From: Flexistipes sinusarabici DSM 4947
Lineage (GTDB): Bacteria > Chrysiogenota > Deferribacteres > Deferribacterales > Flexistipitaceae
DNA length: 64,000 nt
Assembly: GCF_000218625.1 (NCBI RefSeq)
Contig: NC_015672.1
Coordinates: forward strand, 2,393,451-2,457,450
Reading direction: 5' to 3'
Made by a program: the position numbers and the translations under genes. Every line of letters begins with the position of its first letter. Position 1 is the first letter of the stretch. Below, one piece after another: positions 1 through 64,000 of this stretch. Below the pieces are notes generated by a model that saw nothing but the letters and a program-made list of their open reading frames with translations, ran no database searches and was not told where the DNA came from.

Positions 1-988
1 TTGCAGTACCTATGAGAACATAACCTATCTGGCCTATGGAGGAGAAAGCCAGCATCCTTTTCAGATCGGTCTGTGATATTGCGATAATTGAGCCTGCAAG
101 AATAGTTATACTGGAGATTCCTATTATAATTCCTGAAAAGTTTATCCCTGAAAAACCCGCCTGAATGCCGAAAATTGTGTACATAAGTCTTATCAGCAGA
201 TAGGCAGCCACTTTTGTTGATGTTCCCGCCATTGCTGCGCTTATCACAGAAGGGGAATAGGTGTAAGCATCCGGCAGCCAGAAGTGAAGAGGGAATACGG
301 CCATCTTAAGCATAAGTCCGACAATAATAAATGCTATTGCCACAAGCACTACATTTGTATCAAAATGACCCTGGAGCCGTTGTGCTAAATCGGTCAGATT
401 AAGTGTTCCTGTCTGCATGTATAAATAACCTATACCTATCAGAAAAAACGTTGCCCCAATTGAACCCAAAATGAGATAGTTGAAACTTGCCATATAAGAG
501 TATCTTGTCCTTCCCATAGCGATCAGGGCGTACCCTGCCAATGACGTTATTTCCAGAAAAACGTACATATTAAAGATGTCATTTGTTATGAGAATTCCCA
601 TCATCCCGCCGATAAAAAGCAGGTAGACGGAATAAAAGGCAGGACGCCTTTTATCATGGATTTCAGCTTTTATACTTCCGTATCCGTAAATTATGGAAAG
701 CAGAGATACAAAGGATACCACCGAAAGAATAAAACTGTTAAGAATATCCGCACGGTATTCGATGCCGTACGGTGGTTTCCAGCCTCCGAGAAAATATTCC
801 AAGGGGCCGTTATTATAAACCGAAACGAGAAGGTAAACGGAGAGTATGAACGATACAGCAGTGGTTATAAGAGCACAGTAATAAGATAAGGAATTATTTA
901 TTTTCCCAAGTACAGGAGCCGTTAACGCTCCGAAAATAAAAACCACAATAGCAAGAACAGGTGCGTGTGCGGTAAAAAAATCAATCAT
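1..988 (-). CDS. mrpD: Mrp-type Na+/H+ antiporter subunit D, C-terminus beyond window
   Basis: Proton-pumping membrane subunit of the Mrp multisubunit cation/proton antiporter, homologous to the NuoL/M/N antiporter-like subunits of complex I. The translation from ATG at 988 begins MIDFFTAHAPVLAIVVFIFG and is hydrophobic throughout, with the family-typical stretch around FLEITSLAGYALIAMGR, then SISAAMAGTSTKVAAYLLIR and ISQTDLKRMLAFSSIGQIGY (a Lys-containing antiporter helix). The start overlaps the mrpC stop (ATGA), so the two are translationally coupled. About 329 codons are visible; the family is usually near 500, so the rest lies left of position 1. It could also be called a hydrogenase-4/NuoM-like subunit, but the mrpE-F-G-B-C neighbours settle the assignment. 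Confidence 0.9.
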   Translation of the reverse strand, partial: MIDFFTAHAPVLAIVVFIFGALTAPVLGKINNSLSYYCALITTAVSFILSVYLLVSVYNNGPLEYFLGGWKPPYGIEYRADILNSFILSVVSFVSLLSIIYGYGSIKAEIHDKRRPAFYSVYLLFIGGMMGILITNDIFNMYVFLEITSLAGYALIAMGRTRYSYMASFNYLILGSIGATFFLIGIGYLYMQTGTLNLTDLAQRLQGHFDTNVVLVAIAFIIVGLMLKMAVFPLHFWLPDAYTYSPSVISAAMAGTSTKVAAYLLIRLMYTIFGIQAGFSGINFSGIIIGISSITILAGSIIAISQTDLKRMLAFSSIGQIGYVLIGTA

Positions 989-1389
989 TTGGAATCCAAC
1001 TCCGGCTCTTTGAGCTCTCTGATTTTAATTTCATCATCCTCTATACTGCCGTAATTTTTGTATAATTTTACAATGATACCCAAAGCCACCGCTGTAACAC
1101 TTACGGAAACTACAATGGCTGTGAGTATAAGTACGTGGGGAAGCGGGTTATCGTAAACAACTTTGGCGTGCCCTTCAGGATGCCATATTATCGGTGCAGT
1201 ACCGCCGTTAACCTTGCTTATGGAAATATAGAAAAGAAATACGGAAGTCTGGAAGATGTTCAAACCGATCACTTTTTTTACCAGGTTGTGTTTGGCAATA
1301 ATAGCATAAAAACCTATCATCATCAGGACTATTGCTATCCAGAAATTGTATTTATCTGCTATGAATTCAATCATCTTCCTTCCCCGCAA
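985..1389 (-). CDS. mrpC: Mrp antiporter subunit C (NuoK-like)
   Basis: Small three-helix membrane subunit of the Mrp antiporter, related to NuoK of complex I. The 134-residue product has hydrophobic segments at about 8-27, 34-57 and 83-108 and the family stretch GLNIFQTSVFLFYISIS followed by DPLP-like NPLPHVLILTAIVVSVS. The reading frame opens with MRGRKMIEF; Met6 is an alternative start. It overlaps mrpB upstream by about 23 bases and mrpD downstream by 4, so the operon is tightly coupled. The C-terminus is charged and soluble. Confidence 0.9.
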   Translation of the reverse strand: MRGRKMIEFIADKYNFWIAIVLMMIGFYAIIAKHNLVKKVIGLNIFQTSVFLFYISISKVNGGTAPIIWHPEGHAKVVYDNPLPHVLILTAIVVSVSVTAVALGIIVKLYKNYGSIEDDEIKIRELKEPELDSK

Positions 1390-1789
1390 TTTCGAAAAAT
1401 ATTGTCATCATTACTGCCGCAACTGTTATTGCAACGCCGAGCTCAATGATAATCATGCCTATGTGGTTACCCTCTTTTGCCGAGTGAAAGGGAAGTTCTC
1501 CATATTCAAGAAAAAGACCGCCGGTAAATATGCATACCAAACCGGTAAGTGCATAAATAAAAGCACCGGACGAAAAAAGTATATCATTAAGAGATCGAGG
1601 CATTTTCGACCTTGCCTCACTTTTACCAAAGACCAGTGCAATTAAAATAAAACTTGCTCCAAATATCACACCAGCCTGGAATCCGCCGCCCGGACTGATT
1701 TCACCATGGGCAAGTGTGTAAAATGCAAAAATCTGAATAAAGGGGAGCATAAATTTTGTAATGGTTCTTAAAATAACATCATCTTTCAT
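1367..1789 (-). CDS. mrpB: Mrp antiporter subunit B (MnhB domain)
   Basis: MnhB-domain membrane subunit of the Mrp antiporter. The 140-residue product shows the diagnostic HGEISPGGGFQAGVIFGAS motif near residues 28-46 and four hydrophobic segments. Length matches free-standing MrpB proteins. It overlaps the upstream MbhD/E-like gene by 11 bases and mrpC by 23 bases. In the family this subunit contributes to the membrane scaffold next to the MrpA C-terminal region, which here is encoded by the separate gene just upstream. Confidence 0.92.
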   Translation of the reverse strand: MKDDVILRTITKFMLPFIQIFAFYTLAHGEISPGGGFQAGVIFGASFILIALVFGKSEARSKMPRSLNDILFSSGAFIYALTGLVCIFTGGLFLEYGELPFHSAKEGNHIGMIIIELGVAITVAAVMMTIFFEIAGKEDD

Positions 1790-2339
1790 TATTTTTATAG
1801 CTCCTTATTAATAAGACCAAACAAACGGCAGCAGTAAAAACAACGGTTGTTTCCCCAAGTGTATCGTAACCCCTGTAGCTTGCCAGTACTGCGGTGACAA
1901 TATTATGTGATCCTGTCTGAGGATAACTTCTTTCAATGTATTCAGGTGAGAGATAAGAATTAGCCGGAGAATTAGGATCTCCGAAAGCGGGCATGTCCCA
2001 GGTCCCAGATATAAGCAGAACACCTGTTATCATTACTGTGGCCAGAGCCAGCAGCTCCGAACGGTTAAAAAGATTGAAAAAATGTCTTTGCTCTGTCAAT
2101 TCCTTTTCAAAACGCGGTACCCTGGTAAGAACCGCTATCATCAGTATCGTTGATATTCCTGCCCCCACAGCAGCTTCAGTAAAAGCGACATCAACAGCAT
2201 TAAGCAACATCCACTCCATTGCAATTACAAGGCTGTAGCTGCCCAGAAGCATTATACTGGTAAGGATGTCTTTTGCCGAAATGGCAGCAATAGCAATAAT
2301 TACCAAAAGTAAAAGGAGAAGAAAATCAACCGCTATCAT
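1779..2339 (-). CDS. MrpA C-terminal-like subunit (MbhD/MbhE, DUF4040)
   Basis: Membrane protein equivalent to the C-terminal part of MrpA in organisms where that subunit is split. The N-terminal ~80 residues are DUF4040/MbhD-like (LLLLLLVIIAIAAISAKDIL, then MEWMLLNAVDVAFTEAAVGA, the family signature with the conserved Glu). The C-terminal half has an extracytoplasmic stretch and a last helix TVVFTAAVCLVLLIRSYKNN, resembling MbhE. At 186 residues it matches fused MbhD-MbhE proteins. It overlaps mrpG upstream by 14 bases and mrpB downstream by 11. The large antiporter half of MrpA is not in this window and may lie further downstream. Confidence 0.8.
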   Translation of the reverse strand: MIAVDFLLLLLLVIIAIAAISAKDILTSIMLLGSYSLVIAMEWMLLNAVDVAFTEAAVGAGISTILMIAVLTRVPRFEKELTEQRHFFNLFNRSELLALATVMITGVLLISGTWDMPAFGDPNSPANSYLSPEYIERSYPQTGSHNIVTAVLASYRGYDTLGETTVVFTAAVCLVLLIRSYKNNER

Positions 2340-2643
2340 TCTTGTCTCTGCTCCATATCTTTAATCCGCCTTTATAGGCAGCTTTAGCCACAGCGTGTGT
2401 GGCAGTGGGATTTGCTATGAAAATAAAAGCAAAAATTATCAGCATTTTAAGGCTTATCAAAGTGAATCCTTCATAAATTATCAAAGCAAGAAAAATCAGC
2501 CCCTGCCCCAAAGTGTCAGCTTTGCCGCCTGCGTGCATTCTTGTATAAAAATCCGGCAGCCTTATCATCCCTATGGAAGCTACGAGCATAAAAAAACTTC
2601 CGGCAAGAAGTAAAATCAGCGTAATCACATCAAGTATACTCAT
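2326..2643 (-). CDS. mrpG: Mrp antiporter subunit G
   Basis: Small MnhG/PhaG-family membrane subunit of the Mrp antiporter. The 105-residue product has three hydrophobic segments and the family hallmark GMIRLPDFYTRMHAGGKADTLG at about residues 25-46, with NPTATHAVAKAA near the C-terminus. Its start lies 17 bases after the mrpF stop and its end overlaps the next gene by 14 bases. Confidence 0.92.
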   Translation of the reverse strand: MSILDVITLILLLAGSFFMLVASIGMIRLPDFYTRMHAGGKADTLGQGLIFLALIIYEGFTLISLKMLIIFAFIFIANPTATHAVAKAAYKGGLKIWSRDKNDSG

Positions 2644-2660
2644 CCGTCAAATACTTACCT

Positions 2661-2915
2661 TTAATCCAGTTTATTTTTTTCAATATATTTCAGAAAAGCT
2701 ATTGTTCCGATAAAATTAATAAGTGCATATGTCAGGGCTATATCCATAAACTCAGGCCTGCCGTGCATAAAACCTATTAGCGCGATTACAACAACGGCTT
2801 TTGTGCCTATCAGGTTTACGGACAACACCCGGTCGAATATAGTAGGCCCTTTTATAGCCCTGAAGAGTACACAAAACACACCGATAAGGATTATCACTGC
2901 TATAAAACTGAACAT
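2661..2915 (-). CDS. mrpF: Mrp antiporter subunit F
   Basis: MrpF/PhaF-family subunit, 84 residues with three transmembrane helices. The motif GPTIFDRVLSVNLIGTKAVV at about residues 23-42 is characteristic of the family (GPs..DRv...n..gt). It starts 2 bases after mrpE ends, so translation is probably coupled. Function in the family: structural subunit needed for Na+/H+ exchange by the assembled complex. Confidence 0.92.
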   Translation of the reverse strand: MFSFIAVIILIGVFCVLFRAIKGPTIFDRVLSVNLIGTKAVVVIALIGFMHGRPEFMDIALTYALINFIGTIAFLKYIEKNKLD

Positions 2916-2917
2916 TT

Positions 2918-3385
2918 TTAAGCTTCTATCCTCAATATTTTCTTTTCAATATCTTTATTTCTTATATCCTGAGCGTGCTCTTTTGTTATTGCATGTACCA
3001 GTATTTTGCTGTCTTCAATTTCGATTGTAACTGTCCCTGGAGTTAAGGTGATGGAATTGCCAAGCGCCGTTTTCCCGTAATCGGTTTTCAGATTGGTTTC
3101 CGTTTCCACCAGTTCCGGTGATATTGGCATTTTTGGACTGAGGACAATGTATGCAACCTGGAGATTTGCCATAACAATTTCCCAGAAAAGCCACGGCAAA
3201 TAAGCTATAAATTTAAAAATCCGCTTTATTCCGGTTATGCTTATTTCTTCAAGAAAGTAATTATAGGTAAAGTAAGCTGCAATCAGGGAATATATTACTG
3301 CTGAAGTCACAATAATTACTGTAAAGTGACCTGAAAGCATAAACCAGAAAATCAGCAGAGCGATAAATGTGAGAATAAATTTCAT
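2918..3385 (-). CDS. mrpE: Mrp antiporter subunit E, first gene of the operon
   Basis: MrpE/MnhE-family subunit of 155 residues: two N-terminal hydrophobic segments (about 1-40), a helix at about 55-80 containing LPWLFWEIVMANLQVAYIVL, and a soluble C-terminal domain with the family pattern LGNSITLTPGTVTIEIE. It is the first gene of the minus-strand mrp operon. No Shine-Dalgarno sequence precedes the ATG at 3385, and a good sigma-70-type promoter sits only 8 bases upstream of it, so the transcript may be leaderless or translation may start further in. Confidence 0.9.
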   Translation of the reverse strand: MKFILTFIALLIFWFMLSGHFTVIIVTSAVIYSLIAAYFTYNYFLEEISITGIKRIFKFIAYLPWLFWEIVMANLQVAYIVLSPKMPISPELVETETNLKTDYGKTALGNSITLTPGTVTIEIEDSKILVHAITKEHAQDIRNKDIEKKILRIEA

Positions 3386-3392
3386 GACTTAG

Positions 3393-3422
3393 GTTATACG
3401 TTAATTCTTTTTACTCTGTCAA
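3393..3422 (-). promoter_or_regulatory. Sigma-70-type promoter of the mrp operon
   Basis: Read on the minus strand: a consensus -35 box TTGACA (3417-3422), an 18-base spacer and a -10 box TATAAC (3393-3398). Predicted transcription start is around 3386-3387, immediately before the mrpE ATG at 3385. Seen directly; activity is inferred. Confidence 0.6.
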
Positions 3423-3800
3423 GAAAATTCAAAAGGTTTTTTATTTTGAGATGAAAGCTATTTCCTACTAATTTGAAAGGGTTTTATAAAAAAGTGAAAC
3501 GGTGTATTAGTGTTAAGAACTAAGTGCTGAGTTTACAGGGCCGAGTAGCAAGGTGTAAGTTTCAACCCATACTGCCACATACACAATTTTCAATGTTTAG
3601 CATAAAACAACTAAAATTTAATTTTGTGTGCGCGTTTGCACCTCTAATTACCTCAAATACCTCAATTACCTTTAACAACCTCATCTTCACCCATTACTAT
3701 TTACCCATCACGGCTTTTTAAAGCTTGACTATTATTTTAAGAAATTGTAAAAAAAATCATCTCCGAGTTTATAAGTCTAAGTCGGTAAAATACGATATGA
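3423..3800. other. Intergenic stretch between divergent mrp and molybdenum clusters
   Basis: AT-rich spacer between the divergent mrpE gene and the riboswitch. It contains short low-complexity runs rich in TTACC/ACCTC triplets (about 3645-3715) but no convincing gene. A possible -35 TTGACT at 3725-3730 has only a weak -10 partner, so the promoter of the molybdenum operon is not resolved. Confidence 0.4.
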
Positions 3801-3945
3801 CTTATAAACCGGTTGGGTTCAGCCCCCAGGGTTTGGACGGAAACGCCCATGCCTCCCGAAATTTGGAAAGGAGATAACTGGTAGTTTTATAATATTGATA
3901 AAATATTAAGCCGGTTATCTGTTTACAGGTAACCGGCTTTTTTAT
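3801..3945 (+). ncRNA. Moco-family riboswitch with expression platform
   Basis: Structured leader upstream of the molybdenum cofactor/molybdate operon. It shows a P1-type long-range pairing (TTATAAACCGGTT at 3802-3814 with AACTGG...TTTATAA at 3876-3892), a GAAA-capped hairpin (ACGGAAACG near 3837-3845) and the block GCCTCCC...GGAAAGGAG (3851-3873) that I recognise from the Moco RNA motif, which controls molybdenum/tungsten cofactor genes. Immediately downstream is an intrinsic terminator. The 3' strand of P1 (AGATAACTGG, 3872-3881) is also complementary, with one G-U pair, to the 5' arm of the terminator (CCGGTTATCT, 3911-3920), giving a clear terminator/antiterminator choice. Predicted logic: cofactor-bound P1 forms, terminator forms, operon off. 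Confidence 0.78.
3908..3945 (+). terminator. Riboswitch-controlled intrinsic terminator
   Basis: Near-perfect 14-bp stem AAGCCGGTTATCTG / CAGGTAACCGGCTT with a TTTA loop, followed directly by a T-run, ending about 10 bases before the first ATG of the operon. Its 5' arm can alternatively pair with the aptamer's P1 3' strand. Confidence 0.88.
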
Positions 3946-3955
3946 TGAGGGTGAA

Positions 3956-4987
3956 ATGAAAAAATTAAAGGTTGAAGATGCTGTGGGCGAAAAACTCGCT
4001 TATGATATCACCGAAGTTAATCTGGATACTAATTTCAAAGGTGTAGCATTTTACAGGGGACATTTTATTGAAGAAAAGGACATTGAGCATCTCCTGTATC
4101 TGGGAAAAGAGTATGTTTTTGTTGAAGAAGATGAAGCCGGTGAAGTGCATGAAAACGATGTGGCAACGGCAATAGCCCCTTTGGCAGCCGGAAAAAATAT
4201 TTATTACAGCGAGGCTCCCAAAGAAGGAAAGATAGATTTCTTTGCCGCTGCCGATGGTATTTTGACTATCGATACTGAAACTGTATTAAAAATCAACAGT
4301 ATGGAAATACCTTCTATGCCTACCATAAGTGACAAATATCCTGTTACCGCTGGCACAAAAGTCGCAGCATTCAGGATTATCCCTCTGACATGCAAAAAAG
4401 CAATATTTGACGAAATGAAAACAATTCTTGAGCAGCCGGTTCTGACTGTTAGAGAATATACGATAAAAAGTGTGTCAATGATAGTAACAGGTAATGAGAT
4501 ATATTATGGTAAAATTGAGGATAAATTTACGGAAAAACTGAAACAAAAGCTTACAAAATTTGGAGTAAACAATATAAACAGCAGGATACTCCCGGATGAT
4601 GAGACGGTGATTGCCTCAGCCGTTAAAGAAGAATCAGAACAAAGCGGACTGATACTAATTACAGGCGGGACATCTGTGGATCCGGATGATAAAACAAGGC
4701 TGGGGATAGAAAACGCCGGGGTTGAATTTGTACAAAAAGGCAATCCAATACAGCCGGGCAATAATTTTTCCATCGGCTATCTTAATAGCACCACTGTCTG
4801 TGCAGTGCCTGCGGCAGCACTGTTTTATAAGATAACATCTCTTGATATTTTCCTGCCTCAAATACTGGCTGAAATAAAAGTAACAAAGAATGATATTGTA
4901 TCAAAAGCAATCGGCGGTCTGTGTCACCAATGCAAGGTTTGTGTTTATCCGGTGTGTTCTTTCGGGAAAGGTGTATGTTTGAGTTAG
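3956..4987 (+). CDS. Molybdopterin-binding protein (MoCF-biosynthesis domain) with Cys-rich tail
   Basis: Cytoplasmic protein of 343 residues related to the MoeA/MogA molybdopterin-binding fold. The central-to-C-terminal domain has VSMIVTGNEIYYGKIEDKF and LILITGGTSVDPDDKTRLGI, the substrate-binding signatures of the MoCF domain, and the stretch GNPIQPGNNFSIGYL. The tail GLCHQCKVCVYPVCSFGKG holds four cysteines in CxxCxxC...C arrangement, a feature of the version of this family found beside molybdate transporters in delta-proteobacteria and relatives; it could bind a metal or Fe-S cluster. It is first in the operon behind the riboswitch, with a GAGGGTG ribosome binding site, and overlaps the next gene. 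The exact reaction is not certain. Confidence 0.8.
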   Translation: MKKLKVEDAVGEKLAYDITEVNLDTNFKGVAFYRGHFIEEKDIEHLLYLGKEYVFVEEDEAGEVHENDVATAIAPLAAGKNIYYSEAPKEGKIDFFAAADGILTIDTETVLKINSMEIPSMPTISDKYPVTAGTKVAAFRIIPLTCKKAIFDEMKTILEQPVLTVREYTIKSVSMIVTGNEIYYGKIEDKFTEKLKQKLTKFGVNNINSRILPDDETVIASAVKEESEQSGLILITGGTSVDPDDKTRLGIENAGVEFVQKGNPIQPGNNFSIGYLNSTTVCAVPAAALFYKITSLDIFLPQILAEIKVTKNDIVSKAIGGLCHQCKVCVYPVCSFGKGVCLS

Positions 4988-6045
4988 ACGTTATAAAAAG
5001 ACTTAAAGGGATTGAATTTAATTTTAAGTTCAGTGCTGATTCTAACAGAATTGTACTTTTCGGCCCTTCAGGTGCCGGCAAATCCTCTATTATCAAGATG
5101 ATAGCCGGTTTTTTCAGTCCTGATAGAGGGCATATAAAGTTGAATGAAAACACATTTTTCGACAGCAGCAGCAAAATAAATTTACCGGTAAATATTCGTA
5201 AAGTGGGCTATCTTCCTCAGGAGTATACACTTTTCCCCCATCTTAATGTAAAGGAAAATATACAATACGGGTTAAAATTTTTTGATAAAAGCAAAGCCGG
5301 ATATAGTATCGGTGAGGTTGCAGAGAAGCTCGGCATCTCGGACAAACTTGACTCGTCTGTCCAAAAACTATCCGGCGGGCAAAGACAACGGGTAGCGTTG
5401 GCACGCATACTTGTACTAAAACCGTCGATTCTCCTGCTGGATGAGCCTTTCAGCGCACTGGACAGCAGTACCGCCGGATCTCTAAGGGAATTGGTGGCTG
5501 ATATTTCAGATGAGCTGAATATTCCGTCTATATTTATAACCCACAATCTGAGTGATGCCTATCTGTTTGCAAAAGACCTGATTCTCGTGGAGAGGGGCAG
5601 AGTTGTTGAATTCGGTAAAAAGGAAGAGTTATACAGCAATCCTGCATATACTGAAGCAGCTCGTCTTATGGGATTTAAAAATATATGGAATGCTTATCAG
5701 GTATCCGGCGGCCGAGTTTTGTGCGACAATGGGCATGAGTTTACGCTGGATAAGGAAAACAAAAAGAAAGACGCCACCCATATCTGCATCAGACCGGAAA
5801 ATGTTATGATAATACGACCGGATCACGATATAAAATCCAGTCTTAAGGAAAATATAGTAACCGGACGTATAGACAGTATGAAAAATGCAGGCAAAGATTA
5901 TTTTATCAGAATCATTTCTGACAACGGATTGACTATACACTCTGTTGTCCCGGTACACGCCTGTGAAAAAATGGATCTTGGTATAAACAAAAAGGTCAGT
6001 GTTTCCCTGAAACAGCAAAGTATAGTTTTGACAACTGACAAATAA
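4975..6045 (+). CDS. modC: Molybdate/tungstate ABC transporter ATPase
   Basis: Cytoplasmic ATPase that powers oxyanion import. From ATG 4975 (356 residues): Walker A GPSGAGKSS at about 35-43, Q-loop YLPQEYTLFPH, signature LSGGQRQRVALARI, Walker B SILLLDEP, and H-loop IFITHN. The C-terminal ~110 residues include ICIRPENVMIIRPD, a TOBE-like substrate-sensing region. The ATG at 4975 has a GGGAAAGG ribosome binding site; an earlier GTG at 4921 in frame would overlap the upstream gene by 67 bases and is less likely. It sits directly before the binding protein and permease. Whether molybdate or tungstate is preferred cannot be read from the sequence. Confidence 0.88.
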   Translation: MFELDVIKRLKGIEFNFKFSADSNRIVLFGPSGAGKSSIIKMIAGFFSPDRGHIKLNENTFFDSSSKINLPVNIRKVGYLPQEYTLFPHLNVKENIQYGLKFFDKSKAGYSIGEVAEKLGISDKLDSSVQKLSGGQRQRVALARILVLKPSILLLDEPFSALDSSTAGSLRELVADISDELNIPSIFITHNLSDAYLFAKDLILVERGRVVEFGKKEELYSNPAYTEAARLMGFKNIWNAYQVSGGRVLCDNGHEFTLDKENKKKDATHICIRPENVMIIRPDHDIKSSLKENIVTGRIDSMKNAGKDYFIRIISDNGLTIHSVVPVHACEKMDLGINKKVSVSLKQQSIVLTTDK

Positions 6046-6057
6046 AAGGAGGTTTGG

Positions 6058-6804
6058 GTGAAGTTTTTATTAAGTCTTATTGTATGTCTTTTTGCTTTTA
6101 ATGTGTATGCTGAAAAAATTTACTGGTATCTTGCAGCCTCAATGACCAAGCCGGGAAAAGCTATTGTTAAGCAGTACAACAAAACACACGAGGACGAGGT
6201 TGTATTGATCCTCGGCGGCTCGGGGCAGATTCTGAATAAAATTATTTTATCCAAAAAAGGTGATATCTACACATCTGCTAATGAAAAATATTACAAAAAG
6301 GCGTCTTCTGATAATGTGGTTCTGTACGGAGAGAAACTGCTTGTTCAAACACCTGTCTTTGGTATTTCAAAAAAAGCTGAATCCAGGATTACTGATTTTA
6401 CAGATTTGCTTAAGCCGGGAATAAAAATTGCCCTCGGAAATCCGAATACTATGGCTATAGGCAAAACCTATAAAATGAAAATAGAGTCTGAGATGCCTGA
6501 AAAAATTGCTGATAAGATTAAAGCCAATACAATAATTTATCCCACCAATGTATCGCAGACCATTAACTATGTATTGAGTTCCACTGTTGATACCGGTCTT
6601 ATGTTTGACTCCAGTGCGAAACTAAACGGGCTGAGGTATGTTGAAATCCCCGATGAGTACAATACCCGAGTAACAGCATATATCTCTCTGGTGAAATACA
6701 GCAAAAATAAAGAGCTTGCCAAATCTTTTTTGGAATATGTAAGAAAAAATGCACATATATTTGAAGAATACGGTTATGATGTAGTAATGAAGAGGTCAGA
6801 TTAA
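6058..6804 (+). CDS. modA: Molybdate/tungstate ABC transporter substrate-binding protein
   Basis: Periplasmic oxyanion-binding protein of 248 residues. Residues 1-18 are a signal peptide ending NVYA. The mature protein has the ModA-type anion-binding elements: LAASMTKPGKAIVKQYN, LILGGSGQI, and KKGDIYTSANEKYYKKA, followed by IALGNPNTMAIGKTY in the second lobe. It starts with GTG at 6058 behind AAAGGAGG and its stop overlaps the permease start. ModA rather than a sulfate binder is supported by neighbours (riboswitch, moeA). Length is typical. Confidence 0.88.
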   Translation: MKFLLSLIVCLFAFNVYAEKIYWYLAASMTKPGKAIVKQYNKTHEDEVVLILGGSGQILNKIILSKKGDIYTSANEKYYKKASSDNVVLYGEKLLVQTPVFGISKKAESRITDFTDLLKPGIKIALGNPNTMAIGKTYKMKIESEMPEKIADKIKANTIIYPTNVSQTINYVLSSTVDTGLMFDSSAKLNGLRYVEIPDEYNTRVTAYISLVKYSKNKELAKSFLEYVRKNAHIFEEYGYDVVMKRSD

Positions 6805-7580
6805 TGAAATTGACGACAATTTCCGGCGTTTTTGTTTTAATACTGGCACTTTTTATTTTACTGATAATTTCAGCTGGTTTTCTGCTGACGGATATGGGGA
6901 GTATGATATCCCTTTTTAAAGATGGTAATTTTATAGAAGCTGTTGTTTTCGGTTTGAAAAGTTCACTGGCAGCCACTTTATTCTCAGCTGTTCTGGGAAT
7001 ACCATCAGGTTATTACTTGGCCAGAAAAAAAAGTATGTTAAGCAGAATATTTGACAGCCTTTTTGACATACCGTTGATTATCCCGCCGCTGATAGTTGGT
7101 GTTCTACTTTTAACATTTTTTAACATATCTGCTGTTTCAAGGGTGATTGAGGTTGTTTTTACATTTACAGGGGCTGTGACTGCCCAGTTTTTTATCTCCT
7201 TTCCCTTTACCGTTAAAGCTTCCAAAAGTGCTTTTGAAATGGTGCCCCCTGTGTATGAAAGAATTGCAATGACTCTGGGGGCATCCCGCTTCAGATCTTT
7301 TTACGATACTACGTTTAAACTCGCTTTTAACGGAATAATGGGCGGATTAATACTCAGCTGGTTGAGGAGCCTCGGTGAATTCGGAGCCACCCTTATGGTT
7401 GGTGGAGGAATTGCAGGTATGACGGCGAATATCCCGATAAATATTTATCTGAACATGACTGAAGGCAATTTTCAGAAAGGTCTGGCAGCAAGTGTTTTGG
7501 TGGTTGTGTTTGCATTCTTCTGTGTGTTAGTTTTAAAGATGGTTTTTTCACGAAAAGTATATAATGCAGAAGCGGAGTGA
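6804..7580 (+). CDS. modB: Molybdate/tungstate ABC transporter permease
   Basis: Inner-membrane permease of 258 residues with about six transmembrane segments. The cytoplasmic coupling loop reads ERIAMTLGASRFRSFYDTTFKLA...GLILSWLRSLGEFGATLMV, the EAA motif and GEFGA signature of the ModB/CysT/WtpB group. The TAA stop of the binding-protein gene shares a base with this ATG (TAATG), indicating translational coupling. Confidence 0.9.
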   Translation: MKLTTISGVFVLILALFILLIISAGFLLTDMGSMISLFKDGNFIEAVVFGLKSSLAATLFSAVLGIPSGYYLARKKSMLSRIFDSLFDIPLIIPPLIVGVLLLTFFNISAVSRVIEVVFTFTGAVTAQFFISFPFTVKASKSAFEMVPPVYERIAMTLGASRFRSFYDTTFKLAFNGIMGGLILSWLRSLGEFGATLMVGGGIAGMTANIPINIYLNMTEGNFQKGLAASVLVVVFAFFCVLVLKMVFSRKVYNAEAE

Positions 7581-7584
7581 CAAA

Positions 7585-16389: not shown

Positions 16390-17502
16390 ATGAAAGTCGG
16401 ATGTGTGAAAGAAATTAAATCTCATGAGTATCGGGTGGGGCTTACACCTTCCTGCGCAGAAGCTTATATCAGACACGGGCATAACGTTTTTATTGAAAAT
16501 AGCGCCGGAATAAATGCCGGTTATACCGATGAAGAATATAAAGCTGCAGGAGCACTACTTATCGATGATAAAAGAAAAATTTTTAATGAATGTGAAATGA
16601 TTGTCAAGGTGAAGGAGCCTTTGAGGCAGGAGTGCGAACTTTTCCACAGCGGTCAGATTCTGTTCACGTTTCTCCATCTTGCTTCAAACGAGGTGCTTAC
16701 TCAGGAGTTGCTCAGAGCTGGGATTAAGGGTGTTGCCTATGAAACAATTGAAACGGAAAACGGACAGCTTCCCCTGCTAAAACCCATGAGCGAGATTTCA
16801 GGCAGGCTTAGTATACAGGAAGGAGCAAAATTCCTGGAAAAGCCTTTCGGCGGCAGAGGTGTGCTTTTGGGAGGAGTACCGGGAGTTGAAAAAGGAAAAG
16901 TCGCTGTTTTGGGCGCCGGAGTTGTCGGTACCAATGCAGTGAAAATGGCATACGGGCTTGGGGCAAAGGTGACTGTACTGGATATTAATATTAACAGACT
17001 TGAATATCTTGACGATATCTTCGACGGGCGTATCGAAACACTGTACAGCAGCAGAGCCAATATAGAGAAGATTCTTGCCGAAAGTGACCTTTTGATCGGT
17101 GCTGTTTTGATACACGGTGCAAAAGCACCCCATTTAATTAAAAGGGATGATCTTAAAAATATGAAAAATGGAGCCGTTGTTGTGGATGTGGCGGTGGATC
17201 AGGGCGGATGTGTTGAAACATCAAAACCCACTGCACACGATAATCCGGTTTTTGTGATTGATGATGTTGTTCATTATTGTGTTGCAAATATGCCGGGAGC
17301 GGTCGCCCGGACAGCAACACAGGCACTTACAGGTGTTACCCTGAAATACGGTCTTGAGATAGCGGATAAAGGGTTGGAAAAAGCAGCCAGGGAAAATAAT
17401 GAAATTGCTGCCGGTATAAATCTCTATGAAAGCAAACTTACTTACAGAGCGGTGGCCGATGATCTGGGGCTTGAGTATACAGATTTGAGAAAAATTATTT
17501 GA
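16390..17502 (+). CDS. ald: Alanine dehydrogenase
   Basis: NAD-dependent oxidative deamination of L-alanine to pyruvate and ammonia. The 370-residue product is full length: MKVGCVKEIKSHEYRVGLTP (with the substrate-binding Arg), IVKVKEPLRQE (Lys), LFTFLHLA (His), KPMSEISGRLS, the Rossmann motif VAVLGAGVVGTNA, and DVAVDQGGCVETS. AGGAGG precedes the ATG. It is followed 28 bases later by an alanine/sodium symporter, so uptake and catabolism of alanine are paired. Confidence 0.95.
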   Translation: MKVGCVKEIKSHEYRVGLTPSCAEAYIRHGHNVFIENSAGINAGYTDEEYKAAGALLIDDKRKIFNECEMIVKVKEPLRQECELFHSGQILFTFLHLASNEVLTQELLRAGIKGVAYETIETENGQLPLLKPMSEISGRLSIQEGAKFLEKPFGGRGVLLGGVPGVEKGKVAVLGAGVVGTNAVKMAYGLGAKVTVLDININRLEYLDDIFDGRIETLYSSRANIEKILAESDLLIGAVLIHGAKAPHLIKRDDLKNMKNGAVVVDVAVDQGGCVETSKPTAHDNPVFVIDDVVHYCVANMPGAVARTATQALTGVTLKYGLEIADKGLEKAARENNEIAAGINLYESKLTYRAVADDLGLEYTDLRKII

Positions 17503-17530
17503 TTTCATACAAATTTGAAGGAGCGTTGAT

Positions 17531-18913
17531 ATGGAGACTTTTAATGAAATTGTGAATGCTGTCGGTTCTTTTGCCTGGGGGCCGGTGATGATCGCCCTTT
17601 TGTTTGCCACCGGTCTGTTACTTTCCATCGGTACCAAGATTGTTCAGTATCGGAAAATCGGATATGCATTCAAACTGCTTTTCTCCCGGAAGGTTGAAGG
17701 TGATGGGGATATCAGCCCTTTTGCAGCGCTGATGACGTCACTTTCCGCTACAATTGGTACGGGAAATATTGCCGGAGTGGCCACAGCTATTGCTATAGGA
17801 GGACCCGGTGCGGTTTTTTGGATGTGGGTCACAGCTGTGCTGGGCGGAGCAACAAAATTTTCCGAAGCGGTTCTGGCTGTCAGATACAGAGTCACTGATG
17901 AGCTTGGTGAAAAATCCGGCGGTCCGATGTATTATGCCAGCAGAGGGATGGAGGAAAAATACGGTGGTAACTGGAAATGGCTGGGATCTGCTTTTGCGTT
18001 ATTTGCATTTGTGGCATCATTCGGTATAGGCAATATGGTGCAGTCCAACTCCGTGGCTGATGCAGTAAACCAATCCCTCGGCGTCCCTCACTGGGTCAGC
18101 GGAATAGTAGTAGCTGTTGCTACTGCGCTGGTTGTTATCGGCGGTATCAAAAGTATTGCAAAAGTTGCAGAAGCCATAGTTCCGGTAATGGCACTGATTT
18201 ATGTTGCCGGATCACTGTGGATTATATTTGCCAATATAGAGTTTCTTCCCCGGGCTTTCGGTTGGATATTCAGCAATGCGTTCAACGGGAATGCTGTAGG
18301 AGGGGGATTTTTGGGTACCGTTGTGAGAATGGGTGTTGCCCGCGGTGTTTTTTCCAATGAGGCCGGATTGGGAAGTGCTCCCATTGCACATGCAGCCTCA
18401 AAAAATAACGACCCTGTAAGGCAGGGAATAATAGCATCTCTCGGCTCTTTCATTGATACGATTGTTGTATGTACAATGACCGCACTTGTTATTATGATTT
18501 CTCCCGTTATGAAAATCGGAGCAGATGGATTGATGGAGATAAATAACGGTCTGAATGGTGCAGCACTTACCACGGCTGCTTATAACCAGGCTTTGCCCGG
18601 GGGATTCGGGCAGTTTATTGTTAGCTTTGGTCTTGTTTTTTTTGCCTATTCCACCATTCTTACGTGGTATTTCTATGGATACAAGTCACTGGAATACCTT
18701 ACAAACGCCAGAGTGGCGTCCTATTATAAGTGGGTTTGGGTTGTGCTGATTTTTGTGGGAGCCACAGTTCCTTTGAGTTTTGTGTGGAGTATTTCCGATG
18801 CATTCAACGGATTGATGGCTATCCCAAATCTTATAGCACTTATTGCACTGAGTTCGGTAGTTTTTGGTATGCTGAAGGACTATGAGGGCAGGCTCGATAA
18901 GCGGGGAGAGTAA
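17531..18913 (+). CDS. Sodium:alanine symporter (AGCS family)
   Basis: Inner-membrane Na+-coupled alanine/glycine importer, 460 residues with about 10-11 helices. Family signatures: FAALMTSLSATIGTGNIAGVATAIAIGGPGAVFWMWV near the N-terminus and GVARGVFSNEAGLGSAPIAHAAS in the middle. Complete and of normal length. It lies directly behind ald and is followed by a terminator. Confidence 0.93.
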   Translation: METFNEIVNAVGSFAWGPVMIALLFATGLLLSIGTKIVQYRKIGYAFKLLFSRKVEGDGDISPFAALMTSLSATIGTGNIAGVATAIAIGGPGAVFWMWVTAVLGGATKFSEAVLAVRYRVTDELGEKSGGPMYYASRGMEEKYGGNWKWLGSAFALFAFVASFGIGNMVQSNSVADAVNQSLGVPHWVSGIVVAVATALVVIGGIKSIAKVAEAIVPVMALIYVAGSLWIIFANIEFLPRAFGWIFSNAFNGNAVGGGFLGTVVRMGVARGVFSNEAGLGSAPIAHAASKNNDPVRQGIIASLGSFIDTIVVCTMTALVIMISPVMKIGADGLMEINNGLNGAALTTAAYNQALPGGFGQFIVSFGLVFFAYSTILTWYFYGYKSLEYLTNARVASYYKWVWVVLIFVGATVPLSFVWSISDAFNGLMAIPNLIALIALSSVVFGMLKDYEGRLDKRGE

Positions 18914-18924
18914 TTTTTATAGAT

Positions 18925-18960
18925 GTCTGGGGAAAGCTTCTGATAACCCCGGACTTTTTT
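18925..18960 (+). terminator. Terminator of the alanine operon
   Basis: Stem GTCTGGGG / CCCCGGAC (18925-18932 / 18947-18954) followed by six T's, 12 bases after the symporter stop. Confidence 0.8.
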
Positions 18961-18997
18961 AAGCATATTGTTTTATTTTGCCAAAATGCCTTCCAAT

Positions 18998-19033
18998 GCT
19001 CACACTTCGTAAGTGTGGGCACTTTGTTTTTTT
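18998..19033 (+). repeat. Hairpin repeat (CACACTT/AAGTGTG family)
   Basis: GCTCACACTT CGT AAGTGTGGGC followed by a T-rich tract; could serve as a second terminator. The same palindrome family flanks the second pilin gene at 59247 and 59590. Confidence 0.55.
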
Positions 19034-19158
19034 GGGGAAAAAGCCTTGACAATTCTCAATTATAGAACAATTTTTTAATAATAAGCAGATCATGAATAAT
19101 CATAAGGAGGATGTTTAACCATAAAACCTCTTTTTAAGATATTAAAAAGGAGGTAGCA

Positions 19159-20607
19159 ATGTTTGCTAATTCAATGTTCAAAAAAGCTTTTATAGGTAAA
19201 ATTGCGGACTGTCTTAACGGTGAAAAGGAAGGTTTGGAGAAGTTTTTGCAGTTTTACAGAAAAAGCGACATTCAGCTTGATCCGGCGGATCAGAATTTTA
19301 TCGAATCTCTGGAATCATCCATTAATAACGACACAGCGTTTGCCAGAATGTTTTTGCGGGTGGGCAAAGAAACGTCGCGTTCTTATCGTAAGAAGCTGAT
19401 TACTAATCTTATCTATAACCACTTTATTACAGGTAAAGCCAAAAGGAGAGAACTTAATAACAACTTAGGTGATGAGGAAGATATTGTGCCTGGCTTCATC
19501 GTGGTCAGCCCCACAATGAGGTGTAATCTGAATTGCGCCGGCTGCTATTCGGGCCTTTATTCAAAGGGTAATGAATTAACGGAAGAGGAGCTTGATAATC
19601 TTTTTGCAGAAGTTAGAGATATGGGAATACATTTTATTGTTATTTCAGGCGGCGAACCTTATATCCTGAAAGATACATTACTCAAGTTATTCAAAAAATA
19701 TGATGATATGTTTTTTCTGACCTATACCAACGGAACGCTTATTGATGATAAAACGGCTTCAGAATTAGGCAGGCTCGGCAATGTTGCTCCTGCAATAAGT
19801 GTCGAAGGCTGGAAAGAGGAAACCGAACACAGACGCGGAAAGGGAATGTGGAATAATATTTTGGACACCATGGGCAGATTGCGCAAAAACGGAGTGCTTT
19901 TCGGAATCAGTGTTACCGCCACCCGGAATAATATGGAAGAGGTCACCAGCGAGGATTTTATCGAATTTTTTATGGACAGAGGCGCCATTTTCGGCTGGTA
20001 CTTTATGTTTATGCCTGTGGGCAAGGATCCTGTTCTGGAGTTGGTTATGACGCCGGAGCAGCGCTTACGGTGTGGTGAGCGGGTAAACCATCTAAGGGAA
20101 AAATACCCCATGTTTCTGGCAGACTTCTGGAATGACGGACAGGCCGTGGGAGGATGCCTTGCTGCAGGCAGACGGTATCTTCACATTCTTCATAACGGCA
20201 ATGTGGAGCCTTGTGTTTTTGCTCATTTCGGTGTTGACAACATTCGTGAAAAACCACTGCTTGAAATTGTCAATTCTCCATTTTTTAAAGATATACGCAG
20301 AGAGTTTCCCTATAATGAAAAGGGCAATCTAAAACGGCCATGCATGATTATTGACAACCCTAAGGTATTGCGAAATGCTGTGCGTAAGCACAATGCTGTT
20401 TCAGGTCATTCTTCCCCGGACAGTCTTGTTGATGATCCTTATATAGCGCAGTGGATGGATGAATATGCAGAGCGGTTTGCCGAGTTGACGGATCCCGTTT
20501 GGGAGGAAATGATTAATGATCCGAATAACCGGTGGTATAGAGAAGGAAGGGAATATCAGGAACTGTTCGGCTACTCCCGCGAGCTGGAGAGCAGCGGACA
20601 CAGATAA
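19159..20607 (+). CDS. Radical SAM protein with SPASM-like C-terminus
   Basis: 482-residue radical SAM enzyme. An N-terminal helical region (about 1-110) precedes the core, which opens GFIVVSPTMRCNLNCAGCYSG (Cys122, Cys126, Cys129). FIVISGGEPYILKD is the SAM-binding GGEP motif. Further cysteines in CLAAGRRYLHILHNGNVEPCVFAHFG are arranged as in SPASM/twitch-containing proteins. AAGGAGG precedes the ATG. Such proteins modify peptides or act on unknown substrates; no precursor peptide gene is obvious next to it. It is followed 9 bases later by nadE. Confidence 0.8.
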   Translation: MFANSMFKKAFIGKIADCLNGEKEGLEKFLQFYRKSDIQLDPADQNFIESLESSINNDTAFARMFLRVGKETSRSYRKKLITNLIYNHFITGKAKRRELNNNLGDEEDIVPGFIVVSPTMRCNLNCAGCYSGLYSKGNELTEEELDNLFAEVRDMGIHFIVISGGEPYILKDTLLKLFKKYDDMFFLTYTNGTLIDDKTASELGRLGNVAPAISVEGWKEETEHRRGKGMWNNILDTMGRLRKNGVLFGISVTATRNNMEEVTSEDFIEFFMDRGAIFGWYFMFMPVGKDPVLELVMTPEQRLRCGERVNHLREKYPMFLADFWNDGQAVGGCLAAGRRYLHILHNGNVEPCVFAHFGVDNIREKPLLEIVNSPFFKDIRREFPYNEKGNLKRPCMIIDNPKVLRNAVRKHNAVSGHSSPDSLVDDPYIAQWMDEYAERFAELTDPVWEEMINDPNNRWYREGREYQELFGYSRELESSGHR

Positions 20608-20616
20608 GTTTCCCAG

Positions 20617-21459
20617 ATGAAAGATGAAATTATTGATTTTATAAAAACGTGTGTTGAAAAATATGAATACGAAGGAGCTGTAATCGGCATCAGCGGCGGA
20701 CTCGATTCAGCAGTAACCGCAAAGCTCGCTGCTGATGCTCTTGGTAAAACCAGAGTTCTTGGTTTGCTTATGCCTGAAAGGGATTCTGCCAGAGAAACTC
20801 TGAATGATGCTGAAGAAGTTTGTGATTTTATTGGAATTGAACGCATTGTAAAGCCTGTTACAAAAGGATTGAAGGCAATAGGCGTCTACGGCCTGGAGCA
20901 TTCAACACGTTTTGTCCCTCGGAAAATTCAGGAGCTGTATGTGAAAAAACGTATAGAGTCCACAGAGGGCGATGTTTATCTGAAAGATTTAAGAAATGAG
21001 GGTGATGAAGATTTTAGGAAAGGACTGGCATATTATCGTGCAAAACACCGGATGCGTATGGTGTGTCTCTACCTGGAAGCTGAGAAGCGTAATTATGCTG
21101 TATTGGGGGCCACTAATCGTACAGAATATGAAACGGGATTTTTCGTTAAATGGGGGGATGATTCTTCAGATATAGAGCCGATCCTTCACCTTTATAAAAA
21201 GCAGGTATATGAGCTGGCGGAACAGATCGGTATTCCGGAGAAAATTCGCAATAAACCGCCTTCCCCCGATCTCATTCCCGGAGTTACGGACGAACAAATG
21301 CTCAAAATGAGCTATGAAGAGCTGGATTCCATTCTTTCAGCGATAGACAGGGGAGAGAATCTCAGTAATTTTGATACTGTAAAGGTTGACCGGGTGAAAA
21401 AACTAAAGAATAATACTGCAAAGAGAAAGGTTAAAAATCTCTCACTTTTAAACCGGTGA
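20617..21459 (+). CDS. nadE: NAD+ synthetase
   Basis: Converts deamido-NAD to NAD with ATP and ammonia. The 280-residue product has the PP-loop SGGLDS (26-31), KHRMRMVCLYLEAEKRNYAVLGATNRTEYETGFFVKWGDDSSDIEPI (adenylate and deamido-NAD binding) and KPPSPDLIPGVTDEQML. It lacks a glutaminase domain, so it is the ammonia-dependent form. Complete. Confidence 0.92.
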   Translation: MKDEIIDFIKTCVEKYEYEGAVIGISGGLDSAVTAKLAADALGKTRVLGLLMPERDSARETLNDAEEVCDFIGIERIVKPVTKGLKAIGVYGLEHSTRFVPRKIQELYVKKRIESTEGDVYLKDLRNEGDEDFRKGLAYYRAKHRMRMVCLYLEAEKRNYAVLGATNRTEYETGFFVKWGDDSSDIEPILHLYKKQVYELAEQIGIPEKIRNKPPSPDLIPGVTDEQMLKMSYEELDSILSAIDRGENLSNFDTVKVDRVKKLKNNTAKRKVKNLSLLNR

Positions 21460-21574
21460 GCGGGAAATGCCGTGATGCGTGATGCGTAATGAGTAATGAG
21501 TGGTGGGATGCAAGCGAAATGCAAACCAAATAGCCGATATAGTATAGTGGTTACAAAGATTTTAGAGGTTTTTT

Positions 21575-22510
21575 ATGAAAAAAATTCTCAGTATTGACGG
21601 AGGGGGAATCAGAGGAATTATACCGTCTATGATACTTTCTGATATCGAGAAAAAAGTTGGCAAGCCCGTGGGTGAATGTTTCGATCTGATTGCCGGCACT
21701 TCCACAGGGGGCATTCTTGCACTCGGGCTTTCCAAAAGCAATGCCGATGGCAAGCCGATGTACTCAGCGGGAAAACTTGCCGAAATTTACAGCAAAAGAG
21801 GAAGAGAAATCTTCAGCCGGTCATTTTGGAAAGGTGTTTCTTCGGTGGGCGGTCTGACCGATGAGCTGTATCCTGCTGATGGGCTTGAAAGACTCCTTGA
21901 TGAGTATTTCGGCAGCGATGTTCTTGGTGATTGTTTAGTAAATACTATTGTTACGTCATATGATATTCAAAACCGGGCACCTGTATTTCTAAAGAGTTGG
22001 CGGAAAAAACACAGTAACGTTCTTATGAAGGATGCGGCGAGAGCCACTTCGGCAGCTCCGACCTATTTTGAACCTGCCCTTGTTAATATTGAGGGTGAGG
22101 ATAAGGCTCTGATTGACGGCGGTGTTTTTATTAATTCTCCCTCCGTTTCAGCCTTTGCAGAGGCTATAAGAATATTTCCCAAAGAAACCGATTTTTTTGT
22201 TCTCTCTTTGGGTACGGGCAAGCAGACACGTCCTATTACGTATAAAGAGGCAAAAAACTGGGGGAAAGCCGAATGGATGCTGCCGGTTATGAGTTGTATG
22301 TTTGACGGCGTGTCCGATGCTGCTGATTATCAGATGAAAAAACTTCTTGGTAAAAGTTATATCAGGCTGCAAACGGACTTGACAATAGCCTCGGATGATA
22401 TGGACAATGCTTCAAACGGTAATGTGGAAAATCTTAAACAGGAGGCGGAGAAACTTATTTTCAAGCATAAAAAAGACCTGAATCGTTTGTACGAAACACT
22501 GCAAAAATAA
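21575..22510 (+). CDS. Patatin-like phospholipase
   Basis: Predicted acyl hydrolase of 311 residues. It opens MKKILSIDGGGIRGIIPSMIL, with the oxyanion-hole GGGIRG, the nucleophile elbow GTSTGG (Ser43) and the catalytic Asp in LIDGGVFIN (Asp181). No signal peptide. This compact cytoplasmic architecture is shared by housekeeping patatins and by CapV-type CBASS effectors, but there is no cyclase gene nearby, so a defence role is not supported here. Confidence 0.85.
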   Translation: MKKILSIDGGGIRGIIPSMILSDIEKKVGKPVGECFDLIAGTSTGGILALGLSKSNADGKPMYSAGKLAEIYSKRGREIFSRSFWKGVSSVGGLTDELYPADGLERLLDEYFGSDVLGDCLVNTIVTSYDIQNRAPVFLKSWRKKHSNVLMKDAARATSAAPTYFEPALVNIEGEDKALIDGGVFINSPSVSAFAEAIRIFPKETDFFVLSLGTGKQTRPITYKEAKNWGKAEWMLPVMSCMFDGVSDAADYQMKKLLGKSYIRLQTDLTIASDDMDNASNGNVENLKQEAEKLIFKHKKDLNRLYETLQK

Positions 22511-22512
22511 GA

Positions 22513-22603
22513 GCTTTGAATAATTTATGGAAGCAGGGCTTCAGTCCCGCATGCTTGACAACACTGAATTTCAAAATAAACTTTGCCCGGCTAAAGCCGC
22601 GGA
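22513..22603. repeat. Palindromic repeat, left part, interrupted by the group II intron
   Basis: CTTTGAATAATTTATGGAAG, then a GCAGGGCTTCAGTCCCGC hairpin and a CCCGGCTAAAGCCG hairpin. The matching end, CTTCCTGAATTATTCAAAG, resumes at 24538 after the intron. The uninterrupted form of the element is at 26137-26256. Confidence 0.75.
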
Positions 22604-23135
22604 GTGCCACGAGGCACCATGTAACACATAGATGTTTGAAATAATTCCAGCAGGTTGCAAGGTACCTGTCAGGGTAATTGCCAGTTCACCCTGAAGTCTG
22701 ACCGGCAGTTTTTTTTTTAGAAAGACTGAAGCCCGGTGACAAAGGCTCTGTAGAGTCGAGACGAGGTGCAGGCCGTAGCATATAAGCGAACTCAGTAAAG
22801 CGTCGTTAGCCAATTGTGAGTGAAGAGGTTGTCGCGGTGATACGAATTCTGCACATGCAGAGAAGAAACTGGTGTAAGCATCTGCATGACTCACCGGCGT
22901 AGTATGAGATGGCATGTACTTAAGGATGTATGGTGAACGTGGGAGGACTTGCATTTCGGGTGGTGGTGACACCCAGAGAATCTTTATAAGGCAAAAGCCG
23001 AAATAAGAATCTTGAAATGCAGGTAGTCGGATGAGCTCATAGTACCTAAGATTGTAAAGACAACATAACTTTACATAGGAAAGGGGCTCAATTTGTTTAG
23101 CGCTTTTAGCGAAATTATCGGAGGTGATTGTCGCA

Positions 23136-24443
23136 ATGGCTAAGACACAGGATTTAAGAATTCGAAAATTTCAACAGAAGCTATACGTAAAATCAAAGCA
23201 GGAGTTGGACTTCAGGTTTTACAGTCTCTATGACAAACTGTGTAGTTATGAATTGCTTGAAGAAGCTTACCGTCAATGTAAAATTAACAAAGGTAAGCCG
23301 GGAGTGGACGGAGAGACATTTTCATTTATTGAAGAATCAGGATTATCGGATTGGCTTACAGCTATACTTGAATTACTTAAGAATCGCAAATATAAGCCGA
23401 GACCAGTAAAACGAGTAATGATACCAAAACCCGGCGGTGGAGAAAGGCCATTGGGTATTCCCACAATAAGAGACCGGGTAGTGCAGACAGCTTGTAAGAT
23501 ACTGGTAGAGCCTATACTGGAAGCGAGATTTGATGACGGATTATACGGATACCGACCACAGAGGAGCAGTCAGGATGCAGTTAAAAGAGTTAAAGAACTG
23601 GTGAAAATGGGTTATAAGCAAGTATATGACTGTGATTTGTCGAATTATTTCGACAATATACCTCATGACAGATTAATGGAGAAGCTTGAGAGACATATAG
23701 TGGATAAATCGATGCTGAAGATACTGAGAAGGATACTGCAAGCACCGGTGCAGGAATTGAATGAGAGAGGCAGACCCTATATAAAGAAACCAAAGAATGG
23801 AACTCCACAGGGAGGTGTAATATCGCCGCTGTTTGCTAATCTATACCTGAATGATTTTATCAGATTAATAAATGAGAAGACCCCGTGTGAAGCAATAGGG
23901 TATGCAGACGATTTTGTAATACTTTACCGTAAAGATTATACCAACAAACAATTGGATTGGATAAGAGGAAAATTAGAACAGGAAGGACTAGAACTTAATG
24001 AAACCAAGACGTCAGTTGTTAATATGAGCAGATTAAAAGCTGAATTTGACTTTCTTGGATTTAACCTGAAGATGGTTAGAAGTCATTATACGATAGGAGG
24101 CAGTTACATACGAACCCAACCGAGCCGTAAAAGTCAGCAGAGATATCGAGATAAGGTACGAAAGATAGTAAAGTCACGTACATATCTGACATTTGCTGAA
24201 ATGATAAAAGCAATAAATAGACTAAACATAGGTTGGTATAATTATTTTGATGGTTTATTGAATACGAGTAAAGTTTATTACAAATTGGATTGGTTTATAG
24301 TCAGGAGATTTTACAGATGGTCGCAGCGGCTAAGTCAGCGTAAGAGTAGGTTCTTGACACCGAGTACTTCGAGGATATTGATAAAGGAAGGATTGATATT
24401 CCTTGCGTTTGCGCGATCTGGTACTGTGAAGGGTTTTATGTGA
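23136..24443 (+). CDS. ltrA: Group II intron reverse transcriptase/maturase
   Basis: 435 residues from ATG 23136 with GGAGGTG upstream (a GTG at 23124 is in frame). RT domain: GKPGVDGETF, RPVKRVMIPKPGGGERPLGIPTIRDRVVQTA, DGLYGYRPQRS, GTPQGGVISPLFANLYLNDF, and catalytic EAIGYADDFVIL. A maturase/domain X follows (RSHYTIGGSYIRTQPSRKSQQRYRDKVRKIV region to WYNYFDGL). The protein ends soon after, with no HNH endonuclease domain, as in intron lineages that use single-stranded targets or stem-loop sites. Intact. Confidence 0.93.
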   Translation: MAKTQDLRIRKFQQKLYVKSKQELDFRFYSLYDKLCSYELLEEAYRQCKINKGKPGVDGETFSFIEESGLSDWLTAILELLKNRKYKPRPVKRVMIPKPGGGERPLGIPTIRDRVVQTACKILVEPILEARFDDGLYGYRPQRSSQDAVKRVKELVKMGYKQVYDCDLSNYFDNIPHDRLMEKLERHIVDKSMLKILRRILQAPVQELNERGRPYIKKPKNGTPQGGVISPLFANLYLNDFIRLINEKTPCEAIGYADDFVILYRKDYTNKQLDWIRGKLEQEGLELNETKTSVVNMSRLKAEFDFLGFNLKMVRSHYTIGGSYIRTQPSRKSQQRYRDKVRKIVKSRTYLTFAEMIKAINRLNIGWYNYFDGLLNTSKVYYKLDWFIVRRFYRWSQRLSQRKSRFLTPSTSRILIKEGLIFLAFARSGTVKGFM

Positions 24444-24455
24444 ATAAGCAAAGTA

Positions 24456-24487
24456 AAGCCGTATGAGGGAAAACCTCACGTACGGAA
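24456..24487 (+). ncRNA. Group II intron domain V
   Basis: AAGCCGTATGAGGGAAAACC then TCACGTACGGA: the compact hairpin with AGC triad and GAAA loop diagnostic of group II domain V, 13 bases downstream of the maturase stop. Confidence 0.85.
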
Positions 24488-24558
24488 TTGACGAGGGGTG
24501 GCTGGATAAGCACAGCGAAGCCAGCTGCCTACTCTACCTTCCTGAATTATTCAAAGCT

Positions 24559-24773
24559 CTCCTACGTTTTTTTATGTTATGGTGGTTGCCACAAAGGTTA
24601 TTAAGGATATATAAAATAAAAAGGTTAGGGACAGAGGACTTCAAAGGTCTTAAGCTTAAAAGCTTCTCCTACGTTTTTTTATGTTATGGTGGTTGCCACA
24701 AAGGTTATTAAGGATATATAAAATAAAAAGGTTAGGGACAGAGGACTTCAAAGGTCTTAAGCTTAAAAGCTTC
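24559..24773. repeat. 107-bp tandem duplication in the IS110 non-coding end
   Basis: Two adjacent, nearly identical 107-bp units starting at CTCCTACG (24561-ish and 24668). Each contains a poly-T tract, GGTGGTTGCCAC, GGTTAGGGACAGAGGACTTC and an AAGCTTAAAAGCTT hairpin. Not a CRISPR: there are no spacers. Confidence 0.85.
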
Positions 24774-24888
24774 TAGTTGAGTCTGTCCCCCGTCCCTAAA
24801 GTCCCCATTAGTTGATTAGGCTTAAAAGCCTCTGTTAATCGGGAGATTGGATTAGGGACCTAACCAAATACTTAACACGAGGTGACAA
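24774..24888 (+). ncRNA. Candidate bridge-RNA region of the IS110 element
   Basis: Non-coding DNA upstream of an IS110 transposase. It carries several pairable blocks: GTCCCTAA (about 24791) complementary to TTAGGGAC in the upstream repeat and at 24853, and AGGCTTAAAAGCCT nested in GATTA...TTAATC (24815-24840). IS110-group elements encode a structured guide (bridge) RNA in this position. Exact ends are unknown; the RNA probably starts within the repeat at 24668. Confidence 0.45.
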
Positions 24889-26073
24889 ATGTTCAAGTAT
24901 TTTATCGGTGTTGATGTTTCAAAAGATAAGTTCAATTTTGCAGTTATCAATGGTGATCTTGAGAACATTGACAATGGCTGTATTGAGATGAACAGGGCCG
25001 GATTCGAGGAGTTTAAATCCAAGCTAGATTTTTACCAGGATATCATAATTGCCATGGAATCCACCGGCAGTTATCACATAAACCTGTTGTCTTTTTTAGG
25101 TGCAAACAATTTCAAAACAGCTCTTGTTAATCCCGCTTTGATAAAAAAATTTTCTGAGGGCTCAACCCTGAGAAAGACAAAAACGGATGAGCTTGATGCT
25201 GTTACAATTGGAAAGTTTATATTTAAAAATATCGAATATTTAGATCGCTTTGTTCCTTATTCGGTGGACGAGGTGACTGCATTGGCAAGGCTCAGGGAAA
25301 ATATAGTAAAAGAGATAGCCAAAACAAAAACCCAACTCAAACAGAATTTGAATTTGGTATTTCCTGAGATTGTCAAAGAATGCAACATTTTCAATGATAC
25401 AATTCTTAATATCCTTGAGGTATTCCCTACCCCTGAAAGTATAAGAAAGGCTCCGAAGTCTAAATTGAAAGGAGTGTTTAACAAAGCATCGAAGGGCAAG
25501 AAGGGCAGGAAACTTTCTTTGACTTATGATAGATTTAAAGAACTTGCCGTGGATTCTATAGGTATATCATCAGAAGGTTACGCAAAGATTGTGGAGCATA
25601 ACATAAAAAGTCTTAAATTTCTTCAGAGCCAGCTTGAGGAGATTTCAAATGATTTTATAGATAAGATAAACGATTCCAAAAAAGATGATATGGAAATACT
25701 AAGTTCTATCAAAGGCATAGGAAATACCACAGCTGCCCATTTTATCGCAGAAGTAAGGGATATCAACAGGTTTGAAAACAGGAACAAACTTTCTGCTTAT
25801 GCAGGCATAGATCCATCATTTAAGGAGTCTGGTACTAGCGTAAATATCAAAGGGAAAGTAACCAAAAAGGGGAACAAATCCCTTCGGAGAGCGTTGTATC
25901 TTATGGCCACTGGGGTTATGAAATTCAATGATTATTTCAGGGCATATTATTTGAAAAAGAAATCAGAGGGGATGTCACACCGGAAGGCTATGATCGCACT
26001 ATGCAATAAGCTACTGAGAACCATATTTGCTTTACTTACAAAAAGAGAATTTTTCGTAATTAAATATAGTTGA
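24889..26073 (+). CDS. IS110-family transposase
   Basis: 394-residue DEDD recombinase. RuvC-like N-terminal domain: GVDVSKDKF (Asp9), AMESTG (Glu57), KTDELDA (Asp100, Asp103). A coiled-coil-like middle leads to the C-terminal Tnp_20 domain with SSIKGIGNTTAAHFIAEV, SAYAGIDPSFKESG and KGNKSLRRALYLMATGV, which supplies the catalytic Ser. GAGGTGACAA precedes the ATG. It appears intact. With the non-coding end upstream, the element fits the IS110 group rather than IS1111. Confidence 0.92.
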   Translation: MFKYFIGVDVSKDKFNFAVINGDLENIDNGCIEMNRAGFEEFKSKLDFYQDIIIAMESTGSYHINLLSFLGANNFKTALVNPALIKKFSEGSTLRKTKTDELDAVTIGKFIFKNIEYLDRFVPYSVDEVTALARLRENIVKEIAKTKTQLKQNLNLVFPEIVKECNIFNDTILNILEVFPTPESIRKAPKSKLKGVFNKASKGKKGRKLSLTYDRFKELAVDSIGISSEGYAKIVEHNIKSLKFLQSQLEEISNDFIDKINDSKKDDMEILSSIKGIGNTTAAHFIAEVRDINRFENRNKLSAYAGIDPSFKESGTSVNIKGKVTKKGNKSLRRALYLMATGVMKFNDYFRAYYLKKKSEGMSHRKAMIALCNKLLRTIFALLTKREFFVIKYS

Positions 26074-26136
26074 CTCCCACTATTTCAGGGGAGATTAAGA
26101 GGGGTACATTCATTGTCAAATAAAGACCTTTGAATA

Positions 26137-26256
26137 ATTTGTTCTTCCATGTTTTAGGAAGTGGGACTTTAGTCCCGCAGGCCTGTGAATACTGAATTTC
26201 AAAAGAACGCTTGCCCGGCTAAAGCCGCGCTTCCTGAGTTATTCAAAGGTCTTAAA
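26137..26256. repeat. Intact palindromic repeat (MITE- or REP-like)
   Basis: About 120 bp with complementary outer arms AGACCTTTGAATAA and TTATTCAAAGGTCT and inner hairpins GGGACTTTAGTCCC and CCCGGCTAAAGCCG. Same family as 14606-14803 and as the intron-split copy at 22513/24538. Confidence 0.75.
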
Positions 26257-26400
26257 TAATAGTTTTCTGTCACCTCGACCGTAAAAATTGCCAAATCGAG
26301 CGAAGCCGGGAAATTTTTATCTATAATATTAACAATTTAAATCTGCTTGGGAGCAGTTGCAACAATTGACACAGCAATTTACAATAATTCGGTTTCATTT
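26257..26400. other. Spacer
   Basis: Contains CACCTCGACC...GAGCGAAGCC words typical of the genome's dispersed repeats. No gene seen. Confidence 0.4.
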
Positions 26401-26823
26401 TCAGCCAAACAGCGGCCAGCGGTGGTGAATATGGGAAAACTCTTCAGGTGAAGGGATTGTTACAACGTACACCACTTTTTCATTTTTTCCAGCGTCAAGC
26501 ATCAGACCCACCGGCAACTTACCCTGGGGCGGCTCAAACCAGTGTGATTTGCCGTCTTTATCTTTTTCCATATACTGATCAGCCAGAATATAGACTTTTT
26601 CGGGGTTGTATTTGTGCCATTTGCCTGCTTTGATAGCTTCCAGTCTCGACCATCCGGTGACAGGGATTTCTGATTCCGCGAATTCCTCTTTGTTTCGCCT
26701 GCCCCAGATACACTGAATCTGCTCATGTTGTTTTGTTATACATGGTACATAAGGATACGGCTGAGGATAAAACACTTTAATCAATTCTCTGTTTCCCCGA
26801 TGGAAAATCATTCCGCCGCACAT
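26401..26823 (-). CDS. Short SRAP/YedK-like protein
   Basis: 140 residues from ATG 26823 (AAGGTG ribosome binding site); an upstream in-frame start at 26904 gives a poor N-terminus. The protein begins Met-Cys-Gly-Gly, and after Met removal Cys2 would be N-terminal as in SRAP (HMCES/YedK) proteins that cross-link abasic DNA. Other similarities: VYILADQYMEK (Glu86, compare ADGFYEW) and SHIHHRWPL (His133, compare HDRMP). It is much shorter than YedK (about 220), and the usual NARAE segment is not clear. My call is a divergent SRAP-family protein; an unrelated small protein is the alternative. Confidence 0.5.
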   Translation of the reverse strand: MCGGMIFHRGNRELIKVFYPQPYPYVPCITKQHEQIQCIWGRRNKEEFAESEIPVTGWSRLEAIKAGKWHKYNPEKVYILADQYMEKDKDGKSHWFEPPQGKLPVGLMLDAGKNEKVVYVVTIPSPEEFSHIHHRWPLFG

Positions 26824-26949
26824 AATGCACCTTGTAAAATAATAGTTTCCGCTGATTCTTAAATAATTATTTAAAAATATATACCCTGTCTGCACAAAAT
26901 GCAAATTCGTTGAAAGAATGTTGGATTATTTCGGTAATATGAGACGAGT

Positions 26950-27333
26950 CTATTTGTTTTCTTTATCTTTTATATTTACAGTATAATTGATACTTTCAAT
27001 TTTCTTGGCTGAAGCGCCTGCACAGCTGCTCTTTGTGATGTGGTAAATATCAATGGTAATTTTATGTGTACCTGTTATTGAGAATTTTATTTCAATGCCG
27101 CTGTTTTTGGATCGATGCTTCACATCTTTTGTATCAAAGGAAGCCTTGAAACTATAAAAGTCACCACCGCCTTTTTTGCCTTCGGGCAGATTTACCGGGA
27201 TAAAAAACCATTTATTTTCATCTACCTGAAGCTCAGAAGCAAACACATTTGAGATAGCAAAAAATATCAAAAACAAAAGTATTTTTGCTAAAATGCTGCC
27301 CGGGCGGGAAACCCGGGCAAATTCATTATGCAT
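26950..27333 (-). CDS. Predicted secreted protein downstream of the molybdoenzyme operon
   Basis: 127 residues. Residues about 14-33 (ILAKILLFLIFFAISNVFAS) are a signal peptide. The mature part is mostly beta-rich (WFFIPVNLPEGKKGGGDFYSF, GIEIKFSITGTHKITIDIYH) with a single Cys. I do not recognise the family. The annotated ATG at 27333 lies before a GC-rich hairpin and overlaps the ferredoxin stop by 8 bases; no other ATG precedes the signal peptide, so a non-ATG start after the hairpin is possible. Confidence 0.55.
   Translation of the reverse strand: MHNEFARVSRPGSILAKILLFLIFFAISNVFASELQVDENKWFFIPVNLPEGKKGGGDFYSFKASFDTKDVKHRSKNSGIEIKFSITGTHKITIDIYHITKSSCAGASAKKIESINYTVNIKDKENK
27297..27318 (-). 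terminator. GC-rich hairpin at the end of the ferredoxin gene
   Basis: GCCCGGGTTTCCCGCCCGGGC, a 7-bp GC stem, 8 bases past the ferredoxin stop. No T-run follows immediately. It may stabilise the upstream mRNA or block read-through into the secreted-protein gene. Confidence 0.45.
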
Positions 27334-27898
27334 CTGTATCGGAAGTTACCAGTTTTGGAGTTTTTGCAAAAACAAACCGGGTGGACGGATTCAGTTTGGT
27401 GTGTTTTTCAAAGCCTTTAGGATACTGCTCAATATTACCGCTATCAGCTTTATCTAGGTCTATCATACTCAGTGCCTTTGTGGGACACCCCTGGACACAG
27501 GCGGGGAGCAACCCCTTGTCAATTCTTTCCACACAAAAGCTGCATTTTTCAGCCCTTTCCTGAACTTTATTGTCTTTAGACGCCCCATATGAGCAAGAGT
27601 TAATACAAGCTTTGCAGTATATGCATTTTTCAGCATCATGGACAACAATTCCGTCTGTTTCCCTTTTAGTATGAGCATTTACAGGGCAAACAGAAACACA
27701 TACCGGACTCGCACAATGATTGCACGATAGTGAATAAAAAGCTCTGTCTCTGTACGGATATATTTTTCCCGGCAGAGGATTCAGATCCCTCCATTTAACT
27801 CCCGGTTCCTGGTGATATTGATTTTTACATGCCATTGCGCATGAATAACATCCTATACATTTTTTTGAATCTACTAAAAAGGCTAATTGTTTACTCAT
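27326..27898 (-). CDS. Four-cluster ferredoxin subunit (DmsB/PhsB type)
   Basis: 190-residue electron-transfer subunit. Sixteen-cysteine pattern in four groups: CIGCYSCAMAC, CNHCASPVCVSVC, CIYCKACINSC, and CSFCVERIDKGLLPACVQGC, as in DmsB/NrfC/PhsB proteins holding four 4Fe-4S clusters. No signal peptide; it would be exported as a complex with the Tat-targeted catalytic subunit. It starts 9 bases after that gene ends. No membrane-anchor subunit follows. Confidence 0.92.
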   Translation of the reverse strand: MSKQLAFLVDSKKCIGCYSCAMACKNQYHQEPGVKWRDLNPLPGKIYPYRDRAFYSLSCNHCASPVCVSVCPVNAHTKRETDGIVVHDAEKCIYCKACINSCSYGASKDNKVQERAEKCSFCVERIDKGLLPACVQGCPTKALSMIDLDKADSGNIEQYPKGFEKHTKLNPSTRFVFAKTPKLVTSDTDA

Positions 27899-27907
27899 AA
27901 CTCCCCC

Positions 27908-30175
27908 TTATACTTTTACTATATCTGCAAATTGATCGTGAATGGCAACTCCAGGAGCGCCTGTTTTGAATGTGCCCATATCTGAAGATTCGTCATCCAC
28001 AACATTCTGAACATTGTATTTTAAATCTTTGTACCAGGCTTCATACATGAGTATGACATCTTCAGCTATGTTATTGGTTATCCTTGCCCTGACTTCCATA
28101 CTGCCGACTTTGTTCGTAATCTTTACAGTGTCACCGTCTTTGATATTTTTGCTTTTTGCGGCTTTCGGGTTAATATAAATAAAAGGCCCGTTGTTAAAGT
28201 CTTCCATATAGTCAAGATTTACAAACTGAGAGTGGAGCCCAAACTGTGTATGAGGTGTGAGCACTCTGAATTTATCATAAGCTTCTCTCCTGTTTTTATA
28301 TTCCGGAATTTTCGTATGTCCATAATCAGCAGCCAGGTCGGAGCTGAACTCGTACTTCCCTGACGGTGTACCGAATTTCATATCATACCAGGAAGCTGTT
28401 GACTTAAGTTTTGCTTTTTTGGGGCCATTTTTGAGGTCCTTCCATGATTTTATACCAAAAAGTTTATGGATACCGTCATTAAATTCCTTCTCCATCCATA
28501 TTTTTGTATCTGTAATCTGGGGGAAAGTGCATGAGCCTGGTTCCAGCTCGTTCATTTTTTTCGACAACATTGCACCAATCTGTAAGTCACTTTTCGCTTC
28601 ATACTGCTCAGGAATTGCTTTTTCATTAATGCTAAGCCAATAGTGCCAGTATGAAGCATTGACTGTATATTCTTCAAATAGAGTGGTGGAAGGCAGCACG
28701 ATGTCAGAGTTTTCAACAGTTTCGTTAAAAAACTGGTCAACAGTTACCACCATTTCAAGCTTATCAAATGCTTTCTTAAGTTTCGGTCTGTCAAAGTCTT
28801 GTGCAAAAGGGTTTTTGCAGGCAACCCATAACAGTCTGATGGGCGGGTTGTCAGTAGTTAATATTTTTTCCGCTATCTTATTGATGTTTATTGTTCTGTC
28901 TGAATAATCGGCTTTTCCGGACTCGTCATTAGCAAACTCGCTTTTTATCGTTTTCTCTCCGAGATAGCCTTTTGAGCCTTTCGGCTTTTTTTGTACCATG
29001 GCATTATAGTTAAATCCCCATGTCTGCAGATGTCCATAGCGGGCACCTCCCCCTTCTTTGCCAACATTTCCTGTCATAGCCACCAAGGAATCTATTGCCC
29101 TGACATTGACGCCACCGTTTGTATGTCTTTGCAGCCCATACCCTATCCAGATCGTTGAAGCGCCGGCAGAAGCAAATTCCCTGGCAGTATTTTTAATTAC
29201 GTCAACAGGTACCCCACTTTTTTCTGCCGCCCATTCTAAAGTGACATTGTTTTTCAAATATTTTTCATAGCTTTTAAAGCCTTTACTGTGTTTGCTTATG
29301 AAATCTTTATCATGCATATTGTTTTCAACAATATACTTTGCCATACCCAAAGCCAGTGCGCCGTCCTGCGCAGTTTTTATTCTGATAAAGATATCGGCTT
29401 TTGCAGCAGTCTGTGTAAATACCGGGTCGATGACAATCAACTTTGCACCTCTTTTTTGAGCCTCATAAATAAACTTCATTGTGTGCACAGAGTTCCAGGC
29501 GGGGTTACCTCCCCAGATTATGATATAGTCTGATTTCACTATATCTTCAGGATCGTTGCACCACATATTACCCATGTCAAAGTTTTGAGCATCGATGCCG
29601 GCCGGCCAGCATGGCGTTCCTACAAATCGTGTTGTATATCCCAGGGAACTCATCATGCCTTCCACACCATAGTGGGTTATTCCGAAGTTGCCTGAATATT
29701 TGTCCAGTGCCATCCCCAGAAGATTGTCGTCTTTTTCTTTGATCTCCAGAATTTTGCTGGAAATTTCCTCCAAAGCTTCATCCCATGTGATCCTTTTCCA
29801 GTTACCTGTACCCCTTCCAATCTGTTTCATTGGATACTTTATCCTGTCCGGACTGTAAACTCTTCTTGGGTAAGAAAAGCCTTTTACACATAAAGCCCCA
29901 TCGGTAAATGTAGATTCTGTTGCACCTTCCACAAACTCAAGAGAACCATTTTTTACATAGGATTTAATACTACAGGTGTCATAGCAGTTTCTTGGACAGG
30001 CATTCCTGTAAATTTTATAGTTTCCTTCAAAATTTGTTCTCTCCCATGCATGTACACTTTTGAATCCCAACGGTACCGAAGCAGCCACTCCGGCAGCCAA
30101 AGTACCTTTTAGAAAGCTCCTCCGGCTGGTAGCCCCTAAACTGCATTTTTCAGTCAAACTACTTTTCTTTTTCAT
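27908..30175 (-). CDS. Tat-exported molybdopterin oxidoreductase (DMSO reductase family)
   Basis: 755-residue catalytic subunit. N-terminal twin-arginine signal SRRSFLKGTLAAGVAASVPL (Arg18, Arg19). An N-terminal 4Fe-4S site is formed by Cys60, Cys64, Cys68 and Cys96. The bis-MGD domains follow: WDEALEEISSKI, YIIIWGGNPAWNSVHTMKF, KLIVIDPVFTQTAAKAD, and a C-terminal molydopterin-binding domain with LTPHTQFGLHSQ and INPKAAKSKNIKDGDTVKITNKVG. The metal-ligand residue is uncertain (region GTPCWPAGIDAQ). Its substrate (S-oxide, polysulfide, other) cannot be decided. The TorD-like chaperone and four-cluster ferredoxin flank it in one operon. Confidence 0.9.
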   Translation of the reverse strand: MKKKSSLTEKCSLGATSRRSFLKGTLAAGVAASVPLGFKSVHAWERTNFEGNYKIYRNACPRNCYDTCSIKSYVKNGSLEFVEGATESTFTDGALCVKGFSYPRRVYSPDRIKYPMKQIGRGTGNWKRITWDEALEEISSKILEIKEKDDNLLGMALDKYSGNFGITHYGVEGMMSSLGYTTRFVGTPCWPAGIDAQNFDMGNMWCNDPEDIVKSDYIIIWGGNPAWNSVHTMKFIYEAQKRGAKLIVIDPVFTQTAAKADIFIRIKTAQDGALALGMAKYIVENNMHDKDFISKHSKGFKSYEKYLKNNVTLEWAAEKSGVPVDVIKNTAREFASAGASTIWIGYGLQRHTNGGVNVRAIDSLVAMTGNVGKEGGGARYGHLQTWGFNYNAMVQKKPKGSKGYLGEKTIKSEFANDESGKADYSDRTININKIAEKILTTDNPPIRLLWVACKNPFAQDFDRPKLKKAFDKLEMVVTVDQFFNETVENSDIVLPSTTLFEEYTVNASYWHYWLSINEKAIPEQYEAKSDLQIGAMLSKKMNELEPGSCTFPQITDTKIWMEKEFNDGIHKLFGIKSWKDLKNGPKKAKLKSTASWYDMKFGTPSGKYEFSSDLAADYGHTKIPEYKNRREAYDKFRVLTPHTQFGLHSQFVNLDYMEDFNNGPFIYINPKAAKSKNIKDGDTVKITNKVGSMEVRARITNNIAEDVILMYEAWYKDLKYNVQNVVDDESSDMGTFKTGAPGVAIHDQFADIVKV

Positions 30176-30185
30176 AAATCCCCCT

Positions 30186-30719
30186 CTATGTTTTATTTAT
30201 TTCCCGGGTAAGCCAGTCTGAAAAAAGATCTAAAACTTTACTCACTGCTACTGATTCACCCGCATTATTCAAAGCTCTGCTAATAAATTCAGGAACCCAT
30301 AGAAAAAAATGAAACTTTAAAAACTTATTATAAATATCCCTACATTCAGGTTTGATTTTTGCAGTCTGACTTAGGTATGAACAAATACTTAGCTCATGGA
30401 GAAGACTGTCTTCCGGTTCATTTCCTTCATTTTCCAGTGTGAGCCCCAGCTCATAATAAAACGTTCTTACATCAGTTGTTGTTACTCCATGTATCCTGGC
30501 CTCCGGATCCAGGTATGCCGAAGCTACCATAGGAGCTAAGGGTGCAGCCGGGCCAACGAAGAGCCTGTTAAAAACAAACTCCTCTTCTTCCCAGTTTATT
30601 TCTTTTTCACAAGGTATTTTATAAAACTCACAAATATCATAATAGGACTGATCCAGATCTTCGGACGTTGTACTGCCAAAAAAATCCCTGAATTTTAATA
30701 TAATATCATTATTATCCAT
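30186..30719 (-). CDS. TorD/DmsD-family chaperone
   Basis: 177-residue all-helical cytoplasmic chaperone that would fold and proofread the molybdoenzyme before Tat export. Family features: EFVFNRLFVGPAAPLAPMVASAYLDPE near residues 40-65 and a later FHFFLWVPEFISRAL. ATG 30719 follows GTGGAGAAAACAA; the longer GTG start at 30734 contains that ribosome binding site and is unlikely. Located 10 bases upstream of the catalytic-subunit gene. Confidence 0.85.
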   Translation of the reverse strand: MDNNDIILKFRDFFGSTTSEDLDQSYYDICEFYKIPCEKEINWEEEEFVFNRLFVGPAAPLAPMVASAYLDPEARIHGVTTTDVRTFYYELGLTLENEGNEPEDSLLHELSICSYLSQTAKIKPECRDIYNKFLKFHFFLWVPEFISRALNNAGESVAVSKVLDLFSDWLTREINKT

Positions 30720-30831
30720 TTGTTTTCTCCACAATCAATTCTAAGCTTTTTAAAAAGATAGGGGTATTTGGATAGAAAAAGAAGGGTACGATGAGGGTAA
30801 TAAATGGGTATATTTATACCCATTTATATGT

Positions 30832-31746
30832 TTATTTGCTGTTTAGATAAGAGTAAAGACTTACACTGCTGCCGCTGAGACCTAACTTCTTTCTTATATT
30901 TTTTCTGTGGGTTTGAACTGTTTCCAAAAACAATCTCATAGCCTCAGATATATCTTTACTGCTGTAACCTGACTGAATCATCTGAGAAACCTGCACTTCT
31001 GATTTTGTGAGCTTTGCAATATCCCTGCTGCTTAATGAATCACCTGATTTTGTCAGATTTATCAGTTGATTTTTTAAAGTTTCAAGATATACATTTCTGA
31101 CATCTTTACTGTCTTCCATAGCAAGTTTCTGAAGGGACGGTATTATATTTGTTGTTATTTTTTGACTTATGGACAACTCAAGGTCATCCTTTTCTTTGTC
31201 AATTGATTTCAATACGTTTTTTAGTGTAACGTTCATTTCTTCCGCCTGTGCCTTTTCCTTTTTCAAATATTCTTCCATAGATTTTTGCTGTGAAATATCT
31301 TTAAAGATAATATGCAGGAAATCTTTATCATTTAATTTGAATTTATTGATAGTGACACTGGCCGGAAATATTTCGCCACTAAATGTTATGCAGTTCATTT
31401 CATTACTTATAATATCTCCTTCGCTCATAGCCGCAGAGACATAAAAATCATCTATGCTGCCGGGGTGAATAATACTAACACAACTAACATTGACAATATT
31501 TTCCACAGAAGTTTTGAATATTTCAGCAGCCTTAGGGTTAACCTGTAATATTTTATAATTTTTATCAGCCAGAACTATTCCTTCCCCTGCAGATACAAAA
31601 AGAGAGCGAAAAAGTTTTTCCGATTTCCTTAAAGCCTCTGTTCTCTCTTTTACAGTTTTTTCAAGCTGAATTCTCTGATCAACGATACAAGTAATATCAT
31701 TAAGAATAATGACATACCCGGCTGAAGCTAATGAAATCTTTTTTAA
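30832..31746 (-). pseudogene. PAS-LuxR transcriptional regulator, 5'-truncated
   Basis: The open frame runs from 31746 (IS junction) to 30832. It reads AGYVIILNDITCIVDQRIQLEKTVKER, then a complete PAS domain (SEKLFRSLFVSAGEGIVLADKNYKILQVNPKAAEIF... to DFLHIIFKDISQQKS), a coiled coil, and a C-terminal LuxR HTH (LTKSEVQVSQMIQSGYSSKDISEAMRLFLETVQTHRKNIRKKLGL). The N-terminal sensor region is missing because an IS21 element sits at about 31747. A GTG at 31506 could start a shorter protein lacking part of the PAS domain. It lies upstream of the molybdoenzyme operon in the same orientation and was probably its regulator. Confidence 0.8.
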
Positions 31747-31905
31747 CTATTTGTTGCATACTAAAAATGGACAAAGTTGCAAGAGGAATTCCCGAAAGTT
31801 GCAAACAGGAATTCCCGAAATTTGCAAGAAATAATTGCAGCAATTTTCACAACTGCTAAACCCTGTAAGTTGTTATAAAAAACTTACAGGAGGCAAAAAG
31901 AGAGG

Positions 31906-33429
31906 ATGTTAAGTATGTTACAAATTGAAGATATCAGAAATATGTACTTTAACAAAGGCAAGAATGTGTCGGAAATATGCAGAGAAACCGGCTTTGATCG
32001 CAAGACAGTAAACAAGTATCTTGAGAAAGAGAACTGGACAGAAGTAAAGCTGCCGTTACCGGAAGTCAGGGGATCGAAGCTTGATGCGTATAAGCCTGAG
32101 ATAGACAGATGGTTAGAAGATGACAGAAGAATAAGGCGCAAACAAAGGCATACAGCCAAAAGGGTATTTGACAGATTGAGGGAAAAATATCCTGATTTTG
32201 AGTGCAGCTACCGGACAGTAGCGAGTTATGTATCAGAGAAGAAGCAGGAGATTTACAACCCTAAGCAGTCGTACTTACCTTTAGAGCATAAAGCGGGTGA
32301 AGCCCAGATAGACTTCGGTAAGGCTGACTTTGTAGAAAAAGGTGTACCGTTTTTTGGCTCTTATCTGAGCGTATCATTCCCCAACAGCAATGGCGGTTAT
32401 CTGCAGCTTTTTAAGGGGGAGAACTTTGAATGCCTTGCCCAGGGATTGAGAAATATTTTTGAACATATGGGCGGTGTCCCCCATAGGCATTGGTATGACA
32501 ATTTATCCCCTGTAGTTAAAGATATCTTAAAAGGCAAAGACCGTAATTTGACAGAATCATTTATAAGATTCAGGGAACATTACGGATTCGAGTCAGCATT
32601 CTGCAATCCGGCTTCCGGTCATGAGAAGGGAAATGTAGAGAATAAAGTTGGTTATTTAAGGCGTAATCTTCTTGTTCCCGTTCCGGAGTTTTCAGATTTG
32701 GAAGAGTACAACCGTGAGCTGCTGGTAAGGTGTGACAAAGATATGAAGCGTGAGCATTACCGTAAAGGGGAATTTATCTCCAGTCTTTTTGAAGAGGATT
32801 TGAAAGCACTCAATCCGCTGCCTACCAGAGTTTTTGAGGCGGAGAGTTATGAGCATGTAAGAGTTGATGCTTACGGCAAATTTACATTGAATGACGGTAA
32901 ACACACCTATTCAGCCTCTCCACGCCTTGCAGGTGGTAGAGCTGTAGTAGTAAAGAGCCATAACAATATCAAAGTGCTTGATAAAAATATGAAGGAGGTG
33001 GTTGTTCACAATAGGCTTTATGGAGAAGAGAGACAGGAATCTATGGATTGGTTACCATATCTCAGTCAGCTCTCAAAGAAGCCTGGTGCCCTGAAATATA
33101 CGGGTATTTATAAAATGCTCCCCTGTTCTATCAGGAGTTGGCTTGATAAAGTATCACCGGGGGAAAAATCTTCAGCACTAAAAATGCTTGCAAGTATGAC
33201 TAAGGAGTCGGGGTTTGATGTGGCAGTAAAATCCCTGGAAAATGCATTGTCATGCAATGCCAGTGATTTTGAGAGTATATCCTCTGTTTACAGGAGTATA
33301 ATCAGCAGGATGCCTGAGCTTAAGCCGGTAAGTCTGTCACCTGATGTTCCTGAATTGAGAAAGGTTGATTCTGATTTCAGTAAATATGACCGATTATTTA
33401 ATAGCGAGGTTGGTCATGTCAGTAATTGA
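31906..33429 (+). CDS. istA: IS21 transposase IstA
   Basis: 507-residue transposase. N-terminal HTH (IRNMYFNKGKNVSEICRETGFDRKTVNKYLEKE), then the integrase core: Asp in AGEAQIDFGKADF, Asp in HRHWYDNLSPVV and Glu in GHEKGNVENKVGYLRRNLLVP. A C-terminal beta-barrel domain (YGKFTLNDGKHTYSASPRL) follows. AGGAGG lies 15 bases before the ATG. It overlaps the istB start, as in intact IS21 elements. Confidence 0.92.
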   Translation: MLSMLQIEDIRNMYFNKGKNVSEICRETGFDRKTVNKYLEKENWTEVKLPLPEVRGSKLDAYKPEIDRWLEDDRRIRRKQRHTAKRVFDRLREKYPDFECSYRTVASYVSEKKQEIYNPKQSYLPLEHKAGEAQIDFGKADFVEKGVPFFGSYLSVSFPNSNGGYLQLFKGENFECLAQGLRNIFEHMGGVPHRHWYDNLSPVVKDILKGKDRNLTESFIRFREHYGFESAFCNPASGHEKGNVENKVGYLRRNLLVPVPEFSDLEEYNRELLVRCDKDMKREHYRKGEFISSLFEEDLKALNPLPTRVFEAESYEHVRVDAYGKFTLNDGKHTYSASPRLAGGRAVVVKSHNNIKVLDKNMKEVVVHNRLYGEERQESMDWLPYLSQLSKKPGALKYTGIYKMLPCSIRSWLDKVSPGEKSSALKMLASMTKESGFDVAVKSLENALSCNASDFESISSVYRSIISRMPELKPVSLSPDVPELRKVDSDFSKYDRLFNSEVGHVSN

Positions 33430-33787
33430 GTCTGTGGCAGAAGCCTGCAAGGAGCTGAAGCTGAGCAGGAATATAGTGGATAATATGCAGAAGATACAGG
33501 AAGAAGACAGGTATAAGTTTTTACTGCAATTGTTCCAGCTGGAAATACAACATAGGGCTGATAACCGCAGGCAGAGGAATATAAAGAGTGCCGGTTTTTA
33601 CAACATGAAGAGTTTTTCTGATTATGTGTATAACGATTTAGAGCTTCCGTCCGGCTTAAGTATATCAGATATAGAATCTGCAGAATTTGTCAGGCGTAAG
33701 GAGAATCTAATTTTATACGGGAATTCCGGGACGGGCAAGTCCCACCTTGCCTTTAAGATTGCATTAGGAGTTGCAAGCCACCTTTAA
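33416..33787 (+). pseudogene. istB: IS21 helper ATPase IstB, 3'-truncated
   Basis: From ATG 33416 (123 residues; family about 250). It contains LSRNIVDNMQKIQEEDRYKFLLQLFQLEIQHR and the AAA+ Walker A ENLILYGNSGTGKSHLAF. The frame ends just after this, at ALGVASHL followed by a stop, where the next IS begins. Walker B and the rest are absent, so the product should be inactive. Confidence 0.85.
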
Positions 33788-33845
33788 GATGTTGTAGATT
33801 AAGGTTTTAAGAAAACAAAAACCACAACCAAAAAGGTGACTTACA

Positions 33846-33891
33846 ATGAGCAAACTAAACTACAAATTAGAAAGAAGCAATGATAAAATTA
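33846..33891 (+). pseudogene. IS1380 transposase, first 15 codons
   Basis: ATG 33846 (AAAGGTGACTTACA upstream) encodes MSKLNYKLERSNDKI. With 33892-35372 removed, the frame continues ...DKITPFGGISLLIPLLDKMG into the sequence at 35373. Confidence 0.75.
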
Positions 33892-43129: not shown

Positions 43130-43735
43130 ATGAACAGAAGAATTTTCCTCAGATATCTTTTGGTGAGCGGGGCTTTCTTTGTATCCATCAGGGTGAGAGC
43201 TTTAGCTGCTTTCGGAGACTTTATCAATCCATGGAGGATAAGGACTGTTGAAGGAAGTACGCCAGAAATAGATATGGACAAATTTACGCTTTCAATCACC
43301 GGGTTGGCCGAAGAAAGGCGGAAACTTACATATTCCGATCTGGAAAATTTGACAGACACTTCTTACCGGGAGGATTTCAACTGTGTTGAAGGGTGGAGTG
43401 TTCCGGATCTTCAGTGGGAAGGTGTCAGCCTTAATAAAATAATAGAGATTGTTAAACCCTATAAAAAGGCAAAATATATTAATTTTTATTGTTATGGCAA
43501 TAAATATACCGAATCCATTCCTGTTTCAGAAGTTAAAGACAGATATATCCTGGCGTTAAGGGTAAACGGTGAAAAATTGGAGCCAAAGCACGGGTTCCCC
43601 GTAAGACTTTTCTACCCGGACAGGTATGGTTATAAGAGTGCAAAATGGATAAAAAAGATCGAATTTTCTGATATAAAAGTCCCCGGTTTCTGGACAAAAA
43701 GAGGATACCCTTACGACGGTAAAATTTTGGGATAG
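43130..43735 (+). CDS. Sulfite-oxidase-fold molybdoprotein (YedY/MsrP-like)
   Basis: 201-residue protein with an N-terminal Tat-like signal (MNRRIFLRYLLVSGAFFVS). The domain contains the Mo-ligand cysteine in REDFNCVEGWSVPDLQWEGV (Cys85), then YINFYCYGNKYTESIPVSE, LALRVNGEKLEPKHGFPVRLFYPDRYGYKSAKWIKKIEF: the sulfite oxidase/YedY cofactor pocket. It is shorter than MsrP (about 300) and has no partner heme membrane subunit (MsrQ) beside it. Probably a periplasmic oxidoreductase of unknown substrate. Confidence 0.85.
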   Translation: MNRRIFLRYLLVSGAFFVSIRVRALAAFGDFINPWRIRTVEGSTPEIDMDKFTLSITGLAEERRKLTYSDLENLTDTSYREDFNCVEGWSVPDLQWEGVSLNKIIEIVKPYKKAKYINFYCYGNKYTESIPVSEVKDRYILALRVNGEKLEPKHGFPVRLFYPDRYGYKSAKWIKKIEFSDIKVPGFWTKRGYPYDGKILG

Positions 43736-43744
43736 AAAGTTTTG

Positions 43745-43911
43745 AACAGGATAGGAAAAGGGACTTTCTTCTCCCCCTGGATTAGGGGGAGATGCAGAGG
43801 GGTTACTTTTGTTTTTAAACAAATTTTTGTACACCTCACCTGCAGGTCTAAAGCCCTGCTTCGGGAATTATTCAAAGATTTTCGGGTGAATGTTGCCACC
43901 CAAATGCCGCG
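43745..43911. repeat. Dispersed repeat fragment
   Basis: GGGACTTTCTTCTCCCCCTG GATTAGGGGGAGATGCAGAG G, matching 16077-16120, followed by a CGGGAATTATTCAAAG end word of the palindromic repeat family. No gene. Confidence 0.5.
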
Positions 43912-44442
43912 TTACTCCCCAACGATATTTGCGAATTTTGAAAATTCCGGTCTGTAAATAACAGTCCCCGTAACTTCATCTGTGCGTTCAGAATCCAGCG
44001 GCAAAATCATAAAAGCTTCATCCGGTACATCCCACTGGCACCGGAGTCCATGTTTGCCTGCGGGGGTAAAGCCGAATTGCGAATAATATTCAGGATAACC
44101 GAGCACTGCGATAAAAGGGTAAGCGGCCTCAGAAAGTATTTCAATACTCTCTTCCACCATTTTTCTGCCGATTCCTTTCTTTTGATACCCGGGAAGAACA
44201 GCCATAGGCCCCAATGCTGCTCCGGTCAATTCATTTTTATGTGAGTTTATTTTGCACGGTGTGTATAAAATATGACCAACAATGAGGTTGCTCAGAAGGG
44301 CCACAAGAGAGATAATTATTCCGTCATTTTCCCTTAATTCATTTACGAGTTCTGCCTCCTCGCTCCTTCCGAAAGCTTCATTATTAAGCCTGTAAATTTC
44401 ACCGAAATCCCTTTCCTGTTCTTCTCTGATTATCAGTTTCAT
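43912..44442 (-). CDS. GNAT-family N-acetyltransferase
   Basis: 176-residue acetyltransferase resembling YhbS. The acetyl-CoA-binding block is LGPMAVLPGYQKKGIGRKMVEESI (Q/RxxGxG/A), followed by FIAVLGYPEYYSQFGFTPA, the YYxxFGF motif common in this subgroup. Complete. Substrate unknown; monocistronic. Confidence 0.85.
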   Translation of the reverse strand: MKLIIREEQERDFGEIYRLNNEAFGRSEEAELVNELRENDGIIISLVALLSNLIVGHILYTPCKINSHKNELTGAALGPMAVLPGYQKKGIGRKMVEESIEILSEAAYPFIAVLGYPEYYSQFGFTPAGKHGLRCQWDVPDEAFMILPLDSERTDEVTGTVIYRPEFSKFANIVGE

Positions 44443-44511
44443 GAGCCCACCGTAACGTTTATGGTATTTATTATATTATATCAGAAAAATTCCAATTTTT
44501 GAAATTTCTGT

Positions 44512-44970
44512 TTAAAAGCCGGATTTTTTCCCGGTAATTTCTTTGAGAATAATTTTTATGACTGAAGTTTTGCTGGCCGACTTATCAGTAAATGTGAAAC
44601 TATCGTCCGAGTATTGGGACATAATAACATTTAGTGCCTCAATTTTATCAGAGGAGTTTCCTATCAAATAAGCCTTTCCGAATCCTGTGACACTTCGATA
44701 TTTCATTGTCCAGCTACAGGCTTCTTGGGCTTTCTGAATTTTTGATTCAGGTACAAATTCAACACATACATCATTATTATTGTTGATAATATCAATTTTT
44801 CTTCCCATCTGTGCACTGTGCAAAAAAACGGTGCTGTTTCTGTATCCGAAACTCATTGGAACAATATAAGGGGTATTGTTATCTGAAAGGCCTAAATGGC
44901 AGACAGTTGAATCAGCAATTATTTTTTCAATTTCATCTTTATCAGTTATTTCTTTTTCTTTTCTGCGCAT
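44512..44970 (-). CDS. Pyridoxamine-5'-phosphate-oxidase-related flavoprotein (Nim-like)
   Basis: 152 residues from ATG 44970, which follows AAGGTGAAAAAG; the GTG at 44979 overlaps that site. The split-barrel flavin-binding fold is indicated by DSTVCHLGLSDNNTPYIVPMSFGYRNSTVFLHSA, GRKIDIINNNNDVCVEFV and WTMKYRSVTGFGKAYLI, as in NimA/PPOX-type proteins. It probably binds FMN or a related cofactor; reaction unknown. It lies 17 bases behind the MocR gene in the same direction. Confidence 0.8.
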   Translation of the reverse strand: MRRKEKEITDKDEIEKIIADSTVCHLGLSDNNTPYIVPMSFGYRNSTVFLHSAQMGRKIDIINNNNDVCVEFVPESKIQKAQEACSWTMKYRSVTGFGKAYLIGNSSDKIEALNVIMSQYSDDSFTFTDKSASKTSVIKIILKEITGKKSGF

Positions 44971-44987
44971 CTTTTTCACCTTTCTGT

Positions 44988-46406
44988 TTAAAACATTCTA
45001 TTATATAATTCGTAGATTTTGCATAGACCCTTTTCAATACCGGCATTAAGAGGGTATCCGCAGTTAATCCGCAGGTAATTCCTGAATTTGTCAGGTTTAC
45101 TGGAAAAGATTGCGCCCGGAGAGAAGCCGATTCCATGATCCAGCGCTTTATGGTATAATACTAAAGTGTCGGTTTTTTCTGGAAGCTGCAGCCACAGAAG
45201 AAATCCTCCTTTGGGATTAGTCATGCGTATACTGCTGCCGAAAAGGCGGCTTAGCTCTTCTCTGTAAGCGCTGATCTGCAAAAAAAGCGTTTTGGAAAGC
45301 TTCTTTATATGGTTGTGAAATTTGCCACTCTGCAGATACTTAGCCATAACTAGCTGAGGGAGACTTGCAGAAGACATGTTGTTTGCTAGTTTAGCTTCAT
45401 AAACATCTTTGTAATATTTGTTTGGAATTATCCACCCGATTCTACTCCCAGGGGAGACTGTTTTGGAAAAGCTGGAAACATAAATTATGTGATCGGTTTT
45501 CGAAGGGTTGGCAAGAGGGGTTATTTTTTTGTATGTGTGTGAAAGTGTGCCGAAAGTATCATCTTCTATAATAATAAATTTTTCTGAAGCAAGGCTTCTC
45601 AGATAATGTTTTTTATCTTCGCACATCAAACTGCCGGTGGGGTTGCTGAAAGCAGGCTGGGTTATAATACATTTTATATCGTATTTATCTTTGGCTTTCT
45701 GAAGATAGTCGATATCTATACCTTTCTCCGGGCAGGCGGGAATTTCAACAGGATACATACCAAGTTTTTTTAAAACGTGCTGATAGCCGAAATAAGTTGG
45801 TGATTCAACTGCAATAGCGTCACCTTGTTCAGCAACTGAAGACAATATATAAAAAATGCCTTCCATAGCTCCATTTGTTATGATAATTTCTTCAGGACTT
45901 ACATAAAAATCCCTTAAAGCCATAAGCCGGGCGATTTCAACTCTGAGATCATAAAAGCCTGCTGTCGCAGTGTAATTTATATATTGATTTTCACTGCCGT
46001 TAATTACTTCTCTTGTGAAAGATTTTAACTCCTTATGAGGCATAAGCTTGGGTGATGCCACAGCGGCGCCCAGAGGTAAGATATTTTTATTCTGTGTGTC
46101 ATTTAAAATACTGTTGATAATGTCAATGTTTTCCACCGGGGACTTGTTAATAATCGAATTTTTTCTTTCCGGTATTTTAACTGAATTTTGTGGTTTAAGA
46201 TAATATCCCGATTTTTCAACAGAGTAAATCAGCCCTTTACTCTCCAGCTCTTCATAAGCTTTCATAGCTGTGGTCATGCTTACCTGAAATGTTTTTGAAA
46301 TTGTTCTTAAAGAAGGGAGCTTTTCCCCCGGTGTCACAATCTTTTTTTCAGCTAATTTGAGTATGTAATTTTCTATGTGTTCATACAAATACGATTGGCA
46401 GATCAT
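44988..46406 (-). CDS. MocR-type regulator (GntR HTH fused to aminotransferase)
   Basis: 472-residue PLP-binding transcription factor. N-terminal GntR winged helix (ENYILKLAEKKIVTPGEKLPSLRTISKTFQVSMTTAMKAYEELESKGLIYSVEKSGYYL), then a fold-type-I aminotransferase domain with QPAFSNPTGSLMCEDKK, FIIEDDTFG and the PLP lysine in YVSSFSKTVSPGSRIGWI. Such proteins sense an amine or PLP adduct and typically control the divergent neighbour, here the MFS-crotonase-aminotransferase operon. Confidence 0.92.
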   Translation of the reverse strand: MICQSYLYEHIENYILKLAEKKIVTPGEKLPSLRTISKTFQVSMTTAMKAYEELESKGLIYSVEKSGYYLKPQNSVKIPERKNSIINKSPVENIDIINSILNDTQNKNILPLGAAVASPKLMPHKELKSFTREVINGSENQYINYTATAGFYDLRVEIARLMALRDFYVSPEEIIITNGAMEGIFYILSSVAEQGDAIAVESPTYFGYQHVLKKLGMYPVEIPACPEKGIDIDYLQKAKDKYDIKCIITQPAFSNPTGSLMCEDKKHYLRSLASEKFIIIEDDTFGTLSHTYKKITPLANPSKTDHIIYVSSFSKTVSPGSRIGWIIPNKYYKDVYEAKLANNMSSASLPQLVMAKYLQSGKFHNHIKKLSKTLFLQISAYREELSRLFGSSIRMTNPKGGFLLWLQLPEKTDTLVLYHKALDHGIGFSPGAIFSSKPDKFRNYLRINCGYPLNAGIEKGLCKIYELYNRMF

Positions 46407-46443
46407 CTGTTATCCTTTAATTTTTATTTTTTGTATCTGTTAT
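46405..46443. promoter_or_regulatory. Direct repeats, possible MocR operator
   Basis: ATCTGTTAT at 46405-46413 and again at 46435-46443, 30 bp apart (about three helical turns) in the divergent mocR/MFS intergenic region. MocR proteins commonly bind paired direct repeats. The first copy overlaps the mocR start codon. Confidence 0.4.
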
Positions 46444-46492
46444 TGTGCTCTGATTTCAGATATAAGTCAATGGAAAAGCACGAAGGTGAAAA

Positions 46493-46763
46493 ATGAACTA
46501 TTTACACGCTTTTCTTTCCAGCTGCTCTGTCCTAATGTTAGTTTTTGCTATTTCCAGATACGGCTTAACGGCAATGTTGCCGCTCATGAAATCAGGGGTG
46601 CCCTTAAATGCTGTTCAGGCTGGTATTTTAAGCTCTTCAAACTTCATCGGTTATCTTTCCGGGGCATTGCTGACAAGATTTATTAATCCAGGCAGAAATA
46701 AGAAAATACTGTATAATCTGTTTCTTCTGTTACTTGTTGTTATGATTTTGCTTATGGGTATGA
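46493..46763 (+). pseudogene. MFS transporter, 5' part, split by IS1634 copy B
   Basis: N-terminal 90 residues of a YbfB/MFS-type transporter: MNYLHAFLSSCSVLMLVFAISRYGLTAMLPLMKSG, VQAGILSSSNFIGYLSGALLTRF, LLLLVVMILLMGM. Starts behind GAAGGTGAAAA. It continues at 48680 once the IS and one target copy are removed (MGM-THSLRFMVFLRFTSG, in frame). Confidence 0.88.
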
Positions 46764-46927
46764 CAGGAGTTTATCAGTTATAATCAAAAATGTAGTCCTA
46801 AACTGACTTAGTTTTTTGAAGAATGGCGTCAAATCGGGATTTAATTTTTTCCATGCGGGCTGATTTGTAGTACGTGTATATATGCATTTATTGTTGACAT
46901 ATATGTTATTGTGGTTTATACATAAGT

Positions 46928-47413
46928 ATGTTTTTGAGAAAAGTAGAGTCCAAAAGAAAATCAGGGTATACGCATACAACCGTGCAGCTGGTGGAATCAT
47001 ACAGAAATGAAGAGGGTAAGAGCAGAACAAGAATTCTTTATCATTTCGGTCCATTGGATAAATTTCTTCAGGCTGATGCTGACAAGCTTGTAGACAGTGT
47101 ATTGAAGATGAAGGGCGAGGTATTTCTTGATCATTTGGAAAAATTTGGTTCAGCTAAAAACTTTGGAGATTTGTTTACTATATTCCGTATATTAAAGGAG
47201 CTAAAGTTTTTCCAGGAAATAGAAAAGATTAAGGAGAGTGAAACCCGTATAGAGTTTGATCTGGTAGGCCATATTAACGCATTGATCTCAAATAGAATTA
47301 ATGACCCTTCGAGTAAACTAAAGTTATTAAGCTGGCTTGAGTTAGTATATTTGCCGGAATTAAAATCAAGCGGAATCAACTATAATAACCTATTAAGATC
47401 GATGGATTTTTAA
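46928..47413 (+). CDS. IS1634-family transposase, N-terminal frame (copy B)
   Basis: 161 residues identical at protein level to copy A's N-terminal frame. It ends at the same GAT TTT TAA site. A single -1 slip would join it to the frame that runs on to 48603. Confidence 0.8.
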   Translation: MFLRKVESKRKSGYTHTTVQLVESYRNEEGKSRTRILYHFGPLDKFLQADADKLVDSVLKMKGEVFLDHLEKFGSAKNFGDLFTIFRILKELKFFQEIEKIKESETRIEFDLVGHINALISNRINDPSSKLKLLSWLELVYLPELKSSGINYNNLLRSMDF

Positions 47414-47454
47414 TAAAGCATAAGAAACGTCTTGAAGATCGTCTTGCAGAGAGC

Positions 47455-48603
47455 GTGCTGAGTATTTTTGATTTAAGCCTGCGCATGTGTTTTTATGACA
47501 TGACTTCGAGTTATTTTGAGACGAACAATTTAAGTGATTCAGATATACGTTGTTATGGTTATTCAAGGGACAACCGTTCAGACAGGGTACAGGTGACTAT
47601 AGGTGTAGTAATGACAGAGGAAGGTATTCCGATAGCTCATTATGTGTTCCCGGGCAACACAGCAGATGTGAGTACCTTGCAGGAAGTGGTAAAAGATATA
47701 AAGGATAGATTTGGAGACTTTCGTGAAGTTTCGATAGTAACGGACAAGGGGATGACAAGTGACAAGAATATAGATTATTTACTATCCGGTGATCATTCAT
47801 TTATAGTTGGAGAATCCAAGACTAAGAAGATGTCCAGAGAGATATTATCAGAAGCTAATACTGAGCAGGAGGACAAAGAGAGCGGTTTTACATATGAAAA
47901 AGTTGTACCGTATAAATATGAAGTTGACGGTATTAAAAGACTTTGCAATTTACGTTATGTTTGCAGTTTTAATCCTGAGACGTATCGCTTGAATGCTGAA
48001 AAATTCAAGGTAAAGCTTGCTGATTATGAAGAAAAGCTTTCGGAGATAAATGTTAAGGATATAGATTCAGCAGATAAGTATAGTCAACTTAAATCCTGGC
48101 TAAAATCACACGGTATGGTTAAGTGGTTTGATTTGTCTATCCAGGGTGACGTTGTTATTTCTAAATCCAAGGATTCGGTTCTGTCTTCAGTTCAAGCCGG
48201 TTTTGGCTGGTTTTTAATAAAGTCCAACTTATCCTGGGAGTGGAACAAAGAAGAGCTTGTATCAGGTTATAAGACATTATGGAAAGTGGAGCATGGTTTT
48301 CGTGAGTTAAAGCATTCATTTGATATCCGTCCTATGTATCATTGGACAGAAAGGCGCATTAGGGCGCATGTATTTCTTTGTTTCATAGGTATGGTAGCAA
48401 CGAGTGTAATAGAGAAGAGGCTAAAAGATTCCGGGATTGATATGAGTTGGGAGAAATGCTTGCATGAAATGCGAAAAATTAAAGTTATAGATTACAGGAC
48501 AAAGTCAGGTATTTATGGTCATGCTATTAATGAGATTAGTAAGCAGCAGGAAAAATTATTCAGAGCTGTGGGGTGTCCAAAACCTAAATTGGGACATTTG
48601 TAG
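47455..48603 (+). CDS. IS1634-family transposase, C-terminal catalytic frame (copy B)
   Basis: Same catalytic frame as copy A (DDE residues in FYDMTSSYFE, VTDKGMTSDK and WKVEHGFRE). One visible amino-acid difference from copy A: CLHEM instead of CLYEM near the C-terminus. The -1 frame is open from the T-run at about 47408. Confidence 0.8.
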   Translation: MLSIFDLSLRMCFYDMTSSYFETNNLSDSDIRCYGYSRDNRSDRVQVTIGVVMTEEGIPIAHYVFPGNTADVSTLQEVVKDIKDRFGDFREVSIVTDKGMTSDKNIDYLLSGDHSFIVGESKTKKMSREILSEANTEQEDKESGFTYEKVVPYKYEVDGIKRLCNLRYVCSFNPETYRLNAEKFKVKLADYEEKLSEINVKDIDSADKYSQLKSWLKSHGMVKWFDLSIQGDVVISKSKDSVLSSVQAGFGWFLIKSNLSWEWNKEELVSGYKTLWKVEHGFRELKHSFDIRPMYHWTERRIRAHVFLCFIGMVATSVIEKRLKDSGIDMSWEKCLHEMRKIKVIDYRTKSGIYGHAINEISKQQEKLFRAVGCPKPKLGHL

Positions 48604-48679
48604 TAAATAATTTTCTAAGCAAATTAAGCTAAAGTGCTTATATGCAGTATCTTTTTATAACACTGCTGATAAAGTCAAG

Positions 48680-49611
48680 GTATGACGCATTCACTGAGAT
48701 TTATGGTTTTTTTGCGTTTTACATCCGGCTTGATAAGCGCATTCGTTTTTATCAGCACATTTGCATGGATTTCATCTGTTTTGATGCAGAATAACAAAAA
48801 GGAACTGCTGCCATTATTGTATTCTTCCGTAGGTTTGGGAATATTTCTTGTTTCCGTTATTATTGGTATTATCGATGATTTTGCAACATGGGAAGTCGGC
48901 TGGATATCTCTTGGCATTTTTGCCGTACCTTTTTGTATATTTTCTTTTACAGCCCGGCCTTTTCTGCCATGTACCGATGCCACTGATTCTGGCAGCAAGA
49001 GGGGTGTTTATAAAGAGATGCCTGCTCATATTAAGTCTTTAGTTATTTTTACCTTGATATTTTATGCAGCAGAGGGTTTTTCCAATAATATATCGGCCAC
49101 ATTTATACTGTATAATTTAAAAAATCTGGATTTTATTTCCGACAATGTGTGGGAGGCTTGGGCATTGGTTGGTTTTGCCGGATTTTTATCCCCTTTTCTT
49201 ATCAGAAAATTACTTAAGACGTTTGATTTCCCGATGACACTTTTGACTTTGCAGACTCTATTGTCATTGGGAATTATTATGCCCCTTATAGAAAATAAAC
49301 TTTTTATATATGCCGGTTCTGTCTTTTTCGGATTCAGCTTTTTGTCTATTCCCCCTATAACGCTGGGTTTTGTTTCTTCTTTAGTTAATGAAGGAAAAGA
49401 TAAAATAATTTCTGATTTCACCATTATTTTTAGTTCAGCGCTTTTTATATCTCCAGTCTTGGGGGGAATTATTACCGATATAACAGGTCACTACAGCAAC
49501 TCTGTTTTGCTTGCATTTAGCATTTCCATGGTAGGGTTATTGTCTTCTTTTTTTATTAATAAGATTTGCAGGATTAATAATTTTCAATCAACTGCCAGGA
49601 GGATAATATGA
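48680..49611 (+). pseudogene. MFS transporter, 3' part
   Basis: Residues THSLRFMVFLRFTSGLISAFVFISTFAWISS onward, about nine transmembrane helices, with a central loop and ENKLFIYAGSVFFGFSFLSIPPITLGFVSSL. It completes the transporter begun at 46493. An ATG at 48682 could start a truncated product lacking the first three helices. Its stop overlaps the crotonase ATG (ATGA), so translation of downstream genes may have depended on this gene. Confidence 0.88.
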
Positions 49612-50360
49612 AAACTGTAATTTATGAAAAGGAAAACCACATAGCTTATATTTATCTTAACAGAAGCGAAAATATGAACGCCATTAATGAAGAAATGAAC
49701 AATGAGCTTGAAAAGATATGGGATGATTTTGAACAGGATGATTCGTTATATGCAGCAATTGTAACCGGAAAGGGGAAAGCTTTTTGCGCCGGATTGGATT
49801 TAAAAACGGAACTGCCCTGTTGGAAAAATGCAAGTGCAAACGATATCAGGAGTAAAATAAACAAAGGCTTGGGAGGGGGTGTAACCAGAGGCCGTCACAG
49901 ATTATCGAAACCTGTTATAGCTGCTGTAAACGGAGCAGCAGTTGCAGGAGGTTTTGAGTTGGCACTTGCTTGCGATATACGGATAGCTTCACAAGAAGCA
50001 GTTTTCGGCGTTTTCGAGATGAAGCACGGCATCCATCAGGGCGATGGGGGTATTGTGAGGTTATTATCAATTGCGGGTTTAGGTGTGACAATGGATTTGA
50101 CATTAACCGGACGTAAGATCAATGCAGATGAGGCTTTACGGCTTAATCTTGTTTCGGAAGTGGTTACCCATGACATGCTTATGGGAACAGCGGAGAAATA
50201 TGCCTCTATGATTATCGGGAATGATCGGGGAGCTGTAAGTTCAGCCAAAGAAACAATTCTGGATAGTATCGGGCAAAGACTTGATGATGCATTAAAGCTT
50301 GAGATGTTTAATGCATACTCCTGTTTCAGCAAACATAAAAATGGAGGAGAAGATGACTGA
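49608..50360 (+). CDS. Enoyl-CoA hydratase/isomerase (crotonase family)
   Basis: 250-residue crotonase-fold enzyme. Oxyanion-hole motifs FCAGLDLKTE and AAVNGAAVAGGFELALACDIRIAS are clear; the region EMKHGIHQGDGGIVRLLSIAGL holds the usual catalytic-acid area. C-terminal residues are shorter than in typical ECH, with a charged tail. AGGAGGATAAT precedes the ATG. It is the second gene of the MocR-linked operon and overlaps the aminotransferase start by 8 bases. Substrate unknown. Confidence 0.88.
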   Translation: MKTVIYEKENHIAYIYLNRSENMNAINEEMNNELEKIWDDFEQDDSLYAAIVTGKGKAFCAGLDLKTELPCWKNASANDIRSKINKGLGGGVTRGRHRLSKPVIAAVNGAAVAGGFELALACDIRIASQEAVFGVFEMKHGIHQGDGGIVRLLSIAGLGVTMDLTLTGRKINADEALRLNLVSEVVTHDMLMGTAEKYASMIIGNDRGAVSSAKETILDSIGQRLDDALKLEMFNAYSCFSKHKNGGEDD

Positions 50361-51600
50361 AATGTTTTCCAATAGAATGGCCGGTATTCCTCGATCATTT
50401 ATACGGGAAATTCTTAAAACAGCCCAGGAAACTGATATAATATCTTTTGCAGGAGGCCTGCCGGATAGCAATTTATTTCCAGCCGATGAACTTGTAATTG
50501 CCACCAACAAAGCTTTTGAAACATCCGGACGTAACATCTTTCAATATGCCGCTTCAGAAGGTTGTGAGCAGCTGCGTAGTTATCTTGCTGATTTTTGCCG
50601 AAACAGAAAAGGGGTTGCAGTTAAAAAGGAAAATATCTTAATCACAAACGGCTCTCAGCAGGCTTTGGATCTTTTGGGAAAGGTTTTCTTGAATGAGGGT
50701 GATGACGTTGTTATTGAAGAGCCGGGGTATCTCGGAGTTATTCAGGCCTTATCCATGTATATGCCGGAATTTCATCCGGTACCCGTTTCGAATGAAAGAA
50801 TGGATGCTGACAGGTTGAAAATATTAATTAATAAAAGACACCCCAAATTGCTATATGTAAATCCTAACTTTCAAAATCCTTCCGGTATTACCTATAGTGA
50901 TAACAACAGAAAAGAAATTGCTGGATTAATAAACAGTAAAGAGACTTTTCTGATTGAAGATGATCCTTATGGAGAGCTGAGGTTTAGAGGAAACGATAAA
51001 TTATCATTTAAAAAACTTTTACCGGAGAGGACTGTTTTACTGGGATCTTTTTCAAAATCTATCGTTCCGGGGTTTCGTTTAGGCTGGATGGCGGCTCCTG
51101 AGGAGGTAGTTGAGAAACTTGTTATTGCAAAACAGGCTTCCGATCTACATACATCCCATTTCACCCAAAAAATAATTTACCAGTATCTGAAAAATAATGA
51201 CATGGACAAGCATATTCAGAAAATTACAAAAGTCTACGCACAAAAATGCCAAAAAATGATTGAGTGTATTAAAAAATATTTTCCAATGAGTGTTTCTTAC
51301 ACAATTCCGGAAGGAGGAATGTTCATCTGGGTTCAACTACCTGTAAGTTTAAAAGCTATTGAACTGTTTGAAGAAGCTTATAAAAATAACCTTATTTTTA
51401 TTCCCGGAGATCCTTTTTATCTAAAACGTAAGTATATTAATACGTTTCGGCTGAATTTTACCTGTGTTACCGAAGATGAAATTGAAACTGGTATCCGAAA
51501 AATCGGAAAGGCAATTAATAATTTAATAAACTTTGAAAAGGAGGACAGAGATGAAAGAAGTTTTAATTTTAATGGCTCAGTACAATTTGGAGACAGATGA
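50353..51600 (+). CDS. PLP-dependent aminotransferase (class I/II, LysN-like)
   Basis: 415 residues from ATG 50353 with GGAGGAGA six bases upstream; the longer frame to 50299 lies in the crotonase gene. Features: ISFAGGLPDSNLFPADEL, ILITNGSQQALDLLGKVFL, YVNPNFQNPSGITYSDNNRKE, FLIEDDPYGELRF, and the PLP-lysine motif LGSFSKSIVPGFRLGW. Fold type I, of the 2-aminoadipate/multi-substrate group. The last ~20 residues (EKEDRDERSFNFNG...) overlap the start region of the DinB gene and look unlike the family. Confidence 0.9.
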   Translation: MTEMFSNRMAGIPRSFIREILKTAQETDIISFAGGLPDSNLFPADELVIATNKAFETSGRNIFQYAASEGCEQLRSYLADFCRNRKGVAVKKENILITNGSQQALDLLGKVFLNEGDDVVIEEPGYLGVIQALSMYMPEFHPVPVSNERMDADRLKILINKRHPKLLYVNPNFQNPSGITYSDNNRKEIAGLINSKETFLIEDDPYGELRFRGNDKLSFKKLLPERTVLLGSFSKSIVPGFRLGWMAAPEEVVEKLVIAKQASDLHTSHFTQKIIYQYLKNNDMDKHIQKITKVYAQKCQKMIECIKKYFPMSVSYTIPEGGMFIWVQLPVSLKAIELFEEAYKNNLIFIPGDPFYLKRKYINTFRLNFTCVTEDEIETGIRKIGKAINNLINFEKEDRDERSFNFNGSVQFGDR

Positions 51601-52069
51601 TGAGATGATGAATATTGTTTACCAAATTCCGGACGAGAAGTTTTTTGGCGAAGTAGGTGTATACTATAAGTCATTGCATGGTATTCTCAATCATATTATT
51701 TTGGTGAATTTACTCTGGATGCGCCGTATTACAAAGCAGTTTAATGAATTTTCAGAGGTGACGCATAAATACAAAGGTATAGATTTTGCCGGCTTAAAAA
51801 ATATTGTGTTTACTGAAAAAGTTGACTTAAAAGCAAATCTCCTTGATACAGATAAAGATTTAAAGGAAATTTGTGACAAGATGGGCAGCAATACACTGAT
51901 TAAAAGTTTGAATTATAAAAACACGAAAGGGGAAGAACGGTCAAAAGTTATGTGGCATGTTTTTATGCATATTTTTAATCATGCTACGCATCACAGGGGT
52001 CAGATCTCGGCTCTTCTTGATCAGTTTAATATGGATAATGATTATTCCAATCTTATCTGGAAGGTGTAA
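51551..52069 (+). CDS. DinB-like metal-binding protein
   Basis: 172 residues from ATG 51551 (AAAAGGAGGACAG ribosome binding site), overlapping the aminotransferase gene by 50 bases. Four-helix DinB fold: QYNLETDDEMMNIVYQIPDEKF, YYKSLHGILNHIILVNLLWMRR (metal-binding His in SLHGILNH) and VMWHVFMHIFNHATHHRGQISALLDQ (His pair). Function of the family is varied (thiol transferases, unknown). Last gene of the operon. Confidence 0.85.
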   Translation: MKEVLILMAQYNLETDDEMMNIVYQIPDEKFFGEVGVYYKSLHGILNHIILVNLLWMRRITKQFNEFSEVTHKYKGIDFAGLKNIVFTEKVDLKANLLDTDKDLKEICDKMGSNTLIKSLNYKNTKGEERSKVMWHVFMHIFNHATHHRGQISALLDQFNMDNDYSNLIWKV

Positions 52070-52298
52070 AACGGCTGCCTTCATTATATTTTCATTTGGT
52101 TGCATAACATTAGATGCAAAAATAATTTATGCTGCTTCTGATTTTTAGCAGGCAAAAAGTAGAAATCCCTCTCTGAAAAGTGGAATTGAAGTTACACGTA
52201 AGTTCCGGTAAGTATTTTATACTTCTATTGTTCTGCAATTTCTGTTATGCGATTTATATGTACTTGCTTAGATTATTTTATTTTAATGCCCGGAGCTG
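52070..52298. other. Spacer
   Basis: AT-rich, no gene or clear terminator seen. Confidence 0.3.
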
Positions 52299-53216
52299 AT
52301 GTTGAAAACTTTTTTCTTACTAGCCTTGATAACTCTTTCTGAAGCAACTATAGGGGTTTTTGTTAAACTAACAGAAGGTTTGATACCCATACAAACGCTG
52401 AATTTCTATGCACTTACGCTTGCCGCTGTTTTTTTAATGTCAGCTATGCCCATTGCAACAGGTGATAAACTTAAATTCCCCAAAGACAATTTGAAGGACA
52501 CCGCAGTTATAGGTTTTTTAATTGCAACACAGATTAGCGTTTTTAATTTTGCCATGACGCTGGTTCCCATTGCCAATGCGGTAATATTTTGGAGTGTGGC
52601 GCCGTTTTTTACCTTTATATTTTCCGCACTTTTCCTCGGTGAGAAGGCGCGCAAAAGCTATATTATTATTTTTGTGCTTGCATTAACGGGGATAATACTG
52701 GCTAAACCTTTGCAAGGTGGTAATATGCTGGGCAATTTGGTTGCGCTGGGGGATGGTGCTATTTACGCTGCAATGGTTACATACCTTCGCTATGAAGGCA
52801 AGACAGAAACAGGTAATGACATAGCCTGGTCGATGACTGCAGCCGCTTCGTTTCTTTCCCCGTCACTTTTATTTTTTGGTACCGGAGATATTTTGGCAAT
52901 GATTTCCTATTCTGCAATAGGCATAAATTTGCCGGTGGCTCTATGGGTTTTGGGGCTGGGTGTTGTATCAACAGGGTTTGCATATTTCGGCATTTCCATT
53001 GTGTTGAAAAAATTAAATGCAAATGTTTATTCTCTTGTGGATATTATCGTTTCACCTGTAGTTGCTTCCTTTCTGGGCTTTCTTATTTTTAATGAAGTTC
53101 CTTCCGAGGGGTTGATATACGGAGGCATACTGCTTCTTGCCTCAGGATTCTGGATTACACTGGAAATGTCCAAAACCCGGGATAAACAAGCCGTTCATCC
53201 AAGCCAGAACAAATGA
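52299..53216 (+). CDS. EamA/DMT-family transporter
   Basis: 305-residue inner-membrane protein with ten predicted helices in two EamA repeats: TLSEATIGVFVKLTEGLIPIQTLNFYAL...VPIANAVIFWSVAPFFTFIFSALFLGEKAR and GDGAIYAAMVTYLRYE...VVSTGFAYFGISIVLKKLNANVYSLVDIIVSPVVASFLGFLIFNEV. Exporter or permease of small metabolites; substrate unknown. Monocistronic. Confidence 0.88.
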   Translation: MLKTFFLLALITLSEATIGVFVKLTEGLIPIQTLNFYALTLAAVFLMSAMPIATGDKLKFPKDNLKDTAVIGFLIATQISVFNFAMTLVPIANAVIFWSVAPFFTFIFSALFLGEKARKSYIIIFVLALTGIILAKPLQGGNMLGNLVALGDGAIYAAMVTYLRYEGKTETGNDIAWSMTAAASFLSPSLLFFGTGDILAMISYSAIGINLPVALWVLGLGVVSTGFAYFGISIVLKKLNANVYSLVDIIVSPVVASFLGFLIFNEVPSEGLIYGGILLLASGFWITLEMSKTRDKQAVHPSQNK

Positions 53217-53551
53217 TTGACTTAATTGTTATCTCCTGTGAGTAACTACTGCCACCCTCTCTAATTCTTGTAAGACATATAGTTATAGCCGAATGTTATT
53301 GGCGAGATAGTGAGATGGGGAAATGGAGAAGTGGTAATTTGTTGAGTGATTCATTGGTTATAATTGTTAAAGTGACAATTTAAAATTGAGCCTTGAACAC
53401 TTAATACCTCAACTACCGAGCACTTAAATTCTTAAGTGTTCGGTGCGCGGTTGAGTGTGGTGCTTATTCAAAGGTCTTGATCTGCTATCAGTAACTTAGT
53501 TTGACAGCGAATAAACAATAAATGTATAATAAATAAAAACGTTGATTGGAA
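53217..53551. repeat. Spacer with palindromic repeat words
   Basis: Includes CGAGCACTTAAATTCTTAAG TGTTCGG (about 53417-53443), the same palindrome family as at 42650 and 61068, and ATTCAAAGGTCTTGATC. No gene. Confidence 0.5.
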
Positions 53552-55339
53552 ATGTCTAAAAAATTTATTTTATTTGCGGTATGCTTACTGGGTTTTCTCC
53601 TGCTGTTTTTAATTGACAGATGGCAGGTGAGTCAATGGCGGCACGGGAAAAAATTAGAGCTTCAAAATGAGCTGTATGTATTCAAGAAGAATCTGAAAGA
53701 TTCTGTAGACAACCGCTTTAATGCCTTAAAATCTTTGTCAGCTTTATTTATTTTAAATCCTGATACAAGTGCGGATGAGTTTTCATACTTTGCGTCACTG
53801 TTGATGGAATATAATCCGCCCATCAGAGCCCTTCAGTATGCAGATGAGAACACCAAGGTGGTTTATGTGTACCCTCCGAAAGGCAATGAAATCACGATAA
53901 AGAAGCCGATGGTGCTTAAATCCGATCCCAAGAGAGCTTTTTATGTGAAGAAAGCTATAGAGAGTAAGGAGGCAACAGTCCAGGGACCTTTCCGGCTTAG
54001 ACAAGGCGGCAGAGGTATTGTTGTAAGGCAGCCGGTGTTTAAAAATAACAACTTTCTGGGACTGACAATTGGCGTTTATGATTTTCCTCTCCTTATAACT
54101 GAAGCTCTGGGGGAGACGAAGCTGAGCGAATTTGTTTTCCGGATTAAGAATGAAAACGGCAAAACCCTTTGGAAATCCGGCGAAATGAGAGGTAATCCGG
54201 CCGATGCTGTTCTGACTCTTAGAAATATAACATGGAAAATTTCAGCCGGCTGGAAAAAAGCAATCTTTTTTCCTTTAAGAATAAGAGTCACAACATGGGG
54301 GCTGGGGCTGGGATTTCTCCTGTCTCTGGTTTATATCATTAAATCCTTTTATTCCAAAGAGTCAGAGCTGCAAAAACAGGTTAATGAGAAAACGAATGAA
54401 TTGAGGAAAAATGAAGAGCGTTTCAGGAGTATTGTTGAAAATGCGCCGGATCCCATTTTTATTCAAACGGACGGCAAGTTTATCTACCTTAATCCGGCCG
54501 CCTGCAGGCTTTTTGGGGTTGAATCCCCTTCGAAAATTATAGGTGAATCTGTATTGAATTATTTTCACCCTGATTTTCACGAGAAAGCATTGAAGAGAAT
54601 GAAAGCTTTAAGTGAAAAAGGGGAGTCCGTTCATGAGCATTTTGAGCAAAAACTGTTGAGAGCCGATGGAACGCAAATATGGGTTGAGACGGCAGGTGAG
54701 CCTATTGAATATGATAACAAACTGTGCGGACTCGTTTTCGTCAGGGACATTACGGATAGAAAAGAGGCGGAAAAGGCGCTGGTGGAAAGTGAAAAGCGGT
54801 TTATGAAAATTGCCAATACGATTCCCGGTGTATTGTATGATTATTACCGCCGACCGGATGGTAATAATAAATTTTTATATATAAGCCCCCAATGCAAGGA
54901 AATTTTTGAATGTGAGCCCGAAGAAGTGATACAGAATTCTTCACTGCTCTGGAATATGGTTCATGCAGAGGACATTAAATATTTGATGGAGGAGGACAAA
55001 AAGGCTAATGCTGGGGGGAATTACTTTCAGGCTGAAGTTCGTATTGTTCCCCCTTCCGGTGTAACCAAATGGATACAGCTGACATCCCGTCCGGATCAAA
55101 CGGATGAGGATAAACCTAAAGTCTGGAGCGGGGTAATACTCGATATTACACAGAGAAAAGAGGCTGAAAAAGAGCTTTATGAAATAAAAAATAATCTTGA
55201 GAAAGAAGTGGAGGAAAAAACCAGAGAGCTTAAAGAGCGGGTGAAGGAATTGGAGCACTTCCGCGATGTGACCGTTGAAAGGGAAATGAGGATGCATGAG
55301 CTCCGGGAGGAAATTAAAAGACTGAAAAAAGATGAATAA
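53552..55339 (+). CDS. CHASE-PAS-PAS sensor protein without kinase domain
   Basis: 595-residue membrane sensor. TM1 at about 5-22; an extracytoplasmic CHASE-like domain (FNALKSLSALFILNPDTSADEFSYFASLLM...IRALQYADENTKVVYVYPP...GRGIVVRQPVF) to about residue 245; TM2 around 250-268; coiled coil; PAS1 (ENAPDPIFIQTDGKFIYLNPAACRLFG...VFVRDITDRKEAEKAL), PAS2 (IPGVLYDYYRRPDGNNKFLYISPQ...GVILDITQRKEAE) and a final long coiled coil that simply ends. No HisKA, GGDEF or phosphatase domain. A histidine kinase gene follows 48 bases later. ATG 53552 is preferred over TTG 53546. Confidence 0.85.
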   Translation: MSKKFILFAVCLLGFLLLFLIDRWQVSQWRHGKKLELQNELYVFKKNLKDSVDNRFNALKSLSALFILNPDTSADEFSYFASLLMEYNPPIRALQYADENTKVVYVYPPKGNEITIKKPMVLKSDPKRAFYVKKAIESKEATVQGPFRLRQGGRGIVVRQPVFKNNNFLGLTIGVYDFPLLITEALGETKLSEFVFRIKNENGKTLWKSGEMRGNPADAVLTLRNITWKISAGWKKAIFFPLRIRVTTWGLGLGFLLSLVYIIKSFYSKESELQKQVNEKTNELRKNEERFRSIVENAPDPIFIQTDGKFIYLNPAACRLFGVESPSKIIGESVLNYFHPDFHEKALKRMKALSEKGESVHEHFEQKLLRADGTQIWVETAGEPIEYDNKLCGLVFVRDITDRKEAEKALVESEKRFMKIANTIPGVLYDYYRRPDGNNKFLYISPQCKEIFECEPEEVIQNSSLLWNMVHAEDIKYLMEEDKKANAGGNYFQAEVRIVPPSGVTKWIQLTSRPDQTDEDKPKVWSGVILDITQRKEAEKELYEIKNNLEKEVEEKTRELKERVKELEHFRDVTVEREMRMHELREEIKRLKKDE

Positions 55340-55387
55340 CTTGGTCAAATCTGTTATAATTAAAAATATCTTTTCTCAGGTTGAGTT

Positions 55388-56368
55388 ATGAGAAAAATTA
55401 TGCGTTTTCTTTCTGTAAAGGGTAACAATAAACCTGCTGATCACATTTTAAAACCTATTAGAATTGCGCTTTTAATAGGCGGAACCTACATTGTTCTGGC
55501 GGGAATTTATATTATATACTCCAGTCAGTATGCTGCCAGGCATGCCTCTACGGTAAAAACCCTGGAGTTTACGGAAATGCAGAAGGGGCTTATTTTTGTA
55601 ATAGTAACAGGCATAATTTTAATAATTGTTTTGCGGTGGGTTTTTCAGGAAATTGCACACAAGGAAAAGAAAATTATCGATCAGCGTAATGCCCTTCTTA
55701 TATCCGAAAGGCACGCAGTGGCCGGAATGCTGGCTTCAAGTGTGGCTCATGATATAAATAACGTACTCACAACACTGATTGCCACAGTGGATATTTTAAA
55801 AAATGAAATTGACGGATCTGAGACTTCACAAAAGCATCTGGACAGACTTCAGGAAGCAAACGAACATCTTATATCTCTCACCAAACGTCTTTCCCGGGTG
55901 GGTAAGGCGCATCTGGTTTCAGAAACCCAAAAGTTTGATCTGTGTTCTGTTTTGGAGGAAGCTGTCAGCTTTTCAAAAACGCATAAAGATGTGAAAACCT
56001 GTCATCTCAACCTTGATTGTTCGGAAGGTTTGATTGTATCAGGTTTTCCTGATATGCTTCACCAAATGATTTTTAATCTTATACTAAATTCCGCTCAGGC
56101 TTCCGGAGAAGGTGGGCGCATTGATATTGCTGTTGATTCCGGAAAAAATCAAATCAGATTAGAGCTCACCGATAACGGCCCCGGGATACCTGAGGATAAA
56201 AAAGACAATATTTTTCAGCCATTCTATACAACAAAAGAAACAGGAACCGGATTGGGAATGCTTTCCATACAGGCATGTGTGGAAGCTCATAACGGCAGCA
56301 TTAAGGTGGGTGAATCTGAAAGCGGAGGCGCCAGATTTACAATTATTCTCCCGCGGAAGAGCAGTTGA
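55388..56368 (+). CDS. Histidine kinase with minimal input region
   Basis: 326 residues: two transmembrane helices (about 25-45 and 68-86) with a short loop, then a HisKA domain (HAVAGMLASSVAHDINNVLTTLIATVDIL, phospho-acceptor His in VAHDINN) and HATPase_c (N-box FNLILNSAQASGEGG, G1 DNGPGIPEDKK, F-box FQPFYTTK, G2 GTGLGM). The NtrB/ZraS-like H-box suits control of a sigma-54 activator. There is no sensor domain to speak of and no response-regulator gene adjacent. It may act with the upstream CHASE-PAS protein. Confidence 0.9.
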   Translation: MRKIMRFLSVKGNNKPADHILKPIRIALLIGGTYIVLAGIYIIYSSQYAARHASTVKTLEFTEMQKGLIFVIVTGIILIIVLRWVFQEIAHKEKKIIDQRNALLISERHAVAGMLASSVAHDINNVLTTLIATVDILKNEIDGSETSQKHLDRLQEANEHLISLTKRLSRVGKAHLVSETQKFDLCSVLEEAVSFSKTHKDVKTCHLNLDCSEGLIVSGFPDMLHQMIFNLILNSAQASGEGGRIDIAVDSGKNQIRLELTDNGPGIPEDKKDNIFQPFYTTKETGTGLGMLSIQACVEAHNGSIKVGESESGGARFTIILPRKSS

Positions 56369-56384
56369 ACAGTCTAAACGTTAA

Positions 56385-56565
56385 GCAGACAAGCAGAAAT
56401 TGTTAATATAGATAGATAGAGATTCTTCGGTTCCACTTCGTTCCACTCAGAATAACATTTTTACCGGGCGAGGGGCAGAAAACTGTCACCTCGACCGAAG
56501 CGGAGAGGTCTCTACCGTAATAAACGATATAGCAAATAAATATGCAAGTGTGCTTAATGTAAACC
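56385..56565. repeat. Composite dispersed repeat, copy 3
   Basis: Left end TTAAGCAGACAAGCAGAAAT then TAGATAGATAGAGATTCTT, a CTCGACCGAAGCGGAGAGGT core, right end AACGATATAGCAAATAAATA TGCAAGTGTGCTTA. The shortest full copy, about 180 bp. Confidence 0.7.
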
Positions 56566-56732
56566 CCAAAATTTACATTTATGTAACCCGGTGTTACAAT
56601 TTTGTAACACTGAAGGCTAAAACATATTATATACTTCTATGGAACATAATTAAATGTAATTCCTAACGATATTAGGTATTTATATAATACAAGTATTGTG
56701 ATTGACATTCAGAAAACTGCAAAGTCTTATTT

Positions 56733-56748
56733 TGGCACAATATTTGTT
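56733..56748 (+). promoter_or_regulatory. Sigma-54-like promoter of the pilin operon
   Basis: TGGCACAATATTTGTT: the -24 GG and the 10-base spacing to the -12 element fit sigma-54, with GT in place of GC at -12. It lies about 85 bases before the pilin ATG, as in delta-proteobacterial pilA leaders. A hairpin CCGTGC/GCACGG (56790-56806) is in the leader. Confidence 0.5.
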
Positions 56749-56830
56749 ATATAATTAATACAGTTTATTGTTTTGCAAAACTTAAAAATCCGTGCTTTTT
56801 GCACGGAAAAAATTCAAAGGAGGTAACATT

Positions 56831-57043
56831 ATGGTTAGGAAGTCTAACGGCAAAAAGGGTTTTACCCTTATCGAGCTGCTCGTCGTAGTAGCGATTATCG
56901 GTATCCTGGCAGCTATCGCTATCCCACAGTTCGCCAAGTACAGGATCAATGCATTTAATTCGGCAGCACAGAGTGATTTAGCAAATGTAAAAAGTGCTTT
57001 GGAGTCGTATTATGCAGAAAATTTCACTTATCCATCACCATAA
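56831..57043 (+). CDS. pilA: Short type IV pilin (PilA-N type)
   Basis: 70-residue prepilin from ATG 56831 (AAAGGAGG); a 10-residue leader MVRKSNGKKG is cut before Phe1. The mature 60 residues comprise the N-terminal helix only (FTLIELLVVVAIIGILAAIA), with Glu5 and Pro22. Aromatics stand at 1, 24, 27, 32, 50, 51, 55 and 57, close to those of the G. sulfurreducens short pilin. The globular head domain is missing, as in organisms where it is a separate gene. That gene is likely the next one, 10 bases downstream. Confidence 0.93.
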   Translation: MVRKSNGKKGFTLIELLVVVAIIGILAAIAIPQFAKYRINAFNSAAQSDLANVKSALESYYAENFTYPSP

Positions 57044-57053
57044 GGAGGTAAAA

Positions 57054-57398
57054 ATGAGAAAAATAACTATAAGCATAATAGCTATATGTTTAATTTTAAT
57101 GGGAAGCATGGTATTTGCTGCAGGTACTGATATATCGACTATTACTGGGATTAACACACAACTGTCCGATAAGGTAAAAGGCGTGTATTTTGCTAATATA
57201 AACGCTTCTGGTGACTATGTTGATTTTGCTATTTCTACGGCAAATACACAAGGTGATGAAGTATATGCAACCGGTAATTTCGTATCAAAAATCTTTTGCA
57301 AAAATATAGCTGGCGATACTTATGTATCAACTGATCTTTTGCAAAGTGTAAGTAACTATAACAGCTCAGCTTCTTTTACAAGTTGGACATGTAAGTAA
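57054..57398 (+). CDS. Secreted partner of the short pilin (PilA-C/Spc-like)
   Basis: 114-residue protein from ATG 57054 (AAGGAGG). Signal peptide about 1-22 (ending VFAA). The mature part has low-complexity beta-type sequence (NINASGDYVDFAISTANTQGDEVYATGNF) and two cysteines (FCKNI and the C-terminal TSWTCK), recalling the disulfide loop of a pilin head. Length, signal peptide and position directly behind the short pilin parallel the PilA-C/Spc gene of Geobacter, but sequence similarity cannot be tested here. Confidence 0.6.
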   Translation: MRKITISIIAICLILMGSMVFAAGTDISTITGINTQLSDKVKGVYFANINASGDYVDFAISTANTQGDEVYATGNFVSKIFCKNIAGDTYVSTDLLQSVSNYNSSASFTSWTCK

Positions 57399-57413
57399 TA
57401 TCAAGGGATATAA

Positions 57414-59243
57414 TTGCTTTTTAATGAAAAACCCTCTTCATTTGTAAGAGGGTTTTTTTTCATATTTCTTTTCTTTTTATTATTCATAAAACTTCCTTTT
57501 TTTTATGAATATAACTATATTAGTTTCGAAAGCTTTTTATTAGTTTTCGTGAACATTTATTTGATTTACATTGCTTACGTTTTTTATTCAAATCAGACTG
57601 TAAAAATAAAGCTGAATTTATATCGGTTTTTTATTTATGTATTAATATTATTTTTTCTTATTTTTCTCAATGATGACCAGATTTATCATTTGTCTATGTT
57701 TCTTTTGTTGGCTTTGCTTTTTGAGTTTTCGATTAGTTTTATTGACTCTAAAACATTCTTTTACTCAATTATTTTATTAAGCTTTTTATTTTTAACATTC
57801 TCAATAATCGAATACAGCTTATACAGTAACGGTATCTATATATTGGACTCAAAAATTGCTAAATTTGTATTTGTTGGTTTACACGAGCCAAGGAGATCAT
57901 TAATAGGTCTTTTCGGGCAGCAGAATTTGTCATCTCTGATTCTTTGCCTTGGATTTTTCGGTTATATTCATTTGATAGAGGAAACTGCTGATCTGCCCTG
58001 GTACAGATATATCCCCCTTGCATATATTGCGATGGGAATTTTCCTCACAACATCGAGAATGGCTATAGTTGCAATATGTTTTACTTTTCTGAGCATGATT
58101 CTTCTGAAATATTTTCAAAGTATTAAAAAATTATCAAAGATTATCGCTGCTTCAGTTGCGGGTTATTTTTTATCATCCGCTATCGGCTACTCAAGCGTAG
58201 AGAAAATCTCAAGTATCAATGCCAGCGGTGCGGCGGATGTAAGTTCATATATGAGATTTAATTACTGGTTTTCAAGTCTAAAAATGGGTTTTGATAATCT
58301 TCCCTTTGGTGTGGGCCTGGGCGGATTTAAAAAACATCTCGGTGATTATACACTCAAAACGGCTGAAACGCTTAAATTAGGTTATTCAAGCTTTGATCAG
58401 ACACTGTGGGCTCATAACGATTTTTTCCAGTTTTTTGCAGATACCGGAATCTTTGCTTTATTGGTTATTACTGCCTGTATATTCTGGTTTTTTAAAATCG
58501 GGCTTTTTAAAAAATATACATACCTTTCTTCATTTGTTCTGGTATTTTTTATATACGCCAATTTTTCTTATCCGCTTCATTTCCCGCCTTTAATGATTAT
58601 TTTCGTTATTAGTCTTGCTCTCATTTATAAGGAATACGGAAACAAGTCACCTGTCAGCTCTGACTACCATGTTACAAAATTTGCATTAATCATTTTAGCA
58701 GGTTTGGTTATTGTGCTGAATATTTATTTCATTAATCATTTTACAAATAATTATCAATATTATAAATTTAACAGAAATCTTACGAATTCTAATGTAGTTG
58801 AATCTGCAAAACATTTTGCTGCCAATCATATCGGGGAAAATATAAATTCTCCATATGAATGGCTGTTTATTAATGATGTGATATATAAGTTTTCCAACTA
58901 TTCTTACTTTAAAAATAAACCGGAAATTGCAAAAATAATTGCACCGGTGGCTGTTAATTATAGTAAAGTAAACGCTAACCATACGCTTTACTATTCGATG
59001 GCTAAATTATTTTTTACAATGCAGGAATACAACAAGGCAAAAAAATATGCGAGAATCGCGTTTAATAAAAAACCCAATATTGATCAATATTATACGCTGA
59101 TGCACATGGCTGAAGTTATGATGATTTCCAAAAGAGAGAACATACCGATTACAGAGCTTATGCCTGAAGATGTTTTTCTTGATTATGAAAGTGAAGGCGT
59201 ATTGCACGAATCACAGTATGACAGCAATTTAATAGTAAAATAA
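57414..59243 (+). CDS. O-antigen-ligase/pilin-glycosylase-type membrane protein
   Basis: About 609 residues with 10-12 transmembrane helices. Wzy/WaaL/PglL-type features: LIGLFGQQNLSSLILCLGFFGYIH, GIFLTTSRMAIVAICFTFL, then a large periplasmic loop with FGVGLGGFKKHLGDYT and WAHNDFFQFFADTGIFALL (the HxxxxxF... region of these ligases). The C-terminal ~150 residues are soluble and tetratricopeptide-like (FTMQEYNKAKKYARIAFNKKP). Next to pilin genes it is probably a pilin O-oligosaccharyltransferase. The start is a problem: the frame opens with TTG at 57414 and its first codons form a terminator; no in-frame ATG exists before TM1. Confidence 0.75.
   Translation: MLFNEKPSSFVRGFFFIFLFFLLFIKLPFFYEYNYISFESFLLVFVNIYLIYIAYVFYSNQTVKIKLNLYRFFIYVLILFFLIFLNDDQIYHLSMFLLLALLFEFSISFIDSKTFFYSIILLSFLFLTFSIIEYSLYSNGIYILDSKIAKFVFVGLHEPRRSLIGLFGQQNLSSLILCLGFFGYIHLIEETADLPWYRYIPLAYIAMGIFLTTSRMAIVAICFTFLSMILLKYFQSIKKLSKIIAASVAGYFLSSAIGYSSVEKISSINASGAADVSSYMRFNYWFSSLKMGFDNLPFGVGLGGFKKHLGDYTLKTAETLKLGYSSFDQTLWAHNDFFQFFADTGIFALLVITACIFWFFKIGLFKKYTYLSSFVLVFFIYANFSYPLHFPPLMIIFVISLALIYKEYGNKSPVSSDYHVTKFALIILAGLVIVLNIYFINHFTNNYQYYKFNRNLTNSNVVESAKHFAANHIGENINSPYEWLFINDVIYKFSNYSYFKNKPEIAKIIAPVAVNYSKVNANHTLYYSMAKLFFTMQEYNKAKKYARIAFNKKPNIDQYYTLMHMAEVMMISKRENIPITELMPEDVFLDYESEGVLHESQYDSNLIVK
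57430..57460 (+). terminator. Intrinsic terminator behind the pilin genes
   Basis: Perfect stem AACCCTCTT / AAGAGGGTT (57430-57438 / 57446-57454) with a run of eight T's. It lies inside the apparent first codons of the glycosylase gene, so it may cut expression of that gene relative to pilin. Confidence 0.85.
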
Positions 59244-59246
59244 ACC

Positions 59247-59273
59247 ATTCTCACACTTACGAAGTGTGAGAAT
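59247..59273. repeat. Palindromic hairpin repeat, left of second pilin
   Basis: TCTCACACTT ACG AAGTGTGAGA, a perfect hairpin. With flanks (ATAAACCA... and ...ATATGCAGAAT) it is a 45-bp near-direct repeat of 59583-59626. Confidence 0.75.
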
Positions 59274-59354
59274 ATGCAGAATAGCTGAGTTTTTATTTTT
59301 TGAAACTGATATAATTAAATAGACTTCTTTTTATTTTACGAAAGCAGGTGACTT

Positions 59355-59579
59355 ATGAAAAAAGATACCATAAGTTTCACTAACGGACGGGTGGGCTTTA
59401 CACTGATTGAAGTGCTTACTGTTATTGTTATTATAGGCATTTTGGCAGTTATTGCTATTCCGCAGTTTGCAAGTTACAGGATTAGCGCCTTTAATTCCAC
59501 AGCTCAAAGTGATTTGAGAAATGCCAAATCACACCTTGAGGCTTATTATTCAGAGCATGGAACGTATCCAGCCGATTGA
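59355..59579 (+). CDS. Second short type IV pilin
   Basis: 74-residue prepilin; leader MKKDTISFTNGRVG (14 residues), mature protein 60 residues from FTLIEVLTVIVIIGILAVIA. Aromatic residues at 1, 24, 27, 32, 50, 51 and 57, the same length and spacing as the pilin at 56831, with Glu5 and Pro22. GCAGGTGACTT precedes the ATG. There is no head-domain gene behind it. It may be a paralogue or minor pilin and is flanked by two copies of a hairpin repeat. Confidence 0.92.
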   Translation: MKKDTISFTNGRVGFTLIEVLTVIVIIGILAVIAIPQFASYRISAFNSTAQSDLRNAKSHLEAYYSEHGTYPAD

Positions 59580-59589
59580 AGTATAAACC

Positions 59590-59616
59590 AATCTCACACT
59601 TACGAAGTGTGAGAAT
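59590..59616. repeat. Palindromic hairpin repeat, right of second pilin
   Basis: TCTCACACTT ACG AAGTGTGAGA again, same orientation and flanks as at 59247. Could act as terminator for the pilin gene, though only few T's follow. Confidence 0.75.
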
Positions 59617-59824
59617 ATCAAGAATGTTGGTTGTCGGAGACAGGTAAATAATACTTATTAATTCTTGCATTCCATACTGTGCTTAATTGAAATTGGTAAA
59701 TTTTAAGAATAACATTATAGAAATATTTTTTATTTTGATGAAAAAATTAATTGACTTTAAACTCTCTTTTATGTAGTTTTTTATTTGTTGTATTTTTTTT
59801 ATATAATAAAAATTGGAGGTGAAA

Positions 59825-60448
59825 ATGCTCAAGTTACGTAGTTTAATTGTTTTTTTGTTAATCTTTGTTTCTACGCTAATTATATCAGGTTGTGGAGCAG
59901 TACACATGACAGGAGATCTAATTAGAACATTCTCTAAAGATGTAGAAGTTGCTGTATCTCCTAATGTTACCGTAGATGAATTGAAAAAAAATGAAGATAT
60001 TGCCGTTAGTGTTAATCCGAGCTCTAAGAGTAACAAAGATATAGTGGCTGTATTCGGTTCAGGTAATATCAATAAAAATGTAATTTCTGATATGATTACT
60101 ATGGAGTTTATGCAGTTAGGATATTCTGCAAAAACTTTAGCAGAAAACGTTTCAGACACCACTGCTAATGAAACTTTTGCTGAATTAGCAAATAAAGGGT
60201 TCGATATAGTTTTGGTAGGAAATATGAATATTGGAACAACAACTAGTACCACAAGTCATCTTACTGGAGGAAACATAGCAGACACAGGTGTTACAAGCTT
60301 TACTATTAAAGGAATTGACACAGATACTGGATCGGTACTTTTTATAATTAGCACTGAATACGGAAAATCTAAAAAACCAAAAACAGTTGCAGAAGATTTA
60401 GCAGAAATTTATAGTAAGCTATTGAAAGGTGAAATTGAGTCAACTTAA
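59825..60448 (+). CDS. Lipoprotein of unknown function
   Basis: 207 residues from ATG 59825 (GGAGGTGAAA). Lipoprotein signal with lipobox LIISGC (Cys23), then GAVHMTG. The mature domain has DIVAVFGSGNINKNVISDMITMEFMQLGYSAKTLAENVSD and GFDIVLVGNMNIGTTTSTTSHLTGGNIADTGVTSFTIKGIDTDTGSVLFI, a pattern of the GNA1162/LpoB-like or CsgG-like outer-membrane lipoproteins (alternating strand-helix with a variable substrate loop). I cannot assign a role. Monocistronic. Confidence 0.75.
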   Translation: MLKLRSLIVFLLIFVSTLIISGCGAVHMTGDLIRTFSKDVEVAVSPNVTVDELKKNEDIAVSVNPSSKSNKDIVAVFGSGNINKNVISDMITMEFMQLGYSAKTLAENVSDTTANETFAELANKGFDIVLVGNMNIGTTTSTTSHLTGGNIADTGVTSFTIKGIDTDTGSVLFIISTEYGKSKKPKTVAEDLAEIYSKLLKGEIEST

Positions 60449-60589
60449 CTTTATTGCAATTATAATTATTTAAGAAAAGTGTAATTTTGCATTTTTACTA
60501 AATAAGTTAAGTTGCCTACTTAAAATTTTCATATTATATACCAGAACCAATCTTTGTTTTACAGCTAAGCTCAACTATTCTGATAAATT

Positions 60590-60686
60590 TGGCGGGAGTG
60601 TGTAGGAATCGAACCTACCTCCCGCCCAACAGGCGGGACAGTCGGCTTTGAAGGCCGCGGGGCGCACCAGCTGCCCAACCACTCCC
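60590..60686 (-). tRNA. selC: tRNA-Sec (selenocysteine, anticodon TCA)
   Basis: 97 nt with encoded CCA. Acceptor GGGAGTG...CACTCCC then G and CCA; long D-arm GGGC...GCCC; anticodon loop CTTCAAA with TCA; a large variable arm CCCGCC TGTT GGCGGG; T-arm GTAGG TTCGATT CCTAC. The extra-long acceptor/variable arm and TCA anticodon identify selenocysteine tRNA. It implies the organism reads UGA as selenocysteine somewhere; no selenoprotein gene was found in this window. Confidence 0.95.
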
Positions 60687-60774
60687 TTATTGCAATATGA
60701 ATATACATATAATTGAAATTTCATCAAGACAAACGAGAATTTGTTTTGGCACCCTCCCATTTTTTAGAGCTATG

Positions 60775-61110
60775 ACAATACGCAGATATTGTTAGTACAT
60801 AGATAGAGATCCCTCGGCTTCGCTCGCCCTGTTAAATATCAGCTTCACTGATTGCCTATGGCATTTAACGGGGCGAGGGATGACAGGTTTCTACTTTTTG
60901 TCATCTCGACCGGAACGGAGTGGAGCGGAGAGATCTCAGACGCTGTTTGACAAGAGACCTCTCGGCTTCGCTCGAGGTGACAATTACATGCATACTGTCT
61001 AAGATGTTACACATATTTACCAGTCTAAAAGACTGGTGCTAACCGCAGGCATTCTTTCGACCGAGCACTTAATGCTTTAAGTGCTCGGTTGTGGCAATCT
61101 CCCGTAAGAG
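60775..61110. repeat. Composite dispersed repeat, copy 4 (inverted relative to 42.6 kb)
   Basis: Starts with ACGCAGATATTGTTAGTACA TAGATAGAGAT and reads through CCCTGTTAAATATCAGC, CATTTAACGGGGCG, GTGACAATTACATGCATACT, the ACCAGTCTAAAAGACTGGT hairpin and CGAGCACTTAATGCTTTAAG, colinear with the reverse complement of 42650-43000 but missing one ~40-bp module. The far end differs. Confidence 0.8.
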
Positions 61111-61124
61111 ACATGAGATTACTT

Positions 61125-61265
61125 CGGGACTCCGTCCCTCGTAATGACGTCGTTTGTCCGTCATTGCGAGCGTAGCGAAGCAATCTCGTATGGGTATTAG
61201 ATTTTGCTTCGTCGTTAGCACTCCTCGCAAAGACTTACAATAAGTGTAAGTGCGAAACTTGATAA
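61125..61265. repeat. Dispersed repeat (TTGCGAG/GAAGCAATCTC type)
   Basis: GCAATCTCCCGTAAGAGA...CGTCATTGCGAGCG...GAAGCAATCTCG...CTCCTCGCAAAGAC...GTGCGAAACTTGAT. Same elements as at 13463-13575 in reverse order. No gene. Confidence 0.6.
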
Positions 61266-61375
61266 AGTATTGTCAAATTGCATAAGTACAAAAATTTTGG
61301 GAGGTTGCTAAGAATTTGTTTTATTGACAAATTTCCAGATTCTGTATAAATACTCAAAACATCGGAGGATTTTCT

Positions 61376-62014
61376 ATGCTGGTTGCTCCTTCTCTATTAA
61401 GTGCCGATTTTGCCAATCTTCAGAAAGAGGTTGAAGCAGTTGATAATGCAGGCGCTGACTGGATTCATTTTGATGTGATGGATGGTCATTTTGTACCCAA
61501 TATTACTTTCGGCCCTATGGTTGTCAAATCGCTGAGAAAGTATTCAGATAAAGTTTTTGATGTGCATCTTATGATAGAAAACCCGGAAAAGTTTGTGGAG
61601 GAATTTGCAAATGCAGGTGCAGATTTTATCACAGTGCATCAGGAGGCAACGGTTCATATACACAGACTCATTACATTGATTAAAAGCCTTGGCTGTAAAG
61701 CCGGTGTATCCATCAATCCGGGTACTCCTGTGAATGTGCTGGAAGAAATTTTGCCGTATATTGATATGGTTCTGATAATGAGTGTTAACCCCGGTTTCGG
61801 CGGTCAGAAATTTATCGAAACCTCGGTAGATAAAATAAAGAAGCTTCGGGGTTTAGCGGATAAAGCTAAGCCGGAACTGCTTATCCAGGTGGACGGCGGG
61901 GTAAGTGATAAGAACATAAATATGCTGGAAGAAGCCGGTTGTAATGTTGCAGTTGCAGGAAGTTATATATTTGGATCAGATGATTATAAAAAGGCCATAG
62001 ACTCGCTAAAGTAA
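61376..62014 (+). CDS. rpe: Ribulose-phosphate 3-epimerase
   Basis: 212-residue TIM-barrel enzyme of the pentose phosphate pathway interconverting ribulose-5-P and xylulose-5-P. Signatures: [39 protein letters not shown] (metal-binding His/Asp), [28 protein letters not shown] and [12 protein letters not shown] (catalytic Asp). GGAGGATTTT precedes the ATG. Complete. Confidence 0.96.
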
Positions 62015-62015
62015 A

Positions 62016-62213
62016 TTATTTCAGGTTGTTTAACTCCACAACGATTTCTGATATTTCTTCGTCGGAGAATCCTTTTTCTTTTGCAGCTTCCTCTATAGTA
62101 CCCCATATCGGCTCACCGCACAGAATGCACCTTATCCCCTTGTTTTTTAGGTACTGGACGGCTTCATCTTTTACTTCCACCAAATCTTCAATTGTCGTAT
62201 CTTTAGTTATCAT
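62016..62213 (-). CDS. DUF1858-domain protein
   Basis: 65-residue protein: MITKDTTIEDLVEVKDEAVQYLKNKGIRCILCGEPIWGTIEEAAKEKGFSDEEISEIVVELN. The DUF1858 pattern is a small helical domain with a Cys-x-x-Cys (CILC) and a GE.-type turn before the second helix pair. Members occur in anaerobes, often near redox genes; function unknown. It converges on rpe with 1 base between stops. Confidence 0.85.
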   Translation of the reverse strand: MITKDTTIEDLVEVKDEAVQYLKNKGIRCILCGEPIWGTIEEAAKEKGFSDEEISEIVVELNNLK

Positions 62214-62223
62214 TTTTTACCCT

Positions 62224-63036
62224 TTACAGAAAACTTTTTAACTGATCCAGATTTATTTTCCACAGCTCATCCTGAACTTTTTCATCAAAAGCAATCTGTG
62301 CCGGTGCTATGGCTTTTTTATCCATAAAATATGCACCGGAAATCTGTTCAGCCTCTTCCGATTCCACTGCATAGAGGATATTGTCTGCCCCTTTTTTAAC
62401 ATCGGCCCCGAAAGCACCCCATCCTTCTTTAAGTATTTTTGTATTTATTACGCCGGGATGCAGGCAGTTGACTGTAATTCCATCGGGCCGGGTAATAGCT
62501 GCAAGTTTTTTGGTAAACAGAATGTTGCATAATTTGGACATTGAATAAGCTTCATAACCGGTGTGCTCTCCGCCTTTTTTGACTTCTTCAAGATCAATAT
62601 CAGAAGCGTGAGCCATCGAAGCGACATTTACAATTTTCTTCTTTTGTCCGTGCTTTATATTTTCAAGAAGTTTTAATGTGAGCAGAACGGGTGCCAGGTG
62701 GTTGACCTGGTATGTTATTTCATATCCATCTGCGGATTTTTTATATTCACTTGAGTATATGCCCGCATTATTTATTAAAATATCCAGTTTTTTGAACTGC
62801 TTTTTAACCTCTTCAGCAAATTTGTTTACATCACTTAGATTTGCATAATCTGCAACAAAACCTTAAAATTCACTGTTTTTATTAATATTTTCCAGCTCTA
62901 TAACTGTATCCTGAACCTTTCCGGTGTTTCTTCCGTGAATTATCAGTGTATAATCTTTTTCAGCCAGTTCTTTTGCCGTTTGTTTGCCGATGCCGTCTGT
63001 TGCCCCGGTTAAAAGTATAACAGGTTTTCTTTCCAT
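62224..63036 (-). pseudogene. Short-chain dehydrogenase/reductase with one in-frame stop
   Basis: One reading frame of 271 codons from ATG 63036 (AGGAGGG ribosome binding site): KPVILLTGATDGIGKQTAKELAEK (NAD(P)-binding GxxxGIG), LINNAGIYSSEYK, IVNVASMAHA, YEAYSMSKLCNILFTKKL (YxxxK), VNCLHPGVINTKIL. All catalytic motifs are present. The codon at 62863-62865 is TAA, between KNSEF and GFVADYANLS. There is no frameshift, and the frame is open throughout on both sides; no alternative start exists downstream before 62616. Either a recent mutation or an assembly error. Confidence 0.88.
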
Positions 63037-63114
63037 TATCGCCCTCCTGCCGGAATTCTCTTACAACTAAATTAATACAATTTTTCACATGCTTAAAGGG
63101 TTTTATTGTTTAAT

Positions 63115-64000
63115 TCAGGCAATCAGTCTGTTTATTGATTTGTTCATAATCGGATAAAGGAAGGTATTGGAAAAAAGTCTGCCTATAACAAAAGATATGG
63201 CGGCGACAATGGCGCCGGGGATTGTTGAAAAACTGATAAAGCAAAAAAGAGAAGTTATAATAACCATAACCTCGATCAGTGTTGCCACAGAAATGGGGGT
63301 GGTTATTTTATCCTTGACCAATACAGATCTTTCAAAAGATATAAACACTGTCAGAGCAGGCAAAAGAGACATTATCATTGCGGGAATTATTGCGAAATCT
63401 GCCAAATCGGGTGTGAGTGCGGAAACTTTTATAAACCAGAGGTCAGCAAGTGGGGTTGCAGTTAGCAGAAAAACTGCCGATGTTGAGCCAAAGGCAATTA
63501 TAAATGCAAAATTGCGTATTTTTTTGTAATATGCTTTAGCATTCTCATTCAGAAAGGTGATGGCTACTTCCTGATACGAGAGCCCCATACTTCTGAAAAT
63601 AAATGTAAGGGAATGAACCACAGGCATTACCGCAAGTGAGTCAATAGGGCGGACGCTCTTTGCTAAAAAAAGTGTTACTATAGGCTGGGCGGAAAGTGCT
63701 ATGAATGGTGTAAGTGCAAGGGGCACATAAAATTTTGTAATTTTGGTGTAAGTGAGGTCGCTGTCTATGGTGTTATCGTTCAGTTTAACCTCCGATATAG
63801 AGCTTTGTGCAAGAAAATAAGCTGCCAAAGCTTCAGCTATCACACCTGTGCTTAGAGCAATTGTTCCGACATAAGCTCCCTTAAGGTTTGTGATATTAAA
63901 GAGAGTGACTGCGGTAATGCCCATGAAAACGAGCCTGAAAACCGTTGTATAAGCTACAATCCTTGTTAATCCCGACCGTATTAGGATACCCTGATAAAAC
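63115..64000 (-). CDS. Multi-helix membrane protein (MATE/flippase-like), N-terminus beyond window
   Basis: The frame is open from the right edge (QGILIRSGLTRIVAYTTVFRLVFMGITAVTL) to 63115, about 295 residues visible. Repeated hydrophobic helices with GAYVGTIALSTGVIAEALAAYFLA, TKFYVPLALTPFIALSAQPIVTLFLAKS, GLSYQEVAITFLNENAKAYYKKIRNF and GAIVAAISFVIGRLFSN. The P..L...I....P.. helix spacing recalls MOP-superfamily exporters such as MATE or polysaccharide flippases. A Met at 63924 is internal, not the start. Substrate unknown. Confidence 0.65.
   Translation of the reverse strand, partial: FYQGILIRSGLTRIVAYTTVFRLVFMGITAVTLFNITNLKGAYVGTIALSTGVIAEALAAYFLAQSSISEVKLNDNTIDSDLTYTKITKFYVPLALTPFIALSAQPIVTLFLAKSVRPIDSLAVMPVVHSLTFIFRSMGLSYQEVAITFLNENAKAYYKKIRNFAFIIAFGSTSAVFLLTATPLADLWFIKVSALTPDLADFAIIPAMIMSLLPALTVFISFERSVLVKDKITTPISVATLIEVMVIITSLFCFISFSTIPGAIVAAISFVIGRLFSNTFLYPIMNKSINRLIA

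What the first reader, a model, noticed from the sequence alone, without database searches (positions are those of the whole stretch)
24559..24888. IS110 non-coding end with a candidate bridge RNA and a 107-bp tandem duplication
IS110 elements encode a structured RNA in the non-coding end that specifies donor and target DNA. Here that end contains mutually complementary blocks and hairpins, and part of it is duplicated exactly in tandem. A duplicated guide-RNA segment could give two target loops, an altered start, or mark a junction left by circle formation. The element also sits between two palindromic repeats, which may be its targets.
Basis: partly seen in the sequence, partly recalled or inferred. 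Interest (0 to 1): 0.62.

Follow-up and report, generated by a model that had tools for sequence, protein, structure and literature searches.

The report
IS110 bridge-RNA end, partly duplicated
This is a jumping gene of the IS110 family whose non-coding end encodes a guide RNA that aims it at the tip of a small repeated DNA element; an exact 107-base tandem repeat has doubled the outer half of that end without creating a second complete guide, and relatives of the element aim the same kind of RNA at the start signals of genes.

Summary
Confirmed: 24559-24888 is the left end of an IS110 element (recombinase 24889-26073) with an exact 107/107 tandem duplication. The bridge RNA is strongly supported: 15 related ends share one fold (99.2% of cells paired, 11 pairs changed on both sides, 0/500 shuffles). 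Relatives share CT-CCTAC / TATAGTTGA-CT ends and a junction -35 (TTGACT), and right guides match their own flanks far better than permuted flanks. Here the left guide (TTCAAAGGT-CT) matches the terminal repeat of a palindromic MITE-like element 8/9; the right guide barely matches its (chimaeric) flank.

The duplication spans the donor half-site, -10 region, left guide and hairpin, not the right guide or donor loop. It gives no second target loop and is no circle junction. The genome's second copy lacks it. It is probably an illegitimate duplication, possibly recombinase-made: solo left-end fragments ending at internal CT cores sit at other MITE ends in the genus, although IS110 excision is described as scarless.

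Unexpected: nine relatives sit between a gene's Shine-Dalgarno and start codon, the right guide reading the Shine-Dalgarno and the element's end restoring AGGAG.

The parts
24559..24665 (+). outer copy of the 107-bp left-end unit: core CT, CCTACG donor half-site, -10 region, 5' arm + left guide + hairpin of target loop
   Evidence: ends defined from relatives
24666..24772 (+). inner, identical copy of the unit; this one belongs to the complete bridge RNA
   Evidence: identical to the left end of the second genomic copy
24735..24789 (+). target-binding loop of the predicted bridge RNA (stem GGGACAGA/TCTGTCCC, hairpin TAAGCTTAAAAGCTT)
   Evidence: fold, covariation
24747..24757 (+). left target guide TTCAAAGGT-CT
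   Evidence: matches left flanks 8/9 and MITE ends exactly
24773..24781 (+). right target guide CTAGTTGAG (predicts CT-CAACTAG)
   Evidence: position from relatives; poor match to own flank
24792..24859 (+). donor-binding loop; left donor guide TTAGTTGATT 24808-24817, right donor guide CGGGAG 24840-24845
24889..26073 (+). IS110 recombinase, 394 aa
26065..26075 (+). right end TATAGTTGA with core CT; supplies -35 TTGACT in the circle
24538..24560 (+). right terminal part of the target MITE (left target TTCAAAGCT-CT)
22510..22601 (+). left part of the same MITE, separated from 24538 by a group II intron (RT ORF 23124-24443, domain V/VI 24454-24537)
26124..26252 (.). intact MITE copy beyond the right flank; not the insertion target of this copy

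Best explanation
24559-26075 is an IS110-group insertion sequence. Its upstream non-coding end encodes a bridge RNA, made mainly from the excised circle, where right end plus core plus left end build a promoter (TTGACT, 17 nt, TATGGT). The target loop's left guide (UUCAAAGGU-CU) recognises the terminal repeat TTCAAAG(G/C)T-CT of an abundant palindromic MITE-like element, and the donor loop recognises TATAGTTGA-CT-CCTACG. The recombinase exchanges strands at the CT core, so the element lands at the boundary between the MITE and its flank. The 107-bp tandem duplication doubles the left end from the terminal CT core to an internal CT at the start of the right guide. It yields two nested left ends but only one complete bridge RNA. 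Use of the inner end would give a normal circle and leave a 107-bp left-end scar; use of the outer end would give a circle whose longer transcript folds its target loop abnormally. The duplication most likely arose by illegitimate (microhomology TCT) duplication; a recombinase-made origin is possible. Shown: anatomy, homology, conserved fold, guide/flank agreement in relatives, absence of the duplication in the second copy. Inferred: expression, activity, origin and consequence of the duplication.
For: Pfam and conserved residues. Two near-identical copies and relatives share ends CT-CCTACG / TATAGTTGA-CT. bRNA covariation: 24 pairs, 99.2% paired, 11 pairs changed on both sides, 0/500 shuffles, slid versions at most 51.5% paired. 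Right guide versus own flank 57/78 against permuted mean 33.8, maximum 53 in 20000. The left-guide stretch TTCAAAGGTCTTAA occurs exactly at several MITE ends. Left targets: TTCAAAGCT here, TTCAAAAGT in copy 2. Donor-guide complementarity. Conserved junction promoter geometry. MITE target supported by a sister-genome empty site with a CATATTG duplication (L142 vs L141) and an orthologous pre-insertion site (L140 vs L139). The joint lacks right-end sequence. Extended transcript is predicted to misfold the target loop.
Against: In both copies of this genome the right target guide (predicted CTCAACTAG) matches only the first flank base after CT, so right-side guiding is not supported in this species. 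For the window copy this may reflect a chimaeric flank: the right flank lies about 3.3 kb from the MITE in the sister genome G016. The -10 at the junction is poor (TATGGT, 4/6). No expression data. The left guide's length relative to its hairpin varies by a base or two among relatives.
Confidence: 0.85

Rival explanations
1. The duplication was made by the element's own recombinase: a circle inserted into (or a crossover used) the internal CT core at the start of the right guide, treating the guide gene's own DNA as target. Homologous collapse then left one full element behind an extra 107-bp left end. Later excision from the inner end would leave solo left-end scars.
For: Both borders of the unit are CT cores. 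Solo left-end fragments exist at other MITE ends in the genus: three end at GACAGAGGA-CT (L043, L140/L050, L142/L056) and one ends near the same place as the window unit (L042). Three separate fragments sharing one endpoint argue for a site-specific process. GACAGAGGA-CT resembles the left target 5/9.
Against: The window joint AAAAGCTT-CT matches the left guide only 4/9. A 4-bp GACT repeat shared with the right end could explain the 83-bp fragments by slippage, and a 3-bp TCT could explain the window unit. L042 is old (90% identity) and its right border is not a clean CT. No such fragments were found for the 9-copy relative G010.
Confidence: 0.27
2. The duplication has a function: an extra promoter region and left guide that change bridge RNA dosage or target choice.
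For: The unit contains a left guide and the -10 region.
Against: Neither integrated copy has a -35 (AGCTCT, GCTTCT). The right guide and donor loop are not duplicated. The longer transcript folds worse for the target loop. The second copy lacks it.
Confidence: 0.05
3. The second repeat marks a circle junction, or a tandem pair of elements with most of the first one deleted.
For: Two left ends in tandem.
Against: A junction would read TATAGTTGA-CT-CCTACG; the joint reads AAAAGCTT-CT-CCTACG.
Confidence: 0.03

Closest known systems
IS621 and other IS110-group elements with bridge RNA (PMC11208160, PMC11208158)
   Same: bRNA upstream of the recombinase, target loop then donor loop, CT core, promoter rebuilt at the circle junction, palindromic repeats as targets
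   Different: target is the terminal repeat of a MITE-like element; right guide poorly matched in this species; left end partly duplicated; solo left-end fragments in the genus
ISEc21 and seekRNA elements of the IS110 family (PMC11187229)
   Same: upstream non-coding region guides target choice; circular intermediate with junction promoter
   Different: different target; no Shine-Dalgarno/start-codon targeting was found by keyword look-up in this paper or in PMC11208160
IS elements targeting REP sequences (PMC1525189, abstract only seen)
   Same: an abundant intergenic palindrome used as landing site
   Different: insertion at the outer boundary of a mobile palindrome, with the flank serving as right target

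Membership tests
IS110 family, IS110 group | DEDD (PF01548) plus serine (PF02371) recombinase | tested here: met
   conserved residues
IS110 family, IS110 group | long non-coding end upstream of the recombinase | tested here: met
   223 bp left end without the duplication; only the 2-bp core lies beyond the stop codon at the right end
IS110 family, IS110 group | conserved bRNA with two internal loops | tested here: met
   covariation; fold
IS110 family, IS110 group | left target guide matches the left flank | tested here: met
   8/9 in both copies of this genome; also in G010 copies
IS110 family, IS110 group | right target guide complementary to the right flank | tested here: inconclusive
   met in most relatives with permutation support; in the window's own species 1 of 6
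IS110 family, IS110 group | donor guides match the element ends | tested here: met
   helix CTCC/GGAG; left donor guide TTAGTTGATT vs right end TATAGTTGACT
IS110 family, IS110 group | promoter rebuilt at the circle junction | tested here: met
   by sequence only: TTGACT at the junction in every element, a TA-starting hexamer 17 nt downstream
IS110 family, IS110 group | RNA expressed, bound by the recombinase, and guiding recombination | not testable with these tools
   no expression or biochemical data
IS1111 group | subterminal inverted repeats and long non-coding region downstream of the recombinase | tested here: not met
   the long non-coding region is upstream and the recombinase stop abuts the right core; subterminal inverted repeats were not tested separately

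The most novel reading that the evidence does not exclude
The window element belongs to an IS110 clade whose bridge RNA is written against translation start regions. In nine relatives from several phyla the element lies between Shine-Dalgarno and start codon: the right guide reads the Shine-Dalgarno (AAAAGGAG and variants, varying together with the flank), the left guide tends to begin with CAU opposite the start codon, and the element's own left end (CGTAGGAG on the other strand) puts a new Shine-Dalgarno in front of the displaced gene. The window copy is a retargeted member aimed at a MITE terminal repeat. In its genus the recombinase sometimes uses CT cores inside the guide gene as false ends, which produces nested left ends (the 107-bp duplication) and solo left-end scars.
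Probability: 0.3. Interest if true: 0.7.

Novelty: new variant of a known kind. Interest (0 to 1): 0.5.

Why it matters
It adds a bridge-RNA system with a clear left target from Deferribacterota (phylum inferred from the names of its nearest relatives) and shows retargeting within a clade: gene-start signals in some relatives, palindromic repeats in two lineages. A natural guide that combines a Shine-Dalgarno with a start codon would be a generic 'insert upstream of any gene and keep it translated' strategy, informative about how guides evolve. The left-end fragments, if recombinase-made, would contradict the view that IS110 excision is always scarless and would give a way to count past insertions.

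Tried and rejected
Rfam found only the group II intron, no bridge-RNA family. The first genome-contig scan with the single protein found nothing; the alignment query worked. Viral contigs gave no relatives; plasmids gave only relatives 30-33% identical, not used. Two target loops rejected: the right guide is single copy. Circle junction rejected: no right-end sequence at the joint. Self-insertion at the perfect left-guide copy inside the element (position 91 of the left end) rejected as source of the duplication: the joint is at position 108. A ranking of internal CT cores by likeness to the left guide did not single out the duplication joint. A consensus promoter scan of the integrated end found none, as expected if the promoter exists only in the circle. 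The idea that MITE plus left-end fragment moves as one unit is disfavoured: the fragment's outer end is not a terminal repeat, and G000 has a MITE without the fragment at one orthologous site (L139).

Full report
Anatomy. The window lies in a 2,526,590-bp single-contig genome. ORF 24889-26073 is an IS110 recombinase. Its left end starts with CT-CCTACG and its right end is TATAGTTGA-CT at 26065-26075. The left end contains an exact 107-bp tandem repeat: 24559-24665 = 24666-24772 in core register. A second copy (L002, 99% identical) has the same ends and a single left end whose 224 bp are identical to the inner copy. The duplication is therefore a change private to the window copy among the copies seen.

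Bridge RNA. Fifteen left ends from relatives (recombinases 35-62% identical to the window's) align over most of their length. The consensus fold has a target loop (stem, left guide, hairpin, right guide) and a donor loop (stem, left donor guide, hairpin, right donor guide). On the RNAalifold structure 99.2% of cells are paired, 11 of 24 pairs change on both sides, and no shuffle of 500 reaches this; slid versions reach 51.5% at most. The structure was derived from the same alignment, so part of the excess over slid versions is built in. The left-end CTCC pairs with GGAG of the donor loop in 14 sequences: the right donor guide. The left donor guide reads TTAGTTGATT, close to the right end TATAGTTGACT. 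In the circle, TTGACT at the junction followed 17 nt later by a TA-starting hexamer is conserved; the integrated copies lack a -35. This agrees with the published IS110 circle promoter (PMC11208160).

Guides and targets. Predicted right targets agree with the real right flanks in relatives: 57 of 78 positions against a permuted mean of 33.8 and maximum of 53 in 20,000 permutations. Several of these elements are related, so the permutation value is not a strict probability. The close relatives L094 and L103 show paired change (AAAAGGAG with CTCCTTTT; AAAGGGAG with CTCCCTTA), and L164, found later, shows AACAGGAG with CTCCTGT. The G010 relative has nine copies, eight of them beside a palindrome reading CAGTG(A/G)(G/C)AA-CT, matched by its left guide CAGUGGGAA. 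In the window's own species the left guide TTCAAAGGT-CT matches TTCAAAGCT-CT (window) and TTCAAAAGT-CT (copy 2), but the right guide matches only one base after the core.

Target element. TTATTCAAAG(G/C)TCT is the terminal repeat of a palindromic MITE-like repeat, with about 28 further full or partial matches in this genome. Sister-genome comparison shows an empty site and a CATATTG duplication at one locus (L142 versus L141), and a MITE without a left-end fragment at another (L140 versus L139). The recombinase core CT is the last CT of the MITE, so the right target is whatever flanks the MITE; this would explain the weak right match. In the window the MITE is also split by a group II intron (domain V/VI at 24454-24537). 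The right flank of the window copy is found about 3.3 kb downstream of the MITE in the sister genome, so the flanks are chimaeric, probably after a deletion.

The duplication. It contains the donor half-site, the -10 region, and the 5' arm, left guide and hairpin of the target loop. It lacks the right guide, the 3' arm and the donor loop, so two complete target loops are excluded. The joint lacks right-end sequence, so it is not a circle junction. An RNA started at the outer copy is predicted to misfold its target loop by pairing the outer 5' arm with the only 3' arm. The simplest origin is illegitimate duplication with TCT microhomology; this is inference.

Solo left ends. In G000 and its congener G016 four left-end fragments lack a recombinase: three end at the same internal GACAGAGGA-CT (L043; L050/L140; L056/L142) and one (L042) ends next to the window unit's border. 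Orthologous sites show two of the first three to be additions at the MITE-flank CT; at L043 the two genomes differ in more than the fragment. Identical endpoints at separate loci suggest a site-specific process, but a 4-bp GACT repeat shared with the right end is an alternative. The G016 recombinase copy lacks its bridge RNA altogether: its left end runs 69 nt and then straight into the ATG. IS110 excision is described as scarless (PMC11208160), so these fragments are unexplained.

Relatives that aim at gene starts. L027, L028, L051, L094, L095, L100, L103, L163 and L164 lie immediately upstream of a start codon on the opposite strand, with a right guide (and, where the contig reaches it, a right flank) equal to a Shine-Dalgarno. 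The displaced genes look real, for example one resembling exodeoxyribonuclease III in L094 and one resembling cysteine synthase in L103 (by eye, not searched). L102 and L165 have a GGAG-type right guide but no such ATG. Among nine elements with enough flank, seven have an ATG 3-11 nt beyond the junction opening an ORF of at least 40 codons. The background is 4.7% of CT sites or 10.7% of CTCCT sites in the window, giving P = 1.7e-8 or 4.6e-6. Caveats: the background comes from another genome, the criterion was set after seeing the first elements, and L163-L165 are the only independent test (2 of 3). The left end reads CGTAGGAG outward and so restores a Shine-Dalgarno. Keyword searches of the open-access library found no report of this; subscription papers were not searched.

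Nomenclature. Left/right donor and target follow PMC11208160. Genome identity (Flexistipes sinusarabici) is recalled from the genome size and was not tested.

Noticed in passing
L027 (1264), L028, L051, L094 (857), L095, L100, L103, L163, L164: Related IS110 elements sit between the Shine-Dalgarno and the start codon of genes; the right guide equals the Shine-Dalgarno, the left guide tends to begin with CAU, and the left end restores AGGAG on the gene's strand.
   Followed up: partly
window 22510-24560: A palindromic MITE-like element carries a group II intron in its middle and the IS110 at its right terminal repeat: two unrelated mobile elements using one small repeat as landing pad.
   Followed up: partly
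L043, L140, L142 (83-bp type), L042 (107-bp type): Solo left-end fragments of the IS110 at MITE ends; three share the endpoint GACAGAGGA-CT.
   Followed up: partly
L026/L059 (G016): Recombinase ORF intact and 98% identical, but the whole bridge RNA is deleted; no other full copy was found in that genome.
   Followed up: no
L057 (G049:C37): Left end with bridge RNA cut at the right donor guide (CGGGAG), no recombinase matched there: another solo fragment.
   Followed up: no
L101, upstream of the recombinase: A long hairpin (CCAAGACAGCCGCAGCC...GGCTGTCTTGG) is inserted between the left end and the bridge RNA.
   Followed up: no
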